Origin: Chthonomonadaceae bacterium
Lineage (GTDB): Bacteria > Armatimonadota > Chthonomonadetes > Chthonomonadales > Chthonomonadaceae
NCBI GenBank assembly: GCA_025352825.1
Contig: JANXSG010000097.1
Location: 1-60,075, forward strand
Reading direction: 5' to 3'
Length of the DNA stretch: 60,075 nucleotides
This document shows positions 1-60,075 of the stretch, piece after piece. How positions within the stretch are numbered: position 1 is the first letter of the stretch; each line of letters starts with the position of its first letter. The position numbers were made by a program, and so were the translations under genes. The notes beneath the pieces are model-generated. The model was given only the letters and a program-made list of their open reading frames with translations. It ran no database searches and was not told the DNA's origin.

Positions 1-50
1 AAGGTGGCAAATATTGGACGCTTACGTTGAGTGAATGAAGACTTTTAACA

Positions 51-602
51 TCAGGAGGTGTGCATTTTTATCCACTCAACATATTTGTTCATCCAGCCCT
101 GCAGGAACTCTTTGCTGCCTTCACTAATACTACCTTCCGCATCAAACAGCCCGTCTTTCATTTGAATAAATACTTCCGGCTGCCCGAGTGTGGGCACGTC
201 GAGATACGAGAGCACATTGCGAAGATGCTGCTGAGCAAGAGCAGTCCCAGTACTGCCTACCGAAACTCCAATAACTGCGGCAGGTTTGCCGGCCCAGGCA
301 CTCTGGCCATATGGGCGCGAGGCATGGTCGATTGCATTTTTGAGAACACCTGGTACAGATCTGTTGTACTCGGGTGTTACGAACAGCAGACCTTGAGCAG
401 ATTTAATCTCACTTTTCAGCCGAACAACCGCTGCTGTCGGATTAGCATCGTCGTCTTGATTGTACAACGGCAGATCACCGATCTCTACTTGGTGGAAAGA
501 GAAATCTGCTGGAGCCAGTTTTGCAATGGCTCTCGCCAGCTTCCGATTAAACGAATCTGCCCGAAGGCTTCCCACAATGACAGCTATCTTGACTGTACTC
601 AT
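51..602 (-). CDS. NADPH-dependent FMN reductase family protein
   Basis: This 183-residue protein has the flavodoxin-like fold of the NADPH-dependent FMN reductase/ChrR group, soluble enzymes that pass electrons from NAD(P)H through FMN to quinones, azo dyes or metals. The phosphate-binding loop GSLRADSFNRKL lies at residues 11-22 and the family signature TPEYNRSVPG at 76-85, followed by LKNAID. Its length is normal for the family. The ATG at 602 has an AGGAG ribosome-binding site just upstream. It appears to be a single-gene unit. The family is secure, but the physiological substrate cannot be read from the sequence. Confidence 0.9.
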   Translation of the reverse strand: MSTVKIAVIVGSLRADSFNRKLARAIAKLAPADFSFHQVEIGDLPLYNQDDDANPTAAVVRLKSEIKSAQGLLFVTPEYNRSVPGVLKNAIDHASRPYGQSAWAGKPAAVIGVSVGSTGTALAQQHLRNVLSYLDVPTLGQPEVFIQMKDGLFDAEGSISEGSKEFLQGWMNKYVEWIKMHTS

Positions 603-700
603 AAATTACTCCTTGCAATACTTTTCTTGATGGACTATGATTCATGCATATGCTCTGAGTATACCCGTGATAAATAATATTGACGAGACTTCAGTCAAGC

Positions 701-1360
701 TCAGAGGACGTTTTTGATATCAATCGTTTTGATTAATCCGACCTTAAAGGAATACATGTACTGAACCATCAGGTCAGCAATCATGCAGCCATTCCAGTCT
801 TTAACGATCTGATGGACATCCACGATGATATGCCCTGTATCAGAAGCCTGGATATTTGTTGGCTCGAAGTTACTATTCAGCATGGCTATTCGCCAAATTC
901 GAATATTGACTTACTTCAAATATCAATCATTGAAGATGAAAGCTGAGTGAACTCGAAGACAGGATAAAATAGCCGCAAAAAAGAAAAAATAAAATATATA
1001 GGATTTCTAATCACAATAAATTGGAGTTTAAATAGATGCAGAAATTATTTTGCGCATTTTGTGCTTTTTTGCGGCTATTTTATACTCGCTCATATTGAGT
1101 ATGAATACCTATTTAGATATTAATACTCGCGTAAATGACTATAATCAGATTATGCTGAAAAGTTACGGTTCGACATGGGGATCTATTTCGGCCCACTGCC
1201 TAGTCCAGTATTCCCGGACGCCGCCATGCCCATATACTCGCCCACCCTCCCAGCCATTTGGCCAATCTACTTCAGGATGCAGTGAAGCCAGAATAGTATC
1301 TATATCACGAGCATTAAAAGCCTGGTAAATGGCGTTAAGAATCTCTTTTTCAGCCTGCAT
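701..1360 (-). pseudogene. SnoaL/NTF2-like gene split by a miniature element
   Basis: Two minus-strand fragments form one SnoaL-like (NTF2 fold) protein. The N-terminal part (1360 to about 1167) reads MQAEKEILNAIYQAFNARDID and ends at PHVEP. The C-terminal part (about 868 to 701) resumes with FEPTNIQ and then VDVHQIVKDWNG. The roughly 300 bp between them is a mobile element (869-1166). The VEP and FEP residues on either side are encoded by the two copies of what looks like an 8-bp target duplication. Intact relatives of about 115-120 residues are small cone-shaped proteins, some of them polyketide cyclases or isomerases. The interrupted gene is presumably non-functional. Confidence 0.85.
869..1166. 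mobile_element. Miniature inverted-repeat element, copy 1 (298 bp)
   Basis: The ends are inverted repeats: GTTACTATTCAGCAT on the left and the complement of GTAACTTTTCAGCAT on the right. The flanks GGCTCGAA (861-868) and GGTTCGAC (1167-1174) look like a decayed 8-bp target duplication and fall inside the SnoaL reading frame. No transposase is encoded. Internally, AAAATAGCCGCAAAAAAG and its complement form a long hairpin. A related 217-bp copy lies at 52827-53043 in the opposite orientation. This is probably a non-autonomous element moved by a transposase elsewhere in the genome. Confidence 0.85.
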
Positions 1361-1484
1361 CTTGATAGTCCCACTTTCCCGTTTTCACAAAGTTGCTAGA
1401 TCGCTCACCCCTAATTATACAATACCTCTTGGAAAAATCTGTATTGACTGGTACACTCATCCCATCTTAACCAAAGGAACTGCA

Positions 1485-4259
1485 TTGGCTAAACCGTTCA
1501 CCAAAGCACAGTTGGATGCAATCAACGCGGACGACGATAATATCTGCGTTGCTGCGGGCGCTGGGTCAGGTAAAACAGGTGTGCTGGTGGAACGTTTCGT
1601 AAGGCTCGTTGAGCAGGAAGAAGCAGACGTCGATCAACTTCTGGTAATCACATTCACAGATCGCTCCGCACGTGAGATGAAGTTGAGGATTGTTGAAACA
1701 CTCACTGAACGCGGACTTTTGATGGCACGCCGGCAGGTGGAGACGGCTTATATCAGCACTATCCATGGGTTCTGTGCCCGATTATTACAAGAGAATCCAT
1801 TCGAGGCTGGTGTAGATCCCCAGTTCAGTGTTCTTGAAGAAGGAAAGGCAAAACGTCTCCTACGGCAGTGTCTGGAAGAGACGGTCTCAAAAGCATACGC
1901 ATCCCGTCAAGAGCAGGTCATTCATCTGGTGGAGGCTATCCAGACAGCACGTGTCTATGGAGAAGAATCGGGTGATCCACTCGCTTCGCTCGGAAATGCG
2001 GTGCAGTCTACCCTCGATAGCCTGCGCAGTGCCGGAAATTCGATAGACCAGCTTCAGGAGATATGGGAAGAAGGATCCGATAAGCTAGCCAGCCGCTCTC
2101 TGGCTCCACTGCAGCAGCTTCTACAGCCTTCGCTTCTTGAGATCTCCACATGCATGAACGCCATTAAAGAATTGAGGCGAAATGCTTCGGGAGCTTTGGG
2201 TGGATTCTGCGATGCACTACTCACAAATTCCATATTGATGCAGCCAGATAAGGCGGCATACATCGACATACTGCAAGCGCTTCAGACGGTTCATGCTCTG
2301 CTTATTCGCAGTAAACAAAATCCGCAAGATCCGTTAGGCCCAGAAGGGCAGATAGTGGCTCATCTGCTTCGCATACGGGCGCTCTGTTCGGATCTGGCCG
2401 ACCTGTTCGGTTCGACCGCTGCCATTGAAGAGAGTTCGGCGGAGCTATGCCATAATCTGCTTGGGCTAACCATACTTGTCTGGAGAGAATATCAGTCGGC
2501 TAAACGCCGTTTAGGAAAGCTGGACAACAGCGATTTACAGTCGGAAGGGGTGCGTCTGTTAGAGGAGTCTACTGCAGTCCGGAATAGATATCGAAGGCAG
2601 TTTAAACATCTACTCATAGATGAGTTTCAGGATACCGATCCGCTTCAGATGAGATTGGTGGAGTGTCTCCACGGACCAGAACCAGTCCATCTTCAAAAGC
2701 CAGTACCCAACAAGCTATTTATTGTGGGGGATGTCCAGCAGAGCATCTACGGTTTTCGCAATGCAGAGCCGCGCCTCTTCCAGGATTTAGAGCGCAGCTT
2801 TCGAATCGACAGAGCTGGCAGGCATATTTCGCTTCAAGTCAATTTCAGATCTCGGGCGGACATACTGCGAACGGTATCTCACGTGTTCAAACATCTATGG
2901 AGAGATAGACACAGTCCGTTCGTTCCACTCGAGTCAGGTGCAGAATTCGATACCAAGATGGTTCCAACTATTGAGGTGATGATCAGTTCTGGAATTCGAC
3001 GAGGTGATTATGTGGCGTTGGAGGCCGATGCAATCGCCGCACGCATTCAGGAGATCGTAGAAGGTAAAGAGTTCAAAATCACCAGCCGACACGATCCAAG
3101 ATGTGGCCAGTATGTAGGATATAGGGATGTTGCTGTTCTGCTTAGAGCGCTTACAGATATACAAAAGTACGCAGAGGCATTTGCCAGAAGAGGAGTGCCA
3201 CACTACATTGTGGGCGGTGGTCGTGGCTACTATGCCCGCCGCGAAATACGCGATCTGTTGAATATTCTTATCGTGATCGATTCGCCTTTAGACGATGTCG
3301 CTCTTGCTGCTGCGCTGCGTTCGCCTCTGGTTGGAATTGAGCTTGACACTCTCTACTCACTGGCCAGAGTTGCAAAAACAATGGGATCCAAGCCTCATCA
3401 AATCCCACTCTTTTCTGCGCTGCCAACATTTCTAGAGAACGGTGATCTACCTGAAACGGAACGGCAGAGACTTTCAGCATTTTTAGTCGTAATAAACGAC
3501 CTCCGCCTGCAGGAAGATAGGCTTCCGGTCGGTCATCTTCTGGAGCGGCTAATTGCAAGAACTGGTTATGATGCCCGACTGCTGTGCCGTCCGGGTGGGC
3601 GAAGGCGGCTTGCGAATGTTCGCAAACTCCTTCAGATGGCAAATTCAGATTCAGTGATGGGAGTTCGAGAGTTTATTTTGCGCCTGCGTGATCTTGAGAA
3701 ACTCTCGGATAGAGAAGGAGATGCGCCGACGGAGGAAGAAGCAGCGGATGTGGTTCGATTTCTCACGATACATAGTGCGAAAGGGCTGGAGTTCCCTATC
3801 GTAATTCTAGCGGATTTAGCGCGAAATCTAATTTTTGAGGAAAAGAAACTGTTTGTTTGCGATCCGAAAATAGTCGCATTTGGCTCAAAACTAACTGGCG
3901 TACCAGACGCCGCCTATAGGGCTATCGTCCATCAGCGTGAAACGGAAGATCAATCCGAATTGACCAGACTGTTATATGTGGCAATGACGCGCTCGAAAGA
4001 ACATCTCATTTTAGCGGGAAATACCGGTAGTAACAGTGGCTTTAACTGGGCGGATATTGTATTTCAATCGTTAGGCGTGATGGAGCCGCCACCCGATCCA
4101 ACCGTCGCCGTTCTAGCGGGAGGAATTACAGCCAGAACCGCAGCTCTCAGCAGTTCGATATATAAACAGACACTTCCTTCGAATCAGACTGAACTAACCT
4201 CCTTGAACTGTGTTTCGCAAGCGGAACAGATGGCTGTTGACCTCTTAAAGGAACCATAG
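1485..4259 (+). CDS. UvrD/AddA-like superfamily 1 helicase, nuclease domain absent
   Basis: This 924-residue ATP-dependent DNA helicase is of the AddA/RecB type, which unwinds DNA ends during double-strand break repair. Helicase motifs appear in order: Walker A AGAGSGKT (about 24-31), DEFQDTD (about 379), VGDVQQSIYGFR (about 414), NFRSR, TIHSAKGLEFP (about 760) and LLYVAMTRSKEHL (about 830). Full AddA proteins run to about 1200 residues and end in a PD-(D/E)XK nuclease. This one stops about 90 residues after motif VI, and the stop lies only a few bases before a repeat element. No addB is nearby. The TTG at 1485 is preferred because AAAGGA precedes it and homology begins there (AKPFTKAQLDAI). 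It may be truncated or a natural nuclease-less form. Confidence 0.85.
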   Translation: MAKPFTKAQLDAINADDDNICVAAGAGSGKTGVLVERFVRLVEQEEADVDQLLVITFTDRSAREMKLRIVETLTERGLLMARRQVETAYISTIHGFCARLLQENPFEAGVDPQFSVLEEGKAKRLLRQCLEETVSKAYASRQEQVIHLVEAIQTARVYGEESGDPLASLGNAVQSTLDSLRSAGNSIDQLQEIWEEGSDKLASRSLAPLQQLLQPSLLEISTCMNAIKELRRNASGALGGFCDALLTNSILMQPDKAAYIDILQALQTVHALLIRSKQNPQDPLGPEGQIVAHLLRIRALCSDLADLFGSTAAIEESSAELCHNLLGLTILVWREYQSAKRRLGKLDNSDLQSEGVRLLEESTAVRNRYRRQFKHLLIDEFQDTDPLQMRLVECLHGPEPVHLQKPVPNKLFIVGDVQQSIYGFRNAEPRLFQDLERSFRIDRAGRHISLQVNFRSRADILRTVSHVFKHLWRDRHSPFVPLESGAEFDTKMVPTIEVMISSGIRRGDYVALEADAIAARIQEIVEGKEFKITSRHDPRCGQYVGYRDVAVLLRALTDIQKYAEAFARRGVPHYIVGGGRGYYARREIRDLLNILIVIDSPLDDVALAAALRSPLVGIELDTLYSLARVAKTMGSKPHQIPLFSALPTFLENGDLPETERQRLSAFLVVINDLRLQEDRLPVGHLLERLIARTGYDARLLCRPGGRRRLANVRKLLQMANSDSVMGVREFILRLRDLEKLSDREGDAPTEEEAADVVRFLTIHSAKGLEFPIVILADLARNLIFEEKKLFVCDPKIVAFGSKLTGVPDAAYRAIVHQRETEDQSELTRLLYVAMTRSKEHLILAGNTGSNSGFNWADIVFQSLGVMEPPPDPTVAVLAGGITARTAALSSSIYKQTLPSNQTELTSLNCVSQAEQMAVDLLKEP

Positions 4260-4261
4260 GC

Positions 4262-4517
4262 ATTTTACATTACAAACATCGTGAATCTTTTAACGATGTG
4301 CGTAGCTCTAAGAGACAGAGACACGGCACTAAAGTACCGGTCTGGATTTGCAAAGCCCATCTCCGGTCGCTAGACGCTTCCTGCATGGGCTGAGAATCCT
4401 GGTTTAGTCACCCCCTCTCCCTTGCGAGCTATCGAGCAGTCTGGGAGAGGGGGACGGGGGGTGAGGTTAAAAGATTCCCAAACATCGTGAATCTTTTAAC
4501 GATGTGCGTTGTGTAAA
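4262..4517. repeat. Family A intergenic repeat, copy 1
   Basis: This copy has a C-rich/G-rich hairpin core (CCCCCTCTCCC at 4411-4421 pairing with GGGAGAGGGGG at 4443-4453). Before it lies a block containing GTACCGGTCTGGATTTGCAA and CATCTCCGGTCGCTAGACGC. It is bracketed by direct repeats of CATCGTGAATCTTTTAACGA near 4276 and 4482. The same modules recur at 6615-6880 and, inverted, at 47866-48035. It fills the gap between the helicase and gpsA and contains no gene. Confidence 0.85.
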
Positions 4518-4578
4518 TGCCGATGTCATTTCCGAGACTTCACTCGGAATGATGGCTGCACCGTGAGAGTAAGCGTTT

Positions 4579-4606
4579 CTTTTGGTTCTGGCTGCGCCAG
4601 CTTAGG
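4579..4606. repeat. 28-bp dispersed repeat, copy 1
   Basis: A 28-bp segment beginning CTTTTGGTTCTGG and ending GCCAGCTTAGG is identical to 48254-48281. Its centre can pair (CTGG...CCAG). It lies just upstream of gpsA and next to a TAGAAT that could be a -10 element. Confidence 0.8.
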
Positions 4607-4651
4607 GTAGAATATCTGTATGAACAGTATCGAAGAGAGAACGAAATCCTG

Positions 4652-5680
4652 ATGAAGATAGCAGTTATAGGCGCGGGAAGCTGGGGCACTGCCCTGGCGG
4701 TGTTGATTGCAAATGGGGAGCGTGAGATCAGTCTCTGGGGAAGATCGCCAGAACTGATGACTCAGCTGAAGCATGATAGAGAAAATCGACGGTATCTTAC
4801 TGGCATCAAACTGCCGGAACAGATAGACCCTACCCACAATCTTGTGCAGGCGCTAGAAGATGCAGCCATAGTAATTCTGGCAGTACCTAGCGGCGCTATG
4901 AGACAGATTCTAGAAGAGTCAATGATGTGCATTCCAACCGAAGCACTTCTTATCTCCGCAGCGAAAGGACTGGAAGAGAACTCTGGACTGCGTATGAGTC
5001 AGACTATTGCGCAGATTCTTCCTGGCAGTGAGAATCGAATAGTAGCTCTTTCCGGCCCAAATCTATCTCTTGAAGTGGCACGAGGAGTTCCTACAGCCAG
5101 TGTGGCCGCTTCCATATCAGAATCTTCGGTGAAGGCAGCCCAGGCGCTCTTTACGAACACGCCTCAATCAAGTTTTCGAGTATATACTTCGAGCGATCTA
5201 GTAGGTGTCGAGTTGGGTGGCGCTATCAAGAATATGATCGCTATTGGGGCAGGTATCTGTGACGGTCTTGGTTATGGTGATAACTCTAAAGCAGCCCTTA
5301 TGACAAGGGGACTAACGGAGGCAATGCGCCTGGGGCTGTCACTGGGAGCGGAAGCCTCCACCTTTATGGGACTTTCAGGAGTGGGTGATCTCATTGCGAC
5401 GGGCGCAAGCCGACTTTCTCGTAACTATCGTGTAGGGTTGGAAGTCGGGCACGGTCGGCAACTGAACGATATTCTTTCTGAGCTCGGACAGGTAGCGGAA
5501 GGCGTGCCAACTACCAATGCGCTGAACCAACTTGCATCGAAGCACCATGTGGATATGCCTCTCTGTTCGGCGCTTTATTCCGTACTATATGAGTGCAAGG
5601 ATCCTATGGAGGTGATTCAAAAGCTGATGCTTCGCCCTGCAGGAGAAGAGCACAATATCAAGTTGAGAGCAGTGGAATAG
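4652..5680 (+). CDS. gpsA: Glycerol-3-phosphate dehydrogenase [NAD(P)+]
   Basis: GpsA reduces dihydroxyacetone phosphate to sn-glycerol-3-phosphate, the backbone for membrane phospholipids, in the cytoplasm. The 342-residue length is standard. The N-terminal Rossmann loop is GAGSWGTA (residues 7-14). The conserved substrate-binding segment GAIKNMIAIGAGICDGLGYGDN follows in the C-terminal helical domain, then LSGVGDLIATGAS. The ATG at 4652 starts exactly at the family N-terminus (MKIAVIGAGSWG). queE begins two bases after the stop, so the two genes are probably co-transcribed. Confidence 0.97.
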   Translation: MKIAVIGAGSWGTALAVLIANGEREISLWGRSPELMTQLKHDRENRRYLTGIKLPEQIDPTHNLVQALEDAAIVILAVPSGAMRQILEESMMCIPTEALLISAAKGLEENSGLRMSQTIAQILPGSENRIVALSGPNLSLEVARGVPTASVAASISESSVKAAQALFTNTPQSSFRVYTSSDLVGVELGGAIKNMIAIGAGICDGLGYGDNSKAALMTRGLTEAMRLGLSLGAEASTFMGLSGVGDLIATGASRLSRNYRVGLEVGHGRQLNDILSELGQVAEGVPTTNALNQLASKHHVDMPLCSALYSVLYECKDPMEVIQKLMLRPAGEEHNIKLRAVE

Positions 5681-5682
5681 TA

Positions 5683-6468
5683 ATGACTGTCGTCACCATG
5701 AAAACAGAAAAATCTGCAAGACTGGTGGAAATATTCTCATCTATTCAAGGCGAGGGTATGCTGATTGGGAAGCGCCAGGTATTTGTTCGAACCTACGGAT
5801 GTAACCTCCGATGCACCTATTGCGACAGCCCTGAAACCCTTAAAGAGACTCCCATTCCAAGTGCATGCAGGGTGGAAGATCCTCCTGGTTCGTGGCAATT
5901 TCACCCAGTTCTTAATCCGATCACAACTGAGGTGCTTACGAATATTGTCCAAGGCTATCTCAGCGAATATCACCATTCACTCTCCATCACGGGAGGAGAG
6001 CCGCTTCTGCAGGAAGTATTTCTCAGAGAGTGGCTGCCGGAAGTCCATGCACTTGGCCTTCAGACGTTCCTCGAAACCAATGGAATGCTTCCCGACCATC
6101 TGTTTCGGCTTCTTCCTCATCTAGATCACATCTCGATGGATTTCAAAGCCCCGGGCGCTATCGGACGTGATCCAGATGAAGTTTTTCAGACGCATCAAAA
6201 ATTCCTCAGGATAGCATCAAACAAACAGGTATACACGAAACTTGTAATTACTCCGACAACTTCAATTAGAGAGATAGAATCAGTTTGTGAAGTCATTTCG
6301 AACATCGATATTTCTATTCCGTTGATCCTTCAGCCGGTGACTCCTTACGGAGTCGAACTAGCATCAGTCTCTCCATCTCGTATACTGGAAGTCTACTCGT
6401 TAGCATGCAGACGGCTTAAAGAAGTGCGTGTCATCCCGCAAACACACAAAATGATGCACCTTCTTTAA
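5683..6468 (+). CDS. queE: 7-carboxy-7-deazaguanine synthase
   Basis: QueE is a radical SAM enzyme that converts 6-carboxytetrahydropterin to 7-carboxy-7-deazaguanine in the preQ0/queuosine pathway. The protein has SIQGEG near the N-terminus, then the CX3CX2C cluster motif CNLRCTYC, and SITGGEPLLQ as the SAM-binding GGE motif. The 261-residue length fits QueE. The ATG at 5683 lies two bases after the gpsA stop; an ATG at 5698 is an alternative. No other queuosine gene lies in the window, so the end product (preQ0, queuosine or a DNA modification) is open. Confidence 0.95.
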   Translation: MTVVTMKTEKSARLVEIFSSIQGEGMLIGKRQVFVRTYGCNLRCTYCDSPETLKETPIPSACRVEDPPGSWQFHPVLNPITTEVLTNIVQGYLSEYHHSLSITGGEPLLQEVFLREWLPEVHALGLQTFLETNGMLPDHLFRLLPHLDHISMDFKAPGAIGRDPDEVFQTHQKFLRIASNKQVYTKLVITPTTSIREIESVCEVISNIDISIPLILQPVTPYGVELASVSPSRILEVYSLACRRLKEVRVIPQTHKMMHLL

Positions 6469-6510
6469 TACATCGATAGAGTAACATTCAGTATCAATAC
6501 TACGTCTATA

Positions 6511-6880
6511 GAGGTAATTGCAAGAGTCATAAACAGTATATATTTGATTACTGCTTTGCCTAGTCCCCTTCCCACTCAAACGATTAAGCTGTTTGTGTTA
6601 GGGAGGGAGGAGAATCAACGCAAGTTGCCTTGTAAGGTATTAACGATGTGTGTTTTGTAAGTGCCTAAAACCATGCGTCGATTTGTTAGGACGTGGCACT
6701 GAAGTACCGGTCTGGATTTGCAAAGCCCATCTCCGGTCGCTAGACGCTCCGTGCATGGGCTGAGATTCTCGGTTTAGTCACCCCCTCTCCATTGCGAGCT
6801 ATCGAGCAGTCTGGGAGAGGGGGTCAGGTTAAAAATTCCCGAACATCGTGAATCTTTTAACGATGTGCGTTGTGTACGTT
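6511..6880. repeat. Composite repeat: family B end plus family A copy 2
   Basis: GAGGTAATTGCAAGAGTC at 6511-6528 is a solo left end of the family B element (one mismatch to the 18-bp consensus). From about 6615 a second family A copy follows, with the GTACCGG...TTGCAAAGCCC block, the C-rich/G-rich hairpin at 6781-6823 and the CATCGTGAATCTTTTAACGA tail. The 6469-6912 interval holds no gene. Confidence 0.8.
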
Positions 6881-6912
6881 ACTAACACATTATTCCACGA
6901 AAGAATATAGTG

Positions 6913-9900
6913 ATGCAACAAAGCCTCGACCCAATACAGAAGAATATGCAGGCAGCTCGTTCACGCCGAAGCTATGTCGCTATAGGCTCAGGTGTTTTCT
7001 GGACAGTATCAGCGTTTTTCATGCTTTCTGAACTTTGTTATGGGCTGGATAGGCGCATGCATCTAAATGCCACTTCGCGCAGCCTCTGGGATATCGTGCT
7101 AATTGCATCCATAATTCTCGGAGGCGCACTCACAACTCTTCTGAATCGACGATCTAAGGTGCCTGACTCTGCACTTGCTGCTGAAATTGAGCAAACATAT
7201 CCGGTCCTTAAAGAACGGCTGTTAACCTCTGTTGAGCTCGCACCAGCAATGGGGATTGCAGCCCAAACCGGATCCTTCTCCGTTCCAATGATCGCATCTC
7301 TTATTGAGGAGACGCGAACTATCGCAGCCAGCCTCGATTTTAGCAGAGCGGTCAAGACTTTGTCACTGCGCAGAGCGTCAACTGCTGCCGCTCTAACCAT
7401 TTTATTGTTGATCATCCAGATTGGCGCCTCACCAGAAGCATTTTCGATATGGCTAAAGCGCATGGCGTCGCCTCGTGCCGATATCGCGCCATTTGCCCGT
7501 ACTCGCGTTTGGATTACGCCGGAAGTCAACATTCTTCCGCGCGGTGAAAATTTAAAAGTACAAGTTACAACACGCGGTGATTACGCTGCTGGCTGTACTC
7601 TGGAATACCACATGGAAGGTGATTTGCCTTCGAACTGGAAAAAATTATCTGAACAAGCGTACTCGAAAATAAAAGATAGTTCTGAACAGGCATTTAATTT
7701 TCGTATTCCAGCTCTCAATAAAAATATTTTACTTCAGGCAAAAGCAAATGATGGTGAATCTAACCAGCGACAGGTGGAAGTCGAGGATCGCCCGACACCG
7801 CTTAACTTTATTCAGCATATCCATTTTCCTGCCTATATGCACCGTTCTTCTCAGCAGATAACTGAATCGACTGGAAATGTAGGAGCACCTGTAGGATCGG
7901 TGGTGGAGATAACCGCCTCAGCCAATAAACCGCTTAAAACGGCCCTGTTTACTCAGTTAAATGGTGCAGATAAATCCTGGCAAATATCTGGCATCAAGGC
8001 AAGCGGTGCTATCACAGTAGTCAAGAATGGCAGCTATCAACTCAAACTAACAGATACCCGCGGATTTGATAATCCTAATGCACCTCACTATCAGATCATC
8101 GCCCAGCCTGATCTCTCCCCTCAGGTGCAAATCGATCAGCCCGCAGCGGACATTGACCTTGTGCCAAACGGAAGGCTGCCACTCACGGCACATGCTACGG
8201 ATGACTATGGAGTGGCTGGAATGGGGCTTGTGTTCGAACGGCAAAAAGTCGACCCGGTTGAAGGGGAACGAGTCCCGATGCATAGAATGTCGCACAGCAC
8301 TCTGGCGCTGCCCGGCACTTTTGGATCTCCGCAGGCATCGATCTCTACGCGATGGAATATAGCTTCATCTGGTGCGCGTCCCGGCGAAGTGCTCCATTAC
8401 GAAGTCGATGCCCATGATAACGATACTCTGCATGGCCCTCATATTGGCCGCTCCCAGGCGTACAATATCCGCATCGTCACACTAATTGAGATGCAGAAAC
8501 GTCTTAAATCACAGCTGGATGATGAGGCTCGCGCCCTACAGCAGCTGCAACAGGATCAAAGCGCAGCACAGAATGCACGTAATGCCGCTGCTTCCAAGCC
8601 GACAACTGCTGCTGTCTCCCGGGCACAGGAAGCGCAGCAGAATGCAGCTCAAGAGGCTAGATCGCTTACCGAAAAACTCAAGCAGCTTACAACCCAGCTT
8701 GAAAACAACGGTTTGAGTACAGATTCCGAAAGTAAACGACGAGATATGGCAGGAGAAACACTACAGAAACTCGCAGATCAGAAGATGCCGGCAGCCGCGG
8801 AAAGCATCAAACCGAAACAACCCATGACGGAAGCCACAAAAATCCAGACTGATATTCAGCATGATCTCAATAGTGTGAAACAACTCCTGGCGCGCCCCCC
8901 CACACCCGAACAACTTGCACAAGAGACCGCCAGACTGGCTCAGGAACAGCAGAGGCTTGCAGAGAGTGCTCGTAATCTGGGTGAAGATATGCGGGCCCAT
9001 GAGCTTGAAGGAGGCAAAAAACCTCTGAGCGCTGACCAAAAAAGTAATCTGCAGGTGGAGCGAAATCAACAGGCAGAGACCAATGCAGCCACTCAAAAAC
9101 TGCAGTCTCAGCTTGAGCGTGCTGCATCTGATGCCCGGGAACATGGCAATAAAGATGCTGCTCATGCGCTGGAAAAAGCGGCTCAAGCTCTGAAAGATGG
9201 CGCCGTGGGAGCGCACCAGAACTCAGCACAGAAGAGCCTGAGTCAGAATCGTCCAACAGCAGCCGCTCCGGAGCAGGATCGTGCTGCTGTGGCACTTCAA
9301 AAAGCCTCCGAGGAAGCTCAGGCCGCCGCACAGTCCTCGAGTCAGCCCGAGTCGCCTACTGCCGCCGCTGACAAACTCGAACAGGAATCTCAGCGCCTCA
9401 AAGAGATGGCAGATTTACAAAAACAAGTTGCCAATAAAACAGAGCAAAATCCAGGTCAGGCGGAAAGTAAAAACCTGGCAAAACAAGAACAGTCGTTAGA
9501 GAGACAGGCCGCACAAGAGAATAGCGCACTGCGAAGTTCACCTTCTGCACAAAAGTCTTTGCAGAGCGCTAAACAGAGTCTGAATCAGGCAGGGAAACAG
9601 CTCAGCAAACAGAATTCCAATGGAGCAAAATCACCAGCACAGAATGCGGCCCAGCAACTGCAGAAGGCATCTCAACAGGCTGCCTCGGATGCCCAACAGA
9701 TGCGTCAGCAACAGGCAGCACAGGAGATGCAGGAGCGTGTTGAACGGCTGGCGCAGATTCAAAGAGGGCTGCTACAGGCGACTCAGAGGGTTCAGACTAT
9801 TCGAGAGCAAAAACAGGTGACCAAAGATACGGCAAGAGAGATCGGTCAGTTGGGTGCCCGTCAGGAATCCACAGAACAGCAGACTCGCGAACTTTCAAAA

Positions 9901-10797
9901 ATGTTTCCCTCGCCAGCTTTCCAAAAGGCGATGAATATGGCGGCGAACCAGATGCACCCGGCATCTCTAAATTTGGGAGTTTCCCAGCCTGATACAGGGC
10001 CACAGACACAAGCCTCCCAGCTTCATGCTGCTCAGACACTTGAGACCATTACGCAGGCATTGAAGGAACAGGCAAAAGGTGGTAAGCCAACTGAAGCTGG
10101 CCAGGATCAGCAGGGAGATCAGCAGCAGGGAGGAGGATCTCCTCAAGAATCCCAAAAAGCAGCAGCGCTGGGCGATCTCATGCTCTCCCGAGGAATTCAG
10201 CAGCAGTTAAAGGATGATACTAACGCGCTTGATCGTGCTCGTGCAAAAGATCACGATGGACAGCTGACCAATACGCAAAAACGTGAAGCTAACCAGCTCT
10301 CAGAAGCGCAAAAGGATAATGCGAGTATTGCTAAGCAGGCAGGGGAAAATCTACGAGATGTCCCGGGTCTTTCAAACGATATCAACGAGTCTACGAAACA
10401 GATGGAACAAGCATCTCGTCAGCTCTTCCAGCAGCAGACCGGGCTTCCCACTCAGCAGACTCAGGCAGATGCCCTACAGAAACTAGATCAGGCAGTGAAA
10501 AAAGCGCAGCAGGCAGCTGAGCAGGAGCAGCAGAAATCCCAACAGCAGTCATCGAGCCAGGGTACGCCCCAACAGGCACAGCAAAGCGGGCAAGGACAGC
10601 CCAAACCTTTCTCCAGACTTGAGCAGACAAAACGAGGAATGACTGGAGCGCCTTCTGTTCGCACTGGCAAAGGATTTGCTGCGCTTAACCCCCGGTCGCA
10701 GCGCTCCCTTCAGGATGGCCAGCAGGAAAAAGTGCCTATCGAGTTTCAGGATTTGGTACATCGATACTACAAGTCGCTTGCTCAAAAAGGGAAATGA
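6913..10797 (+). CDS. Giant membrane-anchored Q/A-rich coiled-coil protein (DUF4175-like)
   Basis: This protein of about 1294 residues has three hydrophobic segments near the N-terminus (about 22-44, 57-78 and 150-170). An Ig-like beta-rich region of about 350 residues follows, then roughly 750 residues that are extremely rich in Gln, Ala, Ser and Lys and predicted to be coiled coil or disordered. The layout matches the DUF4175/TIGR02302-like proteins that often accompany DUF58 proteins; that assignment is from memory and moderate. Likely topology is an inner-membrane anchor with a long extracytoplasmic or periplasmic rod. The function is unknown. A GTG at 6910 directly precedes the chosen ATG. 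Two more genes follow on the same strand (10969, 11681). Confidence 0.75.
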   Translation: MQQSLDPIQKNMQAARSRRSYVAIGSGVFWTVSAFFMLSELCYGLDRRMHLNATSRSLWDIVLIASIILGGALTTLLNRRSKVPDSALAAEIEQTYPVLKERLLTSVELAPAMGIAAQTGSFSVPMIASLIEETRTIAASLDFSRAVKTLSLRRASTAAALTILLLIIQIGASPEAFSIWLKRMASPRADIAPFARTRVWITPEVNILPRGENLKVQVTTRGDYAAGCTLEYHMEGDLPSNWKKLSEQAYSKIKDSSEQAFNFRIPALNKNILLQAKANDGESNQRQVEVEDRPTPLNFIQHIHFPAYMHRSSQQITESTGNVGAPVGSVVEITASANKPLKTALFTQLNGADKSWQISGIKASGAITVVKNGSYQLKLTDTRGFDNPNAPHYQIIAQPDLSPQVQIDQPAADIDLVPNGRLPLTAHATDDYGVAGMGLVFERQKVDPVEGERVPMHRMSHSTLALPGTFGSPQASISTRWNIASSGARPGEVLHYEVDAHDNDTLHGPHIGRSQAYNIRIVTLIEMQKRLKSQLDDEARALQQLQQDQSAAQNARNAAASKPTTAAVSRAQEAQQNAAQEARSLTEKLKQLTTQLENNGLSTDSESKRRDMAGETLQKLADQKMPAAAESIKPKQPMTEATKIQTDIQHDLNSVKQLLARPPTPEQLAQETARLAQEQQRLAESARNLGEDMRAHELEGGKKPLSADQKSNLQVERNQQAETNAATQKLQSQLERAASDAREHGNKDAAHALEKAAQALKDGAVGAHQNSAQKSLSQNRPTAAAPEQDRAAVALQKASEEAQAAAQSSSQPESPTAAADKLEQESQRLKEMADLQKQVANKTEQNPGQAESKNLAKQEQSLERQAAQENSALRSSPSAQKSLQSAKQSLNQAGKQLSKQNSNGAKSPAQNAAQQLQKASQQAASDAQQMRQQQAAQEMQERVERLAQIQRGLLQATQRVQTIREQKQVTKDTAREIGQLGARQESTEQQTRELSKMFPSPAFQKAMNMAANQMHPASLNLGVSQPDTGPQTQASQLHAAQTLETITQALKEQAKGGKPTEAGQDQQGDQQQGGGSPQESQKAAALGDLMLSRGIQQQLKDDTNALDRARAKDHDGQLTNTQKREANQLSEAQKDNASIAKQAGENLRDVPGLSNDINESTKQMEQASRQLFQQQTGLPTQQTQADALQKLDQAVKKAQQAAEQEQQKSQQQSSSQGTPQQAQQSGQGQPKPFSRLEQTKRGMTGAPSVRTGKGFAALNPRSQRSLQDGQQEKVPIEFQDLVHRYYKSLAQKGK

Positions 10798-10968
10798 CAA
10801 ATACGGAAAATTCGCGAGCTATCTGCAAACATTCTGCTAATGTCGATGCCAGCTTGCGTTTTTTTAAACAGACAGAGTAAAATAAATTATTGATAAGTGA
10901 ATTATCACAACCCCACTGTCCGCACGTTGTCAATTCCTTCCCTGAGTCTGATTGAAAGAGCTGCTGAG

Positions 10969-11676
10969 ATGAAAAATCGTACTTCGATCTATACACTCCT
11001 GAGTATCCTTTTTGCTGTGTCTGTATTAGCTAGTGCCACCGCGTTCCAGACCGGATATAAGACTTCTCCCTCGGATTGGGTTCATGCTCATCTAAATGCG
11101 CCCGGCCTCTGGATCACCGATATCTGCGTCATATTTGCACTCGTATGGATGAGTTCGTACGCTAGAGCGGATGGTATGGTACGTCTGCAGGCTGCCGAAC
11201 TCCGACGTCTGCAGGAAGAGTATCAGAAACAGCTCGAGCAGATGATCTCTGCCACAGAGGAGCTCGGCCGTCAGAACGAAGAGATGGATAACCAGAATAG
11301 CGAATACAGTGAACGAATAGCTCAATTGGAAAGAGAGACACTGGAAAAAGAGACAGCTTTCGAGATGGAAGCGCGACGACTTACCGAACAGACTTTTCAT
11401 GCACTGCAGGGTCAGATAGAAGCAAATTCAAGGCAGATGGAAGCGGTGAATATGGCGATGCAGTATCAGCGAGCAGGTCTGCAGCAGCTTGGAAATGAGA
11501 TAAAAGTCCTTTCAAAAGAAACAATGCAGCCACTCCCGATGCTTACTACTTCACATGCCGAAAGCCCAATGCCCCAGTTAGAATCTGGAGACAAAGATCC
11601 AGAGTGGAATGAGTTCTTCCCAGATGAGGCAGTGGTGAGCAGTAGTACCGATACTGCTCAGATTCTCCAGCACTGA
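10969..11676 (+). CDS. Membrane protein with coiled-coil domain, unknown function
   Basis: This 235-residue protein has two membrane segments (about 8-24 and 42-60), then a long amphipathic coiled coil (about 65-185) rich in Glu, Gln, Arg and Leu, and an acidic tail. The start at ATG 10969 is favoured by the MKNRTSIYTLLSILFAV signal-anchor and an AAAGAG upstream. An in-frame ATG at 10897 would add an unremarkable 24-residue stretch. It lies between the giant coiled-coil protein and the DUF6062 gene (five bases downstream), suggesting an operon. I do not recognise a named family. Confidence 0.75.
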   Translation: MKNRTSIYTLLSILFAVSVLASATAFQTGYKTSPSDWVHAHLNAPGLWITDICVIFALVWMSSYARADGMVRLQAAELRRLQEEYQKQLEQMISATEELGRQNEEMDNQNSEYSERIAQLERETLEKETAFEMEARRLTEQTFHALQGQIEANSRQMEAVNMAMQYQRAGLQQLGNEIKVLSKETMQPLPMLTTSHAESPMPQLESGDKDPEWNEFFPDEAVVSSSTDTAQILQH

Positions 11677-11680
11677 CATC

Positions 11681-12352
11681 ATGTCCGACACAGAATCGAC
11701 ACTGCACGAAGTGATTCTAGCGCTACAAGAGACATCTCTCATTGAGATGGCGGAGTGTGCACTGTGCAAGCTGGTGGCACGTAGTGTCTCACGCAGTATA
11801 CATACCCTTGCTGCCGAGTTTGTAAATGATACCCAAACTAGAATCAAGCTCCGCGAATCGCGTGGCTTTTGTTCCGGGCATTCCCGATTAATTTTGGATC
11901 ATTTAGACCCCGTGGCTGTTTCTATCCTGTATTTAGATCTGACCGAAGTGACTCACGATCTATGGTCTGGAATTAGAAAACCGGTTAATACTCCACGTTT
12001 GTTCGGAAAAGCTGCCAAGGCTGCGAGCTGTCCGCCATGCGTGACCGCAAATGAAGCATCGCTAAGATTCTGTGGTGCACTTGCAGCAGCACTCTCTCAA
12101 GCGGATGTATGGAATGCTGTAGAATCGAATCGATGGATTTGCGTCTCTCATTCAGAACTTATTCAAAAACTTGCCAGACCGCCAGAATCTCAACGACTGA
12201 GATTACTTGAGATGAAGAATCTAAAAAACCTGCAGGCAGAACTTGAAGAGATAATTCGAAAGAACGACTATCGATTTCGAGGTGAAGTTTGGGGCAAAGA
12301 AAAAGATGCCTGGATTCGAGCAATTAATAAATTGAAACGCCCATCAGAATAG
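11681..12352 (+). CDS. DUF6062-type cysteine-rich protein
   Basis: This 223-residue cytoplasmic protein has paired Cys/His motifs: CALC near residue 27, GFCSGH near 65 and SCPPC near 122. Their order and spacing match my memory of DUF6062, whose function is unknown; the motifs suggest metal or disulfide chemistry. The start codon follows the preceding stop by four bases, so translation is probably coupled. The stop codon lies within the loop of the terminator at 12335-12367, so the last codons double as the stem of that hairpin. Confidence 0.75.
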   Translation: MSDTESTLHEVILALQETSLIEMAECALCKLVARSVSRSIHTLAAEFVNDTQTRIKLRESRGFCSGHSRLILDHLDPVAVSILYLDLTEVTHDLWSGIRKPVNTPRLFGKAAKAASCPPCVTANEASLRFCGALAAALSQADVWNAVESNRWICVSHSELIQKLARPPESQRLRLLEMKNLKNLQAELEEIIRKNDYRFRGEVWGKEKDAWIRAINKLKRPSE

Positions 12353-12367
12353 ATTGATGGGCGTTTT
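12335..12367 (+). terminator. Intrinsic terminator overlapping the end of the DUF6062 gene
   Basis: AAACGCCCATCA (12335-12346) pairs perfectly with TGATGGGCGTTT (12355-12366) around an 8-base loop that contains the TAG stop codon. The right arm ends in a short T run. It closes the 6.9-12.35 kb plus-strand gene group. Confidence 0.85.
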
Positions 12368-12390
12368 GGCAAGGGCGTGAAGTATAAATT

Positions 12391-12618
12391 CTATTCGTTT
12401 CGATTGAGCTGTTTCGTATCTCCGTTCGTCCTCGATAGATTTTTGACAAATCCAGTATTATGTACGCCTGCTTTGGACGATGCTGCCACGTTACTCTTAC
12501 CCGTAACAGGTATTGGTGCGAGCTCTCGATTCATCATAAACCAACCTGTTCCCAGTGCGACCAAAATCGATATTGAACAGACTACTAGAACGACTTGAAC
12601 TGGAATTCTTTTACGCAT
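12391..12618 (-). CDS. Small single-helix membrane protein paired with a pseudopilin
   Basis: This 75-residue protein has a basic start (MRKRIP), one hydrophobic helix (about 7-28), and a polar tail rich in Ser, Asn and Thr with no cysteine. The ATG at 12618 is well supported by GGAGGGACC upstream. It lies directly downstream of a pseudopilin gene on the same strand, with a stem-loop and T run between them. The same arrangement recurs at 35.85 kb and 43.1 kb with unrelated small proteins. The function is unknown; a role in pseudopilin assembly or export is only an inference from position. Confidence 0.7.
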   Translation of the reverse strand: MRKRIPVQVVLVVCSISILVALGTGWFMMNRELAPIPVTGKSNVAASSKAGVHNTGFVKNLSRTNGDTKQLNRNE

Positions 12619-12630
12619 ATTGGTCCCTCC

Positions 12631-12677
12631 AAAAAAATGCATAGATATCAATAATCTGACTCAATGATATCTATGCA
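12631..12677 (-). terminator. Stem-loop with T run between pseudopilin and small ORF
   Basis: TGCATAGATATCA (12638-12650) and TGATATCTATGCA (12665-12677) form a perfect 13-bp stem with a 14-base loop. Read on the minus strand it is followed at once by seven T and then the GGAGGG ribosome-binding site of the small ORF. It could terminate most transcripts after the pseudopilin or protect its 3' end, leaving reduced read-through into the small gene. Confidence 0.75.
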
Positions 12678-12699
12678 GCATATCCTTATTTAAGTACCA

Positions 12700-13650
12700 T
12701 TATTTCTGAAAATCCCAATCTGGGCGGAACTGCTGCGCATGGCAGCCTCCTATTCCATCAGTCCAGAGATATCCCGGGCCTACTATCGGAAAATGATTCG
12801 TATCGTAGTAGGGATACGGATCAGTCAGATCGTCAGTCTGATTCACTGGATTGGCTGGATCAGAGTCGGTAGACATACCCTGTCGTCGGAATTTAGCATG
12901 TCCATCAGAGATTACATAATTCATTCCGTTGGTATGCACCCATGCTGTACCGAAATTATATGTATCCTGGCCATTCACAGAATTCGTTGCAACAAAACTG
13001 ATGACGCCGTTTGTAGTAGAAAAAGTATCTCCGCAAGTGGTGCTCGGCGGGACATAATGGCATGGTGAATTAGGATCTGGACAGTAGAGTTTCGGTGCGC
13101 TGCTGGAAGATCCTGCGGGGCTTGCCTTCCCAAAGCCTTCCCAAAGCATAGGAAGTGAACTAGGGGCGGCGATCTCTGAAAAAGTAAGCGACATTAGCAG
13201 CCCATTGTAGGTATAGGTTATATCCGACCATGCTTTGAGCGGAGTATCGTAGGAGTTACCATCAAGCTTCACTTCTGGAGAGGATGGGCATTTGTAAATC
13301 GCATCACTTTTGATGTATGGCCGGCAGGAATTTGCCCAGAATGCTGCCATCAATCTTTTGTAATTTGGCCCGTTCCCCTGCCAATCCTCTGGGACATCCT
13401 GATAGAATAAAGTTGCCCAGCCAACAGCAGGATGCCACCCATAAGCAAGTGGAAATGTTTCGTCATAATCCTGAGAGTACATCAGCAGGCCAAGGCCGAT
13501 CTGCTTGGTATTGGAGAGACAAGATATTCCACGCGCCTTTTCACGGGCTTGTGCAAAAACAGGAAAGAGGATGGCGGCGAGTATAGCGATAATCGCTATG
13601 ACAACGAGAAGTTCGATGAGCGTAAAAGCTCTGCGGTTGTAAGCTGGCAT
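12700..13650 (-). CDS. DUF1559-type pseudopilin with H-X9-DG tail
   Basis: This 316-residue protein is made as a prepilin: short basic leader, then [24 protein letters not shown], the N-terminal methylation/cleavage helix of type II secretion and type IV pili pseudopilins. It continues with [16 protein letters not shown], as in DUF1559 proteins. The C-terminal motif is [13 protein letters not shown] (H-X9-DG). A prepilin peptidase would cleave before the Phe and the protein would sit in the inner membrane or an extracellular fibre. The ATG at 13650 follows GGGAGGAAACC. It is one of four paralogues in the window and is followed by a hairpin and a small membrane protein. Confidence 0.93.
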
Positions 13651-13773
13651 AGGTTTCCTCCCAAAACATAAGAGTGTACTTGTGCTTGAGTATGAACGAG
13701 ATGCCCTCCAACAAAAAAATAAAAAAAAGAATTAGAAATACTATATCACATTTCTACGATATTTGCAACACGA

Positions 13774-14661
13774 CTATTTCACTTGCCCTCCTGCCCGTAA
13801 GTGCTGCAGAACAATCTGCTCAATCGGCATACTGGATGCTGCACGCAGATAATCGACCCCATACCGGTGAGAAAAACTTTCGATTTCACCACAAAACTGC
13901 TGGAATGCTTGAACATATCTTTGCTGGAGTTGCGGATTGACACTCATCTCCTTGGATTCGCCAGTCTCGCTATCTATGATTCTTAGATCACCTAGCAGCG
14001 CGGGTTTGATTTCGTCTTCTGACAGAGTTTGAATTAAGGAAACCTGAAAACCTCTTGCAAGCAGCGCTTTCACACCTGCCTGCCATGAGGAATCAAAAAA
14101 ATCGGAAAATACGATTGCCACTCCCTTGTGTTTTACCGTAGAGGCATATCTTTTTAATGCAGAGGAAAACGAGGTATTTCCACCTGCCTTCAGATTTTCG
14201 AGATAAGAAAAGAATGGAAGCACACCTCCCTTTCCGCGCTGGGTTGGCAGAGCACGGCCAAGCTTTGCAGAATAGGGCTGTACGCTTACTCGATCGTAGT
14301 TTGAAAGGCCTATATATCCTAGGGCGGCTGCAAGCTGGATAGCGAACCTGAATTTGGTTGGCTCACCAAATCTCATGCTTTCACTCGTATCGATCAGCAA
14401 AGAGAGAAACAGATCTTCCTCTTCGACGAATAACTTTAAGAACATCTTGTCGAAACGCGCTGCGAGATTCCAATCGACATAGCGTAGATCGTCACCAAGT
14501 CCGTATTCACGATAGTCTGCAAATTCGATACTCGTACCGCGTTTCAGCGATTTTTTTTCGCCTTTCATCTGACCAGCGAATGGCCGCCTAGTGATGATGG
14601 AGAGTTTCTCTAGCTTTTTTAGAAATGCCGCATCTAGAATTCGGTTAGAATCGTTTGTCAC
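13774..14661 (-). CDS. DUF58 domain protein (vWA-like)
   Basis: The DUF58 signature lies in the first half (RRPFAGQMKGEKKSLKRGTS, then DYREYGLGDDLRYVDWNLAAR), followed by a vWA-like region with the metal-site sequence DTSESM. Such proteins usually act with a MoxR AAA ATPase as chaperone-like factors at the envelope. No MoxR gene is visible here, and the coiled-coil partner at 6.9 kb lies on the other strand. I take GTG 14661 as the start because TGGAGAG lies just upstream; GTG 14676 would add five residues. Length, about 295 residues, is normal. Confidence 0.88.
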   Translation of the reverse strand: MTNDSNRILDAAFLKKLEKLSIITRRPFAGQMKGEKKSLKRGTSIEFADYREYGLGDDLRYVDWNLAARFDKMFLKLFVEEEDLFLSLLIDTSESMRFGEPTKFRFAIQLAAALGYIGLSNYDRVSVQPYSAKLGRALPTQRGKGGVLPFFSYLENLKAGGNTSFSSALKRYASTVKHKGVAIVFSDFFDSSWQAGVKALLARGFQVSLIQTLSEDEIKPALLGDLRIIDSETGESKEMSVNPQLQQRYVQAFQQFCGEIESFSHRYGVDYLRAASSMPIEQIVLQHLRAGGQVK

Positions 14662-14676
14662 TTGCACTCTCCACAC

Positions 14677-15126
14677 CCGTGCACTGAATCAACTACAAAA
14701 ATATTCAGTGGGACTATTTTTCACTATCCATTTAACTGCCCGAATTTGCGTCCGGTATTTCTATGAGAAATGATCCTTTAGAGGATTCATCGATCGTATT
14801 TATCACTCCAATTTAGTCCTTGAATGAGTCTACAGGGGAAACGTTCTCATTTGCTATGGCTTAACGGATGCTATGAAAACGTTCATATAGCACATCAAGA
14901 GTTATTCATCAGTAGTTCACTTTTATGCAACCTCTGACGTTACCACCTGTTCCAATTGGGGGGGTATCGTACTCATTGGTTGTCTCCTTGAATTAAAATC
15001 GGAAATATTATAATCTTAACATATTATACTACTCTTCGGGCTAGTAGGCAAAATGCTTATAGACTAATCATTCCAATATTCCCCATACTGAAAACTTATG
15101 AGGTTATTGCAAAACTAAAATCTACA
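14677..15126. other. Intergenic region with two AACGTT-centred sites
   Basis: No gene is apparent. GAAACGTTCTCAT (14836-14848) and GAAAACGTTCAT (14874-14885) are similar sites about 39 bp apart, and GCTATG is repeated beside them. AACGTT cores are typical of LacI-family operators, but no promoter for a specific gene is evident. A degenerate family B end (GAGGTTATTGCAAAA) is at about 15100. Confidence 0.4.
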
Positions 15127-15385
15127 GAGGTAATTGCAAAAGTCAGTGTGTACGCATATTTCAGCCCTCACCCCCCGACCCCCTCTCCCAAAAACAGGAG
15201 AGGGGGAGCTTTAAATCGTTGGTCTGCACATTACATACAAGTAAGTGATGAGCTTCTAGTGAGATCAAAACTTAATATCATACTGGCAAACCCATACTCG
15301 ATTCTCCCCCTCTCCAGTTTTTGGGAGAGGGGGCAGGGGGTGAGGGGTGAAATATCCGTATATATCCGACTTTTGCAATTACCTC
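15127..15385. mobile_element. Family B miniature element, copy 1 (259 bp)
   Basis: Perfect 18-bp terminal inverted repeats: GAGGTAATTGCAAAAGTC at 15127-15144 and its complement at 15368-15385. Just inside each end is a C-rich/G-rich hairpin (15179-15206 and about 15306-15333) of the kind shared by all the intergenic repeats here. No transposase is encoded. A diverged copy in the opposite orientation lies at about 25167-25434, and solo ends lie at 6511-6528 and 38595-38612. Confidence 0.85.
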
Positions 15386-15464
15386 ATATCTGTTTGGAGG
15401 AAGATTTCAGAGTTTAGATGAATAAGGGACTGATAAAGTTAATAAATCTCTTGAGGAAATCGTG

Positions 15465-16445
15465 ATGATAAATCTTGCTGTGGTTGGCTGCGGAAATATG
15501 GCGAGTGAACTCGCAAAAAGGTCTGTGGATACCGGACGTGCAAATATAGCTGCCATACACGATCCCAATCCGGATAATTTAAAGAAACGCTGTGAAGAGT
15601 TCAGCGCGGATCCCGTAACAGATATTAACAACCTGCTTGGACGCGCGGACATAGATGCCTACTTAATTGGTTCGCCAGGGTATTACCATCACGAAAATGT
15701 ACTTACACTTGCAAAAGATGGCAAACCGATCTACTCAGAGAAGCCACTTAGCACCACCGTACCACTCTGTAACGACATGATTGCTATCTGCAAACAGTAT
15801 GGCGTAAAGCTGTTTGTTGGCCAGGTACTGCGGCTCTTTCCACTTTTCTGGAAGTCGAAAGAGATTATAGATTCCGGAGTGATAGGTTCCGCAAAGCTCT
15901 GTTCGGTGACTCGAACTTCCCGAGGCATGCACTACCAATCTGGATGGCGCTCCAGTCTTAAGGAATCTGGGGGGCCTCTGCTGGAAACACATTCCCATGA
16001 ACTGGACTATCTTATCTTTCTGCTCGGAGCGCCAGAAAGTGTCTATGCTCAGGGGTTAAACCTCAACGGCTTTGGTGATTACGTGGAATCGATGTTCGTA
16101 CAGATCAAATTTCTGGGTGGTGGAATAGGCCTAATGTATGGCAGCAACGCTTCGCCGGTAGGTGATTATCGAGTGTATATACAGTGCGATTCTGGAAATA
16201 TCGTGCATGGTGGATTTGGTGGTGAACTGAAATATCAGTCGTTCTCGGATGAAAAACCGACAATCGTTCAAAAGTCTGAATTTGAAAATGATCTCAACCC
16301 GTATAATCGAGAATTAATTTCCTTTTTTGACTGGATTGAGAAAGATACTCCACCGCTCTTTACAGGCGAGACAGGCAGAGCGAACGTCGCCATCGCCGAT
16401 GCCGCCTACAAGTCGATTGAGACAAGCAGTATCGTGAAGATCTGA
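15465..16445 (+). CDS. Gfo/Idh/MocA family oxidoreductase
   Basis: This 326-residue NAD(P)-dependent sugar or inositol dehydrogenase-like protein has an N-terminal Rossmann loop VGCGNMA (about 8-14) and the family motif SEKPLS near residue 95, whose Lys is catalytic. The C-terminal beta domain includes ETHSHELDYL, containing the usual His-Asp pair. GAGGAAA precedes the start; GTG 15462 and ATG 15465 are adjacent options. The substrate cannot be inferred. It stands alone, downstream of a family B element, and no transporter or other sugar gene accompanies it. Confidence 0.9.
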   Translation: MINLAVVGCGNMASELAKRSVDTGRANIAAIHDPNPDNLKKRCEEFSADPVTDINNLLGRADIDAYLIGSPGYYHHENVLTLAKDGKPIYSEKPLSTTVPLCNDMIAICKQYGVKLFVGQVLRLFPLFWKSKEIIDSGVIGSAKLCSVTRTSRGMHYQSGWRSSLKESGGPLLETHSHELDYLIFLLGAPESVYAQGLNLNGFGDYVESMFVQIKFLGGGIGLMYGSNASPVGDYRVYIQCDSGNIVHGGFGGELKYQSFSDEKPTIVQKSEFENDLNPYNRELISFFDWIEKDTPPLFTGETGRANVAIADAAYKSIETSSIVKI

Positions 16446-16545
16446 TACGGCGCGCCGGGAGGATTCTACCCGTATATATGCGAACTGCTATTCAGTTAAA
16501 CCCCAATAAGATTGTCAACTATTTTACTTTTCTAAGGAGAACAAA

Positions 16546-17661
16546 ATGTCGAGTATATTAGGCCGTGCTGCGATTCTGGTAGAGCCCGGAACACCTGCCG
16601 TAGTAGAGGATATTGAGATAGAATCACCCGGCCCTGGCGAAGTTATGATCCAGTTAGCGGCCAGTGGGGTGTGCCATACCGATCTGACCATTAAAAATCT
16701 CAAAGGGAACGGAATGCCTTTCCCGATTGTGCTGGGGCACGAGGGTTCCGGCTGGGTGGAGCAGGTGGGTGAGGGGGTTACTCATCTGGTGAAAGGAGAT
16801 CCTGTGGTCATTGCTTATCGCGCCCCTTGTGAACAGTGCCCTGCATGCCGCAGGGGTGATCCGCGGCACTGTTATGCGGCTCTCAAACCGAAGCAGAGGA
16901 TCCATCGAAAAAAAGATGGTGCGCTCTGTTCGCAGGTTTTGAGATGCGGCACTTTTAGCACACATACGGTGGTTCATAGCAAGGCTGCTATCAAAATGCC
17001 AAAAGAGATGCCTCTGGAGAAAGCCTGTCTTATTGCCTGTGGTGTTGTGACGGGTGTCGGCGCTACCTGCAACACCACCCAGGTGTGGCCAGGAGCGCGA
17101 GTGGCCGTGATCGGCTGTGGCGGAGTGGGACTCAGTGTCATCCAGGGTGCGAGGCTCGCCCATGCGAGCATGATCATCGCGGTTGATGTCAATCCGACGA
17201 AACTCACCTGGGCTAAGCAGTATGGAGCGACGCATGTGGTGAATGCGAAAGATGGCGATCCGGTGGCTGCTGTTCGAGCGCTCACCGAGGATGGCTGGGA
17301 TGGGGGTGTAGAGTTTTCGTATGAGGCCACGGGTATTCCAGCCTGTATTGAGCAGGCAGTCAAGATGCTTTCATACAATGGCACTGCCACAACGATTGGC
17401 TTCCCGGCAACCAGTGATAGTGTCAACCTGAATCTAGGAGACATGTCGACTGGAGTTTATTGGAATAAAGCAGGACTGCGTGTCTGCCATGCGGGTGATA
17501 CACTTCCCTCGCACGATTTCCCGCTGCTGGCACAGTATTACCTCAATGGCCAGCTAAATCTGGATGGCATGGTGACCCGAGAGATCACTTTAAATGATGT
17601 AGAAGCCGCGTTCCACGAAATGGAAACAGGCGATGTGATTCGATCGGTGATTAGAATGTAA
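16546..17661 (+). CDS. Zinc-dependent alcohol dehydrogenase (class III-like MDR)
   Basis: This 371-residue medium-chain dehydrogenase has the catalytic zinc signature ASGVCHTDL (Cys near 43) and GHEGSGWVEQVG (His near 67). The structural zinc site is CEQCPACRRGDPRHC (about 98-112). The coenzyme loop is GCGGVGLS (about 192-199), followed by DVNPTKL, which points to NAD. It most resembles the class III and mycothiol/NDMA-dependent ADH group, so a thiol-linked formaldehyde or a primary alcohol is a plausible substrate. AAGGAG precedes ATG 16546. It converges with the decayed RHS gene. Confidence 0.93.
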   Translation: MSSILGRAAILVEPGTPAVVEDIEIESPGPGEVMIQLAASGVCHTDLTIKNLKGNGMPFPIVLGHEGSGWVEQVGEGVTHLVKGDPVVIAYRAPCEQCPACRRGDPRHCYAALKPKQRIHRKKDGALCSQVLRCGTFSTHTVVHSKAAIKMPKEMPLEKACLIACGVVTGVGATCNTTQVWPGARVAVIGCGGVGLSVIQGARLAHASMIIAVDVNPTKLTWAKQYGATHVVNAKDGDPVAAVRALTEDGWDGGVEFSYEATGIPACIEQAVKMLSYNGTATTIGFPATSDSVNLNLGDMSTGVYWNKAGLRVCHAGDTLPSHDFPLLAQYYLNGQLNLDGMVTREITLNDVEAAFHEMETGDVIRSVIRM

Positions 17662-17670
17662 TGTTTCACT

Positions 17671-17706
17671 TGCTGAATAGTTACTGCTAGTTGTAACTAT
17701 TCAGTA
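17671..17706. repeat. Back-to-back ends of the 0.87-kb mobile element family
   Basis: TGCTGAATAGTTAC (17671-17684) and GTAACTATTCAGTA (17693-17706) are inverted repeats matching, at 13 of 14 bases, the terminal repeats of the elements at 869 and 52827. They face outward around an 8-base spacer (TGCTAGTT), the same length as that element's putative target duplication. The site lies exactly between two convergent genes, so the hairpin may also terminate transcription from both sides. Confidence 0.7.
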
Positions 17707-17726
17707 TGAATTTTAGTTAGAATTTA

Positions 17727-20700
17727 TTACACCTCCTCAAGTTGACCGCCTGAAGTATAACCCGCCGTCATCACCGAGCCGACTGCTGTAAGCCCATTTT
17801 CGGCATCGTAGGTCATCGAGGTGCCAGAATAGGTTGTCGGGTTGCCGTTGTTATCGTATGTGTTTGCGGTATTCTGATTCGAACTATTGTATATTCTGGT
17901 GACCCCTTTGAAAGTCGTAGCGTTACCCGCCGTATCGTAGCCGAATGTGTTTGTATATCCGGTTGGGAAGCCTGGGGGTGTTCGGGTGGACTGTTCCTGC
18001 GTTATTTGGTCTTTATTATCGTAGGTGAAATTAATCGTTCCCGAATACGACGTATTGCCCGGTAGGTTGGCGGTCTGGGTGGTCAGGCTGCCAACACCGT
18101 CGTGGCTCATGCTGGAGAACTCTGATAGAAGCGTGTTCAATGGATACACACGATGCGCCAGATCGGTGATCTGCCCGAGAGCATTATAGGTGTAGGCGGA
18201 AAGCTCCGTACTCCCCATCTGCTGTTTCCAGAGCCAGTTGTTATCCAGATATGTCCAGGCTATAGCTTCAGAGGCGGGATTGGTGAGGCCCGTCAGCCTG
18301 CCGGCGCCATCGTAGGTGTACGTAAAACTGCCGGAAGGAGTATTCATACTCGATCGGCTGCCATCGTTATTGAAAGCGTACGAGACAGTCTTTGCGCCAG
18401 TCAGCCCGGTATAGGTGGTCGTATTACAGTAGGCAGTATTATTATCATCATAGATGTAGGAGTAGCTGCCCGCGCCATCTGTTTTCGCGGTAACCCGTCC
18501 GAAAGCATCATATGTGAACGCCGCATTGATGCCCGTTGAGGCGGGATAAGAGATAGCCGTCAGAGCATCGTGTGTAGAATAAGTGGTATCGTTGTAAGTG
18601 TAGTTGGTGACGACACCTCGCCCGTCCGTACGCTGAGTGGTATTTCCCAAATTATCATATACATACTGGAATGTATGCGTATCAGGATAGGTGACCTGAG
18701 ATAGATATCCCGCCTGATTATAGGCATAACTCGTGCTGTGGCTGTTTCCATCTGCAAGAGTTTTGGTTCGGTATAGCCCATCATAAGTGTAGCCAACCGG
18801 TTCGACACTTTCGCCGCCCACAGAGCTGCTTTCACCTTCCAGGCCATAAGCGCCGGTTGTCTGTCGTACTGCGGTACCGCTCTCGTTATATACGGTCGTC
18901 GAACTGCTCAACCCACCGACATATTGATATGCAGCCAGATTCGTACCGTGCCCGATACCTGTCTGCCCGGTGGCTGGCAGGGTAGTAAGAAGCGGCTGGT
19001 CAGCGAGGTTGTAGGTCTGATCTGTTTCGTTCCCAACTGCATCGATGGCAGTTGCCGTAAGCCCGCGAGTAGTATAGGTCAGATGGGAAGCGTGACTGAG
19101 ATTATCGGTAATCGTTATTGGCTGCCCGAAGCTTCTATCGTAGCATAAGTGAACGTAGTGGTCTTCGAGGTCACCGTCCCATTGCCTGGAGTAACGACGG
19201 TCAACACATCGCCTAATGTAGAGTATATATAGGTAGTCGTAACCGTACTGCCAGAAGTAACTCCTGGTGTAGGAGTGGTTACAGTAAGTACATTGCCGTT
19301 GGAGTCGTAAGTGTAGCTTGTTGCAGTCTTGCTGCCCTCTTGTACACTTGTTAATTGGCCTAATGGGAATGCTGTGTAGTTGTGTATAGGTGGTGATAAT
19401 ACCTGTGGCAGAAGTGGTAGTAAGAGGATTTCCGTACACATCCCACGTAGCTGAGGTTACGTTTCCCAGCGCGTCGGGTGTTGAAGAAGGCCTATATGGA
19501 TCGTTAGTGCTGCCGAAAGTCTTCGTAGCTAATATATTATTATTGTTCGCGGAACCATCCACCGATGCATTAGTTCGGGCGGTTTCACTTATATTGGAAT
19601 CAAATCCGACGGTATATCGGTAGATAGTTCCGGAAATGTCTGATATCGTGACTTTGGTATGATTGGCATCTACCACCGAATAAGTACGAGTATTTCCATT
19701 TACATCGACTATGCTGAAAACATAGCCGGTATTCGCTGTATAGTTGATGGTTGCAGTGCTGCTGCCCGTACCTGTCGGTGATGGCACAGTTATGGTGTGC
19801 AAAAATGGTAGATTCTCATTTTCTTAATTTAAGATATTCTGATAGCCGTAGGCATACCTATCAGGCGGGCTGCTTGTCCCTGTGGCAACTATTTGAGAAG
19901 CTTGGTCAAGTTCATAATATGAATTAAATCCGGTGTATGTTCCGATATGATAGTAAACACTGCGGCTATACCGGTCGGTAATAGAAGTGATATTTGAATT
20001 CGAATCACGGTTGATAGTGAGAAGAGCGCTGCCGTTTTTATCATTGATCGCATTCAGATTTAATCCTGCGTAAGCAAAACTGATCGCATTTCCATTTCTG
20101 TCTATAATTTGTTCGATAGGAGCTGTGAAGTTTTGATGATAGTGGATTACATACCACTGTTGGCTGACCCATTTTGTTCTATCAGGGAATGTTATGGTTA
20201 AATAATATGCATAATAGGGGCTAAAAGAAATAGTTCTATAGTTCATCTCGACTAGATATGGAGTTCCTGATGCCACAATACAAGTGGTTTTAGGATTAGC
20301 AGCTGTTGGGAATGTAGGGCAAGTAACTGCCATAGTCGAGCCATTCGGATACGTTATAGAGATAGGATGTCCGTCAAACATATCTGCAAATACTTTTATA
20401 TCATAGCTCTGTGCCCAGCTTGTACCAAATCCGTTATAATAATTTCGCAGGCTATTATATACTCTTCCCCAAGAAACTGAAGGTCCGATCGGGTTGTATA
20501 CATTTAGATCAGGTGCAGGTGTATACTCTTCCTCACCGGTAGCGAGGTTCACAGGATCTCCAGCGGAAGCCCCGGCAGCCATAGAGGGCCCCATACCTCC
20601 AGATGAATCTGTCGAGCCGCATGAATTACCGTTTCCACGTGTAGAATCTGGCTTGTATCCGCAAGATGGCGGATTGAGAGGAAGATACTGTAACACATGC

Positions 20701-21980
20701 CCTTTGAGTGCACTGATAAGTGTAACTTGCTGGAGAACACTCTGCATTTTGGGTAAGTTACCTACAGAAGCTAATTGAACCCCATTTGCCTGATTTGGCA
20801 TGTTTTGAGCAATATGGGTAAGGGTGTTATCGAGGATGCTGTCTTTAGGAGTGATAGCTACGTAAGCGGTGGCTTCCATTTTATGCCACTGGTTCCAGCT
20901 CAGATTAATCCTCCCGCCTGGCCATGGCCCGCAATCGGAACAGAGGTAGGAAACACCTTTCTTATTCGCACGGACAAGAGCCACAAAATGATCATGCTCC
21001 ACATAGGCGATTAGAGGTTTCGGCAATGAAATTAATCCGTTATCATCTGAAGTAACTGGATGTGCCTGCATACCCATCTTGTGGCCTGCATCGATCACAT
21101 CGTTCATGTTACTACCCTCGCCATTATGGCGAATGTTGGCGAGGACTGTCTTCTTACTGTAATCGGCATTCAAACTGCGCAAACATGTAGCTAATGCTGC
21201 CGCGGCACAGAGAGGATCAATACGAGTTGGTTCGACAATCCCAATCTTCGCTCGCTCTTCATGGTAACCCGCACATGCGGAAGCATGGCGAAGCCATAGC
21301 GCACAAGTACGCCGATCAAAACCTGTTAAATGATTTTTTGGTGATAACACATTCTTGAATGCGTCCAGCGAATGACGATATGCACCTTCATAGAAGAAGG
21401 CCATTGCCCTATCATATGCGGCCAACGCATGGATTCGATCTTTAATAGGAGTCAGCGCAAGCGCCTTTTCGAAATGCGCGATAGCAGTCTCAGGCTCTTC
21501 ATCTTGAGCAAGTGCAACCTCACCAAGCCATATATGATTCTTAGCTGTCTCAGTCGGCGATTGCATACCTGTATGAAGCTGTTATTTCCAAGTATTAATC
21601 TGAGATTCTGAAATAGCAGTATTTAACTTTGCAACCTTTCCCATCAGAGAAATGGAAGCTTTGACTTTTGGCGTATAATTAAATTTGAAACTATCGGGCA
21701 GCGGCTTTAGGCAGTTTGCGTTAGAAGGCGGCGAAAGCTTTGCAGGGTAATTAGTAGCTAATTTTTTTAGTGTAATACCTGGGTTATAGGCGATCTTAGA
21801 CTTTGCTGGTGGATTTGCAAATGCTGCAAGAGGTGTTGCCATAACAAATGACCAAGCGAACAACAGTGCCATAGATAGTGAAAGCCTCTGCATCCAGTTG
21901 TGGGAAGAGGTATTGGATCGCGGCTGGTCAAACGCGGAAAATCCTTTAAAAGGAACTCGTAATTTCAAAAAAACCTGCAA
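17727..21980 (-). pseudogene. Decayed secreted RHS-repeat protein with C39-like peptidase domain
   Basis: One minus-strand frame of about 1418 codons contains a signal peptide (LSMALLFAWSFVMATPLAAFA), TPR-like helices and a C39-type cysteine peptidase-like domain (CAAAALATCLR; HDHFVALV). These are followed by the RHS entry motif GDPVNLATGEEEY and many YD repeats (YTYDGLYR, YTYDGAGRLTGL, FTYDAFGRVTAK). It is broken by in-frame TAA codons at 21582-21584 and 19824-19826. Between about 19400 and 19130 the repeats continue in another frame (YTYDSNGNVLTV), implying two compensating frameshifts. It ends at YTSGGQLEEV without an RHS core or toxin tip. Intact relatives are large surface or toxin-delivery proteins. 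This copy is almost certainly inactive. Confidence 0.88.
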
Positions 21981-22419
21981 ATAGTATTAGGAAAACGATG
22001 TTGATGTGGAATCTTACTCAGTATCTTATACTACGTGGAAATTACAGACGGGCATATCAATATTATTTGTTTAAATATTCTAATCAATAAATAATATAAA
22101 CAAATAATAATGATTAGTAGGATGTCATGAATGAGTAATGCATTTAAGTAGTATAAAATGAATTTCATATTTGTCAATAGGCGTTACAGAATCATTAAAT
22201 CATCTGTAAAATCATTGAGTGTGTCAAGTGATATTTAGTATCGATTAAATATTATTTAAATGCAGCATCGAAAAAAAAAGTGATTTGGAGACGGAAGTAA
22301 CTAACATATCAAAGAGGATACTTTCTCCTTGCGGAATCCGAATTTTTGTGCTAATATTTAATATCCCTTTCTACGAGTGCAGGCCAGTTCTGAGAGCGCA
22401 GAACAGGAAAGACAACGAC
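21981..22419. other. AT-rich intergenic region with inverted repeat
   Basis: ATTATTTGTTTA (22063-22074) and TAAACAAATAAT (22098-22109) are perfect 12-bp arms, extendable with mismatches, around a 23-base loop. The region separates the divergent RHS remnant and cysE and probably contains both promoters. I could not fix convincing -35/-10 pairs, and it holds no gene. Confidence 0.5.
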
Positions 22420-23175
22420 TTGTTTAGCCGGATTCGCGAAGATTTTCGAACAGTATTCGCTAAAGACCCCGCAGCACGCACTGTTCTGGATGTGCTGCTC
22501 TACCCTGGGCTGCATGCCCTCTGGGCACACCGCACGTCGCACTGGCTTTGGCAGCACGGGTGCAAACTGCCAGCCCGTACCCTATCACAGATCAGCCGGA
22601 GCCTCACAGGTATAGAAATCCATCCAGGGGCGACGATAGGCCGAAGATTCTTCATCGACCACGGTATGGGTGTGGTCATAGGTGAAACCACCATAATCGG
22701 TGACGATGTACTGCTCTACCACGGGGTAACTCTTGGTGGAACCAGCCTCGCCAAAAAGAAACGCCACCCAACCATCGGAAACAATGTGCTGATAGGAATG
22801 GGTGCCTGCATACTTGGACCAATTACCATTGGTGACCACTGCAAGATAGGTGCAAGCGCAGTAGTCAACAAAGACATCCCGCCAAACTGCACCGTCGTTG
22901 GAAATCCCGGTCAAATTGTGCGCCAGGATGGTCAGCGTGTCGAGGATGAAGAGAATGCTGTCATGGACGACATCATCAACCGCCTCGACCCATTAGACAC
23001 AACCATAGCTGAACTCAAAGATCGGATTCAATCTCTTCAGCAGAACAGCTTTCGCATGGAACGTATGATCTGCAGCCTGATGGATAAGGAAGACGATGAT
23101 TTCTCTCTTCCAAGAAGTTCGAAAAATCACCTGCAGAGCAGTGTGGAACATACCGATCCTTCCATTAGTCAATAG
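22420..23175 (+). CDS. cysE: Serine O-acetyltransferase
   Basis: CysE makes O-acetylserine from serine and acetyl-CoA, the committed step of cysteine synthesis. The N-terminal helical segment ([36 protein letters not shown]) is followed by hexapeptide repeats with the diagnostic [27 protein letters not shown] and VTLGGTS. I take TTG 22420 because AGGAAAG lies just upstream and family homology begins there. A TTG at 22285 would add 45 residues without homology. A charged C-terminal tail of about 70 residues, partly helical, extends beyond the catalytic core. No cysK lies next to it. Confidence 0.92.
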
Positions 23176-23252
23176 ATATGATTCAATCTATTTAATGCAT
23201 CTTCATTCTGATCCGCCATCATGAACTGAAACAGATATATTATCCTCAATCT

Positions 23253-24803
23253 ATGAACTCAATATCCAGTAACAGGCCGTCAAGCCGGGTTATTACATCT
23301 CTATCAGTGGCAGTTGTCGCAGTCCTCACCGTGGCGCTGACCGGATTCGCAAGAGGCAATCAGGGGCATGTCGGTGGAGAGCTAACCATTGGTAACATCT
23401 CGCTATCCGGCCATTCGAATGACGAAATTCGTAACCTGATGAAGCAGTTCGCGGATGAAAAAGACCGCGTTGAATTTATATTGAGATTGCCCATCGAATC
23501 CGGGTTAAAAAAACGGTGGAAGATTTCAGCCCGCGATTTAGGGCTAGGTATTGATATCGAGAAGAGCCTCACACTAAACGAAAGTGCACAAGATAATGGA
23601 CTTTTAAACACATTAAAGTCGTGGGTGAATCATAGCCCCGCTACTCATGCTTTGTTGAGTACAACCGTCAATCAGGAAGTATTAGACTCAGTCCTAAACC
23701 AGCTTAAAAAATCTGTGGGCAGGCCTGCCAGGAACGCACAGTTTATCATTCTCTCAAAAGGCGGATTTGCTACTAAACACGAACATCCCGGGCTAAGCAT
23801 CGATACTGGCTCCTCGTCTAAGACGATTATTACAGCTTGGTCAAATTTCATCCAGGATACTCCAGCTGCCCCCACAGTTCAATCTGCTGCACCGTCAACC
23901 TCTGGTAAGTTTGCGATTTCTCCTTCAGATAGTTCCTACAGCACCACGACTTCGAGTGGCCAGAATCCAATTGAAATTACACTTACCACGACCCTTACAA
24001 AGCCAGAAATCACTAGTAGCGAGCTTAGCAAAATCGATGGTGAGATTGGCGAATACAGCACTCGGTTCGGAGGAACCGGAAAAAGCCGTGGAAGAAATAT
24101 AGAACTGGCAACTGAAAAAATTAACGGTACTATTTTAAAGCCAGGCGAGATATTCTCTTATAACAAAACCGTGGGGCCGCGAGTGGAGAGCGCAGGATTC
24201 GAAAATGCTCCAGTTATCATACATGGAGAGTTAGTCCCGGGAGTGGGAGGTGGAATATGCCAGGTCTCCAGCACACTCTATAATGCGGTATTACTATCGG
24301 ACCTGAAAATAGTGAACCGATCGCATCACGCCTTTCCTGTGCACTATCTGCCAGCAGGCAGGGATGCTACTGTGGTCGATGGCGCAATCGACTTTAAATT
24401 TCAGAACAACACTCCTGTGCCAATCTACATTTCTGCCACATCGCGCCACGGACGGCTTCGTTTCAGGCTTTTTGGTAAGTATACACGCGGGCGGGAAGTA
24501 TCCATTCAACTGGAAGAGCATACTCTTCAGCCAGTATGGCTTGAAAAGATAGTCGATCAAAACCTTCCTGCTGGCAGTATTCGAATCAAAGACAAGGGCC
24601 ACAAAGGGCATAGACTAAAAGTTTACAGAGTGGTAAAGGATAATGGGATTGTGATGCAGCACGAGTTCATCTCGCGCGACCATTACAAGCCTTTCCCAAA
24701 AATTGTAATCGTCGGCACTCGCACGATGCGAGGCAGCAACGGACTCACTATTTCACCTGTTCCTCAATCCGCATCTCCAACGGGTCAACAAATTCTCCAA
24801 TAA
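23253..24803 (+). CDS. VanW family protein with C-terminal G5-like domain
   Basis: This 516-residue exported protein has an N-terminal membrane anchor (about 14-34), a YoaR-like region with a putative peptidoglycan-binding segment (about 40-215), and the VanW domain. The VanW hallmarks are KPGEIFSYNKTVGPR, VPGVGGGICQVSSTLYNAVLLS and NRSHHAFPVHYLP. A G5-like domain follows (about 415-490). VanW is common near peptidoglycan genes, but its biochemical activity is not established. The gene stands alone, followed by a block of dispersed repeats. Confidence 0.9.
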   Translation: MNSISSNRPSSRVITSLSVAVVAVLTVALTGFARGNQGHVGGELTIGNISLSGHSNDEIRNLMKQFADEKDRVEFILRLPIESGLKKRWKISARDLGLGIDIEKSLTLNESAQDNGLLNTLKSWVNHSPATHALLSTTVNQEVLDSVLNQLKKSVGRPARNAQFIILSKGGFATKHEHPGLSIDTGSSSKTIITAWSNFIQDTPAAPTVQSAAPSTSGKFAISPSDSSYSTTTSSGQNPIEITLTTTLTKPEITSSELSKIDGEIGEYSTRFGGTGKSRGRNIELATEKINGTILKPGEIFSYNKTVGPRVESAGFENAPVIIHGELVPGVGGGICQVSSTLYNAVLLSDLKIVNRSHHAFPVHYLPAGRDATVVDGAIDFKFQNNTPVPIYISATSRHGRLRFRLFGKYTRGREVSIQLEEHTLQPVWLEKIVDQNLPAGSIRIKDKGHKGHRLKVYRVVKDNGIVMQHEFISRDHYKPFPKIVIVGTRTMRGSNGLTISPVPQSASPTGQQILQ

Positions 24804-24883
24804 GCCTGCGCCAACAGGGCGGTTTCTCGGTGAATTTTCGCATACTTCCCTTGTAATCCCATTAGAGCTATTTCTCTGACTTG

Positions 24884-25121
24884 AAAACTCCCGGCATCAA
24901 AAAACAAACGTCTTTCAGACGCGATTCCACCCGCAGGGCGATTGGCCGCAGACCCTCCAGTCAGGTACTTTAGTGCCTGGCATTATGTCGGCGACACTCC
25001 AGTCATTACTATTTCTGTGAGTTCAAAACTCCCGGCATCAAAAAACAAGCGTCTTTCAGACGCGATTCCACCCGCAGGGCGATTGGCTGCAGGCCTCCCA
25101 GACAAATACTTTAGTGCCTGG
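24884..25121. repeat. Family C repeats, two direct copies
   Basis: Two copies of a roughly 97-bp unit lie at 24884-24980 and 25025-25121. Each starts AAAACTCCCGGCATCAAAAA, contains the small hairpin CGTCTTTCAGACG, and ends at TACTTTAGTGCCTGG. Further copies are at 38361-38469 (inverted) and 48068-48175. Confidence 0.85.
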
Positions 25122-25166
25122 CGTATGCCGCAGAGAAATGCATATGAGATTCTAAAGAATTAAAGA

Positions 25167-25434
25167 GAGGAGCCTTTTGCAAAAGTCTCATAAAGGTTAA
25201 AACACTCTTCACGCCCTCACCCCCCATCCCCCTCTCCCAAAAACAGGAGAGGGGGTGACTATGACATGGGGTTTTCAATATTATATAGGGTTTTGATCTC
25301 ACTATAAGCACATATCTCGCGAAATGGGAGATAGGAAACCAACGATTTAAAGCTCCCCCTCTCCGGTTTTTGGGAGAGGGGGATGGGGGGTGAGGGCTGG
25401 AATATGTGTTTGCACTGACTTTTGCAATTACCTC
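25167..25434. mobile_element. Family B miniature element, copy 2 (about 268 bp)
   Basis: The right end GACTTTTGCAATTACCTC (25417-25434) is a perfect family B terminus, while the left end (25167 onward, TTGCAAAAGTC) is degenerate. Inside are two C-rich/G-rich hairpins (25229-25256 and 25355-25382). The interior matches copy 1 (15127-15385) in reverse orientation, for example GCTTTAAATCGTTGGT and TAGTGAGATCAAAAC. Confidence 0.8.
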
Positions 25435-25676
25435 AGAGTTTAAATGAATTTCTGCGATTCTTATTTTTCCCCTGTATTTCTCTGTGCGCTCTGTGTCTTT
25501 GCGGTTTAATTTCTTTACGAAGGTATTCGTTAACGTAACGCTTATGGAGGTCTGGGGTGAAGAAAAGATCGAATCGAAGCAAAAATATGCACACTCTCTC
25601 ACAATATGGTAGAATACCCCTGAAGCAGAGTATCGTCTTTTGTTCCTAATGTCAGTAAGGTGGGGAAACGAGGAGA

Positions 25677-26075
25677 GTGTTGTCGCTCATTAAATGGAAG
25701 GTAATGCTGTTAATGCTAGTGGCTGTGGCTGCTGTTTCCATGGGAGAAGCAATGCTTTCAAAAGGGATGCGCAGCACTGGCCAGATATCTGGCAGTCTCT
25801 GGAATCAAATCACCGGCATTGTGACAAATGTGCACGTCATCGGGGGCACAATGCTGATGATGGCCTTCTATCTTCTCTATATGCTCGCACTTAGATGGGC
25901 CGATCTGAGTTTTGTACTTCCCATTACAGCCCTTTCCTACCTGCTTGGGGCGTTTCTCGCCAGAAGTTATCTAGGGGAGACTGTCACACCTACACGCTGG
26001 ATTGGCGCGGCAGTCATCACTTTAGGAGTGGTAATCGTTGGCATCGGCGAAGCTGGAGCAGCACACAATCCATGA
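25677..26075 (+). CDS. EamA/DMT-type four-helix transporter subunit
   Basis: This 132-residue integral membrane protein has about four hydrophobic helices and the C-terminal half-domain signature of EamA/DMT transporters (ADLSFVLPITALSYLLGAFLARSYLGETVTPTRWIGAAVITLGVVIVG). AGGAG precedes closely spaced GTG (25677) and TTG (25680) start options. Its stop codon overlaps the ATG of the following glycosyltransferase (ATGA), so the two are translationally coupled. In other bacteria small EamA proteins accompany lipid-modifying enzymes, where they may act as flippase-like partners; that role is an inference. Confidence 0.85.
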   Translation: MLSLIKWKVMLLMLVAVAAVSMGEAMLSKGMRSTGQISGSLWNQITGIVTNVHVIGGTMLMMAFYLLYMLALRWADLSFVLPITALSYLLGAFLARSYLGETVTPTRWIGAAVITLGVVIVGIGEAGAAHNP

Positions 26076-27298
26076 ACATTCCCTGGCACATACTGCTTAT
26101 TCTGCGCACACTTTTAGGCATTGGGCTGATCGCATTTTGTGGCTATACCGTTTCTGCAATGTGGGGAGCATGGCAATGGAGACACGCTTTCCAGCCTCTC
26201 AACCCCAGGTGGACTCCGGCAGTAACCATTTTTAAACCCGTATGTGGTGTGGATGCAGAGGCCTACGACAACTTCGCATCATACTGTAAACTCGACTATC
26301 CAACCGGTCGATTTCAGATTCTGTTTGGGGCGCTCGATGAGGATGATCCTGCAATCGATCTGATACATCGTCTTCAGCGGGAGAACCGTCATCTTGATAT
26401 TGGTATAGTAGTTGGCACACCGAGATTAAGACAGGGAAACAACCTCAAAGTCTGTAACCTGCTAAATATGGAGAGCCAGGCAAAATACGATCTTTTCGTA
26501 CTGTGCGACAGCGATATGCGAGTAAAATCAGACTATCTCCGGCGCATCACTGCTCCTTTCGAACCGGGCGCTGCCCATAGCAAAAGTCGTACTACTGCTA
26601 GTACGACCTCTCTGCCTGTGGGTATGGTAACTTGCCCATATCGCGGCTGCAGAGTACATAGCATAGCGGCAGTGCTCGAATCTCTTGGTATCGGGGCAGA
26701 TTTTATACCGAGTACTCTGGTAAGCCGCGCCTTCGAAGGAGTCTCCTTTGCTTTAGGATCTACTATTGTGGTACCTAGAACAGTGCTCGCCGAACTTGGT
26801 GGATTTGAAAACCTTTTAGACGAACTTGCGGACGATTTTCTTCTGGGTAACGGGGCTTCTCAAGCTGGCTATGAAGTAGTAATTTCAGATTATGTGGTCG
26901 ACGATGTTTTGGGTCGGGAGAGTCTCTTACGGATGTGGGCACGCCGGCTGCGCTGGGCACGAACGGTGCGTGCGTATCGCCCTGTTGGCTATATCGGCGC
27001 AGGAGTTCTCCACGGCATCGCGATCTCCACAGCTTTCTTAATAGCTATGCAGTTCAGTTTAGCGGGATGGATGGTGCTGTTTGCAACGGTCATTATTCGT
27101 GTTTTAAGCGCTATTTGCATCACGAAGGTATGGACAGATGATCCCAATGTACTTCGATTCTGGCCTCTGCTTCCACTGAGTGACCTGATCACTTTTGCCC
27201 TCTATCTCGCGAGCTTCCTTGGCAACAGAATAACATGGCGAGGCGTTTCGTTTAAGCTGCTCCCCGGAGGCCGAATAGAGCGCCTCACCCCGAACTAA
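26072..27298 (+). CDS. hpnI: HpnI-like family 21 glycosyltransferase
   Basis: This 408-residue membrane glycosyltransferase resembles ceramide glucosyltransferase and HpnI, which adds N-acetylglucosamine to bacteriohopanetetrol. It has an N-terminal anchor, the GT2/GT21 motifs DED (about 89-91) and LCDSDMRV, the acceptor-site segment ADDFLLG, and the catalytic RXXRW as RRLRW. Two or three C-terminal helices follow. A short Ser/Thr-rich insertion (KSRTTASTTS) follows the DSD region. The ATG overlaps the stop of the EamA gene. No other hopanoid genes are in the window, so a different lipid acceptor is possible. Confidence 0.82.
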   Translation: MNIPWHILLILRTLLGIGLIAFCGYTVSAMWGAWQWRHAFQPLNPRWTPAVTIFKPVCGVDAEAYDNFASYCKLDYPTGRFQILFGALDEDDPAIDLIHRLQRENRHLDIGIVVGTPRLRQGNNLKVCNLLNMESQAKYDLFVLCDSDMRVKSDYLRRITAPFEPGAAHSKSRTTASTTSLPVGMVTCPYRGCRVHSIAAVLESLGIGADFIPSTLVSRAFEGVSFALGSTIVVPRTVLAELGGFENLLDELADDFLLGNGASQAGYEVVISDYVVDDVLGRESLLRMWARRLRWARTVRAYRPVGYIGAGVLHGIAISTAFLIAMQFSLAGWMVLFATVIIRVLSAICITKVWTDDPNVLRFWPLLPLSDLITFALYLASFLGNRITWRGVSFKLLPGGRIERLTPN

Positions 27299-27329
27299 TA
27301 TCCCGTAAAACGAAAAGAAGTGAGATATA

Positions 27330-28208
27330 ATGAGCCAGAAGTGGCTAAAGAACACACTACTCTGCTTTCTAATTATTAATGGTCTGTTCATCCTGCGGGG
27401 AGTGCAGATCCGGCATCATCCCCCTGAACTCAAGATCACATTTTTAGACGTGGGCCAGGGTGATGCGGCAGTAGTAGAATCCCCTTCTGGAAAAGTGATG
27501 ATTATCGATACTGGTGGTCTCCGGCATGATGGGGATACGGAAGGCAGGAAGGTGGTCGCTCCCTTTCTCCGTTCGGAAGGGATTAATCATGTAGATGCTA
27601 TCCTGCTCACACATCCTCATGCAGACCATATTGGTGGTGCAGTAGATCTGATAGACCGGTTCTCTGTAAGTGAACTGGCAGACAATGGGCAGGATGCAGA
27701 AGTGCCACTGGTTGCCGGTATCCTGAAAGAGGCTCAGTCGCATGGAGCGATCTATCACCGTGCGACACGCGGAGACACATTCGATTTCGGCGACGGGGTA
27801 CAGGCTAAGGTTCTTGAACCTTCTGGAGAAACCTTGCAGCGGAGTGAGAATAATGCGAGCCTCATGATTAAGATCGAATATGGTAAAACTTCCTGCTTGA
27901 TGACAGGTGACGCGGAACTGGGAGAAGAAGAGGCACTGGAACAGACTGGAGATTCACTGCGAAGTGAGGTTCTAAAAGTGGGTCATCATGGCAGCCGTAC
28001 TTCGACTTCCGAGAAATTTCTGAACGCAGTCCATCCAAAGTTCGCAGTGATATCGGTTGGAGTTCGAAACTTGTACGGACATCCAAGCATGGAAGTAACT
28101 GATAGGCTGCGAAGTATTGGCGCAGCAGTATTTCGCACAGACAAAAACGGCGCGGTCACCTGCAGGTCTGATGGCCTGAGTTTCCGCGCCGCCACCACGA
28201 TTCCATGA
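27330..28208 (+). CDS. Stand-alone ComEC-type metallo-beta-lactamase domain protein
   Basis: This 292-residue protein has one N-terminal membrane helix (about 7-25) and then a complete metallo-beta-lactamase fold of the ComEC/Rec2 C-terminal type. It shows TFLDVGQGDAAVVESPSGK, the metal site THPHADHIGG, LMTGDAE and VGHHGSRTSTSEKFL. In competence this domain is thought to degrade the non-transported DNA strand. The ComEC channel encoded at 54033-55604 lacks this domain, so the two proteins together make one full ComEC. It begins about 30 bases after hpnI. Confidence 0.9.
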   Translation: MSQKWLKNTLLCFLIINGLFILRGVQIRHHPPELKITFLDVGQGDAAVVESPSGKVMIIDTGGLRHDGDTEGRKVVAPFLRSEGINHVDAILLTHPHADHIGGAVDLIDRFSVSELADNGQDAEVPLVAGILKEAQSHGAIYHRATRGDTFDFGDGVQAKVLEPSGETLQRSENNASLMIKIEYGKTSCLMTGDAELGEEEALEQTGDSLRSEVLKVGHHGSRTSTSEKFLNAVHPKFAVISVGVRNLYGHPSMEVTDRLRSIGAAVFRTDKNGAVTCRSDGLSFRAATTIP

Positions 28209-28229
28209 AAGAAGCTGTGTGCTGCATTC

Positions 28230-28727
28230 TTAATTTACAGGTTTGCCATCCACAAACTGGTGCTCACTCTTTTCCTGGGAAAACTTTATTTTCCAGGTTT
28301 TTCCAGATTTCACCCATGTATCGACACTGACTGCATCTACAGTTGCGCTCATTGGTTTTTTAGTCTGAGGATTTGCGATTGAGATGTCGGTATGTCGCGA
28401 CACGGTAGCGAATGCTCTGTTTCCCTTCATACTGAATTTCTGAACAGTGGTTTTATCTGAAATCTTCTGCGCCGACATCAGCATGCGCGGCACTACCTGT
28501 TTAATACTGCTAAGAGTCAGTCGCTCCCCTTTTTTGGTGTTCTGAGTGAAGTCAGCGCTGTAGTTGATGAACATCTGCTTTACATCCTTTTTCTCGACCG
28601 CTCTATTTTCGGCATAGTACGCCGCCTGAATTGTCTTTTGGACTTCCCCACTCGAATCCGCCATAGCATTCATGCATCCGAATAGCAGACTCCCTGCCGC
28701 TGTAACCATTACTACATTACGTATCAT
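28230..28727 (-). CDS. Exported NTF2-like protein
   Basis: This protein of about 165 residues has a signal sequence ending in the lipobox-like LLFGC, suggesting a lipoprotein. An NTF2/SnoaL-like domain follows (IQAAYYAENRAVEKKDVKQMF...WVKSGKTWKIKF). The ATG at 28727 lies eight bases after AAGGAG; a GTG three codons upstream is less likely. It converges with the ComEC-type hydrolase gene. The function is unknown. Confidence 0.75.
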   Translation of the reverse strand: MIRNVVMVTAAGSLLFGCMNAMADSSGEVQKTIQAAYYAENRAVEKKDVKQMFINYSADFTQNTKKGERLTLSSIKQVVPRMLMSAQKISDKTTVQKFSMKGNRAFATVSRHTDISIANPQTKKPMSATVDAVSVDTWVKSGKTWKIKFSQEKSEHQFVDGKPVN

Positions 28728-29193
28728 AAGCCTCACTCCTTATTTTTGATCTCGAAATTCATTATTTGTGAATTACTACTCAGTCAACTATTTCGGTAAT
28801 CCATGAGCAACTCTTCAGGTGTTCAAATTGAAAATTATTTGAACTTTATTCACGATAGCCTTTTGCAAATTCCTCGCGACTCTTCCATTTCGAATCAATT
28901 TCAATCTTTTTTTTAAACAGGCTGAAGATGATCAGGACTCTGCCCGATAATAAGTAGGGAAGGATCGCGTGCTCCAATTCTACTGGAATTTTGAACACGA
29001 GACAGCATCTATTCCCAAGCTTCCCATACCCCTGAGCATCGGGCCGACTAACTCCACACAGCCCTGAGGCAGCACTTGGTGAATACGCTTTCTCAATAGC
29101 CGAACTCCTAGATGGAATATAGATTTCTATTCACCTTCCAAAGCGGCACCCGCCGACTACCACATCGCCGCTCCACCGAGCTGAGGAACAGCA
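28728..29193. other. Intergenic region upstream of the flagellar genes
   Basis: This stretch of about 465 bp has no convincing ORF, RNA gene or repeat. It presumably carries the divergent promoters for the NTF2-like gene and fliM, but no -35/-10 or -24/-12 pair was clear by eye. Confidence 0.4.
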
Positions 29194-30285
29194 TTGGCAG
29201 AAATACTTTCCCAGTCCGAAATCGAATCACTTCTCTCCTCACTTTCTGATGGAGATGAGACCGCATCAGCACCTGCTTCTACTCCTGCTGGAAAAGCCTC
29301 TGCAAGCGCTTCTTCGGGGAGCAGCAAGATGCTTACATCTGTAAAACGCGACAACAAAGCGCTCGTTGCATACGAAGTATACGATTTCCGTCGTCCGGAT
29401 AAGTTCGCTAAAGATCAACTACGTACTTTGCAGATGCTACACGAGACATTTGCCAGGCTGTTTGCTTCTTCTCTTTCAGCGTATCTCCGTGTGCCTGTGC
29501 ATGTCGATCTTGTTTCTGTAGAACAGATCCCGTACGATGAGTATATGCGCTCGCTTACCAGCAGTATCATCAATGTGTTCAGCATGGCGCCTCTAGCTGG
29601 CCAGGCAATTCTTGAAGTAGAGTTTAATATCATACTCTCCATGATAGACCGCCTGCTTGGAGGTCCTGGCAGCATGGTTAAAAACTCTACCAACCTGACG
29701 GATATCGAACGTGCGCTAACGGAAAGTATTATCAACCGGGCGCTTAAAGAGTTCCACACTGCATGGGAAGGAATTGCCCAGTTTTCTCCAAAACGCGAAG
29801 TCATGGAGACACAGAGCCAATTTGTCCAGATAGTACCACCAAATGATGTCGTGGTATCTATTCTGTTCGAAATCAAAGTTGGTGACCTTCGCGGTGCAAT
29901 GAGTTTCTGTATTCCCTATCTCCTTCTCAAACCAATCACATCTAAGCTTAGCGCCCAGAGATGGTTTTCGAATAACGTCAAGAAAAACACCGGTAAATAC
30001 GCCGGAGTTCTCGCGCGACGCTTGGAGAAAACATCGGTGATGTGCACGGTACGCCTTGGTGGTACCACTCTGAATGTAGAAGAGCTGGTCAATCTGAAAG
30101 TAGGAGATGTAGTAACGCTAGACCAGAATCAGAATGATGAAGTGGATATTCTGATTGGTAATCATGCTAAATTCCAGGGACGCCCAGGGATACGTGGAAA
30201 AAAACTTGCTGTTCATGTAAATCGAATTAGCAGATCAAATGATTCGTCCGAATCCATGCCTTCAAAAAGCCGATTCAATTCCTGA
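29194..30285 (+). CDS. fliM: Flagellar motor switch protein FliM
   Basis: FliM forms the middle of the C-ring and binds CheY-P to switch rotation. The N-terminus carries the conserved segment ILSQSEIESLLSSLSDG (normally the CheY-binding and FliM start motif), then a Ser/Ala-rich linker. The CheC-like middle domain contains YDFRRPDKFAKDQLRTL, LTDIERALTES and IPYLLLKPI. The SpoA C-terminal domain (about 275-345) ends the protein. The TTG at 29194 is favoured by GAGGAAC upstream and by the family N-terminus. It is the first gene of fliM-fliY-fliO-fliP. Confidence 0.96.
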   Translation: MAEILSQSEIESLLSSLSDGDETASAPASTPAGKASASASSGSSKMLTSVKRDNKALVAYEVYDFRRPDKFAKDQLRTLQMLHETFARLFASSLSAYLRVPVHVDLVSVEQIPYDEYMRSLTSSIINVFSMAPLAGQAILEVEFNIILSMIDRLLGGPGSMVKNSTNLTDIERALTESIINRALKEFHTAWEGIAQFSPKREVMETQSQFVQIVPPNDVVVSILFEIKVGDLRGAMSFCIPYLLLKPITSKLSAQRWFSNNVKKNTGKYAGVLARRLEKTSVMCTVRLGGTTLNVEELVNLKVGDVVTLDQNQNDEVDILIGNHAKFQGRPGIRGKKLAVHVNRISRSNDSSESMPSKSRFNS

Positions 30286-30366
30286 TATTACCTTATATAA
30301 AACGCCTGTCCGTGACTATTCGGATCAGGTTAAATCAATTGAACTGACCGACATCGGAGGATTTTA

Positions 30367-31398
30367 ATGCCCGAACTGACTCAAAATGAGATTGCTGCTT
30401 TTAGCGACTTCCTTAAAAAAATAATTCCAAACTTCGAGCTTGCTCTCGCAGAAAGGGTATCAAATCAGGTCCAACTCGAGATGGCCGGCCTTCAGTCAGT
30501 GCCGGTTCAGACACTGTTGACCAATACTGATAATGTACTGAATACTGTCTACAGTCTCAGTCAGCCTGTATCGGTTGAAAGTATGTATTTCATACTGGAG
30601 GAATCGGCGCATCAATTAGCTCATCTGCTGGATGGCACCGAGATGCCCGATTCCCCTCTGGTGCTAACAGATAGTCATCTGGAGCAGCTTTCTACGGTGA
30701 TGGCAGGGTTGGCTAGCGGATTCTGTGTTGCCATCAACAATTTAGGTGGTGAAACTTCCGAAGTAGAGACCTGCACGACCCACTTCGGCCCCATGACACT
30801 TCCCCCAGTCTTTGCAATGGAGGGATTAGCGCTGCAGGCGCAGTTGACAATGACTGTTGGTGATGAGCTTCAGTTCGAACTCATACTGCTTTTCACTCCC
30901 GACTATGCACGTACTCTCGCCCCAGAATCCGAAGAACCTGCTGCCTCCGAAGCCGACGACTTTAGCGGCATCCTTAATGAAGATGAGCTGGCCGCGATGC
31001 TCGGTGAAATTGGCGGCTCTCCAAATGCAGGTATCGATCCTGAACCTGCTTCTTCCTCTTCACCGCCGATGATGGCTGGAGCCTCGTTCGCGAACCTGCC
31101 AACAAGCGGTGGGCAGGAGAGTTTTCTACCTCGTGGCATGGAACTCATACTGGATATTCCCCTGGATGTCACCGTGGAACTCGGCAGAGTGCGAATGCTC
31201 ATCAAAGATGTTCTCGAACTATCTTCAGGATCCATTATCGAACTCGATAGAGTGGCTGGTGAGCCTGTCGATCTTCTGGTGAATGGACGCTTGATTGCTA
31301 AAGGTGAAGTAGTCGTGATCGAAGATAATTTTGGTATACGTATCACTGAGATTATGAGCCCCTCCGATCGTGTTTTAGGACTCGGCAAAGGACGCTGA
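30367..31398 (+). CDS. fliY: Flagellar motor switch protein FliY/FliN
   Basis: This 343-residue protein has a CheC/FliY-like N-terminal part (about 1-190), an acidic low-complexity linker, and a C-terminal SpoA/FliN domain (about 258-343: ILDIPLDVTVELGR, then LSSGSIIELDRVAGEPVDLLVNGRLIAKGEVVVI). FliY-type proteins replace FliN at the base of the C-ring and can dephosphorylate CheY-P. I did not identify a clear pair of CheC active-site motifs, so that activity is uncertain. GGAGG precedes the ATG. It follows fliM by about 80 bases. Confidence 0.94.
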   Translation: MPELTQNEIAAFSDFLKKIIPNFELALAERVSNQVQLEMAGLQSVPVQTLLTNTDNVLNTVYSLSQPVSVESMYFILEESAHQLAHLLDGTEMPDSPLVLTDSHLEQLSTVMAGLASGFCVAINNLGGETSEVETCTTHFGPMTLPPVFAMEGLALQAQLTMTVGDELQFELILLFTPDYARTLAPESEEPAASEADDFSGILNEDELAAMLGEIGGSPNAGIDPEPASSSSPPMMAGASFANLPTSGGQESFLPRGMELILDIPLDVTVELGRVRMLIKDVLELSSGSIIELDRVAGEPVDLLVNGRLIAKGEVVVIEDNFGIRITEIMSPSDRVLGLGKGR

Positions 31399-31402
31399 TC
31401 AG

Positions 31403-32905
31403 ATGCAGCTAAAACTATCAAAAACTCCCAATAGAACCACACAACATTTTACTTGTTCAGGTTTTTTTAAAATGGGAAATCGTGCGGGAAAAACGGCAGC
31501 ACTTATAGTAATGCTGGCTATCATCCCGCGGCTTGGTATCGGGCAGCAGTCTGCTAACCCTACTGATATCAAAAGCGCACTTGGAATATCGGGCGAGAGC
31601 ATCTCTCCGGTGGCCGAAAAAAGTGAGAATGCCGCCCCAAAGGTTGCCCACTCAAAAGTCGTCAACACCCAATCGTCGGGTGGATGGCGCGAAAAGTGGC
31701 TCAAGAAGTGGAGAGACGAACATGAGAGAAAAGCCGCGAAGAAAATGCCTGAACAGTCTGCGGCTCCCCACGTTGCCCATCCAACGCGCGGTACTCATGC
31801 CGACTCTCCACTCACCGAAACGAAACAACGTACCGCGAAAAATTCGAAATTAAACTCCTCGAAAAGCATTATTTCTCACGCTGGGAAATCTCACAAGGAA
31901 TCGACTCGGATTGAACATTCTCAAAAGCATGTCGCCTTACATAAGCCTAAATCTTCCAAACCTTCACACGTGCTTATCAATACAAATGGCACTGACCCGC
32001 ACTCGAAACATGATGCTGTGCATAAATCTCAGAAAATAAAGCTGAATACTCAGCTTATGACAGCGAATATCGATAACAAATCGTTACCGGATACGAAGCA
32101 TTTAATAAATAAGGCACCGTCAACAGCGCACATAAGACCACTGATCACGAAAAAAGCAGTTTCGCCGGATACTCAGCAAATGGAAACCTCTCCACGTTCG
32201 CCCGTTATAAAGAGTGTGAGTGCATCTGTTACACCACCAACTTCCATTTATGGGCAGACAAAACCAGACGGATTTACCGAAACTGCTGAATCGTCCAAAG
32301 ACCACACTCAGAATAGTCCCATTGGAGCCGTGAACGACTCCGGACGCTTGATGCTTTTTCTCATTCCCACTCTCGCGGTATTAGTAGGCGTGCTTCAACT
32401 GATTCGGAAATATTTGGAGAAGAATGGCCATATTGGCAGGCCAAGTGTACAGAATGGAATGGGGAGAAATCGTTTAGCACAGTGGAACTTCCCCCAGGAG
32501 AAAAAAACAGGGATTTTTAAGACTATATTCTCTGGGATGTTCAAGACGCCAAGCAGTGTCCGAACCGGCGACATTCATGTTATTGAATCAATCCCGCTTG
32601 GAAACACGCATCTTCATCTGGTGGAGGTAAGAGGTCGAACACTGCTTCTTGGCGCTAACTCGTCTGGTGTGAACCTTCTCACAGAACTTGAAGAGAACGA
32701 GATAGACGAAATTCAGGGCAGCTTCCATGCCCAGCTCCACGCAGCTACAGCAGATTTAAGTACGCTTGATTTATCTGATACGGAAACACCTTTACAGTCG
32801 ATGGTGGCTACTCTGGAAGATGTGATGCGTGAGACAAGGGAAGCGGTCGCTGGCCGCGCTCGCAGGCTGCACACCGTACGGGAAGATGAGGAGTTCATTG
32901 TCTAA
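31403..32905 (+). CDS. fliO: FliO with long basic disordered extension
   Basis: FliO helps FliP oligomerise in the flagellar export gate. The recognisable part is C-terminal: a membrane helix (RLMLFLIPTLAVLVGVLQLI, about 313-332) followed by the FliO beta domain IHVIESIPLGNTHLHLVEVRGRTLLLG. The 300 residues before it are Lys, Ser, His and Thr rich, low complexity and probably disordered, with a hydrophobic segment near 28-45 that may be a signal or anchor. Typical FliO is about 100-250 residues. Position between fliY and fliP supports the call. The last 20 bases overlap fliP. Confidence 0.85.
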   Translation: MQLKLSKTPNRTTQHFTCSGFFKMGNRAGKTAALIVMLAIIPRLGIGQQSANPTDIKSALGISGESISPVAEKSENAAPKVAHSKVVNTQSSGGWREKWLKKWRDEHERKAAKKMPEQSAAPHVAHPTRGTHADSPLTETKQRTAKNSKLNSSKSIISHAGKSHKESTRIEHSQKHVALHKPKSSKPSHVLINTNGTDPHSKHDAVHKSQKIKLNTQLMTANIDNKSLPDTKHLINKAPSTAHIRPLITKKAVSPDTQQMETSPRSPVIKSVSASVTPPTSIYGQTKPDGFTETAESSKDHTQNSPIGAVNDSGRLMLFLIPTLAVLVGVLQLIRKYLEKNGHIGRPSVQNGMGRNRLAQWNFPQEKKTGIFKTIFSGMFKTPSSVRTGDIHVIESIPLGNTHLHLVEVRGRTLLLGANSSGVNLLTELEENEIDEIQGSFHAQLHAATADLSTLDLSDTETPLQSMVATLEDVMRETREAVAGRARRLHTVREDEEFIV

Positions 32906-33743
32906 ATCATCTTCAATATATCGTTATATCAGCCGTGTTAAGGCCAGATTTGCGGCTACTTTAAAGGGAGTTACCAGTGATCAAAGTTTATGGATGATGG
33001 TGGTTTTTACTCTGATTACTGCATGCTGCTTCACTCTTCAGGCACGTGCACAGGGTTCGGGATCGCTGGTGATGCCTAAGATTTCTTTCGGGGTAGATAC
33101 AGCAAAGAATCCCAAAGATGTAGCGGTTACTCTTCAGATTCTATTTCTGATGACGATCCTGACTCTTGCTCCCTCCATTATGATTATGATGACGGCATTT
33201 ACGAGACTCATCATTGTGTTCTCGATTCTACGCTCTGCACTGGGTACACCACAGATTCCACCGAACCAGGTTCTGGTGGGACTGGCTCTATTCCTCACCT
33301 TTTTCGTGATGCAGCCTGTATTTGCAAAAATAAATGAGGATGCGCTGACGCCTTACATGGCCAACAAGATTACGATGCCAGTCGCGATCGAAAAAGCAGA
33401 AAAGCCACTGCGTGGATTCATGATTCGCCAGACATATACCAGCGATCTCACCTTTTTTATCAATCTATCTAAATCGCCCAAACCGAATACAAGTGACGAT
33501 GTGGGATTGCTGACTCTCATTCCAGCGTTCCTAACAAGCGAGCTTAAAACAGCGTTTATTATCGGATTTTATATCTATCTGCCATTTCTGATCATAGATA
33601 TGGTAGTCGCCTCCACCCTCATGAGTATGGGTATGATGATGCTGCCACCCATTGTCGTATCGCTTCCTGCAAAGCTTCTTCTGTTTGTGCTTGCCAATGG
33701 ATGGACACTTCTAATTGGCTCACTTGCTAAAGGATTCAGATAG
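32886..33743 (+). CDS. fliP: Flagellar export gate protein FliP
   Basis: FliP is a core subunit of the type III flagellar export gate in the inner membrane. The 285-residue protein has an N-terminal signal-like segment, then the family signatures ILTLAPSIMIMMTAFTRLIIVFSILRSALGTPQIPPNQVLVGLALFLTFFVM and PAFLTSELKTAFIIGFYIYLPFLIIDMVVASTLMSMGMMMLPPI. The ATG at 32886 overlaps the end of fliO, implying coupling. The usual next genes, fliQ, fliR and flhB, do not follow; the strand continues into a regulator instead. Confidence 0.96.
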   Translation: MRSSLSKSSSIYRYISRVKARFAATLKGVTSDQSLWMMVVFTLITACCFTLQARAQGSGSLVMPKISFGVDTAKNPKDVAVTLQILFLMTILTLAPSIMIMMTAFTRLIIVFSILRSALGTPQIPPNQVLVGLALFLTFFVMQPVFAKINEDALTPYMANKITMPVAIEKAEKPLRGFMIRQTYTSDLTFFINLSKSPKPNTSDDVGLLTLIPAFLTSELKTAFIIGFYIYLPFLIIDMVVASTLMSMGMMMLPPIVVSLPAKLLLFVLANGWTLLIGSLAKGFR

Positions 33744-33830
33744 AATGGATTTTATACACAACTCCAAAGTGCTTCCAGACTTTAGTAAGTGAGTGAATCC
33801 TCTTCTAATCATTCCCCTCTTAAAATACTC

Positions 33831-33859
33831 TTGACAGTGTCAATAAATCGTGATATTAT
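33831..33859 (+). promoter_or_regulatory. Sigma-70-type promoter of the lacI-like gene
   Basis: A consensus TTGACA (33831-33836), 17-base spacer and TATTAT (33854-33859) lie 33 bases before the ATG of the broken LacI-family regulator. Confidence 0.85.
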
Positions 33860-33861
33860 TC

Positions 33862-33875
33862 CTAAATCGTTTTAG
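33862..33875. promoter_or_regulatory. LacI-type operator overlapping the start of transcription
   Basis: CTAAATCGTTTTAG is a palindrome around a central CG with one mismatched base pair, the usual form of LacI/GalR operators. It begins two bases after the -10 element, so a bound regulator would block its own promoter. TAAATCG also occurs, on the opposite strand, upstream of the pseudopilin at 34987. Confidence 0.75.
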
Positions 33876-33892
33876 TTGACAAGGTGCATTCA

Positions 33893-34930
33893 ATGCGGGT
33901 TACGATAAAAGAGGTGACTCAGCGAGCTGGCGTATCTGCGTGCACTGTCTCCAATGTGTTGAATGGCAAGCCATGTGAATTCAGTCCACTGACTTACACC
34001 CGGGTTCATGAAGCTGTGCGAGCGCTTAGGAATCATCCCAATCGTGTCGCTCGCAGCCTCGTACAGCGAGAGTCGATGGCACTTGGTGTGAGTTTTATTG
34101 ATCAGGGACAGTCTCTGGGAGATAATCCGTATCTTGCAAATGTACTGGATGGGCTGGTAATGGCCGCTCGCGAAGAGAACTATAACATCGTGCTCTATAT
34201 TCGCCCTTCTGTCGAAGAGATTGAAGGGTATGCGGCGAATTTTCTCGATGGGCGCATTGATGGACTTTTTGTTATTGCACCTGATATCGATTGTCCTAGA
34301 ATGAAGCAGCTAGCTGCAACTGATCTGCCATTCATCATTCTAGGAGTTGATAGCCCACTTCCAGAGACAAACTGAATAAATGTGGACATTAAACTTGGCA
34401 CAAGAATGGCTATGAACTGTCTCTTCGAACACGGACATTTTCGGGTTGCCCATCTTGCAGGATGCCCTAGACAGAAAGCAGCTTTACTTCGAGCGAACGC
34501 TTATACCCAGGCACTATCCGAAAGAGGTATTAATCTGAACTCAGAGTGGATCCACTGGTGTGGATTTGAAGAAAGTGAGGCGCGAGGCGCTTCCTATCAA
34601 CTATTGCAAATGAATGATCGGCCAAGTGCCATTTTCGCAGCAAACGATCAGATTGCATTTGGAGCGATGGAAGTGGCGCGAGAACTTGGGATATCCGTTC
34701 CAGATGAGTTGTCTATCATCGGTTTCGATGATATTAGAGAGGCACGGAGGATCAATCCGCCGCTGACGACTATTCATCACCCGATGCTGCAGGTTGGATA
34801 CGATGCTGCAAAATCTCTCATTAAAATACTGCGTGGACAGATTTCTGGCCCGATCCAGCAGAGAGTGTATCCAAGTTTGGTGTTGCGAAAAACGGTAGCT
34901 AAGTACAATCCACTGCTTTCTGTCGACTAA
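33893..34930 (+). pseudogene. LacI-family regulator with one in-frame TGA
   Basis: The N-terminal HTH is complete (TIKEVTQRAGVSACTVSNVLNGK), and the sugar-binding domain continues through FIDQGQSLGDNPYLANVLDGL to LPFIILGVDSPLPETN. A TGA at 34373-34375 follows. The same frame then continues, with only one further codon pair before VDIKLGTRMAMNCLFEHGHFRVAHLAG, to a normal C-terminus (IIGFDDIREARRINPPLTTIHHP). Apart from that single codon the gene is full length, about 345 codons. A point change such as CGA to TGA would explain it. ATG 33893 is preferred, with AAGGTG upstream. Confidence 0.88.
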
Positions 34931-34986
34931 AATGTATTTATTACAGCTAATGAACGTTTCGATTTATTTTATATAAGGGGGGAATA

Positions 34987-35763
34987 ATGAACAACCGAAT
35001 CTACTTTCGAAGAGGATTTACACTAATCGAACTGCTTGTGGTAATAGCAATTATCGCTATTCTAGCTGCAATTCTATTTCCTGTTTTCGCTCGTGCCCGA
35101 GAGCAGGCGAGAAAAGTAATCTGCATTTCCAACAACAAACAGATATCATTGGGACTGTTTATGTATACTCAGGACTATAATGAAACTTTTCCAGCAGGGT
35201 CTGCAAGTTGGTGGTGTGCTACAGATTGGTGACCAGCATCCGGCAGTGGAGAAGCCAGCCATCAGCAGTTTTCAAATATGAATTCTAATAACTCGCCAAA
35301 CTCTTATGGATCCACTGGCTGGGGATTTCAGTATCTACTTGCTGGCGAAATTCGTCCCTCCTACTCTACACTGGTGTTTCCGTATATTAAGAGCAAAGTG
35401 ATTTTTCACTGCCCTACCATCATCGGACTACAGCCAGATGCCCCTATCAACTATGTTTTTGCAGACTATCGTTCCTGGTGTGAACCTTCTACAGATGATC
35501 CCTATGCCGGATGCGATCCGGATCAACAGCTCTACTCACAGGGAGATCTGGGTGGAAAAGGGTTGGCCTCAGTGCAGAAGCCATCTGAACATGTGATGCT
35601 GTTTGAAGACTGGCTCGGCGCGCATACGGGAAGCGGATTCCAGCTAGACGATGGAAATCATTCCACCGATTCAGGGATTACAATATTCTCTTACTCAGAT
35701 GGACACACCAAAGCTGTGAATGGAACCGCTGCAACTCAATATTCAATACGTTGGATTCAATGA
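34987..35763 (+). pseudogene. DUF1559-type pseudopilin with one in-frame TGA
   Basis: The N-terminus is a normal pseudopilin ([44 protein letters not shown]) preceded by a GGGG-rich ribosome site. After SWWCATDW a TGA occurs at 35230-35232. The frame continues uninterrupted through NMNSNNSPNSYG to a C-terminal SDGHTKAVNG of the DUF1559 type. The protein would be about 258 residues. The lesion is a single codon. It is followed by a terminator-like hairpin and a small membrane-protein ORF that also carries an in-frame stop. Confidence 0.85.
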
Positions 35764-35769
35764 TCTTCA

Positions 35770-35816
35770 AGCTGTTGAATTTAGAGCATCTGCTCTGAAT
35801 TCAACAGCTATTTTTT
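35770..35816 (+). terminator. Terminator-like hairpin between pseudopilin and small ORF
   Basis: A 19-bp stem, with one G-T pair, is formed by the arm beginning AGCTGTTGAATT (35770) and the arm ending AATTCAACAGCT (35809), with a two-base loop. Six T follow at 35811-35816. It lies between the pseudopilin stop and the ribosome site of the small ORF at 35852. Confidence 0.85.
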
Positions 35817-35851
35817 GTACAATCGCTTTTCAATTCCAAGAAAGGATTGAA

Positions 35852-36061
35852 ATGAAAAAGGAGATTTCCGCACACATTCCTACTTCTGCAGGTATTGTAA
35901 TATTATTTTCGATCCTATTTGGACTATGGTATTTTGCAGTACCACATGCTACGAAAAAAGTGAACTACCAGGAAATGTCACCTGTTCAATAAAAGAATTA
36001 TCAATCCATGATGGAGCAGGCACGCGCCATTGCCAGACAGCGAAATGCTGGAGGACAGTAA
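35852..36061 (+). pseudogene. Small single-helix protein after pseudopilin, in-frame TAA
   Basis: The first 46 codons encode MKKEISAHIPTSAG, a membrane helix (IVILFSILFGLWYFAV) and a polar segment ending MSPVQ before TAA at 35990-35992. The same frame then runs on for 22 codons (SMMEQARAIARQRNAGGQ) to a second TAA. The continuation is helical and charged and looks like the natural tail. Either the first stop is real and the protein is 46 residues, or a CAA-to-TAA change shortened a 69-residue protein. AAAGGA lies upstream. Confidence 0.6.
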
Positions 36062-36154
36062 AGGATATATAAGCACACCCTGCACCTCTGAAGGAGTTCG
36101 AACCTAGATAAAGGATTATGAGTCAATTGGGATAAATGTTTCGAACTAACCGCG

Positions 36155-36183
36155 TTGCGCAAAACGTCATAGTCGTGTATAAT
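36155..36183 (+). promoter_or_regulatory. Promoter upstream of the SBBP surface-protein gene
   Basis: TTGCGC (36155-36160), a 17-base spacer and a perfect TATAAT (36178-36183) lie about 115 bases before the start at 36297. Confidence 0.7.
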
Positions 36184-36296
36184 GATATTTGACAGTTAAA
36201 AAGTTCGCCTATTTACTAATGCGTCTGTGTCGTAACCGGTCAATTTCTCTTTTTCCGTTACTACGATTTACTGCTTATTCTTAAGAGGAGCTCCCT

Positions 36297-38174
36297 GTGA
36301 ACAAAGTATCACTGCTGATTTGCTTCCTTGCGCTATTCCCTGTCTCGTTGCTGGCACAGACTCACACTTCCAACCCTATTATTCCACCTACGCTGAAGGC
36401 TAAATTCGCCTCAGGCTACGGGCGACTGCCCATGCAGTTCGAACCGAATATGGGGCAGACTGATAAGCGCGTCCGTTTCACCGCTAAAGCAGGCGGTGGA
36501 ACGCTATTCCTCACGGATACCGAGGCTGTGCTTACTCTTCCACAGCACAGTTCCGTCAAGACGAACACCTCCAAGAGATTCGACCCGAAACACATTCGCG
36601 AAATCGAGAAGCCTGAGCCGACCAATACTCCGCGCTGCGTATGAAACTGACCGGAGCCAGAAAGCTGGATCAAATGGCGGGTATGGAAAAGCTGCCTGGT
36701 ATCGTCAACTATTTCCGAGGCAACGACCCGAAGAAATGGCATACCAACATACCTACTTATAGGAAGGCGAAGTTTGCCGGAATCTATAATGGTGTAGATA
36801 TGGTCTACTATGGCGCCCAGGATGGCAGGCTGGAGCACGATTTTGTTGTGAAGCCGGGAGCCGACCCGAAGCAGATTAAGCTTGCCTTCTCCGGGGCATC
36901 AAGTGCCATCGTGACTGCCGAAGGTGATCTGGCTTTGAAGACAGAGGCAGGAGTAGTCTGCTGGCACAAACCAGTGACCTACCAATTAATCGACGGAAAG
37001 CGCCAGCCAGTGGCATGTGCGTATAAGCTGGAGCGCGAAGGAGGGGTTTCTGCAGTACAGTTCGCAGTCTCAAGATACGATTCATGCAAACCACTCATAA
37101 TAGATTTTGTTCTTCAGTACAGCACCTATCTTGGAGGCTTAGGCAATGAAGAAGGCTATGGTATCGCGGTAGACAGCTCAGGAAATGCGTATGTGACTGG
37201 GCAAACTACCTGGAAGGACTTCCCCACTACCACAGGAGCATTTCAAGCGACTCAGGGTGGTTACGACGATGCCTTTGTTGCGAAGTTTACTTTTCCGCTA
37301 ATTAATGATGCTATCGGATTAGGCCCTCTAACTGGTAAAGGCGGCAAGGTTTTGTACACGGGAGCGAGGCTGATAACATACAATGGAATCCCGATTGTGG
37401 GAAGAAACATGGATTTCTTAATTGATGGAGTGAAGATAGGAACCGTCGTGACTGATGTCAATGGCGCTGCCCGACTGTACTCTCTGCTTCCGCAGGAGAC
37501 ACCTGCAGGTGCGCATACGCTGACTGCATCGTTTGCCGGAGACAATACATACAAGGCGGTATCGAAGACAGTGGCTCTCACTGTTCAGCAATCGAATACT
37601 ACGTTGTCGGTATATGCACAGACGGGCGCTCCAGGCAAGGTTAAAAATCTCGTTTGCAGGCTGTTTAACGAAGTAGGGCGTGTCGCAAATAATCGTACAG
37701 TCACCTATAGCATTGGTGCAACAGCCATTGGAACGGTAGTTACCAACTCGCTCGGTTGTGGCAATTTAGCCTACACCATTCCCGACACACTAGGTGCTGG
37801 CCCTCAGACATTCACTGTTACTTTTGCTGGGGATACAGTCTACAACGGAAGTACCCGGTAGTGCCACACTGTCCATAATACCTGCCAATACTAGCCTCTA
37901 TATGGTGGATACTACCATAAGCGTGGGACAGTCACTAAGGATTCCGATTCGCTTGGTGGGCGCTTCGGGTAACTATGTGAGCGGGAGGACAATCTCGCTG
38001 ACTGTGAATGGGGTATCCGCAGGAACCGCTGTCACGCAGTCAAATGGAAATGCCGGCTTTACCTACATAATACCATCCGGAACCGGCCCGGGAACATATA
38101 CTATGACGGCTTCGTTCGCAGGTGATAGTCTGTACAATGCCTCGACTGTAAGCAAAACACTGACCATCAAATAG
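36297..38174 (+). pseudogene. SBBP-repeat/Ig-like surface protein with two frameshifts
   Basis: A signal peptide (LLICFLALFPVSLLA) is followed by the typical SBBP-protein N-terminal domain (GRLPMQFEPNMGQTDKRVRFTAK; then, in another frame, PGIVNYFRGNDPKKWHTNIPTY and GVDMVYYG). One SBBP repeat (YSTYLGGLGNEEGYGIAVDSSGNAYVTG) and three Ig-like domains (for example GAHTLTASFAGDNTYKA) come next. The frame shifts by one near 36620 and again near 37855 (VYNGST to SATLSI). These are secreted or surface adhesion-like proteins. Two indels make it a pseudogene unless the assembly is at fault. AAGAGGAG precedes the GTG at 36297. Confidence 0.85.
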
Positions 38175-38179
38175 CGGCA

Positions 38180-38612
38180 TTTAACCTCACCCCCCGTCCC
38201 CCTCTCCCAGGCTGCTCGTTCCTCGCAAGGAAGAGGGGGTGATTCAATGAGGAATCTCATTCTCTGCAGGGAGCCTAAGCGACGGAAGATGGGCTTTGCA
38301 AATCGAGCGGGGGGTTTTAGGAGATGTGAAAGTAATAAGAAATATTACTCCTTCATGTACCAGGTACTAAAGTACCTGTCTCGGAGGCCTGCGGCCAGCC
38401 GTCCTCCGGACGGAATCGCGTCTGAAAGACGCCTGTTTTTTTTGATGCTGGGAGTTTTCAACTCCCGGAAATAGTCAGACATGAGATTGCTTTCATAACC
38501 CTTTCAGCCTGTCGATACTAGTATAAAAATCCTTACCTTAACGTCTATGGGTGACGGGGGGTGAGGGCTTTAACGAGTTTTTCAACTACTTTGTGACTTT
38601 TGTAATTACCTC
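38180..38612. repeat. Composite intergenic repeat block (families A, C and B)
   Basis: In order: a partial family A unit with the C-rich/G-rich hairpin (38199-38236), an inverted family C unit (38361-38469), and a solo family B end GACTTTTGTAATTACCTC (38595-38612). No gene is present between 38175 and 38744. Confidence 0.8.
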
Positions 38613-38744
38613 GATAGGTTATGAATTTCCAAACGTTTACATGGATGAAAGCTGCCGGAGGGGAGAGAATAGAAGCGAAATATTGCAGACACTGTGAACA
38701 GGTGGATTGGCAGGAGATGACAGGCGTAGAATAGAAACGACTCG

Positions 38745-40031
38745 TCAGCTACCTCTCATTTTTGTAAAAGCTGCAAAACCGGGTTTTGTATCCAAAAGTA
38801 TTTCTTGAATCGCTTTTCGATCTTTTCGTGAAAGATGAGTGAATTTACCGCTTTTATCACGACCGCTCAATATATCGGTCAGCCGATGAAAAACATAGTC
38901 TCTCGCAATATTTGGCAAACCATCAAACGCATTAGAATAGATAGTATAACTGCATGGATATTCAAAAAGTCTGTGATGCAGGTCGAGATCACGTAAAGAA
39001 CGGTGTTTTCGATCTCTGAGGCTGCGATATGAGAAATGCTCCTTGAACCCAGAGACGCCAGAAATCTTCGAAACAATGGGTGTTTCTCCCACAAAAAGAA
39101 GCCCCTCCACCAATGGCTCACATGCTTTTTTTATATTGAGTGGAAAGCTAGCAGTTTCGTGCAAGGAAGCCCTTTGTAGCATGGTCGCTCGAATCTGGTA
39201 GTTCGCTTGTGTCATTAGGTTTTGAAGGTGTGTCTGGTGCGCTAAAACCATGAGTGCGACAATATCACTATTCGGAGTAGGATATTGTGATGTATCCAGC
39301 AAGGTGTGGAGATCGATGATATTCGTACCTTTCTCACGATGTATCTTCACTTGGATTCCGACCTGTTCTGCGAAAGAGTTACCCATGTGCCTGTGCTTAC
39401 CGTGGCTGCCCGTGACATACCAACCGCCCCAGCGTTCGATAAAAGGACTCCTATCGGAAGTTTGATAGATTTGCGATTTGGGAAAAGGCACTCCCTCCGA
39501 ATCGCAGTAGATGGAATGCATAAGATTTTCGGGAATAAAGTGCGTTGATTTGGTGGCGTGGCACTCTAAGCATGCATCAACCGTGCGGAAAAAAAGAGGT
39601 TTCTCCTTCGGTTTCTGCAGAAGCACATAGTAGACCGGGCCAAGTCTGGGATCAATTGCCGATACTTCGAGAGATTTTGCTTCAGGCACATATCCGATAT
39701 AGACACTGTCGTTGAAGTAGAGTGCACGTGGAGTCTGAGGAGATATCGCTTCTTTTTGAACACTCGTTTTGGAGAATACAAGCATTTGTGAAGAGACAGG
39801 GACGTTCAAGGCTTTGAGGACTGCGGGAAGATATCCCCACTTATTATCAAACTCAAGAACGAACCGACCTGTATCGATTTTTTTCTGCAGACAAGTGATG
39901 GCATCGTTGGGAGCTGTCTGTGCATAGCATATCCTCAGATCTGCTGTGACATCTGAAGATCGTCCCAAAGCCAGCGCTCCTGACCACGTAACTAAATACA
40001 ATATCCCAAGGATAACCTTTGCCAGGCTCAT
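38745..40031 (-). CDS. Exported monoheme cytochrome c-like protein
   Basis: This protein of about 428 residues begins with a signal peptide (MSLAKVILGILYLVTWSGALALG) and has one heme-binding motif, CLECH. Conserved stretches around it (LPAVLKALNVPVSSQMLVFSKTS, PRALYFNDSVYIGYVP and ERWGGWYVTGSHGKHRHMGN) belong to a widespread but, as far as I know, uncharacterised cytochrome family in soil and groundwater bacteria. It is probably a periplasmic electron carrier. ATG 40031 is chosen for the signal peptide; the frame stays open to 40169 with weaker starts. Neighbours give no clue to its redox partner. Confidence 0.78.
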   Translation of the reverse strand: MSLAKVILGILYLVTWSGALALGRSSDVTADLRICYAQTAPNDAITCLQKKIDTGRFVLEFDNKWGYLPAVLKALNVPVSSQMLVFSKTSVQKEAISPQTPRALYFNDSVYIGYVPEAKSLEVSAIDPRLGPVYYVLLQKPKEKPLFFRTVDACLECHATKSTHFIPENLMHSIYCDSEGVPFPKSQIYQTSDRSPFIERWGGWYVTGSHGKHRHMGNSFAEQVGIQVKIHREKGTNIIDLHTLLDTSQYPTPNSDIVALMVLAHQTHLQNLMTQANYQIRATMLQRASLHETASFPLNIKKACEPLVEGLLFVGETPIVSKISGVSGFKEHFSYRSLRDRKHRSLRDLDLHHRLFEYPCSYTIYSNAFDGLPNIARDYVFHRLTDILSGRDKSGKFTHLSRKDRKAIQEILLDTKPGFAAFTKMRGS

Positions 40032-40549
40032 GATTAATTTCGTCTTCAGGCGTGATATACCACCCCATTTATATCTCAACTTTTTGAATGGTTTCAGACA
40101 AGTAATATTTCCGAGTTCCTGACCATTTGTCATGACATCGTTGCCCTTAAAGGTGATAACTACTTGCATTTGAAGACTGCTCGTGGCTACTCAAAACTGG
40201 GATTTAAATACGGTTCAACTATCCATCTCTACTTTGCCAGCTTAACATAATGTCAACATTCGACTCTTCAAATATAATTCTGAATAGATTGAAACAATAC
40301 TACTATACTTTGGATAAGTCGTCATCCACATTATGGCGGATTGTGTTTGAGTCACTTCATCCGAGTGCTGCTTTTACTGATGAAATACTTCTCCATACAA
40401 CTAAAACATCAAGATACTGACATAGACCGGTAATACATCTTTACGAGAAGAGCACATATCGAAAGATTTGGCGTGGGGCTTGGTATTACCTATACAGCAA
40501 TACTATATTTCTACATCAGAACTATATTTTCCCATAGAAAGCATCAAGA
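40032..40549. other. Intergenic region between cytochrome and pseudopilin
   Basis: No supported gene, repeat or RNA was seen. Part of it may be 5' coding sequence if the cytochrome starts at 40169. The divergent promoters presumably lie here. Confidence 0.4.
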
Positions 40550-41449
40550 ATGAAATTAACTTTGCAAAAATCTGCTTGTGCCTTCACGCTGATTGAGCTG
40601 CTCGTGGTGATAGCGCTTATTTCGATCCTGGCAGCCATACTATTTCCGGTATATGCAACAACCAGAGACAAAGCACGGCAAACAGCTTGCCTGACGGATC
40701 TCAAGCAGATCGGATTAGGCTTGGAGTTGTATCTAACTGATTATGACGATCATTTTCCAGGCGGTTTGGGAATAGTCAAAAATGAGCGTATATGGGCTGG
40801 CGAAGGCTGGGCTGGGCAGTGCAAGCCTTATACCAAAAATACGGAAATCTACTCGTGCCCTTCGGATTCCAGATCGCTTTCGGGGCCGTTTAATTTCAAA
40901 GTGAGTTATGGTTTCAATGCCAATATGATAGATATTCCAGGCGAAGAGGATGATGAACACACACCCACTCCACCAGGCTTTCCCCGTGCCAGTCTAAATT
41001 CTCCGCCCCGATCGGTGCTGCTTTTTGAAGTATCTGGAGTATTTGCAAATATCGCTGATCCGCGAGAGGGTGCAGACGAAGGGCACCAATCAGGAAAAAA
41101 TTACTCTGCCTCGGCGAATGGTTTAGACAACCGGTTATACGCGCAGCGGGATTGGGAAACGAGAACAGAAAATCAGTACGCCACCGGATACCTTGGAGGT
41201 CGGCTTCCTCACGATCCGCACGCGACTCAATTTGCCTTGCCAAAAGGCCGCCACACAGGGGGATCAAACTATCTGCTTTCGGATGGGCACGCCAAATGGA
41301 GTTTCGGAGACGGTGTGTCCTCTGGGTTGAATGCAACTCTGCCAGGATGTTACCAGGACAACAGGCCACCCCGAACGGGATGCCAGGATGAGTTCCACGC
41401 GGAGGGCACAGAAGCAGATGGACACCAGTCAACATTCAGCATCCGGTGA
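40550..41449 (+). CDS. DUF1559-type pseudopilin with H-X9-DG tail
   Basis: This 299-residue pseudopilin has a leader [11 protein letters not shown], the helix [24 protein letters not shown] (slightly diverged from its paralogues), then [35 protein letters not shown]. The C-terminal motif is [13 protein letters not shown] (H-X9-DG). A prepilin peptidase should cleave before Phe. Unlike the other three pseudopilin genes here, no hairpin or small membrane ORF follows. The ribosome-binding site is weak. Confidence 0.92.
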
Positions 41450-41719
41450 TATTCTGGCGATTTAGAGGCACAAAAAGAGGGTATGGATTGATAAGAATCC
41501 CATGCAAGTTTAGTGTAATCAATTGGCTAATCCAAGATTAATAACACCACTGAATTACCGTTTTTCGATCTCAATATCGCACAATTATATAGAGCTATTA
41601 TAAAATTAATTCGTGCAAGTTTGGTGTAATAATTGCACAAGTCGGGTTTAATCTGAAAGCCAATGGATAGCGAGAATACTATTCGAATTCGGGAAGACAC
41701 AACTCATAATTAGGAATAC
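41450..41719. other. Intergenic region with a direct repeat
   Basis: TGCAAGTTTAGTGTAAT (from 41503) recurs as TGCAAGTTTGGTGTAAT (from 41614), both followed by AATTG after zero to one base. Nothing else is evident before the tRNA promoter. Confidence 0.5.
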
Positions 41720-41748
41720 TTGACGAGAGAGAGATTCAGTGGTAGAAT
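41720..41748 (+). promoter_or_regulatory. Promoter of tRNA-Ala
   Basis: TTGACG (41720-41725), 17-base spacer and TAGAAT (41743-41748), about 48 bases upstream of the mature tRNA 5' end. Confidence 0.8.
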
Positions 41749-41796
41749 ACGCTCTGTTGACCAGGTAAATGAGAGATCATTATCATCAATATATCT

Positions 41797-41869
41797 GGGG
41801 CTGTGGCTCAGTTGGGAGAGCGCCTCGTTCGCATCGAGGAGGTCAGGGGTTCGAATCCCCTCAGCTCCA
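41797..41869 (+). tRNA. tRNA-Ala (anticodon CGC)
   Basis: The cloverleaf is complete. The acceptor GGGGCTG pairs with CAGCTCC (one G-U), the D arm contains GCTCAGTTGGGAGAGC, and the anticodon stem CCTCG/CGAGG carries the loop TTCGCAT with anticodon CGC, reading GCG. The T arm is AGGGGTTCGAATCCCCT. The discriminator base is A and the CCA end is not encoded. Confidence 0.96.
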
Positions 41870-41874
41870 TATAC

Positions 41875-41922
41875 AGAAGTATAAACACCATCCGGAATCA
41901 TCCGGATGGTGTTTATACTTCT
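41875..41922 (+). terminator. 22-bp perfect hairpin after tRNA-Ala
   Basis: The 22-base arm starting AGAAGTATAAACACC (41875) is perfectly complementary to the arm ending GGTGTTTATACTTCT (41922), with a 4-base loop. It starts six bases after the tRNA and probably terminates or delimits its transcript, although no classical T run follows. Confidence 0.7.
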
Positions 41923-41950
41923 ATCTGCACCACATATCTTCAGCTTATTA

Positions 41951-41999
41951 CCTTAGAAGTTAACTTACGTACAGAATGAACGCAAGTTAACTTCTAAGG
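41951..41999. repeat. Second long inverted repeat downstream of tRNA-Ala
   Basis: CCTTAGAAGTTAACTTACGT (41951-41970) and ACGCAAGTTAACTTCTAAGG (41980-41999) pair at 19 of 20 positions around a 9-base loop. It may be a second terminator or the trace of a mobile or att-type site. Confidence 0.7.
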
Positions 42000-42187
42000 G
42001 AATAGCCGAGTACTAGAGGATCGATTTTTTTGGACAGGATTAACAAGCAGTTCATAAGCGATAAAGCCTTTAAGAAAATTAAGCATGCCTTAATATTAAT
42101 TTAACAATCCCTTAACATTGCCTGAATAATGGGATGTTATTCTAATATAGAATAAGAAAACTTATTTATATTTTAAGGGAGAAATTG

Positions 42188-43030
42188 ATGAAAAAGTGTG
42201 CTTTTACACTCATTGAACTGCTCGTCGTCATCGCCATTATCGCCATTCTGGCCGCGATCCTGTTCCCAGTTTTCGCGCAGGCACGTGAAAAGGCGAGAGC
42301 CATCTCATGCCTATCCAACCTGAAACAGTCTGGGCTGGCATACGCCATGTATGTACAGGACTATGATGAGACCACCCCGCTTCAAAAATCGAAAGCGAAT
42401 GGCGGCCAGTACTGGTTCGTTCTGATTCAGCCTTATGTAAAGAGCTGGAACCTGTTGCTCTGCCCGGATCGAAGCCTTACAACATCTAGAACCGGAAACA
42501 GCTACCCTGTTGAACTCAAAGGCCGACTCCTGGGTTATGGGTACAACGACGGATGGATCAGTGACAGCGGTTATGGCCTGACAAGTCAGGTACCCGACCC
42601 AAACAACGCTTCCAGCACTATTCGCCCAGGCAAAGCCATTGCTTCCATCCAGTTTCCTTCAGACTGTGTAGCATTCGGCGATACCAACGATACTCCCGGT
42701 TACTCGATCGGAATGGATAATATGCTTGGTGGTTCAGATGCTCCTACCAGCACCAAGTCCATGCGGCACAATGCGAACTACAACTTCGCATTTGTGGATG
42801 GCCATGCCAAAGTAATTAAAATGCAGGTCGGCAACTACGTTTCAATCAATTATCTGGTAACCAGGCCGGCAAGCGAAAAAGATGGCCTCAAGTGGTGCTA
42901 CGATCCCAGCGCTATTTCGGATTATGCTCAGATTGGTGGATCCGATGGATATCCCGTTTTCTCAGCCACAGCATCTTGCCAGGATGCTGTCCACGACTAC
43001 TATGCAGGTAGTTTTGTAGAAATTCCCTAG
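42188..43030 (+). CDS. DUF1559-type pseudopilin with H-X9-DG tail
   Basis: This 280-residue pseudopilin has a very short leader (MKKCA), then [24 protein letters not shown] and [33 protein letters not shown]. The C-terminal motif is [13 protein letters not shown] (H-X9-DG). ATG 42188 follows AGGGAG; a TTG directly precedes it. It is the most canonical of the four paralogues. An 18-bp hairpin and a small lipoprotein ORF follow. Confidence 0.94.
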
Positions 43031-43037
43031 TTATCTC

Positions 43038-43077
43038 AACCATTCCCGGCATCGATTGTTCGATGCCGGGAATGGTT
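43038..43077 (+). promoter_or_regulatory. 18-bp hairpin between pseudopilin and small lipoprotein ORF
   Basis: AACCATTCCCGGCATCGA (43038-43055) and TCGATGCCGGGAATGGTT (43060-43077) form a perfect stem with a 4-base loop. No T run follows, so it may stabilise the pseudopilin mRNA end or attenuate read-through rather than terminate fully. Confidence 0.8.
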
Positions 43078-43107
43078 CACAGCGAAGTAATACTCCCAGG
43101 AGGTTAA

Positions 43108-43272
43108 ATGAAAAGCACTATTTCCAGATTCTCTATAATCCTGATAATAATCTCTATCGGAACGATTTTACCAGGATGCCAATCCAATCAAGACAGCGGA
43201 CAGGGAAACTCCGCCATGTCGGCACAGCAGAAAGCAGTTCTAGCAGACCATAAAAAGAAACAGGATGAGTAA
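43108..43272 (+). CDS. Small lipoprotein paired with a pseudopilin
   Basis: This 54-residue protein starts at an ATG preceded by AGGAGG. It has a basic start (MKSTISR), a hydrophobic signal and the lipobox LPGC (Cys at about 24), then a short polar, Gln/Lys-rich tail. It should be lipid-anchored. It follows the pseudopilin at 42188 across a strong hairpin, the same layout as at 12.6 kb and 35.8 kb. The function is unknown. Confidence 0.72.
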   Translation: MKSTISRFSIILIIISIGTILPGCQSNQDSGQGNSAMSAQQKAVLADHKKKQDE

Positions 43273-43290
43273 TCAGATAGTCTCTGCTTG

Positions 43291-44406
43291 CTACCATCTC
43301 CCCGCGACTCGTTTACGCAACAGATAACAAAACATCGGCGCACCGAATAGGGAAGTAATCACTCCGATCTCGAGCTGGTTAAATAGTACACGAGAAAGAA
43401 GATCAGATATTTCGAGAACTATTCCACCCAGCACCATAGATGCAGGAAGCAGATTTCGATGATCTGGGCCGACGATTCTTCTAGCACTGTGCGGTACCAC
43501 CAGCCCCACAAATGCAATGATTCCAGCCACCGATACCGCTGCCGCCGTCACTAGTGAACCAGCTATTATAACTTTACGCTTGAAGCTTTCTGTGTCAACC
43601 CCCAAATGCGCAGCGCTCTCTTCGCCTTGTGCCATAAGGTTCAGTTCCTGGCGGCTTCGCCATAGTATCCAGCCGCCCGCCAGGGCAAAAGGCATGAGCA
43701 TTCCTACACTGTTCCATCCCAGAAACTGCAGATTGCCCAGAAGCTGCGCTAAAATAGCGCCTTGCCGATCGATTTTACCTGATCTATTTGCCATCGAGAG
43801 CATCAACGGTATCAGCGACCAGAGAAAAGTACCCACCACGATGCCGCCCAACAGAAATGTCTGGGCTGACAGCCTGCCTCCCACACGGGCAAGCATATAC
43901 ACCACCGACATGGCAGCTAAACCGGTTGCAAATGCTGCGAGCGGCTGAGCGAACCCGGCAAGAAGTCCGGTGCCTCCCAGTAGAATTACCAGCACCGATC
44001 CCAGCGCAGATCCAGCCGAAACACCCACCATGTACGGATCGGCCAGCGGATTCATAAGAAGGCTCTGAAACGCTACCCCTGCCATCGCCAGGAGCACGCC
44101 AATGATAGCCCCACCAATCGCTCTAGGAACCCGCTGCTCCCACACTATGCTCTCGATAAACTGTTTTGACTGGGGAAAAGGCGGTATGTGGGATCCCACA
44201 ACAGGGATGTGTCTCCCAATAGTGAGAAAAACTGTGGAAGGTGTGACTACGCTGGATACTCCAGATTCTCCCAGCCAGATATTCAGAAGGAAGAGTAGAA
44301 TTAACACCCCTGTAGATAGCACGAAGAAAAGCCGATGCCTGAATCGAGTTCGAATTACCAGCTCAGTCTGTATTGTAGAGCCTACAGACACACCAGCACT
44401 TCTCAT
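43291..44406 (-). CDS. FecCD/BtuC-family ABC transporter permease
   Basis: This 371-residue inner-membrane permease of the iron-siderophore/cobalamin importer family has about ten helices. Signatures are WEQRVPRAIGGAIIGVLLAMAGVAFQSLLMNPLADPYMVGVSAGSALG and VAGIIAFVGLVVPHSARRIVGPDHR. Its ATG overlaps the stop of the binding-protein gene (ATGA). No ATPase subunit follows on this strand, so it must come from elsewhere. The substrate (B12, heme or siderophore) is undetermined; I see no cobalamin riboswitch upstream. Confidence 0.92.
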   Translation of the reverse strand: MRSAGVSVGSTIQTELVIRTRFRHRLFFVLSTGVLILLFLLNIWLGESGVSSVVTPSTVFLTIGRHIPVVGSHIPPFPQSKQFIESIVWEQRVPRAIGGAIIGVLLAMAGVAFQSLLMNPLADPYMVGVSAGSALGSVLVILLGGTGLLAGFAQPLAAFATGLAAMSVVYMLARVGGRLSAQTFLLGGIVVGTFLWSLIPLMLSMANRSGKIDRQGAILAQLLGNLQFLGWNSVGMLMPFALAGGWILWRSRQELNLMAQGEESAAHLGVDTESFKRKVIIAGSLVTAAAVSVAGIIAFVGLVVPHSARRIVGPDHRNLLPASMVLGGIVLEISDLLSRVLFNQLEIGVITSLFGAPMFCYLLRKRVAGRW

Positions 44407-45353
44407 TTTGTGCCCTTGTTCACGAATAGTTCAGGATGAAGGAAACGAATTAACTCTTCGGCTGCGGCTGCCAATCTTGGGCTGGGGCGAACCAGGGTAG
44501 CGCCTTCCGACACGGAGAAAAAGCGATGGTTTCGCACGGCTGGCACGCCAGTTTTCCATCCGGGGATCAGGCTCAGTTTTGCAGCTTCTCCGGGATCACA
44601 GATAATTACATCAGGCTGCAGTGCAACGACCTTCTCTGGAGAAATGATGCTTCCCAACAGCTTGCTATCGACAATGTTCCTGCCCCCTGCAATCGTGATT
44701 AGATCATCTATAAATGAGCCTAAGCCCGTAGTATATATCGGCCTGTCACTATATGCAATGAGTACCTTCGGTGGAGAAGATACCGCGTACGCGAGTTTTC
44801 GAACAGTGTCCAAATGAGCATTTAGGTCTGCAATGATCTTCTCGGCTTGTGTAGTTTTGCCGGTCGCTTTTCCTAAAAGTCTGACAGAACCTGCCACATC
44901 TGCAACCGTTTTAGGTTCGAGCGAAACTACTGTAATTCCAGCCTTTTCAATACTCTCGATTGCTTTCTGATTGATACTTCCTACAGCTATCACCAAATCA
45001 GGATTGGCGGCCTCCACTTTCTCCAGATCAATTTGGCCTGCGGCTCCACTCACATGCGGTTTTGATTTTGCTTCTTCTGGAAAATCGCAAGCGGTCGTAT
45101 CTGCTGCTACTCTATCTCCAATCCCCAGGGCATAGAGCAGCTCGGTATTACTGGGCGCTAAGGAAACAATGCGTTTCGGTTCTGATTTGATCGTAACAGT
45201 TTTGCCTCGTGAATCCTGGAGAGTCACCGGAAAACCATTTTGTGCCTTAATATTGATTGGAATCGGCTTTTCGATCTGTTTGGAGGGTTGTCCACATCCG
45301 ACCATTGCTGTCAGAAGAGCTGCAGCTAAAACGAGAACCGATGATCTGATCAA
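44403..45353 (-). CDS. BtuF/FhuD-like substrate-binding lipoprotein
   Basis: This protein of about 316 residues has a signal sequence and lipobox (LLTAMVGC), then the two-lobed PBP domain: RIVSLAPSNTELLYALGIGDRVAADTTACDFPEEAKSKPHV (the BtuF motif), NPDLVIAVG and LQPDVIICDPGE. It delivers substrate to the permease encoded four bases downstream by overlap. I choose TTG 45353 because it precedes the signal peptide. The frame stays open to 45578, but that part is translated repeat DNA (45401-45536). Confidence 0.88.
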   Translation of the reverse strand: MIRSSVLVLAAALLTAMVGCGQPSKQIEKPIPINIKAQNGFPVTLQDSRGKTVTIKSEPKRIVSLAPSNTELLYALGIGDRVAADTTACDFPEEAKSKPHVSGAAGQIDLEKVEAANPDLVIAVGSINQKAIESIEKAGITVVSLEPKTVADVAGSVRLLGKATGKTTQAEKIIADLNAHLDTVRKLAYAVSSPPKVLIAYSDRPIYTTGLGSFIDDLITIAGGRNIVDSKLLGSIISPEKVVALQPDVIICDPGEAAKLSLIPGWKTGVPAVRNHRFFSVSEGATLVRPSPRLAAAAEELIRFLHPELFVNKGTK

Positions 45354-45400
45354 TGCATTAGGAGTGAGATTCCGTTCAAATATAAGGCAAAATTTGTTGG

Positions 45401-45536
45401 CATTTAACCTCACGCCAACCCCTCTCCCATTTTGCTCGCACTGCTCACAAGGGAGAGGGGGTGAAATGACCGTGCATTTGCCCCTCTCCCCGCGAGGTAC
45501 CAGCAACTGGGAGAGGGGTTGGGGTGAGGTTAAATG
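45401..45536. mobile_element. 136-bp element with about 28-bp inverted ends
   Basis: The left end begins CATTTAACCTCACGCCAACC and the right end is its complement with about one mismatch over 28 bases. Two C-rich/G-rich hairpin modules lie inside. It lies between rluB and the binding-protein gene, in the leader of the latter, and could have changed its promoter or start. It encodes nothing. Confidence 0.75.
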
Positions 45537-45577
45537 TTTATTTCGGTTCTGCATTCGCGCGATTAGGGATATAATCA

Positions 45578-46432
45578 CTAAAAACGCCCTTCATTCTCAT
45601 CAACTTCGGGTTTTGGTGGATTGCGAGGAATATAGTGATCCGATTTTTTACGGCGATCTTCCACCTTTGGAGTGGGAGTTGCCTGCGCCAGATCCATCAG
45701 TGTTTTCACTTCATCCGGCTTCAGTTTGCGCCATGTGCCTGCTGTCAGCCCCTTGAGGCGAAGACTGCCGTAGGCCACACGATGCAGCTCTCGCACAGGA
45801 TGGCCAACCTCTTCCAGCATTCGGCGTACCTGCCGGTTCCTGCCTTCGTAGAGCGTTATTTCTATGATGGTGCACATGGTGGCGTTGTCGAACTCCACGA
45901 ATTTAAGTTTTGCGGGCGCGGTTTTCCCATCCGGCAGATCTATACCTTCTGTCAGCTTGATCGCAGTCAGCCTATCGATAAATCCTCGCGCTCGTACTCT
46001 ATACACTTTGGGAACATGATATCGCGGATGGGTTAGGCGATTGGCGAAGTCACCATCGTTAGTCAGTAGTAGGAGGCCAGAACTATCCGCATCCAACCTG
46101 CCGACGGGGTAGACACGCACATCCACCTGCTCTAGAAGATCAAGGACGGTTTTTCCAGCATGAGGGTCGGAAACAGTACTGACATATCCTGTAGGTTTAT
46201 GCAGCATGATGTAAACTGGTTTTTTTGTCTGAGGCTGCCCTATCGGCTCACCATCGAATCGAATCTCATCTTGGTCTGGATCGACCCGGGTGCCTAATTC
46301 GGTAACAATTTTGCCATTAACAGTAACTCTGCCAGCAGAAATAAGGGTTTCACAGGCGCGCCGTGATGCGACTCCAGCAGCTGCGAGCGCTTTTTGCAAG
46401 CGAGGTAGATTGGAACTCGGTTCTTGTAACAT
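45578..46432 (-). CDS. rluB: 23S rRNA pseudouridine synthase, RluB family
   Basis: This 284-residue enzyme isomerises a uridine of 23S rRNA (U2605 in E. coli for RluB). An N-terminal S4 RNA-binding domain (LQKALAAAGVASRRACETLISAGRVTVNG) is followed by the catalytic domain with GRLDADSSGLLLLTNDG, whose first Asp is catalytic, and ITLYEGRNRQVRRMLEEVGHPVRELHR. A basic tail ends the protein. The start at ATG 46432 lies inside the end of the upstream carboxypeptidase gene, an overlap of about 83 bases on the same strand. Confidence 0.93.
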   Translation of the reverse strand: MLQEPSSNLPRLQKALAAAGVASRRACETLISAGRVTVNGKIVTELGTRVDPDQDEIRFDGEPIGQPQTKKPVYIMLHKPTGYVSTVSDPHAGKTVLDLLEQVDVRVYPVGRLDADSSGLLLLTNDGDFANRLTHPRYHVPKVYRVRARGFIDRLTAIKLTEGIDLPDGKTAPAKLKFVEFDNATMCTIIEITLYEGRNRQVRRMLEEVGHPVRELHRVAYGSLRLKGLTAGTWRKLKPDEVKTLMDLAQATPTPKVEDRRKKSDHYIPRNPPKPEVDENEGRF

Positions 46433-47792
46433 ACCGTAAGGATACCAGACAGACGGCAAAAATCGAAAGAGATGCAGCAAACCATCGAGAAGAATCTGTG
46501 CGGTGGAGAATCTGGCTGACCTCCGTCTGCGCCATTGGAGAGGTCGTAATGAGAGGTGTGGAGTATATTTTTATGCCGTTCAGCTTAGCTGCAAGGCTTC
46601 CTACTTCTTCACCAATTTTGACTGGCGCTGTAATCGACCGCCAGATGATCTCACTTTCTATGGAAGGATTTTCTCCCTTCTTAATCACCACTTGCACCGG
46701 AAGTTTAACGGTTACAGGCACTGTTGGGAGGATACCATCTTTCACGGGGCATTCACCCACGGTCTCGCCTGGAGACACAACTGCGTGCTGCTCGAAATGA
46801 TGAAATCCGAAATTCATCATACGGGCAGTCTCAGCCACATAATTTGGACTATGAAGGACTACGGATATCAGCCGCCATTTCCCCCAGGTTGCGGAGCCTA
46901 CATAACAGTGCCCTGCAGGCACGGTATATCCCGTTTTAATCCCATCGGCGCCCGGGAAATGCCCCAGGAAATGAGAGTGGTTTCGCAGCGTTCGGTCTTC
47001 TTTATCGATTGACCTATCTATCCGGCAGCGCAGTGTGCGCACGACCTCTTCAATTCTAGGAATTTGCATGGCAGCCCGAGCAATGAGCGCTAAATCACGG
47101 GCGGTAGTGTAGTGCTGAGGATTGTGAAGACCATGGCTGTTTGTGAAATGTGTATGCAGAGCGCCTAACTGAACCGCGCGATTATTCATCTCTCTGGCGA
47201 AATTCTGCTCCGTTCCTGCAATGTGTTCAGCGGCTGCGACACACGCATCATTGGCTGAGCGCATCAGCATAGCACGAAGCAGGTCATGGGCAGTTAACTG
47301 TTCGCCCAGCTTCAGGTGAACCGAACTCTCGCGCGTTTCGGAGGCCGTTTTGCTTGCGGTGATAACTCCGGATTCTGGCACATGCTCACAGAAGAGAAGA
47401 GCCGTCATAATCTTGGTGGTACTCGCCATGGGGCGCTGGAGGTCCGCATTATGCTCATATAGCACCTGTCCACTAACCGCGTCCATGAGGATTGCACTAG
47501 ATGCCTGAATGTCGGGTTGTTCTTTATGATCTTCATTATCGTTGCGTGCTGGCAGTGTTATGCCAGTGACCGGAGCTGGTGCTGGAGTCACTGGGATTTG
47601 TTCACGCATCAGATGATTCACATGTCTCGATGGAGATGAGTAGCTGAGTGCATACGACGCAATAACTGCAGCAAAAATGATGCCATATCGAATGAGAGGA
47701 ACTCTGTTTATATTACGACCATAGGATGGAGGTGTTTTTTGTGATCTGGACGAGAGAATGGCGAGGTGCCTCCTGAAGTTGTACTGATGCAC
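46350..47792 (-). CDS. D-alanyl-D-alanine carboxypeptidase (penicillin-binding protein 5/6 type)
   Basis: This protein of about 480 residues has an N-terminal membrane segment (about 32-48), then the S11 peptidase domain: SxxK as STTKIM, SxN as SANDACVAAAEHI, and KTG as GIKTGYT. A C-terminal PBP5-type domain and a final hydrophobic helix (WFAASLSIFAVCLVSLRYV) follow. It trims the terminal D-Ala of peptidoglycan stem peptides at the outer face of the inner membrane. The GTG at 47792 is the longest start. AGGAGG lies about 20 bases inside but precedes only an ATT codon, so the true start is uncertain. Confidence 0.9.
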   Translation of the reverse strand: MHQYNFRRHLAILSSRSQKTPPSYGRNINRVPLIRYGIIFAAVIASYALSYSSPSRHVNHLMREQIPVTPAPAPVTGITLPARNDNEDHKEQPDIQASSAILMDAVSGQVLYEHNADLQRPMASTTKIMTALLFCEHVPESGVITASKTASETRESSVHLKLGEQLTAHDLLRAMLMRSANDACVAAAEHIAGTEQNFAREMNNRAVQLGALHTHFTNSHGLHNPQHYTTARDLALIARAAMQIPRIEEVVRTLRCRIDRSIDKEDRTLRNHSHFLGHFPGADGIKTGYTVPAGHCYVGSATWGKWRLISVVLHSPNYVAETARMMNFGFHHFEQHAVVSPGETVGECPVKDGILPTVPVTVKLPVQVVIKKGENPSIESEIIWRSITAPVKIGEEVGSLAAKLNGIKIYSTPLITTSPMAQTEVSQILHRTDSSRWFAASLSIFAVCLVSLRYVTRTEFQSTSLAKSARSCWSRITARL

Positions 47793-47865
47793 AAACTATA
47801 TCATCGGAGATTAGTTCCTATTGTAGCAGGTTTTTTTTTAAGTGGCAAGGTTTTACTAAAAAGCC

Positions 47866-48175
47866 GATTCCCCCGTCCCCCTCTCCCAGACTGCTCGATA
47901 GCACCCAAGTGAGAGGGGGTGACTAAACCGAGAATCTTAGCCCATGCACGGAGCGTCTAGCGATCGGAGATGGGCTTTGCAAATCCAGACCGGTACTTTA
48001 GTGCCGAGTCCCAACAAATCAGCGAAGGGACTTAGGGGCTGTGAAAGTAATAGCATATACGACTGTTTCGGGAGTTAAAAACTCCCGGCATCAAAAAACA
48101 GGCCTCTTTCAGACGTGATTCCCTCCCGCAGAGCGGTTGGCCGCTGGCCTTCCAGACGGGTACTTCAGTGCCCGG
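47866..48175. repeat. Inverted family A copy 3 and family C copy 4
   Basis: A family A unit in reverse orientation (C-rich/G-rich hairpin at 47878-47917, then the GGAGATGGGCTTTGCAAATC block) is followed by a family C unit at 48068-48175 (AAAACTCCCGGCATCAAAAA). No gene is present between 47793 and 48371. Confidence 0.82.
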
Positions 48176-48253
48176 CAACATATAAAGTACTGTTTGGCAT
48201 TACTTTTACAGTCCCCTTATCCCGTCTTTCATCCTTATATGTTCCATGTTATC

Positions 48254-48281
48254 CTTTTGGTTCTGGCTGCGCCAGCTTAGG
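48254..48281. repeat. 28-bp dispersed repeat, copy 2
   Basis: Identical over 28 bases to 4579-4606 upstream of gpsA, with the same internal CTGG...CCAG pairing. It lies in the gap between the carboxypeptidase and the EEP-family gene. Confidence 0.8.
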
Positions 48282-48371
48282 ATTGCCAAAGAGGGATGGC
48301 ACTCCCTCAATCAATCCTTTTAAGAATTATAGTATGCTTTTGGGTCTGCTATAAATAATTCGAGATGTGAA

Positions 48372-49415
48372 TTAGTGTAAATACAAATCTGCAATGACGG
48401 GCCGATGATCGGAGCCCTCATCGTTTCCCGCCCAGCAGTTTTCTGCCTGCCAGTATTTATTGTAGAGTATATGATCGATTCTAATGAAAGAGTACTGCGG
48501 TTTTAAAAATTTTCCATAAGTATATCCGTACCCTCTGCCAGCAGCATCGAAGGCATCGGTCATATGCAGATTAAATAAATTTCTGCATGTCAGTCCCAGA
48601 ACGGGTGAATTGAAATCGCCACCAATGATCACAGGCCCCTTATCCATACGCACTTCTTCGAGCAGCTGCTGAGATTGTGCAAGCCTTCCTGCCACGTTAC
48701 TTTCCCACTCCGAAATTCCATCTTCACGTTTGTGCCGCAAAGATCCCAAACCACTGCGAGGTGATATAAAATGAACGGCATAGACAGTGATGGTCTTATC
48801 ACCAATCTCCAGCTGGCATCGCACTCCATGCTGAGGTACTCCGCCAATCGCTCTCTCACAGATAGTCATATTATTGATAGGATATCGGCTGGCAACTAGA
48901 AACTGATCCATTGTACGAACGTTCCAGCCATTCAAAATCGGATCGACTGTCTTTTTTACATGATGCGACATCTCCTGAAACAGCACGATATCTGGTTGAG
49001 TCTCTCTCAGTTCATTCGCTATCGCTCCCTGATCACGTGCGCCATTCTTTATATTATAAGTAAGTACTCTAATATGTTTACCATCTGGTTTTCTGTTCCA
49101 GTGCCATCGAAGCCCCATGATTGGCCCGACAACCCATAGAATACAAATAAGCGGCAGCCACGACCAGTTTCTATGTTTGAATACTGCCAAAATAAATAAG
49201 CATAATCCTGGCAGCGACCAGACCCACTGAGGAAGATATAGGTTGAAACTGCTCCACCACCATTTCTCTGGCCCTAGTTCGTTGCCTGCTGTCAGAATAG
49301 ATAAAATGACAATGGTTAGAAAACTCAAAAACAAAAGTCCGAATGGTATCTTCTTCCTGCGTTTCACTTTACGAGTTTTGCTTTGTCGTGTAATATCTGA
49401 TTTTTTATTAACCAA
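48372..49415 (-). CDS. Membrane-anchored endonuclease/exonuclease/phosphatase family protein
   Basis: This 347-residue protein has a basic N-terminus, three hydrophobic segments (about 23-100) and an EEP metal-dependent phosphodiesterase domain. The domain shows LTYNIKNG, VLFQEMS, GGDFNSP, IRIDHILYN and SDHRPVIADL, which together provide the conserved Asn, Glu, Asp and His residues. Such enzymes cleave DNA, inositol phosphates or other phosphodiesters; membrane-anchored forms are probably extracytoplasmic. The TTG start at 49415 is weakly supported. Confidence 0.88.
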   Translation of the reverse strand: MVNKKSDITRQSKTRKVKRRKKIPFGLLFLSFLTIVILSILTAGNELGPEKWWWSSFNLYLPQWVWSLPGLCLFILAVFKHRNWSWLPLICILWVVGPIMGLRWHWNRKPDGKHIRVLTYNIKNGARDQGAIANELRETQPDIVLFQEMSHHVKKTVDPILNGWNVRTMDQFLVASRYPINNMTICERAIGGVPQHGVRCQLEIGDKTITVYAVHFISPRSGLGSLRHKREDGISEWESNVAGRLAQSQQLLEEVRMDKGPVIIGGDFNSPVLGLTCRNLFNLHMTDAFDAAGRGYGYTYGKFLKPQYSFIRIDHILYNKYWQAENCWAGNDEGSDHRPVIADLYLH

Positions 49416-49450
49416 TATATGTACTCAAACTTAAAATTTTCCCCCAATAG

Positions 49451-50779
49451 TCAGTTAACTTGATCTACTATACTTTGCCTGATATTCGTGATATCCTTGG
49501 TGGCAGTAAATGATCCTGTATAAAAAAGTATTAGTGCGCAGGAGAGATAGATGACAGCAGTGGATGAGATGGCGACGCTCATCGTTATATGATGGTCTAC
49601 CGCAACACCTATGGCAAACGTGCCCAATCCCGCTCCTGCCCAACCTATAAAATTCATAAGCCCCGTAGCAGTGCTTCGGCGAGAAGGAGTAATAACATCG
49701 TAAAAAGCGGCGGTAAGATTGGAGTCATATGCACCTTTGCTCAGCCCGAAAAGCGCCATTGCAACTATCAATGTGTACTTATCCAGTGTATATCCGCACA
49801 GAAACACGAACGGTACGCCACAAAGAACCGCCAATGCCTGCAGCCGAATTCTGCCATCCAAACGTCTTTTACTCCAGTTGTCGGCAGCCACTCCACCGAG
49901 AAGTGATCCACACATCATGCCGACCTGCGTAAAGAGAGTAGCTCCCAGCCCAGCCATCGCTAAGTTCAGGCCAAACTTCTCTTTTAGAAATGTCGGCATC
50001 CACGTCAAGAATACTAACCCTACGAGATTCGCTCCAAAGTAGGCTGCAATAAGCAGGACTGCCGTAGGAGTACGCCTGAAATCTGCCAGAAATACGCGTA
50101 TGGGTACTGCATCAGGATCTGCTGTCTCATGGCCTATTCCCAGAGCATGACGTTCGGCTTGATTCCTACGCGGTTCTTTGATAAATCGGTGCAGGATGAT
50201 TCCCAAAATGATGCCAGCAACGCCTAGCACGTAGAACGGCGACTGCCAGCCGTGTTTTAACGCCATCCATCCTGTCAGAGCGCCGCCAAATATGGTTCCG
50301 GCATAGATACTGGTCTGGTGGAACCCTATTGCCCGTGATCGAGTGGCAGGCGCATGATAGTCGCTTATCAGCGCCATCGAAGCGGGCATGTAGAAAGTCT
50401 CACCGAGTCCTTCCGATCCGCGTACCAGCACAAACTGCCATACTTTAGTGCACAGCGAAGTCAGCCCGGTAATGAGGCTCCAGATATACAGCCCACCTAA
50501 GATGACTACCTTGCGTGCTCCACTGTCGCCAATATGACCGGCAAAGGGAGCCGCTACCGCATAGACCCAGGTAAATGCTGCCCCGATAAGCCCGAGTTCT
50601 GACTTGGTAAAATGGTACTGCTTCTCGAGTACAGGAAAAACAGAGGATATCGCCACTCTATCGGCATAGTTGAAGAAGCAGATGAACCACAGCATCCCGA
50701 CAACAGCCCAACGGTAGGACGAAGACGGAGCCACTCCGGTTTGCTTATTCTCAGGATAATGCATGTCTCTAGATTTCAT
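49451..50779 (-). CDS. Major facilitator superfamily transporter, anion:cation symporter type
   Basis: This 442-residue protein has about twelve membrane helices. Features fit the ACS family (sugar acids and phthalate-like anions): WFICFFNYADRVAISSVFPVLEKQYHFTKSELGLIGAAFTWVYA near the N-terminus and GHIGDSGARKVVILGG as the A-like motif. ATG 50779 follows AAGGA by six bases. No catabolic gene is adjacent, so the substrate is unknown. The EEP-family gene lies just downstream on the same strand. Confidence 0.9.
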   Translation of the reverse strand: MKSRDMHYPENKQTGVAPSSSYRWAVVGMLWFICFFNYADRVAISSVFPVLEKQYHFTKSELGLIGAAFTWVYAVAAPFAGHIGDSGARKVVILGGLYIWSLITGLTSLCTKVWQFVLVRGSEGLGETFYMPASMALISDYHAPATRSRAIGFHQTSIYAGTIFGGALTGWMALKHGWQSPFYVLGVAGIILGIILHRFIKEPRRNQAERHALGIGHETADPDAVPIRVFLADFRRTPTAVLLIAAYFGANLVGLVFLTWMPTFLKEKFGLNLAMAGLGATLFTQVGMMCGSLLGGVAADNWSKRRLDGRIRLQALAVLCGVPFVFLCGYTLDKYTLIVAMALFGLSKGAYDSNLTAAFYDVITPSRRSTATGLMNFIGWAGAGLGTFAIGVAVDHHITMSVAISSTAVIYLSCALILFYTGSFTATKDITNIRQSIVDQVN

Positions 50780-51411
50780 CTGCAATCCTTAAAATGAATA
50801 TAAATATCATTATTGTATTTCTGTTTCACGAAACTACTGTAGTTCTTTTTCACTAAACTAATCACCATAAGGTAGCCAACAGCATTCATAATGTATCTCC
50901 AATCACGCTGGTCAGTACAGCGCGCACATCACTAACAAATCATCATTCCAAATAAATTATCATTGGCTGCAAGCAATAGATAACATACTTTCTAGATGCT
51001 CCTGCAGTGAAGAGTTTTCCATATAAGCGTGGATGAATTCAAGTATATACTATAAATTTTATAAAATGACGTGTTCTATTTTGCATTGTCTTGACAACCT
51101 GTAGGATTGATAATATGGTGGAGAAAAAAAACTGGTGTAATTCAATCCTTTACTGATGCAATTAATTTTATCTTTAATTTTGGAAGTGTTGCATTGAGTG
51201 CTGGAGCATTCGATTTACATCTCAACTGTTTTCATCGGGCAATCTCAGAACCTTTTTAAACAACATTCATTATCGAACTTATCATAGACCTCTGATTTTT
51301 GAATGATTTCAAAATAGCGCAGGCATTTTATACGAACTCGGCGAGGACAGCCCAGGACATTAAAAGGCGACACCGTGTCGCTTCAATTATGGTTGTGATC
51401 CAATTTTATAT
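50780..51411. other. Intergenic region with a candidate promoter
   Basis: About 630 bp, AT-rich, without a supported gene. TTGACA (51091-51096), 17-base spacer and TATGGT (51114-51119) form a plausible plus-strand promoter about 290 bases upstream of the GntR fragment. Confidence 0.45.
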
Positions 51412-51723
51412 ATGAAACACAATCAAGTTCGCAATAGCATAATTCAGGAAATCGAAACGGGCACTCTCGCTGCAAGTGAACGACTGCCAGGCGAAAAAGA
51501 CCTCGCCATACAGTATGGTGTGAGTGTGGGAACAGTTGTTCGTGCGCTTGATGGAATGACCCGTGAAGGCTGGCTAGTCCGACGGCGAGGGTCAGGAACC
51601 TATGTTCGCACGCGTGATATTCTCCCCCCTTCTGGAATCACATTTGTAGTTCCTTTTGATTTGTATAGGTATAGTCACCATATAATTAACCAAAAGGTCT
51701 CCTTTTGGCTGCTCTTTTACTAG
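51412..51723 (+). pseudogene. GntR-type DNA-binding domain fragment
   Basis: 103 residues contain a complete GntR winged helix (QVRNSIIQEIETGTLAASERLPGEKDLAIQYGVSVGTVVRALDGMTREGWLVRRRGSGTYV). Only about 35 residues follow, with no effector-binding domain. Relatives of this type usually carry a LacI-like sensor of 250 residues or more. I see no continuation in the next 200 bases in any frame, so this looks like a truncated regulator rather than a single frameshift. A bare winged helix could still bind DNA. Confidence 0.65.
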
Positions 51724-51809
51724 CACACTGCAGTGATTTTGATCTTAACATGCATAATCTGGGTTGGTATTTGTAGCCAGATACGAACGGAATATGTAAA
51801 CATACGAGT

Positions 51810-51826
51810 TTGGCACGATTCTTGCA
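51810..51826 (+). promoter_or_regulatory. Sigma-54-type promoter of the PEP-CTERM gene
   Basis: TTGGCACGATTCTTGCA matches the -24/-12 consensus (TGGCACG, four bases, TTGC) at every key position. It lies about 125 bases upstream of the PEP-CTERM ORF on the same strand. Sigma-54 control with the PrsK/PrsR two-component system is established for several PEP-CTERM loci. Confidence 0.88.
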
Positions 51827-51949
51827 CTGTTAGAAAAGATTGCCCGTTTTGTGCACAATGGGTAGTGCATGTGGCCTTATGATCTTTAAGCGGCACACCC
51901 CCTTATAAGTTATGTTACCTGTTCTTTTTAGTTAAGGAGAAACCGAATC

Positions 51950-52696
51950 ATGCTTCCTACTACTCGTCAATCTATATTGACATTCATTGGCGTGGCTGCC
52001 CTATCCCTCTTAGCACTACTACCTGGAACATCCGTTAAGGCACAAGCTTTCTACGATGCCTATACCTTCGCTGCAGTACAAAACTTAACAACACAAAATG
52101 ACTCACTGAGTGTCGACACCTTCTCAAGTGGAGAGGCCTCCGGCTACTACACCTATCAGTTCGGTTTAGCCCTCACGAATGGATACCCTGTCTCAACCGA
52201 TGGGTCATTAAATGGCGCAGTAACGGAGGCTTTTGGTCTTAGTTTACCTGTTGGAACCGCTGCCTCGGAAAATGTTGCTTATTTTACAGGACTTACTTTT
52301 ACCAACACCGGAGATACAGATATCTCCATCTCGACACAGTATGAACTCTACGCCTACGCCGAAGCTTTCGCTACAAGCAATCTCTATAACTATAATGACC
52401 GAGCATACGCTAATTCATATGCTGCGCTTTATCAGTGGGACGGACTAAATGATCCCTCTTTACTGAGTTATGTTGGAGCTTATGCTCGTGCGGCACAAGG
52501 CGACTTCATTTACGACTATGATCTGTTCACCACATACGATTTCACATTGGCAGCACATTCGACACAGTATCTAGGTATCGTCAGTGACACTTATGGTTAT
52601 GCTGTAAGCATTCCCGAACCAGGCAGCGTAGCGCTCCTGATTACTGGAAGCCTATTCGGTTTAGGTATTGTTACCCGCAGACGTGTTCGCAGTTAA
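51950..52696 (+). CDS. PEP-CTERM sorting-domain exported protein
   Basis: This 248-residue protein has an N-terminal signal peptide (ILTFIGVAALSLLALLPGTSVKAQA) and a middle region rich in Tyr, Ala, Ser and Thr. It ends with a C-terminal PEP-CTERM tripartite tail: IPEPGS, a hydrophobic helix and the basic cluster TRRRVRS. An exosortase would cleave near the PEP motif and release the protein, possibly to the extracellular matrix. No exosortase gene is in the window. AAGGAG lies upstream of the ATG, a sigma-54 promoter drives it, and a terminator follows. The function of the body is unknown. Confidence 0.93.
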   Translation: MLPTTRQSILTFIGVAALSLLALLPGTSVKAQAFYDAYTFAAVQNLTTQNDSLSVDTFSSGEASGYYTYQFGLALTNGYPVSTDGSLNGAVTEAFGLSLPVGTAASENVAYFTGLTFTNTGDTDISISTQYELYAYAEAFATSNLYNYNDRAYANSYAALYQWDGLNDPSLLSYVGAYARAAQGDFIYDYDLFTTYDFTLAAHSTQYLGIVSDTYGYAVSIPEPGSVALLITGSLFGLGIVTRRRVRS

Positions 52697-52717
52697 ATCG
52701 ACATGCACTACTCACAC

Positions 52718-52755
52718 AAAAACCTCCTGTCAGCAGTTGACATGAGGTTTTTTTT
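52718..52755 (+). terminator. Intrinsic terminator after the PEP-CTERM gene
   Basis: AAAACCTC...TGTCA pairs with TGACA...GAGGTTTT with one internal mismatch and is followed by a run of T (to about 52755). Confidence 0.85.
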
Positions 52756-52826
52756 AATACATTTATCGTATGAATATCTGAGCTTTGCAATCACATGCTT
52801 TTTAGGATTGGATTCATTCAATACTG

Positions 52827-53043
52827 GTAACTATTGAGCATAATATGATTATAGTCATTTACGTGAGTATTAATATTTAAATAGGTATTAATACTCAATT
52901 TAAGCGAGTATTAAATAGCCGCAAAAAAGCACAAAATGCGCAAAAAAATATGCATGTATTTATATGCTAATTTATTGTGAAATGATTTATATTTTGTGTA
53001 AGACAATATTCGAATGTGAAGAATAGCCATGCTTTATAGTTAC
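52827..53043. mobile_element. Miniature inverted-repeat element, copy 2 (217 bp)
   Basis: The ends GTAACTATTGAGCAT and the complement of GTAACTATAAAGCAT match the copy at 869-1166, which is in the opposite orientation. The left 130 bp is strongly similar to copy 1 (ATTATAGTCATTTACG and AATAGCCGCAAAAAAGCACA), and the right end shares GAATAGCCATGCT. The middle is shorter, lacking the second half of the internal hairpin. Flanks CAATACTG and TAATAAAG may be a decayed 8-bp duplication. Confidence 0.85.
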
Positions 53044-53152
53044 TAATAAAGATATCTTCATGGAGGGAGGAACTGAGAATATCTCTGTTGAAAATTCAAC
53101 TGAATACCGTTGTAAAATAAAAAAATCTAGATCACCAGGAGGAAATTTGAGG

Positions 53153-53500
53153 ATGAAGGCACGTATTCGTTACAAAAAACAGGTGCGCTTACTCAGGCAA
53201 TCGAATACACGTATTCTCGAAGCGCTTAGTTCAGATCAACGACGCATCGTTACGTTATCCGCGCAAGAGTACCAGATAGGTGAAATCGCGCGCGAATTGG
53301 CTCTTACTCCGGATTACGTTCAGCATTTTATGACAGGACTTATACAGAAACTTAGCACAGACCACATTATTGGCTCGCCAGACTGGCGAAACGTCATAAA
53401 ATGGGCAGAAGACGAAGGAATGCTCCGCCCTGAGCGTGCCATCGGAACCCCGACGATTCCTGGGGTATCAGATTATTTAAATACGGGAGAGCAAATATGA
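53153..53500 (+). CDS. Small LuxR-like helix-turn-helix protein
   Basis: This 115-residue protein has a basic N-terminus and an HTH of the LuxR/sigma-region-4 type (about 28-68: SSDQRRIVTLSAQEYQIGEIARELALTPDYVQHFMTGLIQKL). A short C-terminal extension follows. ATG 53153 lies ten bases after AGGAGG; TTG 53147 is also possible. Its last four bases overlap the start of the next gene (ATGA), so the two are co-translated. It may regulate its partner, but this is inference. Confidence 0.7.
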   Translation: MKARIRYKKQVRLLRQSNTRILEALSSDQRRIVTLSAQEYQIGEIARELALTPDYVQHFMTGLIQKLSTDHIIGSPDWRNVIKWAEDEGMLRPERAIGTPTIPGVSDYLNTGEQI

Positions 53501-53919
53501 ACAACCGAAAGATAGCGATGGTAGGTGCTGTACTATGTTTGGGCGCTGCAGTATCGGCTGCGCCGCAGCTCGACAAGATTCTTAAAGGCGGCGGCATCAT
53601 GTTTGCTGTTGACAAGTTTGGCCCGGACATCAATAAGGCCATCAACACACTCACGAAAACTAACAACGTGGGCACAGAATATGAAACAAAAGTAGTTCCG
53701 GTACTCTCGGTAGGCACGGGATCCTATGCAGGAGCGGTGCAGGTAGCCGGCCCACGCACTGCTGTTGAAAAAGTAAAAGCAGTCGCTCAGATCGAAGGAA
53801 AGTTCGGCCCGCTCGGAATACGTTTCAAAGCGCTCATCCCGATAGCCAGCAAAAGCGTTTCTGATATAAAGAGGGTTCCTGGAGTGGGTGTTAGCGGTAT
53901 CCTGGATATTAAACTTTAG
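53497..53919 (+). CDS. Exported conserved protein of unknown function
   Basis: This 140-residue protein has a signal peptide (IAMVGAVLCLGAAVSA) and a compact body: LDKILKGGGIMFAVDKFGPDINKAINTLT, TKVVPVLSVGTGSYAGAVQVAGPRTAVEKVKAVAQIEG, IRFKALIPIASK and IKRVPGVGVSGILDIKL. I associate similar sequences with Armatimonadota-like genomes but know of no function. The regular Gly/Val pattern suggests a small beta-rich domain. It is coupled to the upstream HTH gene. Confidence 0.72.
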   Translation: MNNRKIAMVGAVLCLGAAVSAAPQLDKILKGGGIMFAVDKFGPDINKAINTLTKTNNVGTEYETKVVPVLSVGTGSYAGAVQVAGPRTAVEKVKAVAQIEGKFGPLGIRFKALIPIASKSVSDIKRVPGVGVSGILDIKL

Positions 53920-54032
53920 TACAATGAAATAAACCATTCTGCTGTTATTTTAAATGAGTATTTCTCTTTGTTCTTCCTTATCTCTGCCTCTAAAGTTGAT
54001 TTAAGCTGTTGTAAAGATGGTGAGGGCTCGAA

Positions 54033-55604
54033 TTGAACCGACCACTCGTCCTGCTGACGGTTGCTTTCGGGACAGGAATTGCTATAGAGTTCATATTTCC
54101 TGCAATCAGAATTGTGGGAAGCCTGTTGCTTGCTCTCCTCTGCCTTCTATATGCAGTTACAAGACGGCCTTATTGGGCATCCTGTGGAGTAATTCTTGCG
54201 TTCGTCCTCCTTGGAAGCCTTCGCTGTGTATCTCAAAGTAAATCAGAAGTTAGCAACCGCCATAGTTTTGTGCCCGGTAGTACCGCTGTGAGAGGAGTTG
54301 TTGAATCTGATTTGACTATGAGAAGGGCGCAAGAGAATGGTGTGCGTGGTATGGCTGCTTTCACTATGCAAGTCGAAGAAATTGGCGGCGAAAGAGTAAG
54401 CAATATCAGTATAGATGTACTGATGCTAATAAACGACGCTGGTAAACAGCACAGACAGGGCGCTGCAGAGTTCCAAACCCCTTGTTTTGGTGATTTGGCT
54501 GCGCTGAAAGGGGATTTAGAATTAACTAGCGGCGCCCGTAATCCGGGCGGATTTGATGCGGAAGCCGTATCCTGGCGGCGAGGAACTTCCGCGGTTCTAT
54601 TTGTTTCTCATCCTGAAGAGTGCCATATTTTGTCTGCTGGAAACAGTCGAAATCAACCGCTTTTCGCATTGGCAGTAAATTTTAGAAACAGGCTTAGAGA
54701 ACAGTTATATCGATCACTCTCCGAACGTGATGCCGGGGTAGTCCAAGGGATATTACTTGGAGACAAAAGCAACATTTCCTCCAAATTAAGAGAGGATTTT
54801 GAACGAACGGGCACGGAACATATTCTAGCTACTGCCGGTCTCCATGTCGGGATTGTGGTGCTTCTCCTCCGAGGAATATTGTGGCGTATCGGGATTCCTC
54901 GCCGCCATGCGCTCATTATTTGCATTGCAATATTGGTGTTGTTTGCACTGATGGCAGGTGGCCGTCCTGCGGTATCAAGAGCAGCGCTAATCGCTGGCAT
55001 CTATTTGGCCAGCATTCTGCTCGAACGCGAATTCGATGTATGGAATGCGCTGGCATTGGCTGCATTCTGCATCCTTCTATGGAATCCCTTTCAGCTCCTC
55101 GATCCTGGTTTTCAACTCACTTTTGCAACGGTAATTACTATCTTTCACCTGGTTCCATTTGGTGAGAGATTTCTGAAAGAAGCAAAAAATAGGCTGTTTA
55201 CCAAAAAAGAGCATTCCGGACACCTTCTGTGGTCATTTGATCTAATAGCTGGCTGTTTTTTTCTTTCTGTTGCAGCACAGTTGGGATCTCTTCCCCTTGT
55301 GGCTGAATATTTCCACACATTTTCGGTAGTATCGGTTCTGGCCAATACTCTTGCAGTTCCGCTTCTGAGCATTATCATCCCCCTGGGCTTCCTCACAGCT
55401 TTCTTTTCGCCGATAGCTGTTGTGCTCACTCCGATTATTTCTGCTCTTATCTGGATTATAAAGCAATGTTCCGAGCTTAAATGGGCAACTTTCTCAGCTA
55501 CCTCTCCCCACCCAGCGGCGATTTGTGGATACTATCTAATAATTTGGTTGGGAGCCTGGAAACTAAAAGCACGGCTTAAGGAAACGAGTGAGGAGGTCGT
55601 GTAA
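54033..55604 (+). CDS. comEC: ComEC/Rec2 competence channel without the hydrolase domain
   Basis: This 523-residue polytopic membrane protein forms the inner-membrane pore for DNA uptake. An N-terminal DUF4131-type region (about 25-190) is followed by the Competence domain with EHILATAGLHVGIVVLLLRGILWRIG, GGRPAVSRAALIAGIYLASILLERE and FQLLDPGFQLTFATVITI. Usual ComEC proteins are about 750-800 residues and end in a metallo-beta-lactamase domain. That domain is missing here and is encoded separately at 27330-28208. The TTG at 54033 follows GAGGG. Confidence 0.93.
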   Translation: MNRPLVLLTVAFGTGIAIEFIFPAIRIVGSLLLALLCLLYAVTRRPYWASCGVILAFVLLGSLRCVSQSKSEVSNRHSFVPGSTAVRGVVESDLTMRRAQENGVRGMAAFTMQVEEIGGERVSNISIDVLMLINDAGKQHRQGAAEFQTPCFGDLAALKGDLELTSGARNPGGFDAEAVSWRRGTSAVLFVSHPEECHILSAGNSRNQPLFALAVNFRNRLREQLYRSLSERDAGVVQGILLGDKSNISSKLREDFERTGTEHILATAGLHVGIVVLLLRGILWRIGIPRRHALIICIAILVLFALMAGGRPAVSRAALIAGIYLASILLEREFDVWNALALAAFCILLWNPFQLLDPGFQLTFATVITIFHLVPFGERFLKEAKNRLFTKKEHSGHLLWSFDLIAGCFFLSVAAQLGSLPLVAEYFHTFSVVSVLANTLAVPLLSIIIPLGFLTAFFSPIAVVLTPIISALIWIIKQCSELKWATFSATSPHPAAICGYYLIIWLGAWKLKARLKETSEEVV

Positions 55605-55760
55605 ATTTTGCGAAAATGAAGGTTTCTGCAAATTATTATTACCTCTAGGTATAATACACATTCGCCACTGACGGTTGGATGATTCGTATCCTCCCTGTCC
55701 GCTTTATCAATTCAAGCTTGCTCGATATAATGGAGAGCCAGCTTTCGTGAGGTTATCGAG

Positions 55761-57158
55761 ATGGAAATGCCGACCGAGGATATGGAATTATGCCTTCAAC
55801 TACTGCAGCGGATAGCGGATGCACCCCTACTTGTTCGTCGAGACGACCGTTTCAAAGGGCTGATATCTAAGATTTATAAAGAGTGCAAGCGCGACGATCT
55901 CAAGGCGGAGAGATGGCGTAAAGAACAGGAAGATCGTGCCCTGCGTGCGACCACGGCCATGGTTCAGATGCAGCGGGAAGCCCTCCCTATCGCCCTCCTA
56001 CTCCCTCCTTCAAATACCTCCGGCAAGCGGCTAAATAAGCCGGAAGCGTGTTATATCTGCAAAAAAGATTTTACGGAAGTCCATTTCTTCTACCATCTGC
56101 TATGCCCCGCCTGCGCCGAATTCAACTATGAGATGCGCAATCTTCATGCCGACCTAACAGGACGAACGGCTTTAGTCACCGGCGGACGCGTGAAGATCGG
56201 TTTTCAGATGGTATTGCGACTGCTCCGGGATGGTGCTAAGGTGATCATGACGACACGATTCCCGCATGCTGCCGCCTTACGATTCCACGCCGAAACAGAT
56301 TCGTCCACCTGGGCTGATAGATTGCATCTCTATGGCCTCGATCTTAGAAATATACCGGCAGTGGAAGAGTTCTCCCGCCATCTTTTGAACTCAGAACCAG
56401 CCATCGATATGATCATCCATAATGCCGCTCAGACCATTCGAAGGCCGCAGGGCTTCTATCAAGACCTTATTGCTCAGGAACAGTCGCCGCAGAAGACACT
56501 ATCGATAGAGGCAATACAGCTAGTTCGACAGGGCGCTCCCTCAACCCTGGCGATCTCGGATAGTTCAGCACTGCTGCCCATGGCGATTGCTGGTTCTTTG
56601 GAGACTGCATCTACAGATATTCTACCTGCAGATAGACTGGAGGACAACGAGGAGCGCGCAGATTCGCGAAATATCAACAGCTGGCTGCTGCGTCTTGACG
56701 AGGTAAGCGCGCCGGAGATGCTGGAGGTTCAGCTTGTCAACTCGGTAGCGCCATTCCTGCTGAACAGCCGGCTTAAACCACTGCTTATGCGTTCGCTGTT
56801 TGCACGCAGGTTTATTGTGAATGTCTCGGCAATGGAGGGCCAGTTTAGCCGCCATAAGACGGTTTTTCACCCGCATACGAATATGGCAAAAGCAGCGCTG
56901 AATATGATGACTCGCACTTCTGGGGATGACTACGCGAAGGACGGTATCTACATGAACAGCGTGGATACCGGCTGGGTCACCGATGAGAACCCCACTCCTA
57001 AGCGAACCCATATCCAAGATGTGCACGGCTTCTTTCCACCTCTGGATATCATCGATGGCATGGCACGCATCTATCATCCGATTGCGGTGGGAATCACGAA
57101 TCCAGAGGAACCAGTCTATGGTAAATTCCTAAAAGATTTCACAACCTGCCCCTGGTGA
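55761..57158 (+). CDS. SDR-family protein with N-terminal zinc-binding segment
   Basis: This 465-residue protein has an N-terminal helical region and a zinc-knuckle-like motif (CYICKKDF...HLLCPACAEFN, about 97-121). A short-chain dehydrogenase fold follows: LTGRTALVTGGRVKIGFQ as the NAD(P) loop, HNAAQT, and VNVSAMEG with the catalytic Ser. The usual YxxxK is replaced by TNMAK, so the Tyr is Thr; from memory this is typical for this subfamily. An insertion of about 70 residues lies in the middle. The substrate is unknown. GAGG precedes the ATG. Confidence 0.88.
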   Translation: MEMPTEDMELCLQLLQRIADAPLLVRRDDRFKGLISKIYKECKRDDLKAERWRKEQEDRALRATTAMVQMQREALPIALLLPPSNTSGKRLNKPEACYICKKDFTEVHFFYHLLCPACAEFNYEMRNLHADLTGRTALVTGGRVKIGFQMVLRLLRDGAKVIMTTRFPHAAALRFHAETDSSTWADRLHLYGLDLRNIPAVEEFSRHLLNSEPAIDMIIHNAAQTIRRPQGFYQDLIAQEQSPQKTLSIEAIQLVRQGAPSTLAISDSSALLPMAIAGSLETASTDILPADRLEDNEERADSRNINSWLLRLDEVSAPEMLEVQLVNSVAPFLLNSRLKPLLMRSLFARRFIVNVSAMEGQFSRHKTVFHPHTNMAKAALNMMTRTSGDDYAKDGIYMNSVDTGWVTDENPTPKRTHIQDVHGFFPPLDIIDGMARIYHPIAVGITNPEEPVYGKFLKDFTTCPW

Positions 57159-57287
57159 TGAGGTAAATTCTGAATAAATCCGAAAATAAATAGTCGTGTG
57201 TTTATGAGGGCTTAGGTATACATAATTTATGCTGCGCACGATGCGACACTGTTGTTTGACTGAGAGCTGGTTTATAATTAAATAGGG

Positions 57288-57545
57288 ATGAGTATTTCAC
57301 CCACTCTTATACTTCCGAAGTTAAATATGCAAACTATGAAAGAAGTGCAATACATCTTAGATGCTGATGGACAAAAAATCGGAGTCATCGTGCCCATAGC
57401 TCTCTGGCATGAAATTGCGTCGGAAAGAGAAACGGCGTACCTTTTATCTAGTGAAACCATGAAACAACGTCTGATTGCCGCCAAACAACGCACCACTGGT
57501 TTGTCACTTGAGGACACCTGTGAAAAACTACTCTATACATCCTAA
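57288..57545 (+). CDS. Phd/RelB-like antitoxin, apparently orphan
   Basis: This 85-residue protein (or 72 from ATG 57327) has the pattern of the Phd/YefM-type antitoxin N-terminal domain: VQYILDADGQKIGVIVPIALWHEIASERETAYLLSSETMKQRLIAAKQR. Such proteins bind DNA and neutralise a toxin. No toxin ORF lies on either side; the next gene encodes a BamE-like protein. It may be an orphan or a repurposed regulator. Start choice is uncertain because no clear ribosome-binding site is present. Confidence 0.6.
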   Translation: MSISPTLILPKLNMQTMKEVQYILDADGQKIGVIVPIALWHEIASERETAYLLSSETMKQRLIAAKQRTTGLSLEDTCEKLLYTS

Positions 57546-57639
57546 ATTCAGCTTGATCACTGAAACTTGAAGGACTCACTGATTGGTCTTCAAATTTAGA
57601 AAACTATTTATATTCAAACCTCTTCGGTTTCATAAACCT

Positions 57640-58116
57640 ATGAAAACCTTAATTGCTTTTCTGGTTTGTGGGTTGTTTTTGTATATTATCTATTTTTGGT
57701 TCTATAAAATTCGAGGTGGAAATCCATTCGACAACAACCCTTTTGACAACTCTGCTTTTGATCGACCAATCTGGGTTGAGGATGGTTCGATGAATTTTGG
57801 AGGAAGTCGTCGAGGTGGCATGGTGGAAGATATTTTACATCATCAACTCAGATTATGGATGTCAAGAAGAGAAATAATTGATCTCCTTGACAGACCTGAA
57901 TGGGAAGCCGACAAAATAAGCATGCTAAAATACTCTGACGCATTCAGCAAAAAAGAAAAAACTTCTCCATTGGTTATGATCTACTATTTAGGTGAGGAAC
58001 TCGGAGGATACGATAGACAAGGACACTCAATTGATAGGGCTTGGTTGCATGTTCGTCATGATTTTGGTGGACGCTACATTGGTGGTGAGATATTCTTGCC
58101 TCCAGGTATGAGATAG
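57640..58116 (+). CDS. Membrane-anchored BamE/SmpA-like protein
   Basis: This protein of about 158 residues has an N-terminal membrane helix (MKTLIAFLVCGLFLYIIYFWFY). A linker with the repeat NPFDNNPFDN follows, then a BamE-like module: RRGGMVEDILHHQLRLWMSRREIIDLLDRPEW, then YYLG and AWLHVRHDFGGRYIGG. BamE-like folds often assist envelope assembly, but this is a distant match. The gene is visibly more AT-rich than its neighbours. The frame is open to 57583, but the signal-anchor supports ATG 57640. Confidence 0.6.
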   Translation: MKTLIAFLVCGLFLYIIYFWFYKIRGGNPFDNNPFDNSAFDRPIWVEDGSMNFGGSRRGGMVEDILHHQLRLWMSRREIIDLLDRPEWEADKISMLKYSDAFSKKEKTSPLVMIYYLGEELGGYDRQGHSIDRAWLHVRHDFGGRYIGGEIFLPPGMR

Positions 58117-58141
58117 GCATCGTATTCGAACTGGTACCTAA

Positions 58142-58246
58142 TTACATCTGATCCCACTTGAGGATTATATTCGTGAGGATCGTACTGGCAGACACAACGA
58201 GTGCAAGTACTGCTACTGAAGCGGCAATATAGAAATAATCTCCCAT
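58142..58246 (-). CDS. Candidate 34-residue single-helix membrane protein
   Basis: An ATG at 58246 preceded by GGAGCGTGGG opens a 34-codon frame encoding MGDYFYI, a hydrophobic helix (AASVAVLALVVSASTILTNII) and the end LKWDQM. The ribosome-binding site and a clean transmembrane helix support it, but its size makes it tentative. No family is recognised. Confidence 0.45.
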   Translation of the reverse strand: MGDYFYIAASVAVLALVVSASTILTNIILKWDQM

Positions 58247-58467
58247 AACCCACGCTCCAATTCGAAAAAATCAGACTCTAACTTCTGATCTTTCTACTTC
58301 AAATATTGTCACACAACTATGCATTTACTACACCATAGTACAGTTATAACCGCAAATTTCATCGAAAACATTCAAAAACATAACGCTGATTTTGGTGGAG
58401 GTGATTGGAAGGTCGAGCGCGAAATATCTGCCTGGTCGATAATTGTGTGATGTGCTCGGAGGTTTGT

Positions 58468-59259
58468 ATGCCAGGAACTGTTACTGATTATACTGAGTTG
58501 CTTAAAAGATTCGTCTGCCTGATTCTGATAGCGATGTTCATGATGATTTCCACTGTATCTTATGCAGGTCCGCCATTCTTGACTGACGATCCTGAAACGG
58601 TGGAGTTTCATCATTGGGAAGTCTATCTCGCTTCACAGTATGCGAACAATCGGGATGGATTCTCCGGAACCTTGCCGCATTTCGAAGTCAATTATGGAGC
58701 AGCGCCTGATCTGCAGCTACACATAATCGCTCCTTTTGCCTACGACCATCCGAACGGCATGCCGATGTTATACGGATTTGGTGATATCGAATTAGGGATG
58801 AAATATCGTTTCATTCACGAGACAAAACGTCGACCTCAAATCGGAATATTCCCGCTAATAGAAGTACCTTCAGGAGATACTGCAAGAGGGTTGGGAAGCG
58901 GTGAGACACAGATATTCCTGCCCGTTTGGATACAGAAGAGTTGGGGACCGTGGACAACTTATGGCGGCGGTGGATTCTGGCATAACCCAGGTGCGGGAAA
59001 TCGGGATTACTGGTTTACCGGGTGGCTGATTCAGCGAAAGCTCTCCGACAAATTAACCATCGGAACAGAGATATTTCACGCTTCTTCCAGCGCAGTTGGT
59101 GAATCGGATAGAACCGGTTTCAATATCGGGATGATTTATGATTTCGATGAAGGCCATCATCTGTTGTTCTCCGCTGGAGATGATATACACGGCCAAAATC
59201 GGAGTTCTGTATATTTAGCCTACCAGATCACATTCGGCCCTCATGAACAAGAGAAATAA
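58468..59259 (+). CDS. Outer-membrane beta-barrel-like protein (MetA/transporter-like)
   Basis: This protein of about 263 residues has a signal peptide (FVCLILIAMFMMISTVSYA) and starts its mature part with GPPFLTDDPETVEFHHWEVYL, a motif I have seen in a family annotated as phenol-degradation MetA-like or copper-resistance-region outer-membrane proteins. Alternating strands and many aromatic residues (FGDIELGMKYRF, WTTYGGGGFW, HHLLFSAGDDI) suit a beta barrel. GGAGG lies five bases before ATG 58468. The adjacent sensor kinase may regulate envelope or metal stress genes, but linkage is unproven. Confidence 0.75.
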   Translation: MPGTVTDYTELLKRFVCLILIAMFMMISTVSYAGPPFLTDDPETVEFHHWEVYLASQYANNRDGFSGTLPHFEVNYGAAPDLQLHIIAPFAYDHPNGMPMLYGFGDIELGMKYRFIHETKRRPQIGIFPLIEVPSGDTARGLGSGETQIFLPVWIQKSWGPWTTYGGGGFWHNPGAGNRDYWFTGWLIQRKLSDKLTIGTEIFHASSSAVGESDRTGFNIGMIYDFDEGHHLLFSAGDDIHGQNRSSVYLAYQITFGPHEQEK

Positions 59260-59270
59260 GAAAACGACCA

Positions 59271-60075
59271 TCACTCTTCATTGTATATAGGCAGCGCTAC
59301 TGTAACGGTCGTACCGACACCTAGTTTACTCTCATATTGAATTGTTCCATGATGGGACTGTACAATATTCTTACAGATCGAAAGTCCCAGTCCAGTCCCG
59401 CCGGTTGGGCGTGTTCGAGAGGTATCGATGCGGTAGAACCGCTCTCCCAGATGAGCCAGATGCTCCGCCGCAATCCCAATTCCCTGGTCTGCAACCCGAA
59501 TAATAGCACTGCTGCCTTGTCGCAGTGCGGTTATTGTGATCTCTCCCTCCGGGGGAGAATATCTGAGCGCGTTATCCAGCAAATTCGTAAAAAGGCGAAC
59601 TAGCTCCGATTCGTTTCCCAGAACAGTGAGTGTATCCTCACGAATATCTACTTTGATCGCAGCGCCATCGATATGCCGAATACCCTTCACTGCGAGATCG
59701 ACGACTTCTTTTACCAGAAGTTCGATATGGCTGCTGCTCGATAGACCTTCATCAGATCGGGCGAGAAGCAGCAGGTCCTGAACCAGTGTGGACATCGAAC
59801 TCGCTGCTCGGTCAATCTCCTGAAGTGAACTCCGGTACTCCTCTTCATCCGGGTTGCTGTTCAGCGTCATGCTCGCCGTACCTTTAATAATTGTGAGCGG
59901 CGTCTTCAGCTCATGGGAGGCGTCAGCAGTAAATCGCCGCTGCTGTTCCAAAGCCTGTTCCTGCCGGGTATACGCAGACTCCAAACGCCCCAGCAGGCCA
60001 TTGAAAGTGTTCGCTAGCTCAGAGAACTCATCATTACCTGAGACCGGCAGGCGATCCGAGAATTTCAGGGCGCTG
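59271..60075 (-). CDS. Sensor histidine kinase, C-terminal part (runs off the window)
   Basis: The visible 268 or so codons run from a HAMP linker (RLPVSGNDEFSELANTFNGLLGRLE) through the dimerisation/phosphoacceptor motif FTADASHELKTPL (His is autophosphorylated). The ATPase boxes NLLDNALRYSPP, VADQGIGIA and TGGTGLGLSICKNI follow. This is a HAMP-containing membrane kinase of the EnvZ/CusS class. The sensor region and probably the response regulator lie beyond the right edge. It converges with the outer-membrane protein gene, leaving about 12 bases between the stops. Confidence 0.95.
   Translation of the reverse strand, partial: SALKFSDRLPVSGNDEFSELANTFNGLLGRLESAYTRQEQALEQQRRFTADASHELKTPLTIIKGTASMTLNSNPDEEEYRSSLQEIDRAASSMSTLVQDLLLLARSDEGLSSSSHIELLVKEVVDLAVKGIRHIDGAAIKVDIREDTLTVLGNESELVRLFTNLLDNALRYSPPEGEITITALRQGSSAIIRVADQGIGIAAEHLAHLGERFYRIDTSRTRPTGGTGLGLSICKNIVQSHHGTIQYESKLGVGTTVTVALPIYNEE

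Follow-up and report, generated by a model that had tools for sequence, protein, structure and literature searches.

A MITE family with mirrored pairs of apparent triplex motifs as cargo and a sibling element lodged within them

Introduction

The window analysed here is the whole stretch of 60,075 nucleotides, which at positions 15127-15385 holds a short repeat with inverted ends and C-rich/G-rich hairpins in its interior. The locus raises the question of what kind of element this is, how such a unit moves and what the hairpins are. Our account, which we consider very probable when taken as a whole, is that of a non-autonomous MITE moved in trans by an IS5/IS1182-like DDE transposase, with pairs of triplex motifs (TMs) as cargo and a sibling MITE landing in those TMs. 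The TM, earlier named PIT, is a G/C-rich motif; Holder et al. 2015 (PMC4666352) link it to instability, and the TM of E. coli is reported to form a triplex in solution.

The element, its copies and its target sites

The 18-bp terminal inverted repeat GAGGTAATTGCAAAAGTC is present exactly at 15127-15144 on the plus strand and, as the exact complement, at 15368-15385 on the minus strand, confirming the perfect ends and the enclosed unit of 259 bp that a sequence-only reading had described. Within the window the end has seven matches at up to three mismatches, while shuffled sequences give 0.04. No ORF of at least 100 aa is among the ORFs listed in 15127-15385, and at the gathering threshold of Rfam a tRNA was the sole match in the window. 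As a single DNA strand the unit is predicted to fold into a near full-length hairpin (-83.7 kcal/mol, z -14.6). Since this copy sits between divergent genes, for a DUF58/VWA protein on the minus strand and a GFO/IDH/MocA oxidoreductase on the plus strand, a role as transcription terminator is unlikely.

The flanks of the 259-bp boundaries (TACA/ATAT) differ at all four bases, so that no clean target duplication is seen there. An extra, degenerate outer end, GAGGTTATTGCAAAACTA, lies at 15100-15117 on the plus strand, and the flanks taken from it (TTAT/ATAT) differ at one base in four, with no exact duplication. Because of this closer agreement, the unit that moved may be 15100-15385 (286 bp), with the outer end as its true left boundary. 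A similar doubled left end is present at locus L052:524-823 (C49), where an exact TACT duplication lies outside the outer end; the two ends are 27-35 bp apart at this locus and in the window.

The genome of the window (G000; 4.87 Mb in 298 contigs, 95% complete) contains 195 matches to the 18-mer at up to two mismatches (94 on the plus and 101 on the minus strand), against a single match, on the plus strand, for the reversed control; by our own count of the list 59 of the 195 are exact. Several contigs of the lineage break off in repeats of this kind. The whole element yields at least 104 alignments to this genome, in many cases with one palindromic copy aligned in both orientations (40 scored out of 490 first-look candidates). 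A second copy of the same family, which we call family A, lies in the window on the minus strand at 25170-25434 (265 bp). It has the ends GAGCCTTTTGCAAAAGTC and GAGGTAATTGCAAAAGTC, two TMs inside (approximately 25213-25255 and 25353-25402) and a clean AGAG duplication on both sides (25166-25169 and 25435-25438). The inverted copy noted earlier at 25167-25434 is thus real, but its left limit is 25170, where GAGCCTTTTGCAAAAGTC, an end variant present in further copies, begins. Single ends with one mismatch each had been read as solo ends at 6511-6528 (plus strand) and 38595-38612 (minus strand); both are there, but by eye they are remnants of broken copies, the former with an interior like that of L060, L061 and L063 followed by REP-type sequence, the latter with a family-A arm whose TM is cut off beside REP-type sequence.

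The absence of further paired 18-mers had been named as what would speak against such a family; the fetched parts of G000 hold 51 closest inward pairs (up to three mismatches per end, less than 640 bp). An exact 4-bp duplication flanks 14 of the 51 and one with at most one difference flanks 25, whereas shuffling the right flanks gave a mean of 1.04 exact duplications and at most 6 in 2000 trials. Many copies are probably old or wrongly paired, because 37 of the 51 have no exact duplication and 26 differ at two or more bases.

An exact 18-mer scan of GTDB genomes returned at least 88 stretches, where rough arithmetic predicts about 7 by chance in 257 Gb. Among the 88 stretches listed, 21 of 49 pairs in other genomes (up to four mismatches per end) carry exact 4-bp duplications, compared with a mean of 0.77 and a maximum of 5 in the shuffle control; at up to three mismatches per end the fraction is 17 of 36 pairs, from 80 of the 88. 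A looser list of 72 candidate pairs spans 49 to about 590 bp, and includes a few longer candidates, either IS copies or uncertain pairs.

With its terminal inverted repeats and its short, non-coding, multi-copy unit, the element has the features of a MITE. A target duplication of constant length is found for the family, though not at the 259-bp boundaries of 15127-15385, and the ends are those of an autonomous transposon at L268, described below, and of decayed relatives at L133-L135 and C213. The proposal of a second miniature-element family is upheld by the copy number, the 4-bp duplications and the transposase found between such ends. At L067:1469-1517 (C273) we also observed a 49-bp near-perfect palindrome of two MITE ends whose flanks (AACACTT/AAGTGTT) are inverted, not direct.

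We clustered 133 distinct ends from the fetched stretches (up to two mismatches, at least 60 nt inside) by their subterminal sequence, a procedure that places the left and right arms of an element in different clusters. The clusters contain 66, 18, 11, 7, 7, 3, 2, 2 and 2 ends, with 15 singles. The cluster of 66 is family A; those of 18 and 11 are the two arms of family B (CCTAACCCCC.. and CCCCTTCCC hairpins), the two of 7 are the arms of family C (GACGAAATGAATTTCTTCGC hairpins) and that of 3 is a B-like subfamily. Families A, B and C are all mirrored hairpin pairs seen with both ends (for example in the window, at L011 and at L029), and at least three different paired interiors are enclosed by the same end. 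A fourth interior, with hairpins GGACAGGAGCTCCGTCTCCTGCC / GGGCAAGGGCTCCGTCCCTTGCC, appears at single ends near the contig starts at L069 (C22) and L070 (C142), and a short copy of 133 bp (L005) resembles an arm fusion.

The triplex-motif module

Each arm of a family-A copy reads CCCTCACCCCCC-NN-CCCCCTCTCC-loop-GGAGAGGGGG. The left TM of the window element spans 15165-15206 on the plus strand, with the third strand CCCTCACCCCCC at 15165-15176, the linker GA at 15177-15178, the arms at 15179-15188 and 15197-15206 and the loop at 15189-15196. Beyond the element centre (15207-15305), the right TM, read from the sequence as a mirror of the left, lies at 15306-15347 on the minus strand, with the arms at 15306-15315 and 15324-15333, the linker CA at 15334-15335 and the third strand GGGGGTGAGGGG at 15336-15347. 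Set by eye against the TMs tabulated for E. coli in PMC4666352, the C-rich/G-rich hairpin appears to match the published intrastrand triplex motif: a pyrimidine/purine hairpin is joined by a short linker to a third strand that mirrors the purine arm, down to a third-strand T at the position where the arm has A. The TM of E. coli likewise has a pyrimidine/purine hairpin, a short linker and a third strand (GGGGTGAGGG), and mirrored pairs occur there too, as in family A. According to that paper, however, remnants of transposases or integrases were never found around the E. coli TMs, whereas the TMs described here are enclosed by transposon ends, and the family concerned shows 4-bp duplications.

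Conservation within the element is uneven. In 17 distinct family-A copies picked on ends and centre, the mean column identity is 0.960 in the arms, 0.914 in the third strands, 0.869 in the loops and 0.852 in the ends, against 0.739 in the weakly conserved centre (element positions 83-177), 0.690 in the spacers and 0.539 in the linkers; the values of the ends and the centre are if anything too high, because the copies were picked on them. Arms and third strands together reach 0.943, compared with 0.725 for centre plus spacers (p = 3e-15, with columns that are not independent) and 0.677 for the G/C columns of centre plus spacers alone. Conservation alone is no proof of a selected fold, since stem covariation is weak: of the 610 stem cells in a partly redundant 31-row MAFFT alignment, 577 are paired and only 5 show changes on both sides.

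The excess conservation of the TMs could be due to recombination or gene conversion between TM repeats and not to selection on structure, an explanation that we rate as a serious if somewhat doubtful one. The TMs are numerous and near-identical, the instability linked to them by Holder et al. (PMC4666352) would suit it, and so does the weak covariation. Conversion tracts would, however, homogenise the linkers too, and the linkers are the least conserved columns of the TM (0.539, as stated, from 4 columns only).

The TM is not confined to these MITEs. In the fetched G000 DNA, 91 sites matching the TM half-pattern, a sample picked partly by TM and partly by ends, comprise 30 with a MITE end just outside, 18 in TTTAA-type repeats with another loop and 43 others, of which 24 have the family-A loop and are perhaps partly decayed copies. 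Some TMs outside the MITEs adjoin REP-type sequence. In the window, a mirrored TM pair of 132 bp without MITE ends (TTTAACCTCAC ... GTGAGGTTAAA) lies at 45403-45534 in another repeat background, and it is the only pair that a strict pattern found in looking for a partner end of the TTTAACC-type TM repeats. The idea that unrelated families have one module in common has held: the module matches the TM, and it is found outside these MITEs as well, in repeats with another hairpin loop.

At up to one mismatch the half-pattern is present in 14 of 61 genomes, with 59+69 matches in G000 and 1 to 8 in each of the others. Since 1 of the 49 MITE pairs of other genomes, among the 88 stretches listed, matched a loose TM pattern, TM cargo is so far seen only in this lineage among these matches.

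We think it improbable that the TM modules were independent mobile units inserted into a simple 18-bp-ended MITE, so that later nesting and not co-amplification would account for them. TMs with other loops or contexts away from the ends (61 of the 91 sites, in a sample partly picked by TM and with some probably decayed family-A copies) agree with nesting, as do relatives that have TMs and hardly any such ends, for example G006 with 8 TM matches and 1 end. Against it, the spacers, the centre and both TMs stand in one mirrored layout common to the family-A copies, as expected from amplification as one unit, and an incidental reading of the family-A copies revealed none in which the TM site is cleanly empty.

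The transposase and its IS

An apparently intact IS of 1510 bp with the same end was found at L268:1036-2545, in the Syntrophobacterales MAG GWC2_56_13. It has the exact 18-mer at one end and GAGCCAATTGCAAAACTC at the other, TGTT duplicated on both sides and a transposase ORF of 365 aa, in which DUF772 (34.0 bits) and DDE_Tnp_1 (32.3 bits) both pass the Pfam cut-offs of 23.1 and 23. By tblastn it is the only one of the 88 listed stretches that encodes the transposase. We call it IS5/IS1182-like and name no subgroup, because the cut-offs of the curated NCBIfam models were not reached (68.8 of 270 bits for IS1182, 63.3 of 140 bits for IS5_4).

Transposases of the same DUF772 + DDE type lie between such ends in G020 (L134:967-2393 and L133:1169-2153), in G025 (L135:38-1435) and, decayed, in G000 (C213, 982 bp). 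The L268 protein has 42% identity with the G025 copy (232 aa aligned) and 51% with the C213 relic (102 aa aligned). The copies in G020 and G025 have broken frames and GAGGTAATTGCAAAA-type ends, one G025 end starting with CAGG, and no exact 4-bp duplication was seen by eye at L133, L134, L135 or C213. One IS end carries the letters of the local MITEs (..AAAAGTC in G000, ..AAAATTC in G020), and the G025 IS end ..AAAATTA is close to its MITE ends ..AAAATTC.

Partial or decayed IS copies are present in G000, where the L268 protein has seven matches, located at C95, C139, C213 and C149; internal stops interrupt three of the seven. None of these matches spans the whole protein, and an intact transposase was not seen among them, the frame at C95 being open to the contig end. 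Beyond the ends, no sequence common to family A and the IS was seen that would point to descent of the former by internal deletion. Another candidate IS, L280 (1230 bp, perfect ends), was dropped, since its ORF had no tblastn match to the L268 transposase.

A 420-aa IS4-family protein at C70 is very unlikely to be the cognate transposase. Its gene, an open DDE ORF, does lie between such ends in G000 (1700 bp; 6 mismatches over both ends together), yet by eye it has an inverted repeat of its own (CTGTTCGGTTAACATA / CTGTTCGTTTAACAT) within a family-B-type element, L061 and L063 have similar ends without the IS4 gene, and the DUF772 type lies between such ends at five other places (C213, L133, L134, L135 and L268). 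We rejected it as the partner (L110:14-1713), as it appears to be nested in a family-B-type MITE.

Also very unlikely is a REP/RAYT system, with the mirrored hairpins as REPs moved by a tyrosine (Y1) transposase: two Y1-type genes do exist in G000 (C171 and C294), each by eye between inverted REP-like repeats, but those repeats are similar to other repeats of the window (4320-4458, 6690-6828 and 47872-48036; 24868-25122 and 38360-38441) and not the element, neither of the two Y1 genes found being bordered by it, and 18-bp inverted repeats with 4-bp duplications are, to our knowledge, not the RAYT/IS200 signature. The first group of window repeats, which is of REP type, is by eye also the inverted pair around the RAYT-type gene at L122 (C294), and the second, another REP-type repeat, resembles by eye the repeat around the Y1 gene at L121 (C171).

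For the preferred IS5/IS1182-like reading, the following mechanism would apply. An IS bearing these ends would provide, in trans, a DUF772 + DDE_Tnp_1 transposase of the DDE class, and this enzyme would recognise GAGGTAATTGCAAAAGTC or GAGCCTTTTGCAAAAGTC and insert the unit at 4-bp, mostly AT-rich sites, duplicating the site; both the mobilisation in trans and the chemistry of transposition we infer. Only the ends seem necessary, which would explain why the same terminus can enclose different interiors. Family A would carry two TMs in mirror orientation, and its transposition would therefore spread TM pairs. In turn, a sibling MITE whose end is related (GAGG......CAAAAGTC) would land in the TMs, at the linker that joins the hairpin to the third strand.

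A sibling MITE lodged in the triplex motifs

Several MITE copies are split within a TM by one further element. This sibling, a MITE of 157-159 bp with the ends GAGGGYGGGTCAAAAGTC, is located outside the window in G000 (L345-L374 and L396-L405), where at least 40 copies are 91-100% identical to a 151-base query (40 of 53 candidates scored). Its end and the 18-bp end of the window element have GAGG and CAAAAGTC in common, position for position. Among the sibling copies with both flanks, 13 of 20 show exact 4-bp duplications at the extrapolated ends.

All 40 scored sibling copies were inspected; of their 60 readable flanks, 59 have a run of at least four C or G within 15 nt, in 57 of them no more than 4 nt from the insertion; the one flank without such a run is at L400. 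The copies are not all independent, as L351 and L362 have the same flank and so do L352 and L401. A separate pass over sibling ends in overlapping loci found the run in 51 of 51 flanks, compared with 3.7% of the 15-mers of the window; at the MITE ends of the window element's type, 1 flank of 131 adjoins a C/G run. By eye, the runs at the sibling are parts of TM-type modules of family A, of family B and of one TTTAACC-type repeat (L396). The flanks show a site preference of the sibling for the TM linker between hairpin and third strand, an apparent targeting.

A search of 291 genomes of the phylum for the sibling ends gave 32+29 matches in G000 and one site with a single mismatch in each of 2 of the 290 others; a transposase for the sibling was not found. 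We offer only tentatively, as rather unlikely, that the sibling reads the TM as a folded structure, or its double C/G run, and inserts at the linker. TM-bearing MITEs would then be mobile landing pads, and cargo and targeting together one route of TM spread and instability in bacteria.

Discussion

As a MITE the element is ordinary, and it belongs to a widespread IS type. ISs of the IS5/IS1182 superfamily and their MITEs are alike in DDE_Tnp_1 with DUF772, short inverted repeats, a small direct duplication and non-coding derivatives that keep the ends only; they differ in that the model cut-offs were not reached here and that this MITE bears triplex motifs. What sets it apart is the TM pair as cargo and the sibling lodged in TMs, and a literature search at title and abstract level found neither a description of MITEs that carry TMs nor one of insertion into TMs.

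The nearest parallels are found among elements that insert into palindromes. REP-targeting ISs (ISPsy8, ISPpu9, ISRm22 and others; PMC1525189) have copies mostly or wholly in a palindromic repeat family; here, in contrast, the target is a triplex motif and the inserted element a MITE, mostly within other MITEs. IS1111 enters Coxiella QMITE2 through the GTAG palindrome of that MITE (review PMC10969869) and so also uses a MITE-borne palindrome as landing site, but there two IS copies lie in a REP-type palindrome, whereas here at least 40 MITE copies lie in triplex motifs. In the stem-loop-replacing transposition of IS1272 (PMC5678879) a hairpin-forming target guides the insertion as well; it replaces the target without a duplication, unlike the sibling with its 4-bp duplications.

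These results give a mobile-DNA setting to the TM, a repeat whose spread was unexplained. A transposon family whose ends and duplications are clear carries TMs as cargo, the TMs are more strongly conserved than the remainder of the element, and a second element uses them as its insertion site. Two questions thereby become testable: by what route TM-type motifs are dispersed, and whether non-B DNA can be recognised by transposases.

The exact 18-mer itself extends to distant taxa, the matches listed including Lentisphaerota, Syntrophaceae/Smithella, Chlamydiae, Fibrobacterota, Sumerlaeota, Treponema and others. Viral contigs had no exact 18-mer and no relative of the first 240 aa of the G025 transposase. 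End matches of the 18-mer type number 95 in G020 and 147 in G025, and the elements of about 89 bp read there, in a sister family (L082 and L105), have the ends GAGGTAATTGCAAAATTC / CAGGTAATTGCAAAATTC, finishing in ..AAAATTC. In a Chlamydiae MAG we saw three copies (L308, L327 and L334) of a 291-bp element whose exact 18-bp ends are identical to those in the window.
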